Part shown: piece after piece, positions 1 through 64,000 of the stretch
How positions within the stretch are numbered: position 1 is the first letter of the stretch
How the letters are laid out: each line of letters begins with the position of its first letter
NCBI GenBank assembly: GCA_036172665.1
Contig: CM069872.1
Span: 48,780,101 to 48,844,100, forward strand
Direction of reading: 5' to 3'
From: Prosopocoilus inquinatus
Taxonomy: Eukaryota > Arthropoda > Insecta > Coleoptera > Lucanidae
DNA length: 64,000 nucleotides
The notes under the pieces: model-generated
What the model saw: the letters and a program-made list of their open reading frames with translations, nothing else
Told to the model about the DNA's origin: nothing
The model's database searches: none
Translations under genes and position numbers: made by a program

Positions 1-383
1 TTGATAGACACTCAATTTACCAATAAGTTAACGTTATATTTGGTGAAGCGCCGTAGCTTTGAGGTTACAATATTCCAATTGAAGTGACATAATTGCCAGT
101 AATCTTCAGTATCCTTATTCGTTTATTTTCTAAAATCTTTATAAGAATTTCTTCTTCGGCAAATTTTATTTCGTTCATTTCAGGTTCATTTTTCTTAAGT
201 ATTTTGAATAGCTGTTCGTTTTCGTATGGATTAAAAAAAAAATAATAATGGTTCACTCCTCATTTGACTCAAACAAAAACAAAGCATTGTCAGCCTTCCT
301 TGCTTGAATCGTCATCCTGCATGATTAATTAATTACACATACAGATTCTTATCTTCGAACAACAACGCTAATTATAATTGCAG
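1..383. other. upstream flank / intron before the first visible Rho exon
   Basis: AT-rich sequence with no supported gene. The Rho gene at 384 enters through a splice acceptor (polypyrimidine-poor tract ending in CAG at 381-383), so this stretch is most likely the 3' end of an intron. The exon(s) carrying the start codon and the P-loop must lie left of the window. A 63-codon antisense frame here is low complexity and is not called. Confidence 0.5.
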
Positions 384-3300
384 ATGCGAATTGTATTCGG
401 TTTCGATCCCAATCGGAAACGATGACTGCACACTCATAATATCAGATACAGGAGGTCAAGAAAACTATGACAAGCTCAGGCCCCTATCCTACCGCAACGT
501 ACGTCGTCGTCAATATAAACATCGAAGGCCAATTATTAAAAAAAAACTGTTTTATTTTCCTCTTTTTAGACTGACATATTCATCATATGCTTCGCCGTCG
601 ATAACAGGGCCTCGTTTAAAAACATCAAGAAGAAATGGGTGCCGGAAATACGCAGTTACAAGCCGCATTCCATTATCATATTATTAGGTAAGTCACGATT
701 TCAAAATTGATTTAAAATATGCGTTTCTATTTCTTTTTTCTTTGGAGTTCTGCCTTTAGACCAAAACGTTCTGATTTTAATATAAAAAATATTTACTTTT
801 GCATTTTCTCTCTCTCTCTCTAAAATGTGTATTTTGTGAATTCAAAAGACGCTGTAAAATGGAATTTAAATATTTAAACAAATTTTAAATCATTTTAGTA
901 GTTTAGAGAACTCAGGCAAAAAAATCTTTTATACAACACAACCATTTAGGACTCGGCTCCTTCGTCGCCTCGCCCTTTAACACGATTCGTCCCTTAAAAC
1001 GTTATTTTGAATATTTTGATATACTGGGTGTCTCACGGCACTAGAATTTTTACTTTTTAATCGATTTACGTTAAGTTGAGAAAAGATAAATTAAGTAAGA
1101 AACGTAATTTTCTAACATACTACTGGCCGCCATAGCCCTACCGGTTTCGTCAGAATTGATAACAACTTTCTTATTTTAATTGGCTGTAAATAACTGTATA
1201 TTTTTAGATAATTTAAACCTATAGATGATTACGAGTCCGAATACGTATGATTTGGTAATTGTAAGTGATTGATTGGAATTATTTGATCGCATTAAATCGA
1301 AAATATACGATTTATAGTTTTCAAGATTGAACAAAGAAACCAAATACTAATCGCAAGTTAAAGCAGATGATAGCTAAAAAAAACAAAAGATGATCGATTT
1401 TGAGTCAAATCAATCAAGCCTTCAAAAAGAAATCGACTCTCAGAACTAAAGAAAACAAAGAAGCAAATCCAAAGGACGCGATTGAAACAAACGGCTTAAG
1501 AAAATAGAAAATTGAAAAACAAAAGAAAATCGGCCTATTTTAAGAAAGTACAACAGAATCAAATGAAACAAACTCTCAATAAAACCAGGCAAAAACTCAG
1601 AAGAGTCGCAAAACAAAGAAAATTCATTCCGAAAATCCTGAACATCAACAATTAAAGAAAATGACTAGGTTGACTAGCAGATGACGTCACTGAAAAACAA
1701 CAAAAGATGATCGAGTTTGTATCAAATCTTCCAAAGCACTCCAAACGACTCGTTTTTAAAAACAAAAGAGAAGCAAGGAACAAGCAGAATTCCACGAGCA
1801 CGACACGATCGAAACAAACGATTAGAAAAAAAAAACAATAAAAGAACAGAAAAAAGAACAAAAGAAGATCGACTTGATTCACGAAAACGTCCGCCTCAAG
1901 ATACGACAGAATCAACGGAAACAGACTCGCTATAAAACAAAGGAAAAGCTGAATAGAAGCAAGAACCAAGAAATCACCAATCGCAGCGAAAAGTGTCAAT
2001 TTTAAGAAAAAAGAAGGCGGAAAAATGTCTAGCAAAATGGTACAAAACAACTAGAAGAGGAGAAAAAAATGAGAGAAAAAACAGAGCCAACTGAAACATA
2101 ACCGGATAATAACGATCAAAGAGATAACAGTTTATTTTAGCTTCAGATTAAATTAAACGACGCGGGCGACGTGCTCAAGAAAAACAAAAGAATCTCGACT
2201 TGAATCATGAAAATTCTGCTCGACTCAGAATCAACTGAAACCGGTTTTCAATTAAATAAAGGAAAAATTCAATACGCAAATGCAAAAAAGAAAGTAAAAT
2301 ATTCGATCTCAAACATCTCGAACATCAACGGAAATTGAGAAAAAAGTAATACTAAGACTCTCGAAACAAAAGAGAACAAAGATAATCAATCGAAGCAAAC
2401 CTTAACAGACGTGATTGAAAGAAACGACCTTAAGAAAACAGATGCCTAGAAAAACAAAAGAAAATCGTGAAAATGCCTTCTTAGTGCTCAAAAAACAGAT
2501 GAGAATCAAAACAAACTGTAAATGAAACAAAAGAAAAACTCAAAATGTTCGAATTGCATTGGACCTTACTTCGATTTCGAGAGAAGTCGAGAATGGAGCT
2601 GTTTGGAATATCTTCACTAACATGAGAGATAGGAAGCAGCAAGATTCGAGGCAAACGACCGAAATGAGTGAAAAAATCCGAAAATAAAGAAAAAGAACAA
2701 GGCAAAAGAAAACCGAATCCGAAACCGAATCTTCGGTCGGATTCTACTTTCCAGATTAAACACAACAATATATTTCTTATCTTTTAAATTAGTATAAGGG
2801 TTCGAATTTTCTGGTTCTCATAAATAAAATAAATCAGGAACTAAAACGCAATATGATACAAAAGTGTAACGCAAAACAAAACACGTGCAAGGTTAGCCTT
2901 GAAGAATAGCGTCGTGTTAGAATTCTCGGAACTTTGCTGCGTCGCCGTGTAAACGAAAAACAAAGCAAAACCACACAAAACATCCAGAAAACGAAAAATG
3001 GGGGAAAAATATAGCCAACTAAAACATAACTGGATGATAACAATCGAAGAGATAACAATTTATTCTAGCTTCAGAAACTAAACGAGGCGAGCGACGTGCT
3101 TTCGAAAAAACAAAAGAATATCTACTTGAACCATGAGAATGCTTGACTCAAAATCAGCTGAAACCAGTTTTCAATGAAATAAAGAAAAAGTCAATACGCA
3201 GATGCAAAAAAGAAAGTAAAATATTCGATATCAAACATCTCTCGTACGTAGATAAAAATTAAAAAAAAATACTAAATAAAGATGGTGATGTCACTGAACA

Positions 3301-5770
3301 GAAACCATAGATGAGCGATTTTGAGTCAAATCAATAAAGCATTCCAAAAACAATCGACTCTCGAAACAAAAGAGAATAAAGAAAGCCAATCGAAGGACAC
3401 CTTAACGGACGCGATCGAAAGAGACGACTTTAAGAAAACAGACGCCTAGAAAAACAAAAGAAAATGCCTCCTCACTGCTCAAAAAATAGAAGAGAATCGA
3501 TCAAAACAAGCTGTAAATAAAATAAAAGAAAACAGAATCGATCGAAACAAACTCTAAACGAAACAAAAGGAAAACTCAAAACAATTGAACTGCATTGGAC
3601 TTTGCTGCAATCTACTTCGGTTTTGAGAAAAGTCGAGAATGGAGCTTCTTGGAATATAACTTGGCTCTTCACTAACATAAGAGATAGAACTAGCAAGATT
3701 CAATGCAAACGATTGAAACGAGTGAAAAGAAAATCCGAAAACAAAAAAAAAGAACAAACCAAAAGTAAACGCTTGACAAACTCGCAATAAAACAAGAAAA
3801 AACTCATTAGTAGCAAGGAGAAAACGTGAATCTGAAACAAATTGCAATCAGTTTTGAGAAAAAAAGACAAAATAAATAAAACGACTAAACAAATGAAATG
3901 CGTTCTCAAAAATCAGACGTAAATAAAAACAAAAAAAATTGAAATTGAAGCAAATTGGACAATGTCTGTCACCGTTCTGTTCGATTTCGAACAAAACAAA
4001 AAAAAAACACTTCGAGGAACTCGATTCGTACAACCAACTGATTAAGGGACGCCAAATGATGATAATAATAATAAATAAAACGATGAAACAAATGAAATGC
4101 ACTCTCAAAAATCAGACGTAAATAAAGGCAAAGAAAAACTGAGACTGAAGCAAATTTTATAGTCATTAGCAGGGAAAAGAATTCGGGACACTTGTTTCGC
4201 GAACAATACGAAAATTTAGTACTCGGACCGTATTAGCCCCGCCCACAATAATCTCTGATGAAATGAGAACGCACTCCTTCCCCTCAGACTTAATAATAAT
4301 TCAAGGTGATGAGAGCAAATCAGCGTTAAAAGTATCCAACACTAGGCGGCCTGAATTCTTTTCCCTGGTCATTAGAAAACGTTCGATGTCGAACAAAACA
4401 AAAAAAAAACTTTCCGAGAAACTCGACTGGTACAGCTGATTAGGAGACGCCAAATGATAATCGATCATACAAATAAAATGCACTCTCAAAAATCAGACGT
4501 AAATAAAAGCAAAAAAAATTGAGATTGAAGCAAATTGGATAATGTCAGCAAAAGAACGTTCGATTTCGAACAAACCAAAACAAATACTTCAAGAAACTCG
4601 ATTGGTACAATTGATTAGGGGTCGTCAAATGATAATCGGTACAACTAAAATGCACTCTCAAAAGTCAGACGTAAATGAGAGCAAAAAAATTGAGATGGAA
4701 GCGAATTGGATAATGTCATCAAAAAAACGTTCGACTTCGAACAAGTCAAAAAAGAAACACTCCGAGAAACTCGATTGGTACAACTGATTAGGGAACGCCA
4801 AAGGGCCTAATGACGTGATTTAAACGTCTTCTGAGACCTTGACCTTCCCTTGATGAACTACTGAATTGAGTTGCACGCTTGCTCGTTGTATTAGATGTGC
4901 TCTATTGGTTTTATCATCGAACCTTATGGTTAAATGTATCCTTATTCTATGTTTGATGGGGTACGACATTTTTACCTTCTGGGATTGCTCTCTCTGCATG
5001 ACGACTGTGCTTCGAACTTGATGGTATTAAACATCACATGGACTCACAATGATCCAAAGGTTCTAAATACCATATGATTTTTTAAATTTTAGATAAAGGT
5101 TAGCCATGAACAGCAAAGTGCATATAAATTTAGTCGTAGAGGACGACAGTATGGACAGGAAAAGAGGAAATGGCAAACCTACAATCAGAACTAAAGAAGT
5201 TATTGGAAATTCTACAGTAAATTTTTATTTATTGAGGTATTTCGCACTATACGTTTTGCTTTCCAGGCCCTCCCTTTATATAAAATTTAAAAAATCCTGC
5301 GGTTTATACTAATATATAGGGTGTTCCCTTTAAAATAAAAACTTGATATGATGTTTTATGACCGGTTAGTAGTATTATTGCTTCCAAATTTCATGTAAAT
5401 CGATTGAAAAATAAATATTTTAGAAGGGTTGAACGTGTAGCGTTGGACACCCGGTGTAAACTGTGTAAATTGAAGCAAATAGAAATAGGGTTGCATAATA
5501 TTTTGGCTTAAAACAAACGAATTAATTTCAGGGACTAAAATAGATTACCGAGAGAAACATCCGGATTGTATAACGACAGAGGAGGGTGAAGCTTTGCGCA
5601 AGCAAGTAAAAGCAGACATATACGTGGAATGCTCCTCAAAGCAGATGGTGAACGTAAGCCGAGTTTTTGCAGAGGCCATTCGGTTGTTCCTGAGGAACAA
5701 GAGGCGAAACAGGCGCTCGATTTTGCGCTACAAGAAGTTGTGCTGCTGGAAATGCCTGCTCAGCCTCTAA
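384..5770 (+). CDS. Rho-family small GTPase, 5'-partial, three visible exons
   Basis: A membrane-associated GTP switch of the Rho family, known for control of actin. Exons are 384-498, 570-687 and 5532-5770. Donors are GTACGT at 499 and GTAAGT at 688; acceptors are TTTTTAG and TTTCAG. Phases agree: intron 1 is phase 0, and intron 2 splits a Gly codon (G + GG). The visible product is about 156 residues. It shows YSVSIPIGNDD (end of the effector region), DTGGQENYDKLRPLSY (switch II, usually DTAGQ), TDIFIICFAVDNRASF, WVPEIR, LLGTKID (G4, usually TKLD), and ECSSKQ at the G5 position. The P-loop exon lies upstream of the window. The tail is basic and ends CCWKCLLSL with no CAAX box, so palmitoylation rather than prenylation is plausible (inference). 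The second intron (4.8 kb) is mostly satellite DNA. Divergence from textbook RhoA/Rac/Cdc42 suggests an atypical, insect-specific member such as a RhoL-, RhoU- or RhoV-like paralogue. Which one cannot be settled here. Confidence 0.87.
688..1369. other. intron sequence with a half MITE terminus
   Basis: Start of the second visible Rho intron. It is AT-rich and mostly unremarkable. At 1022-1036 it carries ATACTGGGTGTCTCA, the same terminus as the nested element at 39438-40031. No partner end was seen nearby, so this looks like a fragment. Confidence 0.4.
1370..3840. repeat. A-rich macrosatellite, period about 925 bp, degenerate
   Basis: The plus strand is rich in AAACAAAAGAAAA-type words. Matching landmarks recur about 925-930 bp apart: GGCGACGTGCTCAAG near 2165 matches GAGCGACGTGCTTTC near 3090, and the ACATAACCGGAT block near 2096 matches ACATAACTGGAT near 3025. 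Shorter internal copies start near 1385, 1707 and 3310 with GATGATCGA or GATGAGCGA words. Many antisense frames with Phe/Leu/Ser-rich products are by-products of the A-rich strand and are not genes. The array lies inside the Rho intron. A rearranged copy lies at 13219-14040. Confidence 0.75.
3880..4800. repeat. tandem array of about 172-200 bp units
   Basis: Units begin with AAATGC then CTCTCAAAAATCAGACG at about 3896, 4095, 4478 and 4650. Each continues through a TTGAAGCAAATTGGA block, a CGTTCGATTTCGAACAAA palindrome, and ACTCGATTGGTACAACTGAT. The third interval is long (383 bp) because a transposon sits at 4170-4367. No coding content is supported. Confidence 0.8.
4162..4375. mobile_element. 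hAT-type MITE, 198 bp, with 8-bp target duplication
   Basis: The element is 4170-4367. It begins CAGGGAAAAGAATTC and ends with the reverse complement GAATTCTTTTCCCTG. It is flanked by GTCATTAG at 4162-4169 and again at 4368-4375, a perfect 8-bp target-site duplication typical of hAT transposons. It has no coding capacity, so it is a non-autonomous MITE. It interrupts a tandem repeat unit, so it is younger than the array. Related copies are at 22136-22483 and 39330-40359. Confidence 0.85.
5310..5460. mobile_element. short MITE-like element with GGGTGTTC termini
   Basis: TAGGGTGTTCC near 5317 faces TTGGACACCCGGT near 5445 as imperfect inverted ends about 140 bp apart, in AT-rich intron DNA just before the last Rho exon. 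Similar ends occur at 21399, 51720-51890 and 57566. The target duplication is unclear. Confidence 0.4.
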
Positions 5771-6822
5771 GCCCAAGTTATACGTATTGTATTTACGCTT
5801 TATTTTATTTTATTATTTTTTTTAATATAAGTTTTGTATAATTCGATACGTTTTTCCAAATCCCCCAAAGCGCCGAAATTAATTTCCGAAATTGTGTGAC
5901 AGGAGCACCTGGGTTTAATTCCGTGTTTCGATTAAAACTTCGGCAAAGGTCAGCGTAATTTATTATTTCTGCAAAAAGGTCACGCTCTGCGCAATAAATA
6001 ATTTACGTGGCGCAATTTAAAAATTCTAAACAAGGCAGGAAACGTCGTCGCCGCCGCCGCCGCCGCTATTGTTTCAACAACAGATTTATGCGTCGCCCTA
6101 TAAATCTCGACCCCAACGAAATATCTGTCGGGGGATTCCATCGAGAGCCGGTGGTGCATTTTTTGAATTGATCCCGATTTATTTCCGGTCAGTGCAAACT
6201 CGCTTGATTAAATAAATAAGAGACGGACGAATCTACAAGAACCGGAGGAGATATTAAATCTCGTTCTAAATTGAAACGTCTTCCTACGCCTCCTCCGTTT
6301 ATCAAATACTACATACCTACTTATTTTCGACGCAGTAGCGTTTTATTAAATTTTATATTACGACGAGTTGCTGCTGGTTTGGGGGGCGCAGCAATAAGTT
6401 ACGACGAATAATATAAACAATTGAAACAAACGTGCAGGACCGGAGTTTGTTAATTCGATCGAATTCAGGGGGGCCTCAGATTTGAGTGAAGTGGAGAGAA
6501 AGAAGTTGCATTAATATTCGTTAGTAACGGACTGGCGGGGGTTGTTTGTTATCGTGTGCACGTTTCGTCACTAATGAGTTCACATCACTCGAAAATTAGT
6601 TAATCTAAATGCGTCTTAGGAATACGTGCGTTTGCTTTCAGATTCCGACTGTTTGTTTGTTAAGTTTCTCAGACGAATAAATAAGAATTTTCAATTTCAC
6701 AGCCAACACGCGAAGCTGACATTAAGAAACTTCATTGTTTGATGGAGGAACCGCTTCGTCAAAATTAGGCTGCCCGAACTCATAACCAGGTCGGGTAGAG
6801 TCTGAAATGATTGTAATTTTTA
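5771..6822. other. 3' flank of the Rho gene; single-copy sequence
   Basis: No gene is seen. A polyadenylation-like AATAAATAAT lies near 5994, 225 bp past the Rho stop. A (CGC)n run lies at about 6048-6066 in a GC-richer stretch (6000-6450). Several TAATTAAT-like words are present. It could hold the 3' UTR and regulatory DNA, but nothing specific can be assigned. Confidence 0.4.
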
Positions 6823-7160
6823 TTATAGGGCAGTAAGATTGTCTGGATCTACGTTGGTAAATCTGATTCCTTTCTTGGCGCCTGCGGAGGTAACTTTGAC
6901 AACGCTAGAAGGTTTCTTTTCTTCCGTCCAAATTCCTTGCTGCCATGAGGTGGTTGAAGCGGCGATTCCTTTGCTGAATTCGATTTTGTCTTGTACGGAC
7001 CTGGCAACCCCTTTGGTTTGGAACTTTCAACGTCTCCTCAATTTGGGGCTTTAAGCGCCTCCACCACGTCACGGAAAGCCTTCTGGGATGACGACAGGAG
7101 TTTCTGGAGACGATGCAATTCTACTCTTGAGGCCTTATTCCCGAATCGAGGAACAAACAG
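6823..7160 (-). pseudogene. decayed coding fragment, product not recognised
   Basis: Two adjoining minus-strand frames look protein-like. The first (7160-7038) follows an acceptor-like TCTCTTAG and includes ELHRLQKLLSSSQKAF and DVVEALKAPN before a TGA. The second (7026-6823, a different frame) includes SVQDKIEFSKGIAAS, WTEEKKPSSVVKVTSAG and FTNVDPDNLTAL before TAA. Composition is balanced, with Lys, Ser, Thr and charged residues, unlike the antisense shadows around it. Two breaks (one stop, one frame change) within 340 bp suggest a pseudogene or retrocopy. The family is not recognised, and it is not MCT-like, so it is not taken as a further exon of the transporter. It could also be chance. 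Confidence 0.3.
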
Positions 7161-8967
7161 CTAAGAGAATGTGACGTCAAAATGACGCAGGGTCTCGTAC
7201 AAAACTGTAGGTGCTTTCTTTCACTTAAAAGTTTGAATCGTGTTTCGAATAGTTTGGACTTGAATATCGTAGTTGTTGCAACAAAATACCTGACTTGAAT
7301 TTTTGATTAACAGTTCATTTGTAAATAACCATAATTCAAACTAAACAAGTTTTAAAAATAGGGAGATTCAAAGAAGAGTGTGTTTGTTTTTGAATCAAGA
7401 CACGTTTGGATTACGATTTTGTGAGCGAAAGAAAGCAACTAATATAAATCGTAAAAGAATTAAGTCAGTTTGACGTCACGTTCTCTTGCGAGTTTATTCC
7501 CTCGATTCGACAATTACAGGCCTCTGAGAAGTCGAGGGCCGATGGCGACGTGATTAAAGATACAGGGACGATGATGGTTTCAACCCAGGGGAAACGACGA
7601 TGATCATCATCGAGGCCGGGCGAGGCCCTTTTCGTGAATCGCACCTACAGCTTAATAGACGACTGAAGTTTCAAAAATTGGCTCAGCTTATTTGTACGCG
7701 TCTTTTACAAAATTCTGTTGCGAAATTACCCTGAGTACGCGGAATCCTTGCGTGCGTGCGTTCCCGTTTGCTCATAGTTTAGGTTTGGTAACTGGAATGT
7801 GATTGCGCACTGATTAAACACTCATAAGTTTACGAGTGTTCCATAATTTTCAAATGGTCTTGCTTTATGAAAATCTAATCGTACAACAATCAAACGCTAT
7901 CCTTTCTAAACACACAACTTAAAATCGATTCGAAAACTACTTGAATTTGTTGCAACCGGAAATCTCAAGTTGACGAACGCCTCTCGAGCCAACTAAGCTC
8001 GAGCTTAGGTAGCGCTCGCATAACTCAATCTCAAAGTTTGTCTTTGAATCATTAATTAAGATAAATTGCCCAATTAATAATGTACCTAGCTCCTAGACTA
8101 TTCAAAACTTCCGCCCCCTCCCCCTCTCGCCCCCCATCCCTCCCGACACCTGGTCGAATGAATTCCTCCGACTCCCATTCCAATACAAAATTTACTTCCC
8201 TAATTCCAGACGCAGTCGCCCGCTCCCGAAACAATGTGGCGAACTCGATGAAATAAATAAGTTCCGGAAGTTCCGGAGCGTTTGGAAAATGCAGCGACGA
8301 GGTAAACCGCGGAGCGCGTGAAGAGAAGCACTCATTATAATCATTTCCTTTGTAAATGACGCACGTGAGCGTTCCTTTCCGCTGATAAAGGCGCGTCGTA
8401 AATCACAATTTGCTGCATCGTATGTCTTCCCGTTTTTCATTACGACGAGGGCGGGGCGGAGGGGGGGGGGGTTGTCAGGGGGCGATTGTTTATACCGAAA
8501 CGCAGCTTCTCCGCTCCCACGGACGCGCAATCCCAATTAACAGCCCCCATTTTTAGTTGTCGTCGTCGTCGTGTCCTAATAATAACCGAAGGTCATCAAC
8601 CCTGCGATTATAAGCGTTCTTCATTTCATCGCTGTGAGAATATTATTTTTAGCGCAAATTCAACATTATGATTCACCCTGTATATGACGGCATCAAACAA
8701 AGTACGCTGGTGTTGTTCGTCTCGAGCGATTACATGATATTTTACAAGCAAACTGAAGTGACAACTTGCGATAGCTCTATTTCAGTCATCCTTTTGCATA
8801 ATTCCATTGTCGTTTGTGACACACCTCCCCTTCCTACGCCTGTAATGTACAGTCATCTGTAACTAAAATGCAGCTCAAGGCTTAAATTAAAAAAAAATTG
8901 TCGCCTGCTTACTTATAAACTCACCAACCGTCGTCAAATAATTCTAAGCCGTTTCTGCTTATTTCTA
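7161..8967. other. intergenic, no gene seen
   Basis: No supported gene. A poly-G run lies near 8460-8471, with pyrimidine-rich sequence at 8105-8150. Two antisense frames (8052-8536) use G/C-rich low-complexity sequence and lack recognisable domains. GATGATCATCATCG near 7600 is a short palindrome. Confidence 0.4.
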
Positions 8968-9042
8968 AGATCGGAATCACATATTTTGACGTCATCAATA
9001 AGAGTTTGGGTTTGCGTAGAAAATAATTTACATTATTTTACA

Positions 9043-9440
9043 GATTAAACAGCGACATCCTACCATCGCTTTTGATCTCAAATTGCAGAAGGGATTCACT
9101 GCAATCAAAAACGATTTGCAACAATTTTTTTTTTAAACTTTCATTATGCTTTGACAGCAAGCATGGCCGCCTTGTATGGGACGACTTATTATATAGCAAA
9201 CTCGCTTCAATTTGTCAATCCTACTACAATGTCAGGTCAAAAAGCGATCGTAGGATGTCGCTGTTTAATCTGTGCATTACTATTACATCGCAATTGCGAT
9301 TAACCTTGGTCGAATCGTTTTGGTTTGCGGTGGAACTCTCGAGCTACACTTTTGCTGATGAAGCCCCAAATAGGGCTGAAACAGCTGTATAAAGGCTGCT
9401 CGAGGGATTCACTGCAATCAAAAACGATTTGCAACAAAAT
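9043..9440 (+). mobile_element. retrozyme-like element: 313-bp monomer plus partial second copy
   Basis: The block GATTCACTGCAATCAAAAAC and its extension into ACGATTTGCAACAA occurs at about 9093 and again at 9406, about 313 bp apart. One full monomer is therefore followed by the start of another. The monomer ends in a hammerhead ribozyme (9336-9406). Arms of about 35 bp containing AAACAGCGACATC and its complement (9043-9077 and 9235-9270) can fold on each other. A small non-coding element in partial tandem with one hammerhead per unit is the layout described for metazoan retrozymes (family knowledge). Assignment here is inference. A homologous copy lies on the minus strand at 38194-38420, and a fragment at 48945-49012. 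Confidence 0.6.
9336..9406 (+). ncRNA. type I hammerhead ribozyme
   Basis: A self-cleaving RNA motif. The core is CTGATGA at 9355-9361, stem II AGCCC/GGGCT (9362-9366 and 9373-9377) with loop CAAATA, and GAA at 9378-9380. A 4-bp palindromic stem III is formed by ACAGCTGT (9381-9388), with A at 9389 as the residue before the scissile bond (NUH = GUA). Stem I has an inner helix CTTTTG/TAAAGG (9349-9354 and 9390-9395), an internal loop TACA/CT, and a perfect outer 7-bp helix CTCGAGC/GCTCGAG (9338-9344 and 9398-9404). All invariant core positions are present. The loopless short stem III implies that cleavage works best in a dimeric transcript, as in retrozymes. An internal loop in stem I facing loop II is the usual arrangement for tertiary contacts. 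Activity is untested. Confidence 0.85.
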
Positions 9441-10497
9441 TTTCTATAACATTTTTTTACGTAATCCTTTCCGGAACAATTCTTCTTCGTAAGGGGGCGG
9501 CACAGCACTGCCAACTCGCCAAATTTCAAATTCGAATTTTTATAGAAAAAATTGTATTTATTTTGTCGTTGAAAATCGTGTTATCCAGATTTGACGCTTT
9601 GACAGAATACCTCACAGCAGTTTTGAATTATTAATAAGTTTACTCTTTTCGTTTTTTTCTTTTTTATTTTTTAAAATTGTTATTTTTTCTTTCGTCAATG
9701 CCTACGTGTACGATCGTCATTTGTTTTTTTTTTCTCTTCTTTTTTCGTTTTCCATTTTTTGTTTCAATTTCCATTCCGATTACGTTTTTCCAAAATAAAA
9801 CGAAAATGTTCTTTTTTGTTTTTATTTCATTTGTCTTATATTTTCCAACTGAATAATTAAAAACTTTTTACAATCAGCAATCGTTGCTGTTGAGTTATGA
9901 TTGTAATTTATCTTTTTTTATGTGTTCTTTTTTTTTGTAAATTTCTAATTACTGTTGTGTCTTGAATTTGTAATGTTTTTTTTATGTAATAATTGTCCTT
10001 AGGAATTTTTATTTATTTTACTTTTTCTCGACTGCTAAAAAGTACTTCAAGTTTTTTCTTATGTTCAATTGTTTACCTTCTTCATAAATGAAATAAGTAT
10101 AAAACCTTTAGAAATTTTATTTTGTCTCGTGTTTGATTGCTTTTCTCGATTATCAAAAAAATCACTTTTTCCTTATTTCTGATTGTGTTCCTTTTTCTTT
10201 CATTTTCAATGTTTGCTATGAATGTTTCATTTTGAATGTTTGCTATTAGTTACCATCTTTAGAATTATTAAGTCGGCACTTTTTGAGTTTTATCGCGCAC
10301 GACTAAATGTAAAAAATGAAAAGAAATTTCATTTTCGTTCTTTTCGCTCTTCGAAAAATCCAAAATCGATTCTGAAGATAAAATAGTACATAGTACCATT
10401 TATTAATATAATTATATGGCTGGCAGCATGGCTGCGGAGCTGCAGCATGACGAGCGTAGCCCAATGTTGGCCTCAAAATATGTGATTCCGATCTCTA

Positions 10498-11150
10498 GTA
10501 ATAAACCATTTTCATACTATGAAAAAATCGTGTAATTTTTTTTGTTATTTCCCGATTTTTTTAATTCAGCTGTAAATAATTTAATTCATCGCGACCATTG
10601 TCATGTTTGTTACCATCCAAATTCAAATCATGCGCAGACGCTTTGCAACACTTTCTGCGCGGCAAATTTAAAATGAGTTTCACGAAATTTCTGAATGTAC
10701 GAAGTATTTCAATGAAATGAAATTTATGTGAAATATTTCACTTGAAATGTTTCGACTTTACAACATTACATATGACTATACCTCAACATCTTCGGAGTGA
10801 ATAAAATGCCATGATCTAAATGCGATTCACTAGTGCCATCTGGGGAATGAGTCCAGAAGCTCGGAGACGTGTGACAATTAACATTTTCTGTTGGCTGTAT
10901 TATATTATTTTCTCTTAATTGAAAATTTGTGCTGGGTGGTCTGTGTCAACTGTCCTGAGTTGGCAATACTTAATTTAAATACTTAATTTAAAGTGGCATA
11001 AATAATTTCCTAACGTGATTTATTCCACATCCGGTTGTTTTAATCGGTCAAAAGATGGTTATGTTTTAGTTGCGTCGTTGTTATAACAGCAAACACTAGT
11101 GACAGCACAACGTCTGACAGTTCGGCGGAAATAATAAATTACTGATTTAT
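10498..11150. other. intergenic AT-rich sequence, no gene seen
   Basis: Nothing supported as a gene. It includes a GTGCCATCTGG word near 10832 and a short direct duplication of ATACTTAATTTAA near 10968. Confidence 0.35.
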
Positions 11151-11386
11151 GTACAAAGTTTTCTTTAATCTTGAACCGGACAGAAATATGATGGGAACAC
11201 ACTCAACGTTTCGCTATAGATTTATAGCTTCGTCAGCTACAAATATAGCGAATATAGCGAAACGTTGAGTGTGTTCCGATCATATTTCTGTCCGTTCAAG
11301 TTTCGTCGGCTATAAATCTATAGCGAAACGTTGAGTGTGTTCCCATCATATTTCTGTCCGGTTCAAGATTAAAAAATACTTTGTAC
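11151..11386. mobile_element. foldback element with about 75-bp arms and hammerhead-like core words
   Basis: GTACAAAGT at 11151 opens an arm running through CTTGAACCGGACAGAAATAT and AACACACTCAACGTTTCGC. The right arm (to 11386) is its near-perfect reverse complement. Between the arms is a third partial copy. On the minus strand the left arm reads CTGACGA, then a GCTATA/TATAGC stem, then GAAAC, which matches hammerhead core spacing. Stem I does not pair convincingly, so a functional ribozyme is not claimed. A diverged copy is at 61497-61590. Confidence 0.65.
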
Positions 11387-12144
11387 TTACAAGAATCAAC
11401 TTCCTTTACTGATTTATGTTTGTAAACTATCAAACATAAAAATGTTCCAATGTAGGGATCTTTTAGTTGCCAACCCCGGACACTTAAGATTCACCACTTT
11501 GTATAATTGTTTTTGAATCAACAAATTGTCGCATCGTTACGATTTAAATTTGGCCATTGAGTTTCAGTTTGTGATTATTGCAACATTTCTGGCAAGGGGG
11601 ACAGATCTGGCCTGACAATCACACGTCAGTACACGCTTTAAATACCACAACTGTAAGACGATTTGTTCAATTAGTATATTTTTCAGTATCCGCTCGGCTA
11701 ACATAATTCTCCTTGACAATACATGAGTAAATGAGCAGTCGTAACAAACCCTGGCACTTCCTGCTACCAAGTCAGTCTACGTACAGCCTTAATTAATAAA
11801 AAGGTTTGATAAACTACAGTCAGGAAATTTGTTGGATTGTTTGTTTGTTTGTTGAGATGCTTGATTGATTTAATAAGGCAAGGTTATTTATAAAGGCGGT
11901 GAATGAATGAATTAATGAATTTATGAAAACGTCTTTAGATGTCAATGAATCGTTAAAATAAATTTCATTGTAAGTTGTAAAATGTTTATGTATGTAGGTG
12001 AGTGCTGCTGGCTGCGTTTGAACTGTAAACTTCTTGTAACATGAGCTGGATCATAACGTATCAAGTCGATTTAACCCCGATAACATCGTCAATAAGTTAA
12101 GATGAAAACATTGCCCCCTTGGAATCGATATGAAAAGTGCTTAC
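11387..12144. other. presumed MCT intron after coding exon 2
   Basis: AT-rich sequence downstream (on the minus strand) of the second transporter exon. No third exon could be identified. A 68-codon antisense frame at 11564-11770 has no transporter features. Confidence 0.4.
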
Positions 12145-15100
12145 CTGCGACGTGAACCGGAAGGGTCTTAAACTTCCCCGCCGCCGGAAACACGAGCTGC
12201 GAGCATGAGAGCTGCAAGCCGTTGTTAAGAACGTGAACTAACACAGAACAAACAACCACGACCCACCCCCAGCCGCCCTCCGGGTAGTAATGTCTCCGGA
12301 GCGTGGTCACTTTTCTTGCGTCCAACGGGATATCCGGTAGCAGGCAATCCGTGTGCTCGTTGCAGGCGGAGACACACTTCGTTTTGCATCCGTAGGTCGA
12401 GGTGGTGGTTGTGGTGGTTCTGTCACCACATCGATTTTGGCACCTTTCTTTGCCCGCTTCCGTGTACACTAAATCCCAGTTGTCCACTTTGATACTGGGC
12501 CGACGACATATGTTCCTTGTGTCTGCTTCGTCTGAGTTTTCTTCAATTTTTGCCAACGCCAGGACGTGGAACTTCTCACATGATGATTTTGCACAGTCGT
12601 CTTGAGGAGCTCGGTTTGGATTATTTTCAAGAACCAGTTTACCTAGAAACAAAAATAATATCTAACTTAACGTTAAAAGCAAAACAGGTTAAAAAAATCA
12701 CTATCATCAATTTCACCATTCACCAGGACTTGTCGGAAGAAGCTTTCGCCGTGGCATCGGCTAGGGTGAGAAAGGAAAGGAAGCTAAATGAACCTGAGCC
12801 CAAAAGTCAGTCTGACTTCAATTGCGAAATTACGAAAGAAATAAATAATTTTCTTTCCTGTTTAAATAAATAAATTGTAACGTCAGTCGGACAAGGCCAG
12901 CATCGTGAAAACAGGGTAGAGAAGCACATATCACGGAACAGAAAAGCTATAACAAGAGGATTAACTCCGCCAAATCCTTTTAATTGTTTCTCTGCCTTAT
13001 TTTCACTATGATAGACTAATCCAACTAAAGTGACCTTCCAGTAAAGTTCAACCGAAGATTCGGTTTGGGTTTAGACCAGTTTTGGCCATAAATACGTGGT
13101 TCAGCCAAAATTTTAATGTCGGCCAAAAGAGACAGCCGAACCCTCGATTGTGACAACTGGAGGTTCGGCTCTCTTTTTTGACCGAAACCGAAACTTGAAC
13201 CACGCTTTGTGACCAAAACCATGAAAATGCTTGACTCAAAATCAGTGAAATCAGTTTTCAATGAAATAAAGAAAAAAACTCAATACGCAGATGCAAAAAA
13301 GAAAGTAAAATATTCGATATCAAACATCTCTCGTACGTAGATGAAAATTAAAAAAAAATACTAAATAAAGATGGTGATGTCACTGAACAGAAACAATAGA
13401 TGAGCGATTTTGAGTCAAATCAATAAAGCATTCCAAAAAAAAATCGACACTCGAAACAAAAGAGAATAAAGAAAGTCAATCGAAGCACACCTTAACGGAC
13501 GCGATCGAAAAAGGCGAGTTTAAGAAAACAGACGCTTAGAAAAACAAAAGAAAATCGCGAAAATGCCTCCCCAGTGCTCAAAAAACAGAAGAGAATCGAT
13601 CAAAATGAGCTGTAAATAAAACAAAAGAAAAACTCAAAATGTTCGAATTGCGTTGGACCTTACTTCGATTTCGAGAGAAGTCGAGAATGGATCTGTTTGG
13701 AATATCTTCACTAACATGAGAGATAGGAAGCAGCAAGATTCGAGGCAAACGACCGAAACGAGTGAAAAAATCCGAAAATAAAGAAAAAGAACAAGGCAAA
13801 AGAAAACGGCCGTAACTGAAACCGAATTCTACTTTCCAGATTAAACATAACAATATATTTCTTATCTTTTAAATTAGTATAAGGGTTCGAATTTTCTGGT
13901 TCTCATAAATAAAATAAATCAGGAACTAAAACGCAATATGATACAAAAGTGTAACGCAAAACAAAACACGTGCAAGGTTAGCCTTGAAGAATAGCGTCGT
14001 GTTAGAATTCTCGGAACTTTGCTGCGTCGCCGCGTAAACAGAAAAAGCAAACAATGCAAGTTCGGACCTACAGGCTTACGTCTACAAGGTAATCATCGTC
14101 CAATCGGTGAAAACTTGCGATTGCGATGAATTAATTGTAAACGGGCATACGGACGATTAGGTGAGCCTTCGCACCCACCTGAAGAGGCAAGTCTGCGAGC
14201 TAGTACGATAGATTTATTTGTTCAACTTATTCACTTATCTCCGAGCCTTCAAACCTTTAGTTAGGCGCGAAGGCATACCTGATCATGTGTATGCCCATTT
14301 AAATGTGTTCCACCATTTGACTTGATAGGGGAGGGCTGATAAAAATGTTGCGACGCTCGAGAAAAGGGGAAAAGACGATCTAGATTTCTTGATATCGTTG
14401 ATTGATAGCGCGTTTCTTTGTCCTCGTCGAGAATTTTAATTTTTTTAACATTTTCCTTTCCTTCTTTTTTTTGTTTTCGCGATTGTAGAAAATTCCTCAC
14501 GGTTATTACGAATAAAGAAAAGCTATCACTTAACACTTGAGTACTAATTAATTGGGGAAGGGACGATTCGCCGTCGCCGACTCGCCGTCACCGATGATTC
14601 ACCGTCGCCTATGCGTCGTAGAACCAATTCGCCGTCGACCCAATTTATCATCCGCCCAATTCGCCGTCGCGTGTTACTGCTTTATTTAGCTTGATGAACT
14701 TTAAAACACTTTCTGACTATTTCAGATATCTACTACGAATTGAATGAAAATAACTATAATTTCAGTACGTTTCAAGTAAATTAAAATGAACTGCAGTATT
14801 ATTTTTCTGTGTCAAAATAAAATAAATTCCTAATTACAGTACGGTCATCGTAAGACACAAAATTGCGAATAAATTGCTGCACATAATCATAATTATAATT
14901 TTTTTTTAATAGAAACCCCATTTTTTATCATTTTAAATGACTAGCTTTCATGAATCAATATCTCGAAAACAGTCGACGTTTGATGTGTAGTGATTTTCAT
15001 TTATATAAAAATGAATATAATTTTTAGCAGAACATAAAAAAAACACCCTGTGAAATAAGAAATACTTCCTGGAAGAGTGACAATTTTTATCTATTTCTTT

Positions 15101-16906
15101 ATCTAGTATCATATTTAATTAAAGACAAATTATTTTATTTTTTCGTTATTTTCCGTTAAATATGTTAGTTTTTTTTTTTATTTGATTTACGTATAATTAT
15201 CGTTTATTATTATTTGGATATGTACCTGCATTTAAAACTTTAATCGGTGACGGCGAAATTACCACGGTCAATTTACCAACGGCGAATTGTACCTACAGCG
15301 AATCGGCGACGGTGATTTGGCAATGGCAAATCGGCGACGGCGAGTTGTCCTAGACCCTGATTAATTCGCCCTTATGGAAACTTTCCATGCTTTTGCGACG
15401 CACTAATTGCAAGCAAGATATTCTCCACTATTTGATATGAGAGGAGACAGCTGATAAAAATGCTGCGACACACGAAGAAAAAAGAGTGTTTCTAGAGTTC
15501 CTAATTTTGGCTGATTGATAACACGTTCCCTTTTTTTCTCTCGTTGAGACATTTTTATTTTTAATTCTTCGTCAGTCGTTTTCCTTAGTTTCGTATTTGG
15601 TTTGTTTTCGCGCGAATGAAGAAACAATTCCGAGACTAAAACTAAAAAGAAAGTGAGAAAGAGCGAAACAATTTCGACATTTCCGAAAATATAAGTATAA
15701 GTCACCATTCGCATTCGAGCAAACCACGGAAAACGAAGTAGAAATCGATTTCTGACTTCCTCTTTGAAAACCAGGTGCTATTAACAAAGAAAATCGGGTT
15801 TCTGCTTTGTACGGACTGCTAAAAGAATTGGAGACGAAAGGGGATGAAAAGTGGGTTACTTCGTTTCTCTGAAGCTTGTTCCAACCCTGTCTGCACGCTT
15901 TACATTACAATTAATTTTGAATTTATACGTTTTCTGTTTACTTTCGGTTACTTGTATAATAACTACTCTGACGTCCGATTATTTCACCTCTTGATAAATT
16001 TATCTGCCAGGTATTATCGATAATAATTTCCGAGGATATTAGCTGGCAAGTAAATTTATCAGCAGGTGAAAAGATCCAATTTTTTTTTATACATGAATTA
16101 CAGGAAATCATTCTTGAAGACTTTGTATGAAATTTGATTATTGTACTTTCATACTAATTCTTTTTTGGTGTGATGGTGTCCGGCCGAGACCGCGTGCGGA
16201 AATTATTTCATGGCTTTGTTGTTTCAAACCTCCTCGCTGTAGAAGGAAAATCGGTGTTGATTAATCTCCCTTCAACACTGAAGGGTACTTGAGGTGAATA
16301 CTGACCACCGCCGAGAAAGAACTCGAGTGTGATTCAAATGCACGACCTTGAATTCACAAAGCCAATCCTCTTACCACTGGACCGTTCAGGCATCCAAAAA
16401 TTTTTAATGATGACTTAATTAAAGTAAAGAGTGATAATGTACCGTTGACTTTAGATTGAGAAACCTGCCACATATTTACGAAGTTGTAATTACCATTAAA
16501 CCTGGAAACATTAAATACACGAGCGTACGAATTAATTACCTGTTTCGGCTTCAACTTCCCCCTCGTTCTCAAACTCGTGTTCTAAAATGGTTGATACAGT
16601 ATCGGTTCGAACAGTGGTCCTAAAGCTGTGCACGGACATTTTCGTAAACATCTCTAAATGTTTGGTGGAGAGCGGTAAAACAACGCCATTCTCGTTTTCC
16701 TTCGATACGTCCACCTCCGGGACGTGGTGGTTCCCGGGGGAGTCTCGAGCTGATTCCTCCTGATGAAGGCGGCCGTTACGGGGCTGCTGCGGCGTCGCGA
16801 CGCCCGTATCCATAAAAGTGCTATAGGCACGGCCGTTCGGGTCCACGCGTAATTGCACCACGGCCACAGTATTCACCGGCCATGTCTTGCTGTGTTGCAG
16901 CGTCAT
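12145..16906 (-). CDS. SLC16 monocarboxylate-transporter-like protein, first two coding exons only
   Basis: A major-facilitator protein. SLC16 members move monocarboxylates such as lactate, or related solutes, across the plasma membrane. Exon 1 is 16906-16540 (ATG at 16906-16904; an in-frame stop lies nine codons upstream and no earlier Met). Exon 2 is 12642-12145. Donors CAG/GTAATT and CAG/GTAAGC and acceptor TTTCTAG agree in phase (both junctions phase 1). The encoded 288 residues comprise a 240-residue hydrophilic, presumably cytosolic N-terminus. This includes a Thr run and a Cys-rich stretch (CQNRC, CKTKCVSAC) near residues 190-220. It leads to YYPEGGWGWVVVVCSVLVHV, which carries the MCT signature [DE]G[GS][WF][GA]W at about 244-249 and the first helix. 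The remaining eleven or so helices are absent from the visible exons. The long N-terminus is unusual for the family. Substrate cannot be inferred. Confidence 0.85.
12643..13218. other. MCT intron 1, 3'-proximal part
   Basis: Intron DNA between transporter exon 2 and the repeat block. A plus-strand frame over 12517-12873 is antisense to exon 2 plus intron and is not called. Near 13035-13210 CGAAGATTCGGTTTGG words recur in both orientations, suggesting a small repeat. Confidence 0.4.
13219..14040. repeat. dispersed copy of the 925-bp macrosatellite, permuted
   Basis: 13219-13560 matches 3133-3470 closely (for example GAAAGTAAAATATTCGATAT). 13555-14040 matches 2465-2960 (for example GTAACGCAAAACAAAACACG). 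The order of the two segments is reversed relative to the array at 1370-3840, as expected if the block was cut from a longer tandem array. It lies in the transporter intron. Confidence 0.8.
14041..15920. repeat. repeat family shared with 57-58.6 kb, split by a MITE
   Basis: The segments 14270-14530 and 15400-15650 are homologous to each other; both contain GCTGATAAAAATG then TGCGAC, and TTGATTGATAGCG or TTGGCTGATTGATAACACG. 15725-15900 (GAAGTAGAAATCGATTTCTG, then CTGCACGCTTTACAT) matches 58500-58580. The MITE at 14554-15359 lies between the two homologous segments. No coding sequence is seen. Confidence 0.6.
14547..15366. mobile_element. 806-bp MITE with TCGCCGTCGC-rich ends and 7-bp target duplication
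   Basis: The element is 14554-15359, flanked by ATTAATT on both sides (14547-14553 and 15360-15366). Its outer 100 bp on each side are packed with the same motif in inverted orientation: ATTCGCCGTCGCCGA at the left, TCGGCGACGGCGAGTTGTCC at the right. The termini are imperfect (GGGGAAGGGAC against CAGGGTCTAGGAC when complemented). The centre is AT-rich and non-coding. Clustered subterminal motifs probably served as transposase binding sites (inference). Confidence 0.7.
15981..16072. mobile_element. 92-bp foldback MITE (TTTCACCT family), copy 1
   Basis: The left arm TTTCACCTCTTGATAAATTT and the right arm, whose complement reads TTTTCACCTGCTGATAAATTT without its first base, can form a near-complete hairpin centred on ATCGATAATAATTTCCGAGG. 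The second copy is at 45090-45203. It lies in the transporter intron. Confidence 0.7.
16165..16392 (-). mobile_element. tRNA-derived SINE
   Basis: Read on the minus strand from 16391, GGTCCAGTGGTAAGAGG resembles a tRNA D-arm / A box. CGTGCATTTGAATC about 40 nt later is a degenerate B box. A tRNA-unrelated body follows to about 16165. It lies in the transporter intron in the same direction as the gene. There is no intact cloverleaf, so it is not a tRNA gene. The far boundary is uncertain. Confidence 0.5.
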
Positions 16907-17650
16907 TCCGACGGGCGTCGTGGCATGCTTTTATTAGTTTATAAATTTCAGACGCCGCGCACGTAACACCGTCTTTATCGTTCCGTTCTGCGGACGCCCC
17001 CAAGACGCAAACTTATAATTTATTTTGACCTGTTCATGTAAGCGGCGCGGCACTTCCTTATTAGTGTTATAAATTCTTTAAGCGCTGGAAAAGTTTAAGC
17101 GGAGTCGTTAATTAATACGGTTGCATTTCTGGTTGAGTCCTCGGTTCTTCCTCAAAACCCCGAACAGCTGACCTGAAAGTAATTAAAATGAATTACTTGA
17201 GTCCATCTTGCCAGATTTACTGGGCGGCGTTCGATATTTTATAGAAACTTTGAAAGAAATTTCTTACAAATCACATTATTTCTAAATTTTTTAAAACGCA
17301 CTAATTTTGAGATGAGATTAGAAGCGAGAAAGTTAAGATCTGCTGGTGATCGGCAAACACCCGCATCCGTTTTGAAATCCATGAACATTAGTTCCAGCGC
17401 AAGCTTATTATAGCTCTTGATTGGATACCTTCAGTTACAAAGACATGGCAGTGCTTGACAAAGCTCCCGTTTCTGTATACATATATCTCTGCCAGTAGCA
17501 TTAATTTAATTGCCAATTAGTTTAAGGATTGTGGAGAGTATGAAACCAATAAAGTTTAAAGGAATTGTCTTGCTCAATTTCTGTTGTAATAAAAAATAAT
17601 TTTTGTTGGTTGGGAAAGTTTTGGAACCGCCGGTCGTCTCCCTTAGAGGG
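16907..17650. promoter_or_regulatory. 5' flank of the MCT-like gene
   Basis: Immediately upstream of the transporter start on the minus strand. CGTCCGCAG near 16995 could be an acceptor for a 5' UTR exon, and TTTATAAACTAATAAAAG is AT-rich. The GC content is locally raised around 16700-17050, as often near insect promoters. No defined core promoter element can be claimed. Confidence 0.3.
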
Positions 17651-20600
17651 GGCTCTCTCGCGTTTCAACAAATTAACTCAATTTGCCGGCGAGAAATAAC
17701 AACAATAATAATTAGCACGAGGCTTTTCCGCCGCCGAAGAACGGCCCGAACTTAACGCAATTACTTTAACGGCGGCGTGCCTTCAGTTTCCCAAATTGAA
17801 AAGTTAATTTGCCTTATGTCAATAACGGGGAAATTAAATATTTATTGCGCCGGCTCGAATTATCCTTACTAAAATATTCCATTATCTCTTATCCCGCTTT
17901 TCCATTCCGCATGCGATGCGACGCAGGGAAAAAGAAAAATTCGGATGTTAAGTGGATGAATAAGGGCCAGAAAAATCGGCGGAAATAAAGTCTACGAAAA
18001 ACAAAATGGTTCATTTTAGTTCATATTATTCTTTTTAACTTCTTCTTAACAGTGAATCGAAAATGCTGTAATACTTCTGCAGGTACAGTGCGAGTAAAAA
18101 TAGCTGATACGTGTGAAGTTGCAGCTCAGTTAACTTATATTGCACGATGCATATAAATGAACAAAGCTGCAATATCACACATATCAGTCATTCTGGCTCG
18201 CTCTGTATTTCCCGAATCCAATACTCGATTAATTCCTGGTGGGCGACGCGGCGTTCGAAAGCTCGAAAAATACTGTGACTTTTATGCTCAACATTTTCTG
18301 CTTTTAGTTAAAAACACGAAAGGAAGGGAAACCAGGGGCGTCGCGCTTTTTATCATTTTCTTAGAATTCGGAAGTGCAGTATTATCTTCAGTTTCAAGCT
18401 GCTAATAGCCCCCCTAAATTTAGGACTATAAATATGTAATTATCATATTTCTTATTCATATAAGGCAGAGTAAAAGTATTAAGCAAATTTAATTATAGTA
18501 GTTAAATACCTGAATGCATTTTGAATTCCAATCCAAGTGGCTCAGAATCTGATAATACAGTTTACACTACAGTTTTAGTCCGAAACAAAATATACGTGGA
18601 CTCTTTCTGCCGTTGAAATCCAGCAAAAATTCCTCTCTCTGGTGATAGCCAGAATTCTATGTAATACCAACACGCAGAAAATTAAACAAATCACCATTAG
18701 GGAAATTAGTTTGCAGTAGATGATTAAAACAAAAACTGATATTCTGTAAATATTGTTAATAACTCTACTAAAAATAAAAATAAGTTGAAAAAAAAATATT
18801 GATTTTAATTTTCTTTAAGTCATTGAACAAGAGACACATTCTTTTATTACAATTGCAAAGGAACCTCTGTGATTGTAAATAATGAAAGGTTCTAGACACC
18901 GAACCTACATATACCGGGTGGAAAGTTTCAAACCCGAACATAGCAAACTTGTATTGAAAACTTTGTTTCTGTGAATTGCTGCTCGCCATTTAAAGATACA
19001 AAAATGGCATTTGTGTTAAAGAAAAAGAGAAAATTATGGACAATATTATGGTGTTAAAATTATTCCTAAATATTAATACTTTCGGAATATATATATAAAT
19101 AAAATTTTCAAATTTTAAACGAAAAATTTAGTCGCCTATGTCAGATTTGAAACTTTCAGTTCTTTCAATTAATGAAAAATAATTTATACGTCAGTCAAAA
19201 AGTATTATGACTTATTGTACACAGCAAACAATAGGTAGGTATTCTTGACGTTTAAATTCCAACAATTCTTTCTTTATTAGAATGATAATTGTATTCTACG
19301 TCATTACATACAAAATACTGTTGTTTCTGATGCTATCAATAAACTTGAAATGCTGCCATGGACAATCAACATGTCGATACTAAATCAGATTTAAATTCAA
19401 TTGTACCAAGAATTAAATAAGTTTCATACTGTTGAAGAACAAGTAACACATAACTGTAATGAATATTAAAAAAAAAACACATCATCTCTTAGACAAGTCA
19501 CTTCGAAATAAACATCCTATTAAGAAATCCAAGAATGTAATATAAAAAAATATATATTTTAATGTTTATGCATAATTTACTTTTTAAAGATGTCCAATTC
19601 CAAAGGAATGAAACGCTTTTCTTTAATTCGAAAGGGATGTAAAAGTTTAATGTACGAAAAAGTAGTCTTAGTCCGCCGAGTACAATAAAAGCAATTATCT
19701 TATCCCTCCAACAATTAATAAAGATGCTATCAAGTTTCAACCCCCAAACTCGTCCCACATATTAAAACAATCATTCCTCGCCCTCCTCCTGTTAATTAGC
19801 GCATTTTACATAACCAAAAAATTATTTCTCAAATTTACAAATCAGTTTAATTTAATTGAAAAAAATTGAGCTATATTATTTCAACGATTATTTTTTCGAA
19901 AATTTAAAATTGACCGAGTTCTCGGCCCCCTCTCACCCCCCCGGTAGAAATAAGCGCGATTTTTTACCGCCGAGGCATTTTTGGGGCCGCCCGTAATACG
20001 TCTGTAAAATTTCAATCTTCGAGCTCGTCGGGGAACCGCCGAAACCGTCCTTAAAAAATCTTACTACGAAAGGGAACTCCGTGCTGACGTCACGAGCCGA
20101 TTTACTATTTTTCTCGGAAAAAAAGTAGGTCGCAAGGACGCCGGGGTGTTATGAATGGGTATGAATGGCCGTTCGGCAATTGTCTTTTGCGGAGTACGAC
20201 GGTCCTCCGGAGGAACAAGAAATTATTTAATAAAGTGTAAATAATGCAACAATGGCTTTGTAAACTTGAGGAAGTTCGTTTTAATTATGATTTAAGTGAA
20301 AAAGTGGTCCTGGGGGTTGTATTTTGACGGAAATTATGTTTTCCATGTTCGGGAGTTTCAGGTTAAGAGGTTGGTAGCTTTATGTTATTTTTGACGTCCG
20401 CAGGTTATCATTCGAAAGAAATCGCTTTATTTTATTTATTTTCATTAAATATCATGTTATAATGATCGGGAAAGCCTCAACAATATGGTAAATATAGAAT
20501 ACCGTGTGAAAGCCGGCTTTTCGCAGGCGATTATAAAACATAACCTCAAATTTTCTCTTTGGTGCCAGGTGCGTTTGGTTTTACTATTTCTTGCTTTTTG

Positions 20601-21544
20601 CACTGAAAATGGCGCGTTAGCTATTGCTAAAGTTGATTTTGAATCTTTTACTCTTTCTTGCAGGATTGGTATTGGGATTAACGCGCATTAATTTTATACG
20701 TAACCACAACGAGAAGGAATCAAGAATTTACTTGTAGTGAAGGGCTACACCGAAGGGCTAAATGATGGTTTTCTCTTTGCAAATTGGAGTAAAAACTTGG
20801 AGGAGGAAGTGTCTGTTGAGCTGACAATCTGTTTTGCAGTTGTGATTTTAATTTAATTCAGTAAACTTGGTTTTCTACTTGTAACGATGAGTTTGATCAG
20901 GTGAAGTTTTCTTTCAGTCCTTTGTATTGTTCACCACCCCTTCCCAGAACGTTTTGTACAATACCACTTGTGTGTGCCGGAAAGATTTTATATTTAATTT
21001 GCTTCGGGACTCTCGGTTCATCTTTTATGGTTTTTAACACCTTCGGAGGCGGTATTATCTCCTTCAGCAGTGATTTTTTGAGGTGCCTTTTTAGATGTTA
21101 TGGACAGGGTGTCTTGTCTCAATTGCATTAATGTTTAGTCTACGCTTTAGTAAGAAAAAGAAACACGCAAAAGAGTCCTAACATATGCCTACAAATTTAC
21201 AAAGGAAAACATTTTGCAACTATGAAAATAAAATAGGTAATATAAATAATGAAGTATTAAAACACATTAGATTTAAAACTTTTACTACTAATATTCTTCT
21301 GCATGTCTGCCACATGTTTGAAGGTAAGCAAGAATAGTACAGTTTCGCAAAATTAAGACGAAAAAATTCAACTTGGAATTTAAAAATGCAATAATGTACA
21401 GGATGTTCCACTATACCATAAGAAGTTTACATAATAGGGAATCCTATGTTATTTTTTTTATACGTCGAAACTAACTTAAGAAAACAGTGAATTGAAAGTT
21501 AGTTTATTTAATTTTTTTTTTCAAATTAAAACAAATCCAAATGT
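17651..21544. other. intergenic; GC-richer islands within AT-rich DNA, no gene seen
   Basis: 17640-17860 and 19920-20160 are GC-richer, single-copy and carry TTAATT/AATTAA words, so they are plausible conserved regulatory DNA. The rest is AT-rich with only short open frames of low-complexity product. GTCCGCCGAG near 19674 and CGCCGAGGCA near 19968 are isolated. Confidence 0.4.
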
Positions 21545-21768
21545 TACAATTGAATGCAAAAAAAGTAGACAAACTACAGTTTCCTGTAATTATTCTTTCT
21601 CAAAATGCCATAGATTAAAGAAGAATTCACAGATTTTAAACTTGTTATTTTTGAGAGCTTTTAATTTTTTTTTATGTTATATGTGAAGTTGCCTTTAATC
21701 ACTATCATTTTCAGAAAGAATTATTACAGGAAACTGTAATTTGCCTACTTTTTTTGCTTCCGACAGTA
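21545..21768. mobile_element. mariner-like MITE, copy 1 (TA-flanked)
   Basis: The termini match the consensus TACAGTCGAAAGCAAAAAAT read inward; the right end is GCTTCCGACAGTA. Subterminal ACAGTTTCCTGTAATTATTC on the left faces GAATTATTACAGGAAACTGT on the right. The centre is AT-rich and non-coding. TA at each end fits Tc1/mariner insertion. Copies 2 and 3 are at 24386-24623 and 44617-44836. Confidence 0.75.
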
Positions 21769-21884
21769 TGTGGATGTGGATGAATTCCTTAGAGTACTAG
21801 TTCTGAATTATTAACACTAAAAAATAATTTAATGATTTTATACTAAGGAAAAAGACTAACGAAATAAACACGGAAAGAATTTGC

Positions 21885-21950
21885 CCTAATCAGGATTCGA
21901 ACCTGGATCGTCTGGATTCACGTCAATGAGCTATCACGACACGACACTAA
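21885..21950 (-). mobile_element. tRNA-derived SINE head, minus strand
   Basis: The minus strand reads GTCGTGATAGCTCATTGACG (A box-like) and then CCAGGTTCGAATCCTGATT, a near-perfect B box. It shares GTGTCGTGATAGCTCA with the plus-strand copy at 22106. No acceptor-stem pairing was recognised, so it is called a SINE or tRNA pseudogene. Confidence 0.55.
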
Positions 21951-22127
21951 TTTATTTCACTGTAGTATTTCTCCTTAATATTAAATTGTTATTTAATCAA
22001 CACTGAGTTTGTTAGAAAGTATTTGCGTGTATGCATAGGCGGTATCATTTGATGAAGTTAACTAATTCTAGCTACTTTATATCAGATTAACTAATTTACT
22101 CCAACATCGTGTCGTGATAGCTCAATG

Positions 22128-22491
22128 GTGATAACCAGGGAAAAGAATTCAGGCCACTTGTTCCGAGAACGGTACGAAAATTTAACACTCAGACTGTATC
22201 AGCTTCACATACAAAGTGCAATTGCTCGCATTGCACTATTTCCCCTCCATTCAATAACATTTCGATGCATCGCATCAGAGGTCACAGAAAGGTGGCAGGA
22301 GTAAGGCCCAGTTTTACAATGACGGTTTAACTTTGAACCGAAGCTTAAATCTTTCACAACAATTGTTGAAATAATAGTTGCTAAGGGTTTAAGCCTCAGC
22401 TCAAAGTTGAGCCGCATTTGTAAAACTGGACCCATTCGGCGTAAAAAACGTCCAACACTAAGTGGCCTGAATTCTTTTCCTTGGTCATAAC
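22128..22491. mobile_element. hAT-type MITE, copy 2
   Basis: The element 22136-22483 begins CAGGGAAAAGAATTCAGGCC and ends GGCCTGAATTCTTTTCCTTG. It is flanked by GTGATAAC and GTCATAAC, an 8-bp target duplication with one mismatch. The outer 70 bp on each side match the copy at 4170-4367. The extra length is partly a second MITE at 22304-22433. Confidence 0.8.
22304..22433. mobile_element. MITE with GGGTCCAGTTTTACAA ends, nested in the hAT MITE
   Basis: GGCCCAGTTTTACAATG opens the element and its inverted counterpart CATTTGTAAAACTGGACCC closes it. The arms extend through GGTTTAACTTTGA and TCAAAGTTGAGCC. It is about 130 bp, non-coding, with an AT-rich centre (AACAATTGTTG). It lies entirely inside the hAT MITE. 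Confidence 0.7.
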
Positions 22492-22525
22492 GGTTTGGTT
22501 CGAGTGCTGATTTTAACAGATTACT

Positions 22526-24385
22526 TCTGCCTTTACGGTTTCTTTCTTTTGGTTTTCCTCTCTTGTCAATAATGTTTCCCTCTCCCGTCAATAATGTTCA
22601 CCACTTTATCAACTTGCATTCCTACTTGATTACGACTTGACATTTCCGAATTTGGAAAACGATTTGACAAATAGGGAATCTTAATTAGACTAAAGGGGAA
22701 AACCAAAAGAAAAGTTAGCATCAAATTATTATTTAAACAACACTAACATATCCTCGTACATCTGATTGATCGTCGTCTGTGTAAAGTTGCAAACAAATAT
22801 TTTACAAACACAAGAAATAGTAAAATTAGAAGAAAAAAAATGTATAGTTTGTTACTGTTGGTTTCCTTGATTTTGAGCAATTGACATATTACAAGCGGGA
22901 AAGCATTTAAGTTTAAATTTTCGTGAAAACTGAAGTCGTTTCCGTTTACGATCTCCTCGCCGCGCTTTGCATTCGCGTTCTTGTTTTTCTAAATCTGCAA
23001 GACCTAATTCGACGACCATTATTAACAGCTACGTACGCGAGTTCATAACAAAAGTTCGGCAAAACTGCTTTCGTCGGCAATAAAACGCAGACGAAAGTTG
23101 GGCGAAGAACTTTTAAAATTTTACGTAAGCGAATGAAAACACTCCGCGCAATTCCCGAAACTCGTTGCGACTAGATAATTTTCCACAGCGGAAACTTACA
23201 CCACGCGAAATTCTATCGAGGATTTAAATAATAGACTGGTTCGTGAGAGTCTCCTCTTAATGAAAACGCCCGCCGCAGTGAAATAAGGAACACACATATT
23301 TACTTTTCATCCCTCTCGACATTTATCGCCGCCGCAAATTGAATTATTATCGGGGAGATCTCGGAACCTCACCACGAAACAGCTCAGGTTTATCAAAATG
23401 CGCACTCGAATTAAGCTCGTTGCGGGGTTAAAACCCCTTGCACTTACGTAAGACCGTCCCTAATCAAATCAAACAAGCAACTGATTGTCGCTCCGGTGAA
23501 ATTGTTCGAGTGCAGCTGAATGCTAAAGAAGAACGTTTCACGTTAACTATGCCGCCGTGTACGTGCTCTGTTTTCGAATTTATTTGCAAAATAAGACGTT
23601 GGCGAAAGAGCTACGCGATACAAATAATGCGATATACGGAGAAAATCTGCGAGGAACAATTTCAAATGTGAAGTTCATAACCAGAAAATGAATGTGTGTT
23701 TTGAATTCAGAACAAAGAAATTTGGACAATTCTTTTGAGGGTTTTCAAGTACACAGTTTACAAGTAATGCCTGAAAAGAATAAAATCGAAGAGTGGGAAA
23801 GAGAGCTAGTCTCTGAAGGAAGAAGGTATGGGCCTAAACAGATACGGGCGTTAGGAAGTAACCCCTGCGCACTGTGGAACCGTCTCCCAGGATCCACAGC
23901 GTGCGCTGATAATCGGAAACTTCCAGGAGATATCTTAACACTAAGTTATTTAAGACAGCTAAAACAGCCGCAACGTGCTTAATAATAAATATATTTACTC
24001 AGTACAACAGTAAGCACACTAACCTTAAGGGCTTAAGATAACTTAAATAATTCAAATTCGATGCGATACACAACTTAAACAATGATTAAATTCACATAGG
24101 TGCAGTACTGACCTTTACAGAAACGTGAAATGGTAATTCAGCCTTTTTAAATTAATCTTGGTTCTAAAACCACGAGAGAACATTAACTAGTACACAGAAA
24201 TGTGCCGAAAATATTTACGTAAACAATTAAATTAGTCAATTAGTTATAAAACAGAAGTTTACGTTACTTTGGTTCCAGTTAATCGATGTGGCGGCGGCGG
24301 TGACAGTCAGAGTCAGATGTCACCAATGAGACACATTCGCACGAGAATACGTCGAACTTCGGTTAATATTATCGTATCCCTAACG
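22526..24385. other. intergenic; GC-richer island 22.95-23.45 kb, no gene seen
   Basis: The segment 22950-23450 is single-copy and GC-richer (for example CTCCTCGCCGCGCTTTGC). Open frames at 23438-23671 and 23692-23982 lack recognisable domains, splice support or homology I can name, so they are not called. Confidence 0.4.
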
Positions 24386-24623
24386 TACTATCGAAAGCAA
24401 AAAAATAGTAGTCAAAAACAGTTTCCTGTAATTATTCTTTCTCAAAATGGTATCGTTTAAGGATGACTTTACAAATAACATTAAAAAAAATTTGAACATT
24501 TCAGATTTAACAACCTTAAGACTTCGGTAAAATTTATTAGTTCGTCTTTAATCAGTACCATTTTGAGAGAGAATAATTACAGGAACTGTTTTTTTTTTCT
24601 ACTATTTTTTCCTTTTGACTGTA
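24386..24623. mobile_element. mariner-like MITE, copy 2
   Basis: The left end is ATCGAAAGCAAAAAAATAGT and the right end TTTTGACTGTA. Subterminal arms CAGTTTCCTGTAATTATTCT and its partner AGAATAATTACAGGAACTG match copies 1 and 3. Its right half is included in the tandem duplication that follows. Confidence 0.75.
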
Positions 24624-25000
24624 TCTCTTTGACCTTCGAGTACGAGCGTCGTAATGGCGACTTCGAAGAAAGTGGAACCTTCACTGTATACTTCGGTAAA
24701 ATTTATTAATTCGACTTTAATCAGTACCATTTTGAGAAAGAATAATTGCAGGAAACTGCAACTGTATCTCTATGACCTTCGAGTAGAAGCGTCGTAATGG
24801 CGACTTCGAAGAAAGTGGAACCTTCACAGTATACTTCGGTAAAATTTATTAATTCCGCTTTAAGTAGTACCATTTTGAGAAAGAATAATTGCGAAACTGT
24901 TTTTTGTCCACTATTTCATGCTTTCAACTGTATCTCTATGACCTTCGAGTAGGAGCGTCGTTATGGCGACTTCGAAGAAAGTGGAACCTTCACAGTATAC
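24522..25000. repeat. three tandem copies (169, 143, 167 bp) fusing a MITE half to a possible coding start
   Basis: Copies start at CTTCGGTAAAATTTATTA at 24522, 24691 and 24834. Each runs from the right half of the mariner-like MITE through CGACTTCGAAGAAAGTGGAA to CACAGTATA. Copy 2 lacks about 25 bp. Each copy carries an ATG at the same place (24654, 24797, 24963). Only the third continues into unique sequence. Confidence 0.85.
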
Positions 25001-25157
25001 AGTCATTACACCTCCCGGTATGGGACAGAACAACGGCAAACGTAGAAGCAAAAGTTTAAAGCGGTATCCATCTCTCTTTTTAATGCAGATCTGGTTTACT
25101 CGCTCGGAAGATTTGCTAGAAAGCAACTCAAAGGACATGTATTATAGAATATTATAG
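24963..25157 (+). CDS. possible small ORF or first exon, unrecognised
   Basis: An ATG at the 3' edge of the third tandem copy opens 64 codons. The product starts MATSKKVEPSQYTVITPPG, followed by a basic stretch (GKRRSKSLKR), and ends at TAG. The first half has the look of a real N-terminus with Pro, Lys and Ser balance; the second half is less convincing. A GTATGG after CCTCCCG could be a donor. No domain is recognised. The upstream copies have the same first ten codons but then run back into the repeat. It could be chance. Confidence 0.25.
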   Translation: MATSKKVEPSQYTVITPPGMGQNNGKRRSKSLKRYPSLFLMQIWFTRSEDLLESNSKDMYYRIL

Positions 25158-28100
25158 AATTTTGCGGCTCAGTTATGCACAAATTCACAATAGAAACAGA
25201 ACGTGTTTTCATCTTAATGTGCCGAAAGGTAAAATGTCCGTCGAAGCGAGAGATCGACGATGCCGGAAACGGCCCTCTACCGGCAGAATATGTATCTCCC
25301 CAGTTTAGAATTGGGAGACAAAGAATTCGGCCAGAGCAAACAAACAAGTTTCTAGGAATCAGTGTAGACTAAAACCTCAATTTCAAAGAAAGCAACAAAA
25401 GTATAAAAATGGCGCAATAACCAGAGCCTAATTAAAAAAAAACAACGGCATAATTGTGAAGATACTTGAGGGATATCAAAAGCAAATGGCAAGTAGCAAT
25501 TTCCAAAAATCGCCAAAGCAATTAGCTCAAGCCTCAGTATTAAGAGCAGCTATGAAGACCTATAACCGCCCAAAGACAGACTTTAAGATGGGAACTATTC
25601 CGGAAAGACTCCAATAACTGACGAAAATCTTTGTACAACCTGGACTGACCGGGAGGAGAAATGACGTTTATATTGTTAGAGGAAAATGTATCTGCTGTTT
25701 TCCTTTTCATTCTTTTCTCAAAACCTTGAAGGATGTGAGTTTTGATGCCGAAAAGTAGACACCTGGTAATATCTTAATTGGTATATTATACTGTTACGAA
25801 TTTAGCGTTCGTTTTACGTTTACTTATAAAAAAGACTCCATATAATTAATAAACTAATTTATTAATTTATGTTAAATAACATTGATAAACTAATTTATTT
25901 AAACATAAGTCGAACGATCAATTCCAAACTTTAAAGTGAACTGTCGTTTTATTTCCCCGAACGGTCTTTAAATATGCTTGGCCGGTGAAGATTCTAGACC
26001 ACGTGGCGATCGACTGTCTATCGAAGTTTCTTCGTCCAGAAAATTCCAACGCGCAAAGCAGACAGATGTAAGCCGAAGCGTCGAGACCTTTGACGCGCCA
26101 GGCTCTGACGTATCTAAGACTAATTCGCCATGTATTAAATCATCACATTATTTACAGACAAATCAGTATGGAGAAGAAACAGGAAATAATCCTCGGGGCG
26201 ATATATTATGGAATGACTATGTTGCTAGTATTTTCTTAAATATTTTAACCCATTTTGTCATATTTTTCTTTTTACATTACAACATGTTTGGTTTTATTAC
26301 AGATTTACTTGGATTTTACTTTTATTATCAAACAAAAATCATTCAATTTTAAATTTATTACTAAATAGGAAGGTTCTTGTGAATGATAGCGGTTCATCAC
26401 CCTTATATATCACACCTTTCAAATTATCGTCTACTTCCGAAATATACAGTGTGTTTCAAAAGTGACAAATTTAGGTATGAGAAGCATAAATAAAGAGAAG
26501 CAAAAAAGTTCAATAAACATAAGTCGTACGTAATGTCATTTTGTGCTGCTGGTAGTTGCCTGCTAATTATTAAGTATAAGTTAAGTACATAACTTACTTA
26601 TGGAACGTGCTGTACATGTGAAACAATTTGCTAATATAGAACTTGTTATAGCCGATAAATTTTCTAGAAGGCTTTTCCTTTTATAATTAATAGTTAAGGC
26701 ACTATTGAAGAAATCGATACCAATGATCCACATTGCATGATAAACAATTAAAAAAGTAGTGTCCCGTTTTCTACGTTCGACACTGTACAATGTTTAATTA
26801 AAATGTGTTTATCTAATACTCGTAATAAATCTTCTTACTTTTTTTTAGTTTACGTTGTTACAATTGAATTTCGTACTAACCGCCTCGGTCAGGTAGGCTA
26901 CTCTCTGTACATACCTGTCGAGCGCATTGTGGTTGCGTCGTTTGTAACACCCCACCCGGTGTCAGGTTGTAATTGCGCTCCTTTCGTTACCACGTAACAA
27001 CTTTCACTGTCTGATCAATTAATTCAATTGCTCTAACGCTGACGACAGTGTTTTTTTTAACAACTGAAGAACTGAAGATGACAAAAAAAGTTTATCGGAA
27101 GAGAAGAAAAGAAATAAAATAATATGACTGTAGACTCAAGAAATTTATTTTATTATTTTAAAAATAAACTATTCAGAATATATTCCTTCATTAGAAAGAA
27201 GTCATGACTCCGACCCCCGAGAAGACCTCTACAGGTTCATCGATCCTTAACTGACCTCTCTAAGTCCATCGATCCTTTTCAAATCTTCATTGACCTTCAA
27301 GTGGTCGATCTATCGAGATCGATCGTTGCGAATCCCTGCTTTAAACGAAGAATGAAGTCTTTTCGTAATATTTGACAATGTCATTGCCTGCCAAAAAGTT
27401 ATTGAACGTAAGAAGTCCTAGCTTGGACACCGTGAATGCCAAAAAGAAAATTGATTTACTAGCGGAGCGATGGTTTAAAGTTATAAAACAGTTTGTTTGT
27501 TGTACTTATCATGAACAGAGTTCATGAGCAACTGAAAACATCGTAAAGAACTCACGCAGGTGGATGCAATTTAAAATTTTGATTTATCCCCGGACCGGAT
27601 ACCACCGGGATAATATACGGACGCGGAAATCGCTCAAGATATATATGGAAAGTTCATGTCCTCGCGCGACTTTTCGCCGGTATTAGTTCGCCAGAACTAG
27701 ACTACATCATTCCCAACTTTGCATAATAGTGTGAAACGCTAGTTGTATCACAATGCAACCCCCTTCCCACCTTCCTCACCAATAAAACAACATCGCCCCC
27801 GGACTTCTGGAAACACGGACGAATAAATTCGGTTTAAAATTCGGCGTGTCCACTGCATCCAGAGTCCAGTTCCAGTTGTAAATTCGCTAGTGAGGGTTAA
27901 TGGGGCGAAGTCTCACGACGTATGAGTATTACGTAATTAATTTATTGTCCGACATATGCGAATGAAATAAATCACGCGCGCGTGCATTGTCACACAACTA
28001 AAAAGGAATTCGGAAAGATCACGTTGATATACGCCCGCCGCCCGGTCCTTTATTTAATTCAAAGGGAAAACGGATAGGAAAAAAAAAAGGTAAAAGCCTC

Positions 28101-28671
28101 ATATCTCACGTGCCTGTGCGTTCATATTAGCTCGGGGGTTGAGCTCGTTTAAACTTTCCATTGCAATTTGCGGTTCGCCGGGCAGACTTCGACGTTGATG
28201 TGGGGGCTTACATAAACCCATTAGGTTTCGGGGGAGAGGGAAAGGTCGTCACTGACAGACGGTTAAACAGTAATTACTTACTTACAAGAAGGAGGAAAAC
28301 TCGGGCAGAGAAATGCTAATCGGAAAACGATGCGTGATTCCATCTCTCGGGAAAGTTTCTTCTTCGAGGAATTCATCACATCACGAGCGATTTTGGAGGA
28401 CTGGGCAAACAAGCAAAAAACTAAAGACTATCGCAACGGACGGACACCTTATCTGGACCTCGAACTTCTGCATTTGTGGAGAAAACTTACAACTCAATTA
28501 GTGGAACAAAGTTCGCTCTGAGCGTCCGTCGTTATCAATTTAAGGATCGTTTTGGCGGCGGCGGCGGCGCGCGGCGTTTCGATTTGGACCAGCTTTCGGT
28601 TCACATTCACTTAGTCTGTTGCCTTCGAGCTCCAATTCGGACCTTAAAGTCCAAAGAATTATACTGACAAG
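25158..28671. other. intergenic; possible retroelement debris, GC-richer island 27.56-28.2 kb
   Basis: KFLGISVD followed after a stop by NLNFKES (25348-25392) resembles the C-terminal end of LINE reverse transcriptases and may be a remnant. TGTTACGAATTTAGCG near 25793 resembles a Gypsy LTR start, but no second LTR was found. A frame of about 124 codons at 25978-26352 (including GDILWNDYVASIF) is unassigned. The segment 27560-28210 is GC-richer, single-copy DNA. Confidence 0.3.
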
Positions 28672-30290
28672 ACGAAAGCTTTAGCTTAAAGCTCTTCCTC
28701 AAGCGGCCGGGGGTTTGACCTTATACTGTGCGAAATGAGCCGGCAGATGAACTGAGCTGACTTGCTACAAGCTTTAAGAGGAGAGCTTCAGTTTAAAGCT
28801 CGCCCTCAGGTGGCCAAGGCTTTGACCATATACTGTGCGATATAAGTTGACTGATGAACTGAGCTAACTTGCTACAAGCTTTAAGACGAGGGCTTCAGCT
28901 TAAAGCAGCCATGGATTTGACCTATACTGTGTGAAACGAGCTAACTGATAAACTAAGTTGACTTGCTACAAGCTTTAAGACGAGAGCTTCCTTAAAAATT
29001 CAAGATTCATTCTTGCCACTGCCTTTTTACGAATACGATTGTAACCTCTGTGCTCTTAGTCTACCAATCGATTTTTTCTTCACTTCGTCCGTCCTAAAAA
29101 GGATGGAAAAACATACTACCCAGACATTTGGGTGCGTTGTTTAGATCTCCACCATGCCTGGGACGGATGGAGCGCAGAGTTTTGAGGAAGTTGGTGATCT
29201 TCTTCAAAAAGTATTGCAAATATCAAAAGACGAGGAGATGAATACTCACACACACAAATTCTCGTTCCAAAAGGTAATTTGGAACACCTCTCACCCAAGG
29301 CCCAAGCAAACATAAAACAAAATTGAGAGGATTTGAGCTCGGAAGAGGCTCGAGATGAATGGCGACTTTCTTCCATAGGTACTGCTAGAGCTCTCGGTGG
29401 TCACGTCTTTTCTAGATAAGACGTTTTCATTGCAAATGCGATTTCCAGGACCTAAACATCATTTGGAATGCATCCCATTCCAGCAAACAAAAAAAAAACA
29501 AAATTGGAAGGACTTGTGTTCGGAAGAGGTTTGCCAGACATGGTTTATGACCTTCTAGCACAGGTTTTGCGAGAGCTTCAGCTTGAAGCTCGCCCTCAAG
29601 CAGCCAGGGGTTTGATCTTGCACTGTGCGAAACGAGCTAATTGATAAACTGAGCTGATTTACTACAAGCTTTAAGACGAGAGCTTCTTTAAAAATTCAAG
29701 ATTCATTCTTGCCACTGCCTTTTTACGAATACGATCGTAACCTCTGTGCGCTTCGTCTACCAATCGATTTTTCTACACTTCGTCCGTCCTAAAAAGGATG
29801 GAAAAGAATACTACCTAAACATTTGGGTGCGTTGTTTAGATCTCCACCATGCCTGGGACGTATGGAGCGCAGAGGTTTGAGGAAGTTGGTGATCTTCTTC
29901 AAAAAGTATTGCAAATATGAAAAGGCGAGGAGGTAAACACTCACACACACAAGTTCTCGTTCCAAAAGGTAATTTGGAGCACATCTTGCCCAAGGCCCAA
30001 GCAAACATAAAACAAGATTGAGAGGATTTGAGCTCGGAAGAGGCTCGAGATGCATAGCGACTTTCTTCCATAGGTATTGCTAGAGCTCTCGGCGGTCACG
30101 TCTTTTCCAGATAAGACGTTTTAATTACAAATGCGATTTCTAGGACCTAAAGAACATTTGGAATGCATCCCATTCCAGCAAACAAAAAAAAAAACAAAAT
30201 TGGAAGGACTTGTGTTCGGAAGAGGTTTGCCAGACATGGTTGATGACCTTCTAGCAAAGGTATTGCTACAGCTGTCTTAGTTGGTCATCA
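28672..30290. repeat. 694-bp direct duplication with about 103-bp sub-repeats
   Basis: Blocks at about 28976-29570 and 29670-30265 match closely (for example GAGCTTCCTTAAAAATTCAA and GAGCTTCTTTAAAAATTCAA; CATGCCTGGGACG; CACACACACAAATTCTCG). Upstream, shorter units of about 103 bp (ACTTGCTACAAGCTTTAAGA, then TTCAGCTTAAAGCTCGCCCT) repeat at 28672, 28774, 28877 and again at 29572. The paired antisense frames at 29116-29376 and 29811-30071 are the same frame in the two copies and have no recognised domain. Confidence 0.8.
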
Positions 30291-32389
30291 CGTCTTTTGC
30301 AGAAAAGATGATTTAATTGTGAACGCGATCCCTACGTCCTAAAGGTAATAGGGAATAACCCTCTCCAAAGCAAACGTAAAGCAAAATTGAATGGATTCGC
30401 ATCGGGAAGGGCTTCTTCCTCGACTGATTCAACCAGGTATACTTGAACCTACTTGTATCCCAAAGTCTTCTTATTTACATTGATCTTCAGGCCATTTGGC
30501 CACAATTTCTTCAACATTTCATTAGCTCTGGTACTTGTAATATAGATTTGAAAGAGACTTAAGGGCCTTCTTCCAAAGACACCGCTTTGGGAAGGTGTGG
30601 TTGCTCTTGTCCAATTTGCTATGTCTAATTAAGATAATTACTTTTGAGAGGTTCCAAGGCGTTTCTCAAATGTTATGTGCCAATAGGTGGACCTCCAGAT
30701 CCACTGTGGTCGTCTTAGTCTTCTCTGTGTTTATGTGTTTAGCATTACGTTGGAATTTGCAACGTTTCGTTAAATTCTGGAGATCTTTATAGAATCTCGA
30801 TGGAAGAAGGATAGACTTAAGAGCCTTTAAGAACCACATGAACTTTTTGGCGGCAACATCATAGTCAGATTTCTGCCGTCCAAGTGGTCCACACAACAAC
30901 GCATTTTTGGCTCAGTCCTCAAATCACGTTCCAAACAAAGAAATATTCTTCCAGGGGTGGCTCGTTTGGCTAAGCAAAGCCATGGAATTTGAATACACGC
31001 GATGAATCGGTTGCTATCATCTTACATTATTAGGTAGGGATAATCACAGGTATAACTTTTTTCACAGCCGATCCAGATTGGAAATTTATTTGAACCGCCT
31101 TGGACGCTAGCAGCCGTTCAACTTCAAATAAAAAAGTAATTTTTATTTCAGGCAGTGATACCACACGTTCGTTTTATTTGGCGTGAAGCAAAGGTGGCGC
31201 TTTCATTTTCATCGATTTGCCAGCAAAGAACCGACACGACAGTCTCCTTTAATTTAGAGCTGCCGCACGATCAAAGGAATGTAAAATTTCGCATTAACGA
31301 AACCCGGCAAGTGTGAAACTGTGAGTGACTGATTAGGCTTTAAAATTTCCACTCAATAAATAAAGTACAAAATCGTGTTTTAAATCCGCACATAAAAGGG
31401 TGCGTTTAAGAACTGTACTTTCGAGTACACATGCTTGCAGCTTGCCCAAGAAATCTTTTATGTTTGAAAAGTTAATCCGTTGTCATGGAAATAATGTTAC
31501 AGATGAGCAAGATCCAAAATGAGTTAGAAGTAGCGAGTGAGAAAGATGCGATTGTATGCTGAAGATGGATTCAAAGGTACAGTTTCCGAACACGCTCAAA
31601 GTAATGAAGACGGGATTTAGGAGAAGTTATGATTACGAAATTGGCACTTCTAACTTGTTATATTTCAAAGTCAAGTTATAAAATCAGCAGTCACTCTATT
31701 TCCGAATGGATGCTGCCCACTTGTTAAGTTAAAATTCTGCTCGCAAATCCTTGTTTTCCCAATATCGATTTATTGGCTTGGCTTTCATTTTTAAACAAGA
31801 TTAAAAAGTCTTCTCCATGGCTTCCAAAGCAACCGCTCGTTGTTTTGTTCTTGGTTAGCAAAAAAGGGTTGATGACTCTAAAGCTGCTTTTCTTGCTTTG
31901 GAAATTTGGAGAATTGGTCATTTGGGGCCAGCTATTATTGGTTTTCGTCGTTATCACTTGACGAAAGTTATTGGTTACCGTCGATCACCTGATCCATGAA
32001 AACCAGCAGCAGCAATCTTCAAACACACAATCCAAGCAGGAAGAGCAGCTTAAAATGTGTAGATTCCGGAAAGACTCATGAAATGGCAGCAGCAAGAAGA
32101 ACAGCAACCACAACATGAAAACTTGAAGAAGTTGATCTGTAACAACCGGAAACCTTCAAGTCTACGGAAGTACAAAGAAGAAGATTTCTAATTTTAATCT
32201 CAACACAAAAAATTCCTTGTGATTTTTTTGATTAATTTTTTAGCTTCCTCTTCCTCCTTATTAACAACGAATTTAAAAAGATGGTCACTATTATCGATTC
32301 ATTTATAAATCACTGAATTCTTTCTTTCTTTTTCTATGAGAAGTGGACGAACGAGTGAAATAAGATTGAAAAAACGATTCATCTTTCAT
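30291..32389. other. intergenic, no gene seen
   Basis: Mostly AT-rich single-copy DNA with a few direct-repeat remnants of the preceding block near 30290-30420. Open frames at 30595-30899 and 31724-31961 overlap each other on opposite strands and show no domains. Confidence 0.35.
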
Positions 32390-34390
32390 GTAGATCGATT
32401 TCTGAAGCTTGACAATATTTTCAAAATCACAAAGAACTTTGCAATGACGATTCTTCTTGGATTTTAAGTTGCAAGAAGGTTGCCAACCTTCAAAATCCAG
32501 AAGAACTTTGATTCACATAGTTCAATGATTCTTCTTGGTTTCTGAGTTGGAATTTGGCAAAAATGTTACCAACTTTCAAAATACAAGAAGAAGAACTTTG
32601 CAATGACGTATTTGATTCAGATTCTTCACCGATTTTTCTTGGTCAGATGATGCCAGGATCGGTGATAAAACGTCGGCGGAAGAAAGAAACCAAAAGGAAT
32701 CAATTAATAACGAAAATCAAAGTTGTAATTGCTAAGTTCCTTTGGATTTTAAAGATTGGCAGCATATTGATGAGTCGTCTTCTTCGTCATAGCTCCGGGG
32801 ATCAGTACAAAACGTCGGGATAAGAAAGAAGATTCTAACTCGAAGACCAAGAATCAATGAAACACGAGAATCAAAGATGTCATTAGTATTTTGAAGGTTA
32901 GCAACACCTTATAGAGATGTCTTCAGAGCTGCTTGGATCGGCGACGAAACGTCAGCAAAAGAAAGAAAATTCCAGCTTGGAAACTAAGAAGAATCAATAA
33001 ACAATTTTTTTTTATTTTGACTTCAGACCTGTTGATATCGGTGACAAAACGTCGGAAAAATAAAAAGATTCCAACTCTGAAACCAAGAAGAATCAAAGCT
33101 GTCATTGAAGAGTTCTTCTGGATTTTGAAGTATCCATGAACAGTAACCGTAGCCACCGTTGGCAACATCTTCTGAAGACGTCTTCGGAGCCTCTGGAGAA
33201 GATTCCAACTCGGAAACTAAGAAGAACCAGCTAAGCAATGAAAACCAAAAATGCACTGCGAAGTATTTTTTTTTTAATTTAGACGCTGGCAACATTTTGT
33301 TGAGACAGTCTTTAGAGCTGTTGGTGGCGGTGACAAAACGTCGGCGAAAGAAGAAGATTCCAAGTCGAAAACCAAGAAGAATCACAGTTGTCAGTGAAAC
33401 GTTCTTCTGGATTTTGAAGCAACTATGAACAATAACCGTGATCACAGCTGGAAACATCTTCTAGAGTCGTTTTCGGAGACTCTGAGGTCGGCCACAAAAC
33501 TTCGGCAAAAGAAAGAAGATTCCAGCTCGGAAATTAAGAAGAATTAACAATCAATGAGAACCAAAAATGCACTGCGAAGTATTTTTTTTTTTGAATTTCG
33601 AGGCTGGCAACATTTTGTTGAGACAGTCTTTAGAGCTGTTGGTGGCGGTGACAAAACGTCGGCGAAAGAAGAAGATTCCAAGTCGAAAACCAAGAAGAAT
33701 CACAGATGTCATTGAAACGTTCTTCTGGATTTTGAAGCAACTATGAACAATGACCGTGATCACTGCTGGCAACATCTTCTGGAGTCACTTTTGGAGCCTC
33801 TGAGGTCGGCGACAAAACTTCGGCAAAAGAAAGAAGATTCCAACTCGGAAACTAAGAAGAACCAGCTAAGCAGTGAGAACCAAAAATGCACTGCGAAGTA
33901 TTTTTTTTTTTTTTGAATTTCGAGGCTTGCAACATTTCGTTGAGACAGTCTTCAGAGCTGTTGGTGTCGGTGATAAAACGTCGGCGAAAGAAAACGATTC
34001 CAAGTCGAAAACCAAGAAGAATCACAGATGTCACTGAAACATTCTTCTGGATTTTGAAGCACCTACGAACAATGACCGTGATCACCGCTGGCAACATCTT
34101 CCGGAGTAGTTTTCGGAAACTCTGAGGTCGGCGACAAAACTTCGGTAAAAGAAAGAAGATTCCAGCTCCGAAACTAAGAAGAAGCAATGGAGAATGAGAA
34201 TCAGAAATGCACTGCAAAGTTCCTTTTTTGGATTTTGAAGGCTAGCGACGTTTTGTTGAGACGTCTTCAGAGCTGTTGGGTATCGTGACAAACCGTGGGC
34301 AAGAAAAAGAAGAAGATTCCAACTCGGAAACCAAGAAGAATCCAAAGATTTTTCTTGAAAAGTTCTCTTGGATTTTGAAGCATCTATGAA
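32390..34390. repeat. dimeric satellite, about 320-bp higher-order unit, with an orientation switch
   Basis: The monomer (about 160 bp) carries GACAAAACGTCGGCGAAAGA then GATTCCAAGTCGAAAACCAA then TTCTTCTGGATTTTGAAGC. Landmarks on the plus strand fall near 32660, 32806, 32943, 33045, 33330, 33495, 33648, 33812, 33970, 34131 and 34285. From 33330 on, alternate monomers match best (318-322 bp), giving a two-monomer higher-order repeat. Left of about 32620 the same words occur as reverse complements (AAAATCCAGAAGAACTTTG), so the array inverts. The many ORFs with RRRFVTATNSS-like products are frames of the satellite. Confidence 0.85.
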
Positions 34391-37300
34391 CAATGACCAT
34401 GACCACAATTTGAAACAAGGCAATTACGAGAGGCATTTCTTTAATTTTTGCTTTACTTCCATAACCTTAACTGTTTTAAAAGTACGTCTTCTGCCTTATG
34501 CCATTATTCGCAACTCTATCAGTTTCCATACGAACAGACATTTTGATTAGAATGTTGAAATTTTTTTGAATCACCTGTCTGTAGGGGATTAGTAGTTAAG
34601 CAATACTAAATCCTTTCAAGAAATATTGTAGCAATGAAAAACATAGCGAGTAGAAATTATATTGCGAGAAGTAATTGCAAATATCATATGAACAAACGGA
34701 GCCTTGCATAATGCAAGCGCGGAAGTTTTAGTGACGTGTGCAAGAACTAACCTTGGTTCTGCGAATCAAAACACAGCAAAGATTGCATCAGTTTGTGCAC
34801 GTCATTGGAAAGTTACACGTCATAATGTCGTTAAATATACTGAAGCACACATCGCAGACTAATGGTTGTTAGTGATCAAACCCCTAAATAAAAACCTCCC
34901 CTAGCGTATGCATGACAAAATCATGTAATATAATTTAATATTTAAAAGAAATATATCTATATTATACTTTGCTCTAACTATGGCCCCGTTCCAAAATTAC
35001 GGCAACAATCTCTTATTCTCATGTAAACAACTTACTGTATTTTTTTGCGATTGCGTTTTCTCAAGACTTGCTTCACCCATTGCTGTTTTTAATTTACCAA
35101 ATTTTATTGCTGTTGACTCCTCCTTTAATATGACTTATGAAGCTTCTGGTATCCTTGCTTTTGGATATTTCATTGGCCTACTTTTCTTGTCGAAGTTCCA
35201 TCCCCAAATTATTCTGCTCCTTATTAGACATTCTAGTTCAAACGTGATGCCAATGCCAATACTCACTCTACTGCAAACAAACTAAACTCAACGTTTTGTC
35301 TAGTGCTGGCCATACTCAGAATGTGGGCAAAAAGCCAGAGCTAAGTCCATTTTGGTTTGGAAATGAGCAGTTCTATTGGTTTCGAATTTATTACTAATTA
35401 AGGACATCAATTCATCTTCTCATTTACTTGATTTTCAAAGTACATATTTATGCGCCAGGTAGAGCTACTTCCAAATTGTGCTGCTTTTTACACCACTTAT
35501 TTATTTACATTTGCAAAGAGCACGACTATAAATTGTGTTTCCCGGAGTCCAACCTGCGCAAGTATTTGGAATTCCCCAAATAATTCCGAAACTAATTAAC
35601 ACCGATTCAAGAGATTAAACGCCCAATTACGCCGGCACCCCCTTGCACCCCACCGTACCCCTCCCAAAACCCAAGGACTACAACGGCGCGGCGTCCTCAG
35701 AAATTACTCGCACATGAAATTCATATTCGCTAATTCGTTCCGCCCAATTCTGTCAAGCAGAAATGCAATTAATTCTCCAAGAATGTCCTGAGCTGCTTCG
35801 TCTGGATTTAATTGTGTCAGCGAATCCTCTTTGTTACTGTTATTAATTGAACGATTTTGAAAAAAGCAATAAGTCCTTTGGTTTAATTAAGAAGAAATCA
35901 GATTTCAGTAAAATCCCTCCTTATTAATGTCCAAAATGATGGTAGTCCTGGGGGACTGTCGAATCAAACATTTATAACCAACCATCGTTTCAAATTGAAT
36001 ATGTAAACAAAAATTTATTTGCTGTTTGACGTCAATTCAACGAGCGAGCGATGCAAAGTAAAAATCGAAATTCATGTTTGTTTCCACAGCCAGTCAGGAC
36101 TGCAATAATTGTTGGACTTCTGCTAGATTGTTCGAAATATGTAATTAGAATCCAAACTTAATGATGAGCTGCTCTGAGGGGGTTCCCCCTTAGCACCATT
36201 AAACCAACAACGGTCGGTTTCCAAAGCACACAGTTGAATTAATTAAAAGCGAAGTTCAGGCGGAAAGGTAATAAAATAGTCGGATTTATGCGAAAGTTCT
36301 TATAAGTTGCACCGTCAAAATTTAATGACGAACGTCGGCCATAAAACGGCAACAATGTCAGAGCTAATTTCCGTATGTTTTGCTGAGCTTTCGCGCTTTA
36401 ATGAACCGAACCTAATTTATTTTCGTGTCAACGAAGTTGATGGATTATTTATTATATCTTAACTCCGCCAGATTCTCTTCGAAATAAAGCTCCGCCCGAG
36501 GAAAAAAAAGGAACCCCGAAATTAGCCATTTTCACGCAAATTTCCTTGAAATCTCGTTTCCGGGGCGCACGACGCGACGCGACGCGACGACTTTGTTGCC
36601 AGACGTTAAGGGAATTTTAATTTTCACGGTGACTTCTCTGGCTCTTAGAGGTCCTTAAACATGCGAATATCTTTTATGGGCGGAAGTAAAACAACACAAT
36701 TACGGCAATATGCAATTAAATTGGGTGCTCGGCACGTTTTAATTAAGATAAACTTTGTAGCTTCGGATATAACGAGGGACGACCTCATTTTACTTCACTT
36801 TTAGGGAGTTAACATAAAGACTAATCAGAGAAAGAGAGAATCAAAACGACGCCGACGTTTCTTATGATGAGTTTTAATCCTTAGAGAAGAGAACGGAAGA
36901 ACTGTTTAAAAAAAAAATTGAAAAAAGTTGAAAGTTACTGAGCTAGAGCTGTCGCAGTTTGAGAAGGTCCTGTCACGTGACGAGTGCTGCGTAAGCAATT
37001 TAAGCAGATAAGCTCCGCCCACACCCAAGTAAGGGATATATTGCTTCTTGCAGCTAGATTATTGTATTATTACTGTTTATTTTAAGCATTACGAACGCTT
37101 TGGCACAGAAATAATGAGATTAAAAAAGAATTACAACTTGCATCAAGAAACACAAAGACATGAAATGAAGTCTGTCTGAAGACGCTTTTAAAATTTTCTG
37201 AAAGGCAGCAGATCTGCTGTGCGTCACGAATCACGTGAAATGAACTTTATTTTCCTAAGTTATGTTAAATTTTGGGGTGCCGCAAAAATCAAGTCTAGGA

Positions 37301-37879
37301 TAAAGTGATCATACGTTCTGTTTTTGGTCACTCTTGAAGGTATTGTCCCGTTGTCCCCGAAAGATCACTCGGGACGTAAAAATGTCCCTTAACTATAAAC
37401 GTCTCGTTATAAAAAACTCTTAAACGATGTTTTTTGTTTCATCTAGTGGTGCCAACCCTACAGTTTTAACACCAATCTACTTTTTTTTTCAAATTCGTGT
37501 TTAAGCTTCAAATTTATTGTTTCTTTTTTAACGCAACACACTTTTAAGTGCCAATCATTATTATATTATATGAAATTTTACATAATTTCTCGAAAAATCA
37601 ATAGGTGGTTCTCGTTCAGTGGCGTAGCTATGGGGATTGTAGGGATTGCAAAGCTAAAGCGCCTGTTCGAAGTTGAAAGTAAATTTTTTTGTCTGGATCT
37701 GCAAAGATTTGCAATTGAAAAGTGAAAGCTTATTTGTAAGTCACATTTCAAAGATTTCTGAAAAATTAATATTTTTGAATACAGAAGAGCCTATCATAAG
37801 TGAAAAAAGAAAGAAGATAAACTAAGAGGATTAATTTTTGCACGGAAACAATTTCAAAACACCTGGAAAGCGCTAAAAA
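34391..37879. other. intergenic; GC-richer single-copy island 35.5-36.8 kb
   Basis: No gene supported. At 34980-35285 both strands are open over about 100 codons (the minus strand with one stop; it includes FGKLKTAMGEASLEK), which is ambiguous. The segment 35540-36780 is GC-richer with runs such as GCGACGCGACGCGACG near 36571 and many AATTAATT words. This is a candidate regulatory block. Confidence 0.4.
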
Positions 37880-38193
37880 AGCTACGTTCTAAGCACCAAT
37901 TTGGAATGGATGACGTGTGTAGCGCCCTCTGTGGCGCCATAAATTCGTAATTTGCCGGAAGGAAATTCCAAAACAAATGAAAAACGTTAGGAACGTTCAA
38001 GAAAATGCCCTGAAAGTAACTTTTATACTTAAATAATTAAAACGAAAGAATTTATATCAAATTTACATTATGATTTACATGCACCTGTGGCGCCATCTGT
38101 TAGCCTCAGCCATAACACTGCACTGTTTATTTGCAAAAAAGAAACTGAAAAACTTAAGAGTGTTGTTGTTCTTAATACGATTTCTTTGATTGC

Positions 38194-38420
38194 AGCCTCT
38201 GTACAGCTGTTTCAGCACTATTTGGGACTTCTTCAGCAGAACCGTAGGTCCAGATTTCCACTACAAACCAAAAAAACGACTGGACCGTTATACTCGCAAA
38301 TGCGATGTAATATAATGAATAGCTAAAACAGCGACATCTTTCGATCGCTTTCTGACTTAACATTGTATAAGGATTGTTAGGTCAAAAAGCGATCGAAAGA
38401 CGTCGCTGTTTTAGCTATTT
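38194..38420 (-). mobile_element. retrozyme-like element, second copy
   Basis: On the minus strand this matches 9225-9400. It has a long hairpin (38319-38419, arms about 45 bp, including AAACAGCGACATCTTTCGAT), then TTACATCGCATTTGCG, GGTTTG and a hammerhead. After the hammerhead it resumes CTGCAATCAAAGAAATCG, lacking about 17 bp present in the first copy. That gap removes the 3' strand of the outer stem I helix. Confidence 0.6.
38196..38242 (-). ncRNA. hammerhead ribozyme, second copy, outer stem I lost
   Basis: Minus strand: CTGAAGA (38236-38230; the variable core position is A), then stem II AGTCC / GTGCT around AAATA with one mismatch. GAA follows, then the same palindrome ACAGCTGT (38210-38203) and A at 38202. 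The inner stem I is TTCTG/CAGAG. Compared with 9336-9406, the third inner pair is C-G instead of U-A, and the first is G-C instead of G-U, so pairing is kept while sequence changed. The outer stem I helix is gone through deletion, so this copy may cleave poorly. Confidence 0.65.
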
Positions 38421-39321
38421 AGAAAAAAACATTTGTGGCGCCATCTGTTACCGTTACTCGTAACTTTATTCTCCTTATTTGTGACAAATTTGTAAAAATT
38501 CAAAAAATTGTTACAATAAATAATTTCGAATAAATAAAATCGAGCAGAAATGATTAAAAGCAGTTTCGAAGATATTTCAAACATACATAAGTACCGCCAT
38601 CTGTTAACCTGTAATCGCAATTATTTTGCGTTTTCTAATTCCGATAGTTTCAAAACAGCCGAAAACAAATTTTAGAACGTTCAAGGACGATGTTATCAAA
38701 ACAATTTTGAATAAAAAAAAATATTTGTGGCGCCGTCTGTTACCATGAATCATAATTTTGTCATCTTTATCTGTGCGGCAACAATTTCAAGGCTGCTGAA
38801 AATCGCTGAAATTTTTTTTAGAAATAATGTTACAAAAAAATTCAAGGCTACTGAAAACCGCTGAAAAATTTTTAAAAATAATGTTACGGAAAATAATTTA
38901 GAATAAATTAAAGTTGAACGGAAATGGTTAAAAAAAGGTTTCAAACGTAAACAGCGCCATCCATTAATCTGTAGCCGCAATTAGTTTTGTTCCCTTTAAA
39001 TTCTGAAAGACAGTTTCAAAACTTTAAATTTCTTCATGTTGGAGAAATAGTTTAAGCGCGTTCCGCTCAGCGACAGTTTTCGGCAGCTTTTCTAACCTAA
39101 AATTTTGACAGCTCTTGTCGCTTTTTAGAAATAGCAAAAGAAATCCTGATTTATTTAGCATTTTAGCATTTAGCAGAGTAAACAGATGAAGGTTTCTTTT
39201 TTAGTTTTACTTACTAATTACTCTTAATAATAAATATTGTAATAATAAGAGGCGCCGGCCGGTAAGAATTTTGCAACCCGGCGACTTGATTTCTAACTAC
39301 GCCACTGTTTCTCTGCTGAGT

Positions 39322-40367
39322 ATGATGACCAGGGAAAAGAACGCGGCCCACTTAGTGCTGAACACATTTTACACAGAATATAATAATAACAATAATAATA
39401 ATAATGATTTTATTGGCAAAAAGAAAAGAAAAACTTATACTGGGTGTCTCACAACCTACGGAGGAGATTCAAAGGGCAGCTGTGGCAAGCTTTTTTCTTA
39501 ATTTGTTTTTGACCATAACCCAATAAGAAGAAAGTTACAGCAGCTTAACTTTCTTAATTTCTTCTTTAATTTACACCTGTAGCTTCTTAATTAATAAAAA
39601 TTATTTCACAAAATGCAACTTTATTATTAAATAAACTCTAAATTTATCAAAACCACCATTTATAAAATGTCTATGTTAATCTGTTTCCTAGTTTTGTTTT
39701 TAATTAGTAGGCGGTGCACAACGACATCAAAACCCGTTTCTGTGCATTAGAAGAAAAAAATGAAATAGCCATAACTTTAACGTTACTACATTTTCTCAAA
39801 CAGTTTATTGTAAAGCAGTGCTCAATTAACTCATAAATGCCTCAAATTTGAATTTAAAACGTAAAATATTATTACAGGGAGTAACTTTTGCTCGTTAATT
39901 AATTTTGCTGTAAACTCTTGTAACTTTTTAGTTATTGCGTTTTTACCAAAAATTTATTAAGAAAGACTCTTTAATTTGATCTCCTCTAGCTACCCTTTTA
40001 ATCTCCTGCGTAGGTTATGAGACACCCAGTATACAATGACATAAACATATAAAAAAACTTAGAAATTATTCTATTTTTTGCCAAAAGGAATACAATCAGA
40101 CTAAACCACAGAGTTGTTTGTTCCTCCTTTATCCCTTCAACAAAGAACAAAAACAAAATAGAGAAAATAAAAAAAAATTGTTATACTATTTACTCCTTTC
40201 GCGACTTCGATGCATTTAAATTCTTATTGAGTGGGAGGCGAAGGGTTACAGTATAAGCATTCGCACTTCGCAGAAGTTACTCTGGAGGGTGACTAATACA
40301 GTCCGAATACTAAATTTTCGTATTCCTCGCGGGGCAAGTGGGCCGAATTCTTATTCCTGATGATGAC
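39322..40367. mobile_element. hAT-type MITE, copy 3, enlarged by an insertion
   Basis: The element 39330-40359 starts CAGGGAAAAGAACGCGGCCC and ends GGGCCGAATTCTTATTCCTG. It is flanked by a perfect 8-bp duplication ATGATGAC (39322-39329 and 40360-40367). Most of its 1,030 bp is another element at 39438-40031. It is non-coding; an (AAT)n stretch is at 39380-39403. Confidence 0.8.
39438..40031. mobile_element. 594-bp element with TACTGGGTGTCTCA ends, nested
   Basis: The left end TACTGGGTGTCTCACAACCT and the right end, complement TACTGGGTGTCTCATAACCT, are imperfect inverted repeats for more than 40 bp, including GGAGATT and AAAGGG(C/T)AGCT. The interior is AT-rich without a transposase. TA lies on both sides. 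A lone terminus of the same family is at 1022. Confidence 0.75.
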
Positions 40368-42769
40368 TACATATACTTTGGTGTTGTTACAATATTTTGT
40401 ATTTTTACCGAATTTTGTTAAATTTTTCAAGGCCGTCCCGTTTTTGAATGAAAAATAAATGGTCACTTTAGTCTAGGACCCCTGATTTTCAACTTTTTAA
40501 GTCGCGTCGTAACCTTGGTGCTTTATTTAAATCTCACGTTTCTTCGGAATTTCCTTGTTCGTAAGAATTGTAACGGGCATCTTACCTTATCTGTTGTTGT
40601 ATAATATAGTCACTTTGTAAACGTCATATTTGCAGTAAAAAAAAATGGAAAACAAAATGGAAAATTTCCGTTCTCTTATGCGGTGAATTTTAACAGGCAA
40701 ATTAAACAACCGGGTCCTGTTCCGACGGGCTTATCAAGCGTTTCGCGTCGCGACGGAAAAAATTTGCATGCTGAATGTTATAAATGGCCCCCCCAGAAGA
40801 GCACGTACGCAGCTGAATAAATCACGGGAACGTTGATTTGTATTGTGGAAATTTTAATCGAAAAATTCGCAAAGGCTCGCCTCATGAAAAACTAAAATAA
40901 GTAAACAGGCACTTAAGCAACATAAAATTGTGTGTGATCTGAAATAAAACTACTCGCCTAAGCAAAAAGTTAAATCACCTTGGCCGTGCAAGACAAAAAA
41001 TTGACGATCGCTGCACGCATTCTTTAGTAGAGTCATGGACGCTTGTCGAAAGCGACGACGCTCAGCGGCGTCTTGCTCTTTGATTTGAATTAAAATTTTC
41101 GCGTTCGGAAAACTCAAGTTGAAAACACGTTAGTGCCATCACGTGTATGTGTGTGTGTGTGTGTGAAGGCGGCGGAAGTTAATGGAAAACCCCATAGCGT
41201 CGCGTCGCAGAGAAAATGTAAGTGCCTTTACTTTTTTCGTGCATGAAAATGGCTTCGATTTTATTTTACCTGAAAATGATTTTACGTGTACGTCTCGTGA
41301 CTTTAGATTAAAAACTTATTCTTAACGCTTTGATAATGCATAATGATTCTAGGAGAAAAAAACATACAGTGTAAATACTTAAATCTAGGCTCCACAGTTA
41401 AAAAAGAACGAGAACTTAACGAAGTAATTATTTTTTGCATAACAATGGCAGAGAAGCCGGTTCGGACACGTCCTTCTCTCATTAGCAGCAAAAATGTTTT
41501 CGCATTGCATCCTATGTTTGCGAGGGTGGGCGTTTCACCCTTTAAACTTAAAAACAATTTTTGTATTTCTTATTACTACGAGCATATACGAGTATTTCCG
41601 GTTACGGCATCTTTTTCTTTGCGGGCTCGAGTTCCCAGGTACAGTCGCGAGCATGAAATTTAGATCATCACATCACTATTAATCAAAATATCAGTTTGAA
41701 ATTTAGAAATTACGGATTTCAGATAAATATCCTGTCGTCTACCAAAAAGCTAGCTTGAATTTTTAAGAAATCATTCGCAGTATTTGAAATTAATTGATTA
41801 ATTTCTTTGTTTTTAGTAAAATACAAATCAGGCACCAATCAATGACGACCAAAATTTATTGCTCCCGACTTTACACTTTACATTTTTTTAAATGACTCTA
41901 AAAAAAAAAAAATTGAAAAGTGCAAAATGTTTCTTGTTTCTTCCTATCTCTCTTTTTTGATTCAACTTTATCCCCTCAATAGTTGCTGTTCTCGTCCGTA
42001 GAGGAGAAATACTTTTCCTTGTGTCCCTCAACTTCCCTTATTTCCTGACCACGTCATCTCCTCAATCTTTTCAAAATCTTCTGTCCTCATCTTAAGGAGA
42101 GAGATGCTCACCAACACAATGATCTATTCTATTGCGATCGCTCTTTTTTACTTTGACAATGCAGAACAGATTTGTTGAGAAAAACTGTGGTAAATTGTGG
42201 AAAATACACAAATAATTTTTGTTGCAATTTCAAAAATGCGTTTCGAGCTATTTGAGAAGCTGACTTGAGACGAGGGGGGGGGGGCGCGACAGCTGTTATA
42301 TCGGCCAATATGAGACGTTAATTTCCGGTTTTTAATTTTTATTTAAATTAAATTTAAAAGAAAAATTAGTTCCGAAGTTAAGTTAGGTTCGCCTTGCCTG
42401 TACTGCCTCGGACTTAATTCTAATTATTTTCAATTATTTTTTTCTACTTTTAATTTCCTTATTTAACTTGAGCTGAGCTTGAATTTTTTATTTTTGCGTG
42501 AATCAGGCAAAGTGAGGTTGAGTTGGATCGGTTCGTGTTGAACTTAATTCCAACTAAGTTTATAATCTGCATTTGAGTTTTATTAATTTATTTTTAATTT
42601 TCTACGTTGGCTATAATTGGGATCGTTAGGTTTTGATTAATTTTTATTTTTTATTCTTCATTAAAACGCACTGATTCGCCCATCATTAAATTAGTTTCTA
42701 TGTTCTAAGCCCTCTGAAAATTTTAAGTTTAAGCTCTGGGGCGGCAGTGACTCCAAGAAAAAACGTGTT
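40368..42769. other. intergenic; GC-richer island 40.68-41.2 kb, (TG)n and poly-G
   Basis: A short (TG)n tract lies near 41147-41165, and GGGGGGGGGG near 42274. 40680-41220 is GC-richer and single-copy. A plus-strand frame at 41343-41663 has no recognised domain and no splice context. Confidence 0.4.
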
Positions 42770-43450
42770 AGTTTCAATATCGGTGCTTAGATGGCGCTAA
42801 GTCATTTTTCTCTGAAAATTAGTAATATCTTCATTCCGCCAAAGTCAAAGTCTTCCTGCCGAAAGCTTTTGATGACACAGAATTGCGAGGAAATGTTTTT
42901 TAGTTTCAATTTCTACACATAGATGGCGCTAGAACTCAGATTACTAACATCTCTAGCATTTTGGTGACGCAAAATTGCCAGGAAACAGCCAGCTGAATTG
43001 ATATGTCACGTACGGCCTGTCCAAAGAACGCTTTTCTTTTATCTGTGGTGTTTACCCTAAGTCGCCGTATATGACATATCAATTCAGCTGGCCATGGGAA
43101 ACGTTTATTTAGTTTCAATGTCGACGCATAGATCGTGCTAGAATCGATTTATTCAAGGCTAATAATTCACCGATACAGCCAAAATCAATTTAAATATTCT
43201 TAGGTTCTCTTGAAGCTCTGAATCCGGGTGAGGTCAACAGAAGCACATTACTTTCAATCTCGGCGTATAGATGGCATTAAAATCGATTATTCAACAATAC
43301 TTGCAATCAGTCAGAATCAGAGTGGTCAATCTTTTTGATGCTCTGAGTCTTCCTGAAAGTCACAGTAAGTAAGCCTGCGAAGAAGGTATTTAGTTTCAGT
43401 AACGAGGCGCTAAAATTGATTAAAGTGAATGATTCAACAAGCCAAAATCA
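42770..43450. repeat. degenerate array with AGATGGCGCTA motif
   Basis: Units of about 120-200 bp contain GTTTCAAT, a CATAGATGGCGCTAGAA core and ATTCAACAAT. Cores are AGATGGCGC at 42789-42797 and 42921-42929, with degenerate forms at 43130, 43269 and 43402. The core is the reverse complement of that in the array at 37880-39000. A foldback sits inside at 42987-43093. Confidence 0.6.
42987..43093. mobile_element. foldback with 20-bp perfect arms
   Basis: CCAGCTGAATTGATATGTCA (42989-43008) is the exact reverse complement of 43072-43091. Pairing resumes after two mismatches with ACGGC/GCCGT, giving a stem of about 27 bp around a 50-nt loop. It is either a tiny MITE or a structured RNA hairpin. 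Nothing links it to a gene. Confidence 0.6.
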
Positions 43451-43599
43451 ATGTAATCAGCCTGATTGAAAAAAAAAGACGAAATACTGAATGATCGATT
43501 GCAGACCCATTGATATTATTTATCTTACTTGATAGGATTTCGGAAAAAATTACAGTTTATTCTCAAACCCTCTTAAACAAATGTGTTTCAATTACATCT

Positions 43600-44616
43600 A
43601 GGAACCCTAGGTAGAGTTAGGCTGGACTGACCTTGAGATGGGTTGGATTTAATTTTCCTTAACTTTTAATTCATTGACGTTTAATAAGAATTTGTTGGTT
43701 TTAATTTCTTCATTTTTAATTTTCGCTTGCTTTGCTTTGAGGGTAGAGTTGAGTTGCGTTACGTTAACCTTGAGATATATCGGATTAATTTTAACTGAGT
43801 TTTTTTTTCTTTTTATTTTTAATAATTTGTTGATTTTTTAATTTTCTTTTGTTTAACCAGACGTAGGTTGAGTTGAGCTGAATTGAGTTAGGTGCGCCTC
43901 GCTGAGATTGAAGTTAACTCCAATTGAATTTTGAGTTTAAGCTTTGAATTTCTTTGTTTCAGTTTTTAGTTTTTATATTTCATTTTCAGTTTTTAATTTT
44001 TATACATAGACTTTTGGTTTCCATTTTTTCGAGTCTTGTTTTTACTCGTGTTAAGTTCACTTGAGATGGACTTAATTTCAACTGATTTATTTTTTCTAAT
44101 TTGAATCTCTCTTTAATTTTTTCTTTCAGTTTTAAGATTCCGAATTCATTTTTAATTTTCTCATTTTTAATTTTTGCTTAGTTGGATATAGTTAGATGGA
44201 GCTGCGCGTTGTATTGTGTTAACCTTGAGATTCGTCGGATTAATTTTAGTTTAGGTTTTTATTTTTAATAATTTGTTGATTTTTAAATTTTCTTTTGTTT
44301 TTGGTTCCCGTTTGGTTTAACCAGAGTTGGGATGAACTGAGTTAGGCGCGCCTACCTGAGATTGGGGTTATCTCCCATTTAATTTTGAGTTTAAACTTTT
44401 AATTTCTTTGTTTCGGGTTTTAATTTTTTGATTTTTATACATAGACTTTTGGTTTTCATTTTTTTGAGTCTTTTTTTACTTGGGTTGGGTCGAGTTGAGT
44501 TCACTTGGGTTGGATTCAATTTCGATTTAGTTTTAATTTGAATTCATTCTTTCTTTTCTTTCTTCTTTTAAATTTTTTTTTTCAGCTTGTTTAAGTTTAA
44601 GCTTTTAATATCTCTG
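43600..44616. repeat. T-rich degenerate satellite with about 455-bp period
   Basis: GTTAACCTTGAGAT followed by CGGATTAATTTTA recurs near 43762 and 44219. ATACATAGACTTTTGGTTT recurs near 44003 and 44449. Shorter GAGTTGGGTT-like words occur throughout. It is similar in style to the array at 60280-61470. Non-coding. Confidence 0.65.
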
Positions 44617-44836
44617 TTTCAGTTTTAAGCCAAAAATAGGAGACAATTACAATTTCCTGTAATCCTTCAAACTGGTATTGTTTAAATAGAATTTCACAGA
44701 TTTTGTAAATGAGCTTGTCAAATCTGAAAGCTTTCAAAATTTCTCGCTACCTGTGAAGTCGCACTTAAACTATCATTTTGGAGGCCGAAAAATTACAGAA
44801 AACTGTAATTGTCTACTATTTTTTGCTTTCGACTGT
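44617..44836. mobile_element. mariner-like MITE, copy 3
   Basis: The left end is TCAGTTTTAAGCCAAAAATA and the right end is TTTGCTTTCGACTGTA. Subterminal CAATTTCCTGTAAT and ATTACAGAAAACTGTAATTG pair as in copies 1 and 2. The centre is non-coding. Confidence 0.7.
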
Positions 44837-45089
44837 AAGTTGAGCATCGACGATCCATTTTTCTATTCCGCCTTCGTTTCGTATGACGATCAAATTCTTT
44901 TCGTTGCGACTTTCATTCATACGCGAGATGACTCAATTTATTATACAAAGTGATCAAGTACAATTGTTTGAGTTGGCATTAGAGTTAAGGGCATTTTTAT
45001 TCGGCAAGTTGCAATACTGTAACCGATTTTTTTTTGTTTATTTGATAGAAAGAAAGAGAGCAATAAAACTGTATGTCACGGGCCCGGTA

Positions 45090-45203
45090 GTTTCACCTCC
45101 TGATAAATTTATCTGCCGTGTAATAATATCCTCGGAAACTGTTATTGTTACAATGTTTTCCGAGGTTAATACCTGGCAGATAAATTTATCAAGAGGTGAA
45201 AAT
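45090..45203. mobile_element. foldback MITE (TTTCACCT family), copy 2
   Basis: TTTCACCTCCTGATAAATTT at the left pairs with AAATTTATCAAGAGGTGAAA at the right. The arms continue through ATCTGCC and CCTCGGAAA. Homologous to 15981-16072. A perfect target duplication was not recognised. Confidence 0.7.
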
Positions 45204-48200
45204 AGTCGAGCCTTATTCAGCGTTTTATTTTGAATTTGATTTCTAATGACGTCATGACGACCGCTGTCAGTGTCAAGCCGTTAACTTCCGGAAGTTACTG
45301 CAGTTGTACCACTAAACAAGATTCAGCATTGCCAACTCAAACAGTCATTTCTGTTGACTTTGCATTTACGCGAACTATTTCGATCATAAATAATTAACCC
45401 GATCATTGGCTCCTCTGCCATTTATGAATTTTGATATGTTCCGTTAAGTTTAATTCTTTTTTGTTTTTTTTTTTTTTTTTTGAAAGCTAAGTAAGGAAGA
45501 TTTATGGTGATTCATTCCTACGTTAAAACTTTGGATTATGTCCAGTGATTTACGGCCCGGAATGTTTATTAACAAATTATCACGCGACGTAAAACCAGGA
45601 GCATAAATCGGAACCGTAAACGGACAACTCCACGGAGATTAATGAACGCTGAATCCGATTCGGCGGATCTAGTTCTGGCGCACATGCAGTTCATCCGTTG
45701 TAAAACAAACGCGAACTTACAATTAAATCGTCCCGGAAATGAACGGGCGCGCGGGCTGATAACCCCGGATTTTCTCCCGGAGCATTCGAGCGGCGCGGCG
45801 CTTACTCCAGATAAATATGAATTGATAAAGTGCTCGTGCGCTGCGAATTACAACCAATTGCGTCCACCGAACATGTGCAGCCATTTTTCACTCTAATCGC
45901 ATCTGGTTTACGCTTGTTGTATCACGTGCTCGTACGAAATGGGGGGATCACCAAGTCACCAAGTTGCGTCGTCCATCTCTTGAAAAACGCGTTTGCCTAA
46001 TCCGGCTCATTCGGGACCATTAAATTTCGCAGATGCGGAAATACGGACAATTTCGGTAATTGCGTTTGAAATAAAAATTTATCGAGAGTTTGCGAAGTTG
46101 TTCCGAATTCGATTATTTTGCTTGCCGGGCCAGATGTGGCCAGTTTTGCAAGAAATTAAAATTATAACGCCTGTCCTACGTTTTCCGAAAACTTTTTTGG
46201 GTAAAATTGGTACAGGCTCGCTCATTTCAATTTAAAACTTTGCGTCGCTAAAATTTATTTTTATAGAATCCTGAATCCGGTTCTGACCATCGTTTTTGTG
46301 AACGTTTGACAACAAATTTCAACTTTTGCCAAACGATCCTTTTTTAAGTACATATTGGAATCAGATTCTCTAGATTAAATCACCTGATTTCCATGTTTCA
46401 TATTAACGAATTCACTGAGATATTTACGAAATAATCTTTTTTTTTGAAGAACGTACGCTTGCGTCGTCCATGTTTAATTCAGGTGCCGCCACCTTGCTTT
46501 CGTTTTTTGCCGTTTCTTGTTAATTTCATTTAAAAGTTAGCTTACGGTTTTCTACCTTTAAATCCTAATTACGCTTGTTTAACGTAACAAAATTTGTTTG
46601 AATTTCAAATCAAATACAAAGTAGGAAACTTACATAGTCGCTTTACCATAATAAACTGGAAGGCAAGATTTATTAGCAGCCGGTAGGTAATGTTTGACGG
46701 AAACTTTCAGAAAGATATCAGCAACTCTTTTACGCCGAAATAAAATTTGATCGTCAATAATAAAAGTGTACTGAATCATTCGAAAGCTTTTAGTGCTTTG
46801 TCTTTCGGAAAACAAAAGGAGAGACACACGGCAATGCGTGATCCCCCGGGATTTCCTTTTTTTTTATCAAGGGATGGATCGTTTGTGATAATCGCGAGAC
46901 ATGGCGGGCGGTGAAAAGAAACTTCCTTATTAGAGGGATGTTTCTCTCTTTCTGCGTGCGGTCATAATTTCCTCCTCGGCGAATCAAAGAAATTTTTATC
47001 GCGTATTTTTCATCTCGAGCGCGCGCCGCAGTAAATTCTTCTTCGCGGCGATGTCTGTCAGGCGAACTTTATCTTTTAAAGCTCCCCGAAGAACAAAATC
47101 TCCGGGGCCTAGATACGAGTGGAGCGCGCGTCTCACCGTTATTAAAGATATGATTTATTTGTTGCCCGCCCCTGTTGGAACGAACGCCCGTGGTCCGAAG
47201 AACCGCCGAATACAAATCGTTACCGGATTGTGTGTGTACGCGGTACATATTCCGGGAATCGATCCGGGAATATCGCCCTACATGTGTTATTGATATCGAG
47301 AATGAAGATGGATTAATCCGCTATTGCGGTGTCACGTCGCTTCTGCATTAATCGGAAACGTGCGGTAATGGCGAGCGAGTTTAATTTATTACGGAATTTT
47401 ATGATTTCTTTATCAATTACCTACTGCTTTTGGCAGTTGGCGAATAACAACGGGGGAAAAACAGGATTTATTTCGACGACGTTTTATTTTCGAATGATTT
47501 AATAATAATTCGCTTTTTGATTTACCATAAAATACTCCTCTAGAAAAGTCAAATTTTTTACTAAAGTCAACTGTGAGGCCCTTTACGTAATTTATTCTTT
47601 TTTGAGAGGAAAATTTGGGATATAAATAAATCGGCGGGGTAATATAAAAGGGTTGAATTCTCCTAAGGCGTTGCAAAACCAATCGCAAGATGCAATGAGT
47701 CACGAATGCACACCATATTAGGATTTTCTTAGAAAACGTGCATAGCATTATGTAAACTAAATAAAACATCTGGAAATTACATAATTATACACACTGGTAA
47801 AAAGGGCTTACTCAGCTATACAAACCCTGGCTTTAATGATTCCCACAGGAAGCCAAAAGCATGTCAAGAAGTGTGACAAAGTTTGTAACTTTTTTGTATC
47901 CTGTTTCTGTAAGCGTATTCTCAAATTTATTTTGTGATGTTTCAATAATTAATCTTTGCTTTAATTTCTATACAAAAATTTTATCTTTCTCTCTCTCCGA
48001 AAGGTAATAAGAATTTGTTCTAAGTTGTTTTGAAATTTTTTTCTCCAAAGGGTAATATGGTTGTTTTGTAATTTTTTATCTGCAATTTGAGACATTTATG
48101 TAAAATAAATTTTGTAACATTTGAAATTTCTAAAGAAATTTTTCTTGATTTACATATTTTGTAATCACGTGAATTAATCTTTGCAGTTCTTTACAGGGTT

Positions 48201-48944
48201 TCCATGTCTAGGTAATATTCCCTAGATCTAGAGAATTCAGAGGTCTCAAAGAAGAAAAAAAGGAATTTTTATGCTTCTGGCTAAAATCTAGGGAAATTTA
48301 TCAAAATATAAAATATTACAGTATTTAAATAATTTTAAAAAATATGAAAGTTTTTGATGCTGCCTCTATTTTTAGCGCGTAAATTACTTATTGCCCTTTA
48401 TTATTGAGGTGACAAAACCACCATGTGCTACAGATTGTAGTTATTACAAACGCGAAACGGATTTTGTTTTTAATTAAAAGGAAAGTAAAATTTATGCTGT
48501 AAAGTAAGTAGGGATAGCATGGGCGTAGCCAAGTGTGGGCAAGCCCGGGCATTTTCCCGGGTTTAATATTTTAAATGAAAAAAGAAATTGATAGTTATTG
48601 CAAATTTTACAATAGAGAGAACTCACTTTTCAAATGTTTAAAAAATAAATTATTGCTTTCTTAAACCAATATATCTATACCTACCATTAAACAACTAATA
48701 AAACAACTAATAATAATTATTGAGTAGTATTAATAATTTTTAAAATGTGCCAGGGTTTAGAAAAAAGTCTGGTTACGCCTATGAGGGATAGTTAATTAAT
48801 AGAGGGATGTAAGTTACAATTAGTTTGATTTCTGTCAGTATACGTAAAAATTTTATTTTTTGTTATTTTTATATTTGATGGTTTTTATAAACACCGTTTG
48901 CGATGTTTACATTTTTGATAATCATATTTATTTTTAGAAAAATT
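45204..48944. other. intergenic; GC-richer single-copy DNA 45.5-47.4 kb
   Basis: The segments 45540-46250 and 46800-47400 are GC-richer and non-repetitive (for example CGGGCGCGCGGGCTGATAAC split across 45748-45770), with TTAATTTATT words. This is the composition expected of constrained non-coding DNA. Open frames here (45642-45896, 47051-47293) have Arg/Pro-rich, domainless products and are not called. 47500-48940 is AT-rich. Confidence 0.4.
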
Positions 48945-49012
48945 GTTGCAAATCGTTTTTGACTGCAACGTTAGGTCAAAAAGAGATCGTAGGGTGTCAC
49001 TGTTTTATCTAT
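48945..49012. mobile_element. fragment of the retrozyme-like family
   Basis: TTGTTGCAAATCGTTTTTGA (complement of the block at 9100-9125) is joined directly to GTTAGGTCAAAAAGAGATCG and GTGTCACTGTTTT. No hammerhead core remains. Confidence 0.5.
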
Positions 49013-49600
49013 TCTTATTTTTTTAAAATAAATAGTCTTACAACAAATACAAGAAAATAAAAATAACGAGACATGTGCTTTTTATATCCGCACTGCTTTG
49101 GTGATTTATAAGTTGCCTACCTTAAGGCTAATGAAATCTAGGGAATTTCGAAACATAAAGCTAGGGAATTTGCAAAATTTCTTCTGGAAACCCTGATTTC
49201 TTTATGCTGATTCATATTCTGAAAGTAATTTATTTTAATACGTATTTGCTTAATTATTTAATGTATCATTTCTAAAAAGATTTCTGCGATTTATTCCAAA
49301 AAAATATTGCGCAAGACGGGCAAGGGCCAAAATCTCAATAATCCGTTAAAGAACGAGCAGAGAGCGATTCCTGGCTAATTTCTAAACCTAAAACCAGAAA
49401 CGTTTAAACAAGGGAGTTGCTATTCGGGTAGTTAATGGTTGATTGAAATTTTGAAAAAAAAAGGGATGAGCAAGAGTGAAAAAAGTGAAAGAGTGAAAAT
49501 AATCTGATTCTTGTTTTAAGTAAAATCACAGATTTCAAAAAATAAATAATCAAAACTCACACACTCATCCTACGTTTGGTTTGTACACGAAGAGTGTTGT

Positions 49601-49760
49601 AAGCATGGAGGTTAAGTAACTGGAGGAGTAACTGGCGAGCAAAAAACGAGCCGATTTTCGAACGTGTACTCCTCTCTCGTATAATATGGCAAAAATAAGC
49701 ATGGAGGTTAAGTAATTGGAGGAGTAACTGGCGAGCAGAAAAAGAGCCGATTTTCTAATT
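49601..49760. repeat. tandem duplication, 96-bp period
   Basis: AAGCATGGAGGTTAAGTAAC at 49601 and AAGCATGGAGGTTAAGTAAT at 49697 head two copies that continue through GGAGGAGTAACTGGCGAGCA and GAGCCGATTTTC. Non-coding. Confidence 0.85.
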
Positions 49761-49779
49761 AATCATGCTTTCTGCAGAT

Positions 49780-51620
49780 TTAAAATTTTATTAAATTGTG
49801 AGAATCTGTTTATTCTATTAGTCTTTATTTTATTTTTTTAAATCATAAGTGAGTTATCTTTTTTTTTTCTTGATTTTCTTGATTCGATTTGACTTTATTT
49901 TATATTTGAAGTATCAGTTTGATTTTCTTCAGTTAAAACTTCGCCAATGCTCTTGATTTGATTAGATTTTAAGATTTCATAGAATTTTTATTTCAGTCTT
50001 ATCTTCGCCAACGATCATTTTTTGTTTTTCTTTTTAAATTCATAATTCAACTTTTATTCATTTAAATTTTAATATTTTCAGTTAACTTAACTTTGTTTTT
50101 TTTTTCTTTTGATAGGTTTTATTTGTTTTGTTTTTATTTTTTAACTATCATTTACCAATATTTATTTGATTATATTTGACTTGATTTCATTTTTAGTCAT
50201 CAATTGATCGTCTTTTGTTTTTTTATTCTTTTTTCATCTACTCAGTTTATTTTTCACTTTAATCCCGTCGTTTGATCGCCATTTCGTTTTTCTTTTATTC
50301 AATTTGTCTTTAGTTTGTTTTTTTTTTAATTATTAATTGATCGTCGTGTTTCTTTAAGACAGTCCAATACAATATTAATAATATTAGACTTAAGATTTTG
50401 TTAAATTGTGAGAATCTGTGTATTTTATTTTTTTAATTATGTCAATCGTCTTTTTGCTTTTTTTTGATTCGATTTGACTTTATTTTACATTTGAGTTATC
50501 AGTTCGACTTTCTTTTATTCAAACTTTCACTTAAAAATTCGCCGATACTCTTGATTTGGACTTTATGATAGTTTCATAAAAATTGGATTAGTTTCTATGA
50601 TAGTTTCATAAAATTTATTATCTCCGTCAACGATCATATTTAGTTTTTCTTTTTTTAATTCATAATTCTTTTTTTTATTTCATTTGATTTTTAATATATT
50701 CAGTTGACCGAGCTTTGTTTTTTCTTTTGATAGTTTTCATTTGTTTCATTTCTATTTTTTAACTACCATTTACCAACTTATTTGACTTGATTTTATTTTT
50801 AATTATCAATTGATTGTCTTTTGTTTGTTTTTTTTTTCATCTACTCAGTCTGAGTTTATTTACACATTAATCCCATTCGATTCATCGCCATTTTGTTTTC
50901 TCCGTTATTCAGTTTATCTTTATTTTGTTTTTTAATTATTAATTGATCGTCCTGTTTTTGGGTTACGACAAAATTTGACAATTTTTAAATCAATTTGACT
51001 TATTGTTAATTTTATATAATTTTTATTTTGGTCCTAACTTTATGATCATCCTTTATTTTTTTATTCCCAATTTGACTATTTAATTTTTGATATAATTAAT
51101 CGATAGATCTTTGCGTTTTCTTTTAATCGATTTCATGCATTTTGTTTTAACTTTTAATTAACTTCAATCAACTAAACATCTCGTTTTTCATTTTCTCTTC
51201 GACTTGATTGCATTTCGCATTGCTTTTCATTTTTTTTTTTTAATTATCAATTGATCGTCGTTTGTTTCTTTTTTTAATACGATTTAAGATTATTTCATTT
51301 TAGATACTATTACTATTTAATTTTTGATATAATTAATCGATGGATCTTTGTGTTTTGTTTTAATCGATTTCATTTATTTCGTTTTCACTTTTAATTAACT
51401 TCGATTAACTAAACATCTCGTTTTTTATTTTCTCTTCGACTTGATTGCATTTCACAGTGTTTTTAATTTTTTTTTAATTATCAATTGATCGTCTTTTGTT
51501 TCTTTTTTTAATGCGATTTAAGATTATTTCATTTTACATTTCGATTCTGCCTATTGACTGCCATTTTAGTTTTGCCTAGCTATTTTATTTTTTAATTATT
51601 AACTTTAATAGCATGAATTA
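49780..51620. repeat. T-rich satellite, sub-periods about 610 and 236 bp
   Basis: TTAAATTGTGAGAATCTGT recurs at about 49791 and 50401. TTTTTGATATAATTAATCGA recurs near 51088 and 51324, followed by matching AACTAAACATCTCG and CTTCGACTTGATTGCATTTC blocks. AATTATCAATTGATCGTC is interspersed. Pyrimidine-rich throughout; no genes. Confidence 0.75.
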
Positions 51621-53938
51621 AATTTTTGGTTGTGATGAAAGTCAGTTTTTACATGTATATCGATTTGACACTAGAATTTAATTTAGATTTCAAACATGTA
51701 TGAAAATACCAAGTGTTCCATTAAAAGAATAAAATAAAATTTCAGTTTATATCTCAGTTACGCGACGTTAATTTGTTTTTCTTTAAACGTCAGTAAAAAC
51801 TTTGAATTAGTATGTGGAATAACTTTGTAATAAACATTTCTTTCTAAATTCAAAAATTAAGAAGTTAAAAGGGGTGGAACTTCTCACGTAGTCACCCTGT
51901 ACACTTCATCAATACAGAATGGTCTTAGTAGTGGAAAATTTATTTGAAGTCGAGGAATTTCGGAATTAACGTAGAATTAACAGAATTTTAATGAAGGCAG
52001 GAAAAGCAAAGGAAGATTTTAAGAAATGGGGAAAATCCAAGGGCAATTTCAAATAATATTTGAAATAACATTCTAAGAATTGGGAAACTTGCTTTCTTTG
52101 TACGGATTCAAATTTTTAGACACTTATTGATTTATTAGACAGGTTTAATGTAACGTGAAGTAAACTTGATTGTTTTTAGTCGTATTTTCTTCGTCCTGAA
52201 ATTTGCATTAGAGTAGGTAGATCATTACATCGGCGAAAGAACGAGAGATATATCGACGCCAGCTGTGGCATACGAAAAGAACAGACTTCGCATTTACATA
52301 ATAAAATGCAAATAACTCGTGTGCAAGGTTTCCGCATCGGGCCCCTTCCGAGCTCATCAGGCAAATTTCATAAAAATAATCGCGATAAATCAGGGCGCAA
52401 AACAAATCCCGTCGTCCACTCGAATATACGCGGGTAATAAATAAGTGCTTTTTAGGTTATTTGCGCGGCAAAAAGATAAAATATGAGCTTCAGTTTATCC
52501 TCGGTGCTCCCTATTACCCCAGTTTAAAGAACGCCGGCCGCCGAGCTTGCTTGCTTGTCGTAGATCAGGATATCTTGGGGGAATATAAATGGTCCGTTTT
52601 ATTTCGCCGCGGCGACGTTTCGGCATCATACGTCGTCGTTCTCAGAGGTATCTCAGCGTGCTTCGATTAATTTCTCAGCGCGTGTTTCACTCGTAATTTA
52701 TAACCTCCGAGACAACAAATCGCAGTCATTAGATTCGCCGGATAAACAACGCGCTTCGATTTCAGAGACAACGTACGAAGGAAGAAGCTGAATTGCAGGA
52801 GGATCTTCTGCTTAACGAGCAATTAAGAAAAAGGAAAACAGAAGGATCACCCCCCTTCTTCACAATTGCAACGGCACCAAGTATCGATTTCGCCGGAATT
52901 ACCGCTTAAAACGATCAGAAATAATAAATTGCGGCGCTCATAAAAGTGGAAAGCGAAAGACATAATTTTCCTTTTTTTTTTTTATTAAAAAACGTGCCGT
53001 AACTAAGTGGAGATTTGATTCGTGCCAATGTTTGCCGGGATTCGGGCGAGATTAAGTTTTAAACAAGAGCCGCTTAAAATTTAATTTCACCGCAGCTTTA
53101 AAGCTTCTCCCTTTCAACGTCCTCATTGAAGGGCGTAATTTTCACGAGTTATTACGGCACTTACGAAATTGTTACGCTCTCAATATCGCCGAGCTGTATT
53201 TAATCTCGAGAATATTAATATTACGGAGATGTAAACGTGCTGAAACGGAAAAACACGCCGCCTCTCCTATTGCATTGAATACACATACCGGTTGTTGTTG
53301 CAAAATGAGAACATAGGCAATACAAGAGACAGGACGCGCGCGTAAAACATCGAGCAAGGTCTTTCAGTTTCTAAGATATCACATTGATTCAACAAGCGGT
53401 ATGTAATTTAATGAATGGAAGCGAAATTCCTCATTCCTCATTCCTCATTTCTCATTCCTCATCGTTTCCTAATCTGGCAAAGTTTTGATGAAACTCTAAG
53501 AACGATTTCATAAAGCAATAATTAACTATCGACTCCCCGATGAAATTGAAATCTCCGAGAGTTATTCCGGTGATCCCCCCCGTGTCCCTAGGCGACCGGC
53601 CGGGCCTAGCCGAACAATCAATCATAAATATTGGGCCCACAAACGCAGAACGAACGTAATTACTGCGTACTCGTTAGCGCCTTCACGAGGGCTCGACGCC
53701 TGGAATTGAGGTCGCCGAGATATCCCATAACGTAATTGAAATTCTGACATTCCAGGCCCGGCTGTGTATGTGCAATGATGATAAACTGTTGGCAACATAA
53801 TTAATCACGTCATGCGGAATTAAACCAGGTACCGACAACAGGAAGCGTTAAGGTGATAAGATTCGGGCAGGCTCGTCTTCTTCTTTTGATCAGGCGGTAC
53901 TTCTGCAACGCACTTTGAAAAATGGAATACCTCCATTA
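51621..53938. other. intergenic; GC-richer single-copy DNA 52.2-53.9 kb
   Basis: No gene recognised. The segment 52180-53880 is GC-richer than its surroundings and not repetitive, apart from a short CATTCCTCATTTCTCATTCC stutter near 53430-53460. It is a candidate for conserved regulatory sequence. Short open frames on both strands lack domains. Confidence 0.4.
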
Positions 53939-54247
53939 ATTTCACAATTGAACCTCTTTTTTAGGCAGAAACCTTGAAGACTATACAATTTTTTTTTTTG
54001 TAAAATACTTCGCATTCGTCCTCCTATTACATTGGTACCTCTTGGCTTCTAAAATCAAATCACCCGTGAATTTTCTACCGCCCTTGATTCTCTTGATTCA
54101 CAATTGAACCTCTTTTTTAGGCAGAAACCTTGAAGACTATACAATTTATTTTTCTTTTGTAAAATACTTCGCCTTCGTCCTTCCATTGCATTGGTACGTC
54201 TTGGCTTCTAAAATCAAATCACCCGTGAATTTTCTACCACCCTTGAT
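53939..54247. repeat. tandem duplication, about 156-bp period
   Basis: TTCACAATTGAACCTCTTTT at about 53941 and 54097 starts two copies. They share AGGCAGAAACCTTGAAGACT, GTAAAATACTTCGC and TCACCCGTGAATTTTCTACC. Divergence is only a few percent, so the duplication is recent. Confidence 0.9.
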
Positions 54248-55076
54248 AGCGTAACTTGCTTCTTGGTTCCATGATGAATTTGAGTTCAGAGAAGTCGGTG
54301 AAGGCGTCTTCTCTACGTATGTTTATACCACACACCGAAGATAATCATTTTTATTAAAATCTGTTACATTCGCATTTCGCTTTAACCGTTCCGGTCGGGT
54401 AGACTTCCCTTCATGCACGTTTGGTAAGAGTGTCGCGGTTGTTTGGTTGGTCGGTACTCGAGCGGAGCGGCCCGGATTCTCTCTGGACGACGAACAAGCA
54501 TGCTGTGAAGTCGTACTTCACGTCTCAGAAGCGTTGTGAGTTTGGGTGTGTTATTTGAAACGATTTTGCCGTTGGATCAGTGAACCTACCGGATGCATTC
54601 ACATCGCTGTTTATTGTCCGGACAAGTTTGGGGACTGTTTGAAGGACGCGTGAATCTTTTTCCCAGCTTGCTGTTGAACATTGAGCAAGTAGCTCTGCAA
54701 GGAGCGACGGCGATGCATTGTCCCTAGTGGTTTTTGGTTGTGGGAAAAAAAACAAATTTGAACACTCCCGTTTAGGGGCCGTTGCGCCTGTTCCAGTGGG
54801 CGCGGGCGTTCCCCCCACGAGGGCCTGAGTATTGTGTTCCGCTCTTTTTTCTTTGGAAACGAGTTACGTGACGTCAGTCAGGAATTTTTGTAATGTTATT
54901 TATACCTTAACAAGATTTATTTGCTTTGTTGTTTGTTCCATAGTTTTGCGAATTTTATCAGTTTTTCTTTGCTGTTAACTCTGTTTTGGCTCTGTACAGA
55001 GAACGTCATTTTAAGAGCTTCTCACCATTTTGTTATTTGAACGTTAGTTTTACTTGCATTTCAGTTTGGACGCTTC
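54248..55076. other. unassigned GC-richer sequence before a repeat array
   Basis: An uninterrupted minus-strand frame of 97 codons (54818-54525, including KRECSNLFFFPQPK and LLAELLAQCSTASW) lies here. Without a splice context or a recognised domain it is not called as a gene. It could be part of the mobile or satellite unit that follows. Confidence 0.25.
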
Positions 55077-56230
55077 AATCACAATTTAATTTTTTTGTTG
55101 TTGCATTTTTTTTGTTGTTTAAAGAGCAGTAAGCAACGCGATGCTTAAAGAGAGTAAGCAACGCGAGAGTACTCACGCAGATGCGCCAGCTATTTCTTGG
55201 GCACTGTAATTACGAATATTTTTGGAGTTTTTGCATCCGTCACCCCCCAAGGGGGCCTGCGCACATCTTCGTTCACCTTTATTGTGTGCTATAATAAACG
55301 TACTGTTTTGGCCAAACCTCATCTTTTTTCTCTCTGTTTGCGGAGTTTATATTTTTGGGAGGGCACCTTTGGGCTCTGGCTATTAAAGTCATTTGGTGTA
55401 TACCATTTGTAAGACGTGCGGACGGGTTGGTTTGTTAAAAGCGCCCTGGTTTTTGCATGGAAAGCCAAAAATCGATTACCAAATCGTTTTCGTTTTGTCT
55501 GCATACTTGCCTTTCGGCCTGGGCACTTCACGTCATAATTTATTTTTGTGTTGTTGCACGTTCTTTTGATGTTTAAAGACTGTAAGCCACGCGAAAGTAC
55601 TCACGCCACTGCGCCAATCCTTTTTTCTTGAGCACTGTAATTATGAATATTTTTGGTATTTTTGCGTTCGTCACCCCCCAAGCGGGGCTGCGTACATCCT
55701 CGTTCACCATACTTATGTACTTTAATAAACATAGTGTTTTGGCTGAACTTCAACTTTCTTTCTCTCTACTTGCGGAAGTTGAATTTCGTTAAATTTAGAT
55801 TTCTTTGTTAATGGTGCCCTGTTTCTATCATGAAAGCCAAAAATCGATTACCAAGTCGTTTTCGTTTTGTTTGTATACTTGCCTTTCGGTCTGTCCGCTT
55901 CACGTCATAATTTATTTTTTTGTTTTTGCACGTTCTTTTGATGTTTAAAGACTGTAAGCCACGCGAGAGTACTCACGCCGCTGCGCCAATCCTTTTTTTT
56001 GAGCACTGTAATTATGAATATTTTTGGTACTTTTGCGTTCGTCACCCCCCAAGCGAGGCTGCGTACATCCTCGTTCACCATACTTATGTGCTTTAATAAA
56101 CATAGTGTTTTGGCCGAACTTCAACTTTCTTTTTCTGTTTGCGGATGTTGGATTTCTTTAAATTTAGATTTTTTTGTTAATAGTGCCCTGGTTTTAGCGT
56201 GGAAAGTCAGAATTCCATTTTCAAACAGCT
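55077..56230. repeat. three direct repeats, about 450, 374 and 330 bp
   Basis: Copies contain CACGTCATAATTTATTTTT, ACGCGAGAGTACTCACGC, TGCGCCA, GAGCACTGTAATTATGAATA, GTCACCCCCCAAG and AAAGCCAAAAATCGATTACC. Starts are near 55077, 55526 and 55901. Frames at 55197-55412 and 55999-56337 correspond to each other in copies 1 and 3, showing they are repeat frames rather than separate genes. A pyrimidine (TC)n run follows at 56298-56310. Confidence 0.85.
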
Positions 56231-57039
56231 TTCCGCAAATTGCTCGAATGGCGCAAACTTATGTTTTTGGGATTTGTCGAAAATACACACTCCTTATCTC
56301 TCTCTCTCTCAGCTTACTTAATAGTTCTGCCTTATAGTAATTCAAATATTAATCTAGATCTTTATTTAACAAATTCATATTCAACTGTAAGAGAAACGTT
56401 CGTACAATAACTAAGAAAATATAAAGAAAATATATGCGAATTTAATTTAATTTATAAATTAATTATAAGATAATTAAATTTTTAACAATTAGCATAAAAT
56501 AAATAACTAACATAAGAAAGAAAGAAAGACAGGTCTACGTAAACCAATTTACTTCTAAAAACTTTATTCAAACTCACTCTTACTGGTAATTTTGCTGATT
56601 TAATTTAAATAAAGTGCACCTACTACTACTTCTCAGGTACATTTTATTTAAATAAAATCAGGAAAATTGAATGATGGAATAAATTTTGAATTTTGAAAAC
56701 TTTACGACGGGGAAGCTTTTAAGAGGCGCGCGTGATATTCGGAACTGCCCTCCATTCTCTTCTCTGGTGCTATTTACTACGATCCAGGATGAACGTTGGC
56801 AGCGAAAGCTTAGGACTTGCATTACTCACAATACGTTGGTATCATTTCATTTCTAGGAATTACAAGCTGACTAGTAATTTGGTTATGTAAACCTCATGTG
56901 AGTGATTAATTTTGTATTTTCTAATGAGTCACACTTCGTCACGAGTTTTAATTTAGTAAATTATTTTAATTAAATAAAGTGTACTAAATTCCACAAAAAA
57001 AATTCGTTACCACGCAGCAAAGGTGATGTAAATATTCGC

Positions 57040-58600
57040 GATGAATCGGTTAGGATTCGAATTTTCTTGTACTCACAAATAAAATAAATTAGAAGTTAAA
57101 ACTCAATGTGAGGCAAAACTGTAGCACAGAACAAAACATGTGCAAGGTCAGCCTTGAAGAATAGCATCTAACATATAGCATTTAAATTCTCTGAGCTTTG
57201 CTTTGCATTTCCGTGCGGTGTAAAAGGAAAATAAAGCAAGTATTGTTTGCAAGCTCTCGTCTACAAGATAACTATTGTGTAAAGCGTGAAAATTTTCCAG
57301 GCGTTTGCGATGCAGTCGTCCTTAGTTTTTTGTTTTGTTTTCACGAAGGGAAGTAACTCTTCACGGTGTGATTCTTTTATTTTTTTTTAGTTATGGTAAA
57401 TAATTCAATTGTAACCGAATTTGTAATTCAATTTAAATTTAGTGTTCCAAAGAAAGATTCCAGCACAGCGTTGGGTTGGTGAGTTAAAATAAACATCATT
57501 TTTGTGTATAAAGTAAAACTAGCACCTAATGAACAGAGAGGAATAGCGAACCAATTTCGGAAATACAGGGTGTTCTTTTATTGTGCGCAAATAGAAAAAC
57601 CTTAGTATAAGTACGCGAAATGCTACCTTCTGCGGGTATTTTTTGGTAGCTACCGTATCATAGCCAAAAAATTTCGGATGGACCACTTGTTTGGAACTGT
57701 TGAAATGTGCGAGAAAGATAGGAAGGTCAACTTCGTCTTCTTCTCTGTATGAATACGCGCACTCGATGTTCAACGCAGAGTTTCGTAATAACAATCACTG
57801 ATATCGTTTATTAATTATTTTATTTAAAATTTTAATTCACTGAGCGAAGTAATATGTTTTACGATATCAACTATCGACGAATAAATCCGAAAATTTATGC
57901 ACCAATTAGGCAAGCGCGTTAAAAATGTTCTTCCTTCAGCCTTTTACGTAAATCAACTTTTACTGCAATCTCGGTGCTAGTATGAAAGTATTACTACTTA
58001 CGGTCCTTGGAAACAAAGTAAATGTAAAATTTTTATAAGTCTTTTGAAAATAATATGGAATGAGAAATTACAATTTGTTTGTACCTCACTTTTAATTTGT
58101 TCGGCATTTACGAACCGCACCTTCTTGAATTGCACTAGATTTTAATTTAATACTTAAACTTGTAATTACTTGCAGTGAAGTTAATTTAAATTGTAAACGT
58201 TTCGACGGACCTGAGCGGAGCGGCGCTGAGTTACGTCGTTCCTACTTGAGATCCAGGAAGGCCTGGCCTACTTCGGCTGCGGGTCGTAATTGAAGAGGCG
58301 CTCACGTTCCACTTTTAACTATGCCAGCAGTTCTCAAACGGTTTAGTGGAAATCTGCCACTGCATTTTTCTCGAAAACTATTACATTTATGTTAAGAACG
58401 TATGAGTTCAATCGTTGCCATTCATGGTGATATAGTGCAGGTTTAAATATTTGCACACAGTAAAAGAACAGCCTGTATAAGCAGGAAACCGTGAATAACG
58501 AAGTAGAAATCGATTTCTGACTTTCTACACGACTTTTTTTTAATCTGTCACTTTTTCAACCCCCGCCTGCACGCTTTACATATCACATGTTTTTCCAGGC
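57040..58600. repeat. dispersed repeat family, second member
   Basis: 57050-57250 matches 2800-2960 and 13880-14040 (TTCGAATTTTCTTGTACTCA, AAAACATGTGCAAGGTCAGC, CTTGAAGAATAGC). 57250-57400 resembles 14050-14120. 58490-58580 (GAAGTAGAAATCGATTTCTG) resembles 15735-15900. It is interrupted by a GGGTGTTCTTTTATTGTGCG element end at 57567. No coding sequence is supported. Confidence 0.6.
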
Positions 58601-59470
58601 TCTTATCTAACTGCATATTTTTTCGATCACATGGATTTTAAAATGCATTTGAATAATGCGAACTCTCGATCATCGCCGACGTTCTTTCGGGAAAATACCC
58701 TCGGCAATCACTGGTGTTATCTCTTCGGGTCGCTTTCCGGCGGATGTTCCTTCTAAGATATTAGCCGACATTTATTAAGTCCGCTTTGATTGGAAATGCT
58801 CCGGTATCCCTCCACAAGTGGCGACCTACTTCTGTAACTAGTTGGCGCAATCTGTGCTTGCTGATGCCGGAGGAGATTTGTCATATGACTATCTAACAGC
58901 TATTAGTGATGCGCCGGTTGTTTCTTGCACGAAGACGAATCGCCATTGTTTCTAAACAGCCGAATCATAAGTAAAAAGAAAATTAAACGTTGTTTTAGTT
59001 GAAAGGAAGGATCAGGCAAATTTACGTTTTGCTTAGGAGCGAATTTCAAGCGAACCGAAAACGCCCCATCCATATTCATAAACACATTTCGCGGCTTATG
59101 CAGGAATTTCCGAAGCATAAATTCAGGGGCGTAGGTAATCTGAAATGGCAATTGGATGAAGGGCGATTAAGAGAAAAATGTGGAGCATCTGGAAGATGAA
59201 AATCGCCGACACTTATTTGAAAGCTTATGTCTGTTATCGCGCGGTATCTAAATGATCCTGGGGATTTTTTTTCTTCTTGAGAAACGAGGGAACCATTCGC
59301 ATGCAAAAACTGACGTCATCCGCATTTTTTTATGGAAGTGACGTCATAGTCGGCATACGAATAGGCCGTTTTAAAAGTAAATGCATTTCTGCTTGTACAG
59401 TCGATGCAAAACGCTGCAAACCCCGTTGGTATTCCTTGCAATCGTTGAAGTGAATTTTTATTGAACACCT

Positions 59471-59597
59471 GTTTATTATGAAGTCATAATAATGCCAATT
59501 TTGAATAATAGTTTAATTATGGTTACATAATTCCACTAGTGTTTTATTGACCTCATAATACATTAAAAATCAGCATTATTATGACTTCATAATAAAC
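59471..59597. mobile_element. 127-bp foldback with 25-bp perfect arms
   Basis: The left arm 59471-59495 (starting GTTTATTATGAAGTCATAAT) is the exact reverse complement of the right arm 59573-59597. The spacer is AT-rich. The arms contain the inner palindrome-like ATGAAGTCATAAT. A MITE is the simplest explanation; the target duplication is unclear. Confidence 0.75.
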
Positions 59598-60279
59598 AAA
59601 TGTTGGATGAAATCATTAAGATCCCAACTTGTACGTCATTCCTCTTTAATTATGAAAATCAGAAACGAATGACTCCAGCAACCCAATCCAGAAACCATTT
59701 CTAATTACAGTTCCCGAGGCTGTGCCAGGGCCACTTATAAATTGTTAATAAAATTAAAATTTATTGTAAATGTTGTTAAAATAACATCATAGTATACTGT
59801 TCTTAAAAATGATTTATTAAACTGACACTGTTCCGAGAATACTTTCATCCATCTCTAATTCAGAGCTATATAGCAGAAATTTTTCTTTTTAATCATAACA
59901 TGCATTGCAGACAGGCAGGGCCGGAGAAAGGGTAGTCGACGCCCTTATGCAAAGCAGTAACTGGCGCCCTTTTTCCAGAAAAAAAGAAACAAATTCAGAT
60001 GAATTTATAGTTGTCTCAAAAAAATAATGAAAATTAGTGTGCTGACAGCAGAGTATGAAATCGATTGCAAAAAAGTATTGTAAGTAATTCCATAGTTGCC
60101 AAATTTCTTTTAGTCGTAACTTGAAGACCCTTATCCATTATTTTTCCAGAATTTATGTTAAAAACTTAATTTTATGAAATTTTTCCTTAACTTTGAACCA
60201 GTTTAATGATTGCTAGTGAAATTAGTTCGTAACTTAACTTCAAAAATAACATAATTATTTTTATCTTTTTTTTTAATTT

Positions 60280-61470
60280 TTGCGTAGCTTGAATAAAATT
60301 AGGTTGGGTTATGTTGACGTTGAGATTTGATTCAATCGATTTTCAATTTTTAACAATTTTTATAGACTTATTTTTTTGGAATTTTTAATTTAAACTTGTG
60401 TTAAATGGAGTTAGGTTGAGATCAGTTGTGCTGGATTGACCTTGACATTAGTTCAACTTCATTTTAATTGATTCAAAATGTTTTAAAAACCTCTAACTTG
60501 TGATTTGTTGAGCTTAACTTTAATATAATAAATTTTAACACTTTTTTTTTTTACTTTTAATTATTTGAGTATTTTTAAAAATTTTTTTACTTGTGTAAAA
60601 TGGAGTGCAATGTGGTTTAAAGTTGCGTGAGTTCAGTTGACCTTCATATATATTGAAGTTCATTTTAATCCACTTATAAATTTTAATATTTTTCTTCTAC
60701 TTTTAATTGTCTTAAATATATTTAAGTTTTTAACTTACTTTGAATGCAGTTAGGTCGAGTGCAGCTAGATTGGATTAACTTTGAAAATTTTTTGTCATTT
60801 AATTATTTTTTAAAAGTTTCTTGATTTTTCATTTTGTTTTGCTTGGGTTGAAGAGAATCGAGCTGGATTGGGTGGACGTTGAAATTTCTTCTTAATTTTT
60901 TTATCTATTTTAATTTTTTTATTGTTATTGCACTTAGATTGGGTTGACTTTGAAAAATCCTTTGTCATTCAATTTTTTACTTATTTTTTCAAAATTTTTC
61001 ACTTTTGTTTTTTTTTTGCTTGGGTTGAAGAGAATCGAATTGTTGTGTTGAATTTGGTTAACCTTGGCATTCGTTGAACTTCGCTTTAATCGTCTTCTTT
61101 TTTTTTACAATATTTACTTCTACTAACTTTTTGTATTTTTTTTATTTTTTGCTTCATTTGAATACAGTTAGGTCGAGTTCAGTTTAGTTGGGTTGTCCTT
61201 GAAATTTGTTGCGCTTGATTTTAACATCTTTTTACGTTTAATGTTTCTTTTCTTCAAGTTTTAACTTGAATCGAATGGTGTTAGGTTGGTTTCAGATTGA
61301 TTGGGTTGACGTTGAAATTCTTTTAAAAATTTTTTGTCCGTTTTAATTTTCTTATTGTTTTTTTATTTTTAATTTTTTTGCTTGGGTTAAATAGATTCGG
61401 AGCGAGTTTGGTTGACCTTGAGATTATTCGAGCTGTCGGTTAATCGTTTTTAAATTTTTAACATTTTTTA
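60280..61470. repeat. T-rich degenerate satellite with GGGTTGA words
   Basis: TTTTTGCTTGGGTTGAAGAGAATCG, split here as TTTTTGCTTGGGTTGA plus AGAGAATCG, recurs at about 60836 and 61014 (178 bp). Looser copies of TTAGGTTGAG/GTTGACCTTGA-type words extend over the region. Same style as 43600-44616. Non-coding. Confidence 0.6.
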
Positions 61471-61496
61471 CTCTAATTTTTTTTGCATAAATGAAA

Positions 61497-61590
61497 GCAG
61501 ACTCTTGTCTTGACGAAGCTATCAATCGATAGTGAAACGTTAAGTGCTTTTCGAATCATAATTCTGTTCGGTTTAAGATTAAAAACTTTT
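61497..61590 (+). mobile_element. diverged fragment of the 11.15-kb foldback family
   Basis: TTGACGAAGCTATC, AATCGATAGTGAAACGTTAA and TTCTGTTCGGTTTAAGATTA match the arm at 11151-11225 on its minus strand. The hammerhead-like words TGACGA, stem and GAAAC are retained with changed but still paired stem bases, GCTAT/ATAGT. Confidence 0.5.
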
Positions 61591-61856
61591 TACTTAATTT
61601 TTTTTTTCATTCAAAATTCGGTTACCTTGCTTACCGCCTTCTGCCGGCTCTGTGGCAAAAAAACTAGGTTTTAGTTGGAAATAGAATTTCAAATGGAAAA
61701 AATGCCGGCAGTAAAAATGAAGAAAAGAAAACGGAAATAGTGATATAGGTTTGACAAAGTTAAGAAACAGCAGAAATGTTAAAATAAAAAGGAGTAAGAA
61801 GTGTAAAAGCCAACAAAAGTAAAGTAGCCAGAGGGGTAAGTAAAAAGAAAGTAATT

Positions 61857-62111
61857 TTATGCCTGAAACGCCGAAATAACCTTTGCAAATTTCAAATGTT
61901 CCAATTGTAAGTGACTTTCATTTACAAACAGATTTTCTATTAAATGTCTAACTGGATATCCTGAAATTATGAGCGCCGCGCCATAGAGAACGCATAGAAA
62001 AATAAAGCGAGAAATATAACTGGTCACTCCCACTTGTGTTGGAGGCAATTGAGAACTTGAGATACAGTTCCTAACGTTCTTAGTTCACCGTCCGAAGTTC
62101 ATGCGAGACTG
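61857..62111 (-). CDS. possible terminal exon of an unrecognised membrane protein
   Basis: A minus-strand frame, open for about 80 codons, ends at TAA (61859-61857) and begins after an in-frame TGA. The product includes PPTQVGVTSYISRFIFLCVL and continues with a hydrophobic segment (about 20 residues, to IISGYPV) and a mixed tail. Its composition is unusually protein-like for this region. The layout vaguely recalls the helix after the pore of insect ionotropic receptors, but the key motif does not line up, so no family is assigned. No clear acceptor was found. It may be a pseudogene or chance. Confidence 0.2.
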
Positions 62112-63726
62112 ATTAGCGTTATTATTATTGTAGTATTAACTGTAAAAATAAAACAATTATTCTTAGGATTTTATTTTATATCCCGGAACGAGATAAGTCA
62201 CGTGCTTTCTCTGAAGCTGTTCAATTCCATGTAATAACTAACTGCTGATTTAAATGTTAATTGTTTTTATCAACTTTCCGTGCAACATCACACCGTCTTC
62301 CTGTGGGACGCTTTTACCACACACACCTCTGCCCTCTAGGTGGCGCAATGATGTTGCTTGGGGTTGTTTTGTCAAAGTTTCACACGCGCGTCTGGTACTC
62401 CATGTGAGTTTTGCAATGTCAGCTTTTCCAATACTCGTCAGAAATTGAAAAAAAGAAAAAAAAAACAATAATTAACTTAATATCGTATTTCACCAAATGC
62501 ACGAAACTTAAAAAAAAAACATAGTATTTTTCGTCGTGGATGTAACCAGACTTTTTTCTAAATTTTATATTTTAAATATATTTTAATATTTTAAAAATTA
62601 TTATAACTGTTAATAATTATGACACCTTTTATGGTAGGTTTAGATATATTGGTTTAAGAATAGAATAACTTATTTTTTAAATATTTGAAAATTGAATTGT
62701 CTCTATTGTAAAATTTGTAATAACTATTAGCAGAACTTTTTCTTTTAGAAAATCAATTTCGAGCTTATGAGATTAAATGAAATTAAATACTCTTCCTTTG
62801 TACCTTTGGAATTTCAAATTCTTACATAATGAATATGATTGATAATAATAATATCGTACAGGGTCTGATGACTGATGTAAAGAACATAGCACCCTCCTTC
62901 TAGTCTTTCGATAGATTACGAACCCTTACGATACATTTCGAAGAAATTTCCTTTATTAAGTTCCGTTAGACAGTTATCTACCGCTTCTGTACATGCAAAC
63001 AATGAAAGAATAGACTGTAAAATTTACCAGACAGTTTACAAAATCAATTTAAATTCAGCTTACAAGCACTCAGATAAATGATAATTAAAAAAAAATTGTG
63101 ATTCACCTCAACTCAAGAAAGTTTCGTAATTCAAAATTTCTTAACAAAAATGCATTTATGTATAAGCTTTCGCACAGGGCGTTTGTAGCAATAATTAATG
63201 ATTTCCTCAACGTTCTCTCGCGAACCAATTATTAAAAAAAATAATAATTTAAATTGCTCAGATGAAACAAACACAGGAATCCGAAGAAAGCTTGGCAGGA
63301 GATGAAAAGTGTGTCATTAAAAAAATTGGATCGAACAACTTCAAGTCTACCAAATAGTCGATTTTCCTTATTGAATAATAAATAGTAATGATGATGATTT
63401 TTTTTTTTATTATTAATCTAATCTTATACAATGTTTTCTACTTTGGTTTCCATTCCATACTATCAATCCCTAGAAGAAAGAAAACAAAAGTAGCAATGAA
63501 ATAAGAAATCATGATTTATTTGATAACGTGGTCTTTACTTGATTTATGGCTATTCAACTCTCCATAATATTCTTTTATTCAACACAATTTGCAGCATTTT
63601 TTTTATTTTTCTAATATAGAGTGATCCACAGATTCTCTTTTTTAATAGTTTTTGGAGAACTAGACTTACTTATAGCGGATCCGTTACCGCATGAGAGTTT
63701 AATTCATAAAAGTTAAACTTAGTTAT
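62112..63726. other. intergenic AT-rich sequence with a CTCF-like core
   Basis: CCCTCTAGGTGGCGCAATG near 62332-62350 contains AGGTGGCGC (62338-62346), which is the published core of the Drosophila CTCF site. The remainder is AT-rich, with no supported genes. Confidence 0.35.
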
Positions 63727-63915
63727 ACCGGGTGCCCCAACGCAAGTAGGCACTCACGATCGCTTATGAAACAGTGTAACCGCATCACAAATAACCAACA
63801 ATTTCAGTGTAAATCTTCTATGCACATCATAATAGTCTGGCAATCAGATAGAGTTATTAAATTCAAATTGTCATTTGGTTACGTTGAGTGCCTACTAAGA
63901 ATGGCACACCCCGTA
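63727..63915. mobile_element. MITE with GGGTGCCCC / GGGGTGTGCC ends
   Basis: CGGGTGCCCCAACGCAAGTA at the left faces a right end whose complement reads CGGGGTGTGCCATTCTTAGT. Both are followed inward by AGTAGGCACTCA (left AGTAGGCACTCAC, right complement AGTAGGCACTCAACG). About 190 bp, non-coding. Confidence 0.65.
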
Positions 63916-64000
63916 AAGAATCGCGTAAACTTCAACTTGTTGGAATGTTTTGTAAAAAAAACATTGAGTTTATCATTTCCCCCTCCCTTAAACTGTTTGG

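Follow-up and report, generated by a model that had tools for sequence, protein, structure and literature searches.

The window, by which we mean the whole 64,000-nt stretch of Prosopocoilus inquinatus DNA analysed here, holds exon-like frames, tandem repeats and three copies of a repeat associated with a hammerhead ribozyme. The features outside that repeat family are as follows.

325-684 (+) and 5489-5767 (+): two exon-like frames of a Ras-family GTPase (PF00071), Rho-like by eye
12089-12661 (-): 190-aa frame with a PEGGWGWVVV motif and no Pfam match, which we take to resemble a monocarboxylate transporter exon
4376-4802: tandem repeat, period 171 bp
24618-24899: tandem repeat, period 143 bp
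33197-34407: tandem repeat, period 322 bp
53941-54247: tandem repeat, period 159 bp
11148-11389: inverted-repeat cluster with a CTGACGA...GAAACGTT string, of foldback or MITE-type appearance; related copy at 61511-61597

The ribozyme itself is composed of the following parts.

9338-9404 (+): type I hammerhead ribozyme, stems I, II and III plus core (sequence descriptor and Rfam)
9338-9344 / 9398-9404 (+): outer stem I, CTCGAGC / GCTCGAG, 7 Watson-Crick pairs
Between outer and inner stem I (+): internal loop, TACA/CT
9349-9354 / 9390-9395 (+): inner stem I, CTTTTG / TAAAGG, 6 pairs, 2 of them G-U
9355-9361 (+): hammerhead core CTGATGA
9362-9377 (+): stem II, AGCCC/GGGCT, with loop CAAATA
9378-9380 (+): hammerhead core GAA
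9381-9388 (+): palindromic stem III octamer ACAGCTGT, identical in 26 of 40 aligned copies, window copy counted
9389 (+): H17, an A
9389/9390 (+): predicted self-cleavage site, placed from the hammerhead core

This arrangement of a CUGANGA...GAA...UH core with three stems, stem I being the open one, identifies 9338-9404 as type I. The original prediction of a complete type I hammerhead is borne out part by part (stems, loop, core, octamer and H17), including a stem I of two helices separated by an internal loop, the outer one of seven perfect base pairs. A strict descriptor scan finds this one site in the 64,000-nt window, and the same descriptor matches 1 of 1000 Markov-simulated windows. Two other hammerhead-like matches were discarded: 11195-11236 (-) lies within an inverted repeat that has other copies and its stem I is unpaired by eye, and 52325-52360 (-) lacks proper stems by eye.

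The covariance score by which the original prediction proposed to be judged is less favourable to the window copy, which reaches 22.3 bits (E = 0.0032, cmscan of 251 nt) against a gathering score of 34 for RF00163 and is unlisted in whole-window Rfam scans, at gathering or at E up to 5. The prediction stands in its identification of a hammerhead of the retrozyme kind within an insect-like repeat, and for this copy falls short on its own threshold. A sibling copy in the same genome (L008) scores 38.7 bits (E = 3.2e-6), above the threshold, and the majority sequence of 40 aligned copies retains the hammerhead core. L008 is the only match at gathering among the 20 of 30 loci then fetched, in which four matches appear at E up to 1. 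Compared with the Rfam family (Hammerhead_1), the window copy agrees with the printed consensus in loop II (CAAAUA) and has the same core save the free position of CUGANGA, but its Rfam alignment opens a one-base gap where the cut falls. A covariance model built from the 40 sibling copies gives 92.5 bits at the window copy, itself one of the 40, and 58.9 at 38193-38247 (-), a copy outside those 40.

An 81-nt stretch around the hammerhead is more stable than 200 of 200 shuffles (z -4.64), although its minimum free energy (MFE) structure is not the hammerhead fold. In the secondary-structure model the window monomer has an MFE of -29.8 kcal/mol, against -19.6 kcal/mol for the hammerhead fold; the predicted active fold of sibling L023 lies about 9 kcal/mol above its MFE, and the Rfam consensus sequence likewise misfolds, by 5 kcal/mol. 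The preference of the window monomer for another fold agrees with the dimer idea of the original prediction, and the palindromic stem III is compatible with hammerheads that act as dimers, as described for amphibians in the available text of PMC7229834, and the RNA may circularise, in line with other members of the retrozyme class.

To place the motif in its repeat family, we searched the 649.6-Mb assembly (173 contigs) with 9036-9460 as query, which gave 6187 first-look candidates, with 40 scored and 30 loci fetched. These contain 25 complete units (L008 and L013 being near-duplicates) of 303-327 nt, with a 312-nt consensus of GC 0.41 and 81-93% identity to it. L022, L008, L028 and L030 have tandem runs in a single orientation, 1.4 to 2.4 units long, the longest (about 2.4) in L030. 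Unit length varies and is no constant multiple of three, and there is therefore no conserved reading frame; a 121-aa stop-to-stop frame spans 9027-9389 in the window. Tandem units with a type I hammerhead, low GC and no coding capacity are the marks of a metazoan non-LTR retrozyme, and the 312-nt unit has no reverse transcriptase plus GIY-YIG frame such as defines an autonomous Penelope-like element (PLE). The family is thus a non-autonomous, non-coding retrozyme of a known kind. It shares with the metazoan non-LTR retrozymes, as the available portions of PMC7229834 and PMC7761336 describe them, the type I hammerhead, tandem repeats of 150-450 bp, GC below 50%, no LTR, target-site duplications of more than 4 bp and a weak stem III; this assignment is by anatomy. 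The Dolichopoda pDo500 satellite (PMC2837043) is likewise an insect hammerhead repeat with compensatory changes and a proposed double-hammerhead form, but it is a satellite of about 500 bp and the text examined gives no insertion borders. Searches of a phage collection, of viral contigs and of prokaryote contigs yielded no match.

We then examined how far the ribozyme is conserved in an alignment of 40 copies, made from 42 full-length matches by removing three duplicate rows (two from L013, one from L027) and the disrupted row L018 and adding two partial matches extended to full length. All core positions tested are retained in 27 of the 40, the window copy included, and broken in 13. Pairing exceeds slid controls clearly and shuffles modestly. 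Standard pairs fill 89.8% of pair cells against at most 45.6% in slid versions, an excess that tends to arise anyway for a structure derived from the same sequences. Double-sided changes number 10, a value reached by 8 of 500 shuffles, against a shuffle mean of 4.0; the corresponding counts of shuffles are 11 for paired cells, 16 for the covariation score and 32 for pairs carrying a double-sided change. For further pair types there is no excess over shuffles in this alignment (246 of 500 as high). In the RNAalifold consensus stem II and inner stem I largely persist, but the core TG is paired with the octamer. Between the window copies at 9 kb and 38 kb, 7 of 47 positions differ, among them the core position that is free to vary; an inner stem I pair reads U-A in one copy, C-G in the other, and the 38 kb copy has two further pairs broken. 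The change rate between these two copies is not significantly lower in motif-bearing columns (p = 0.052).

These data bear on a rival reading, in which the ribozyme has lost its activity and the repeat survives as fossil DNA. The disfavoured monomer fold, the 13 broken cores and the 7-19% divergence from consensus point that way; against them stand the window copy, with every tested core position kept, and the double-sided changes at stem I pairs. We consider a dead motif unlikely, if not strongly so.

For the insertion structure, units are numbered from the first base after the ribozyme cut (u1), and borders were classed by script as A (u45-76) or B (u190-213). The copies in the window map as follows.

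9040-9092 (-): inverted retrozyme segment u196..u143, whose outer border at 9040 is a B border (unit mapping and inverted repeat)
9090-9453 (+): direct retrozyme segment of more than one unit, from u14 once round the 312-nt unit and beyond the cut to u64 (A border)
9094-9124 (+): A-border sequence, first copy (direct repeat D1)
9407-9437 (+): A-border sequence, second copy, just 5' of the 3' border
9030-9041 (+): putative left target-site duplication ACATTATTTTAC, score 9 (below 10), final bases overlapping the element border
9449-9460 (+): putative right target-site duplication ACATTTTTTTAC
38192-38419 (-): second, decayed composite copy, - u10..u141 and + u153..u197, RF00163 13.4 bits
48931-49014 (+): third copy, a minimal composite lacking the ribozyme, - u60..u24 and + u146..u198, with A and B borders

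Mapping of the inverted left end led us to abandon the idea that the 9 kb locus is a plain tandem dimer. Its two putative duplications, ACATTATTTTAC and ACATTTTTTTAC, match at 11 of 12 bases, giving a score of 9 against a threshold of 10. The 38 kb copy has an intact hammerhead core and a damaged region 3' of the cut, with one B border (+u197) and a damaged other end (u10). Matches to microRNA models at 38311-38426 are below gathering values and reflect the long hairpin of this head-to-head copy. A 17-base match (TAACAGATGGCGCCACA region) at 38086-38102 and 38434-38450 flanks the same copy, and a similar stretch recurs nearby.

Composites of this kind recur in the loci fetched: an inverted segment is joined to a direct one, and both outer borders are formed by sense 3' ends. 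The A border lies about 50-64 nt past the cut and the B border, in opposite orientation, about 195-208 nt past it. Over all sets, 21 of 33 head-to-head clusters are A/B, one is A/A, none is B/B and 11 have a border elsewhere; the counts exclude the duplicates L013 and L027, and loci were fetched best-first rather than at random. The first set of 21 clusters comprises 17 A/B and four in which at least one border falls outside both sites: those in L008, L026 and L028, and an L014 cluster that extends beyond the end of its locus. In the 17, 15 A borders fall within u54-64 and 15 B borders within u195-208. Its remaining clusters are single-orientation copies, mostly ending at A, and two small pieces. 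The second set (9 loci) gives four A/B, one A/A (L083) and four other, where L088 counts as a single "other" cluster though an A/B composite is readable inside it. The third set, from an A-border query with four new loci, gives three clusters and no A/B, two of its loci (L091 and L093) sharing a layout. Of the window copies, the one at 9 kb (L001, -u196, +u64) belongs to the 17 A/B clusters of the first set, and the one at 48.9 kb (-u60, +u198), also A/B, lies outside the 33.

Target-site duplications scoring at least 10 flank 12 of 22 A/B composites, which supplies for these the duplication of more than 4 bp seen in metazoan non-LTR retrozymes; the other 10, including the window copy, have none at this score. 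In the first set they occur in 8 of 18 (the 17 clusters and the 48.9 kb copy; one of the 8, in L003, sits in a simple AAT repeat) compared with 10 of 306 mismatched flank pairs, and in the second set at 4 of 4 A/B loci. Head-to-head arrangement, a tail at one end only and a short duplication together make up the Penelope-type insertion structure in these composites.

Nearly all A-ended segments run through the ribozyme cut (33 of 34, for example u258 round to u59 in L022; the exception is a 38-nt piece in L007). These 33 were therefore templated by a circle or an uncut multimer rather than by a cleaved monomer. Of the 34 segments, 22 start near the cut (5' end in u285-u312 or u1-u31), which is a hint only, as the query favoured such lengths. 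A and B are not unusually near each other when the circle is folded, with 68 of 312 positions as close. The paired A/B borders are the new element here, the retrozyme kind being already known; we found no report of such a border rule for retrozymes in the open-licence literature searched, and the main text of PMC7229834 uses neither "inverted" nor "head-to-head".

As a control for this structure we used a co-resident PLE, found by a genome search for GIY-YIG (PF01541) in which 150 places were scored out of 2232 candidates. One identical score is shared by 130 of those 150 matches, and on this sequence measure the family looks young. RVT_1 and GIY-YIG lie in one open frame in L050, and the organism-named relatives of the frame among the 120 matches listed are insects (Tribolium, Aromia, Molorchus, mosquitoes) and the springtail Allacma; judged by its domains and relatives, the element is a PLE. 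Together with the Ras-family exons of the window, these insect relatives accord with an arthropod host. Its loci (L031-L080) are mostly head-to-head insertions with one tailed end. Among the 150 places, neighbours within less than 10 kb are head-to-head in 47 cases, tail-to-tail in none and same-strand in one.

Read by eye, and with the cut set at the position that lets stem I pair, the PLE carries a minimal hammerhead, CTGAAGA...GAA followed by the palindrome ATACGTAT. At the 3' side its copies stop at either of two points: the A end lies about 46 nt beyond the inferred cut, and the B end, which has the tail, about 40 nt beyond A. In the first loci one A and one B end are present in 7 of 7, with shared flanks of 11-14 bp; this count sets aside L058 and L060 (the same places as L057 and L059) and also L042, whose two tailed ends are no borders because each continues into one and the same downstream sequence. 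That downstream sequence resembles the start of the next unit's ORF. A second sample of 20 further pairs from the 47 yielded 19 informative loci (one side of L079 has no recognisable hammerhead), all 19 of them A/B and all 19 with duplications of at least 10 bp, compared with 2 of 342 mismatched pairs. Overall, A/B pairing holds in 26 of 26 informative PLE loci. The retrozyme thus inserts like the PLE but less uniformly (21 of 33 against 26 of 26), a difference that age and decay could explain.

Several of these traits are familiar from PLEs with GIY-YIG, as far as the available text of PMC3846280 and PMC11167929 goes: head-to-head inverted copies (inverted pLTRs in PMC3846280), an optional tail at one inverted end, short target-site duplications (8-10 bp there), AT-rich targets and hammerheads. 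The anole PLE protein is described as cutting and extending both target strands, starting at two adjacent internal RNA sites that we liken to the A/B pair of the retrozyme, although the start site did not differ between strands (PMC11167929). The retrozyme departs from PLEs in encoding no reverse transcriptase or endonuclease and in a wider A-to-B spacing, of about 140-145 nt compared with about 40 nt for the resident PLE. The end regions of the two share no significant similarity (718 and 143 of 2000 shuffles as high), and a shared end sequence seen by eye, TCGAGG..TTTTC.CACT, was rejected as not significant against shuffles. It is the border logic and the duplications, not shared sequence, that suggest a link between retrozyme and PLE. 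Retrozyme copies are diverged and the PLE family looks young, so the resident PLE need not be the partner.

The motif, the repeat family, its tandem units, A/B borders in most composites, the duplications and the like pairing in the co-resident PLE lead us to read the repeat as a non-autonomous retrozyme inserted by Penelope-type machinery from circular or uncleaved multimeric RNA, to which we give a probability of about three in four. The steps of transcription, cleavage, circularisation and use of PLE proteins are ones that we infer. Tandem copies would be transcribed, and the hammerheads would cut the multimers, probably most readily when two of them dimerise via the palindromic stem III; the RNA would then be ligated into circles or would remain multimeric. 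A Penelope-type RT/GIY-YIG protein would nick both strands of an AT-rich target, and reverse transcription would be primed on both strands at two fixed places in the RNA, A on one and B on the other. The two cDNAs would join head-to-head, and the staggered nicks would yield a duplication of about 10-14 bp.

The composites might instead come from self-priming or template jumping on antisense RNA, without priming on both target strands, which is how the available text of PMC3846280 interprets rotifer Penelope head-to-head repeats with palindromic junctions. Self-priming on one template does not by itself predict two different fixed outer borders, however, and the action of the anole protein on both strands from two adjacent internal starts also speaks against it, even with no start difference between strands (PMC11167929). 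We hold this route to be about as unlikely as loss of ribozyme activity.

Less probable still is transport of the retrozyme by an ordinary LINE, in which the inverted pieces would be L1-style 5' inversions by twin priming. LINE insertions are also known with head-to-head inversions and duplications of such length, and the lack of significant similarity between retrozyme and PLE fits this route. Yet LINE inversions have one fixed 3' end, whereas the retrozyme, where both outer borders are fixed, uses two different sites (21 A/B, 1 A/A, 0 B/B), as does the PLE in its 26 informative loci; the A borders inspected have, by eye, no poly(A) tail. It is very improbable that the repeat is a pLTR piece from a Penelope element rather than a retrozyme in its own right: type I hammerheads do occur in PLE pLTRs (PMC7761336, available text) and the resident PLE has one, but that hammerhead differs in sequence, the repeat builds its own tandem of units of about 312 nt with varying length and no conserved frame, and matches to the unit (E no higher than 1) turn up in only 2 of 30 GIY-YIG loci, as a copy in L032 and as a partial match of 74% in L055.

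Under the preferred reading, insertion by Penelope-type machinery, the finding bears on a known gap: the available text of PMC7761336 describes metazoan retrozymes as without a conserved motif from which to deduce an autonomous partner element, and that of PMC7229834 names PLEs as a strong candidate, both having hammerheads, tandem copies and co-occurrence. The paired A/B borders add junction-level evidence for that candidate and make the partner question testable by reconstituted insertion with PLE protein and retrozyme RNA. We lean slightly towards a more general proposal, that animal retrozymes are parasites of Penelope machinery. In this view their RNA offers the same kind of A/B pair of start sites, one for either strand where an AT-rich target is cut with a stagger; a complete insertion would end in A on one side and in B on the other, and the retrozyme would retain the pair by structure rather than shared sequence. 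Among the GIY-YIG loci, a retrozyme copy at 2149-2456 of L032 lies next to a GIY-YIG fragment, and at 2838-2884 of L055 a 74% match to u6-u52 adjoins a PLE copy, possibly a second retrozyme family.
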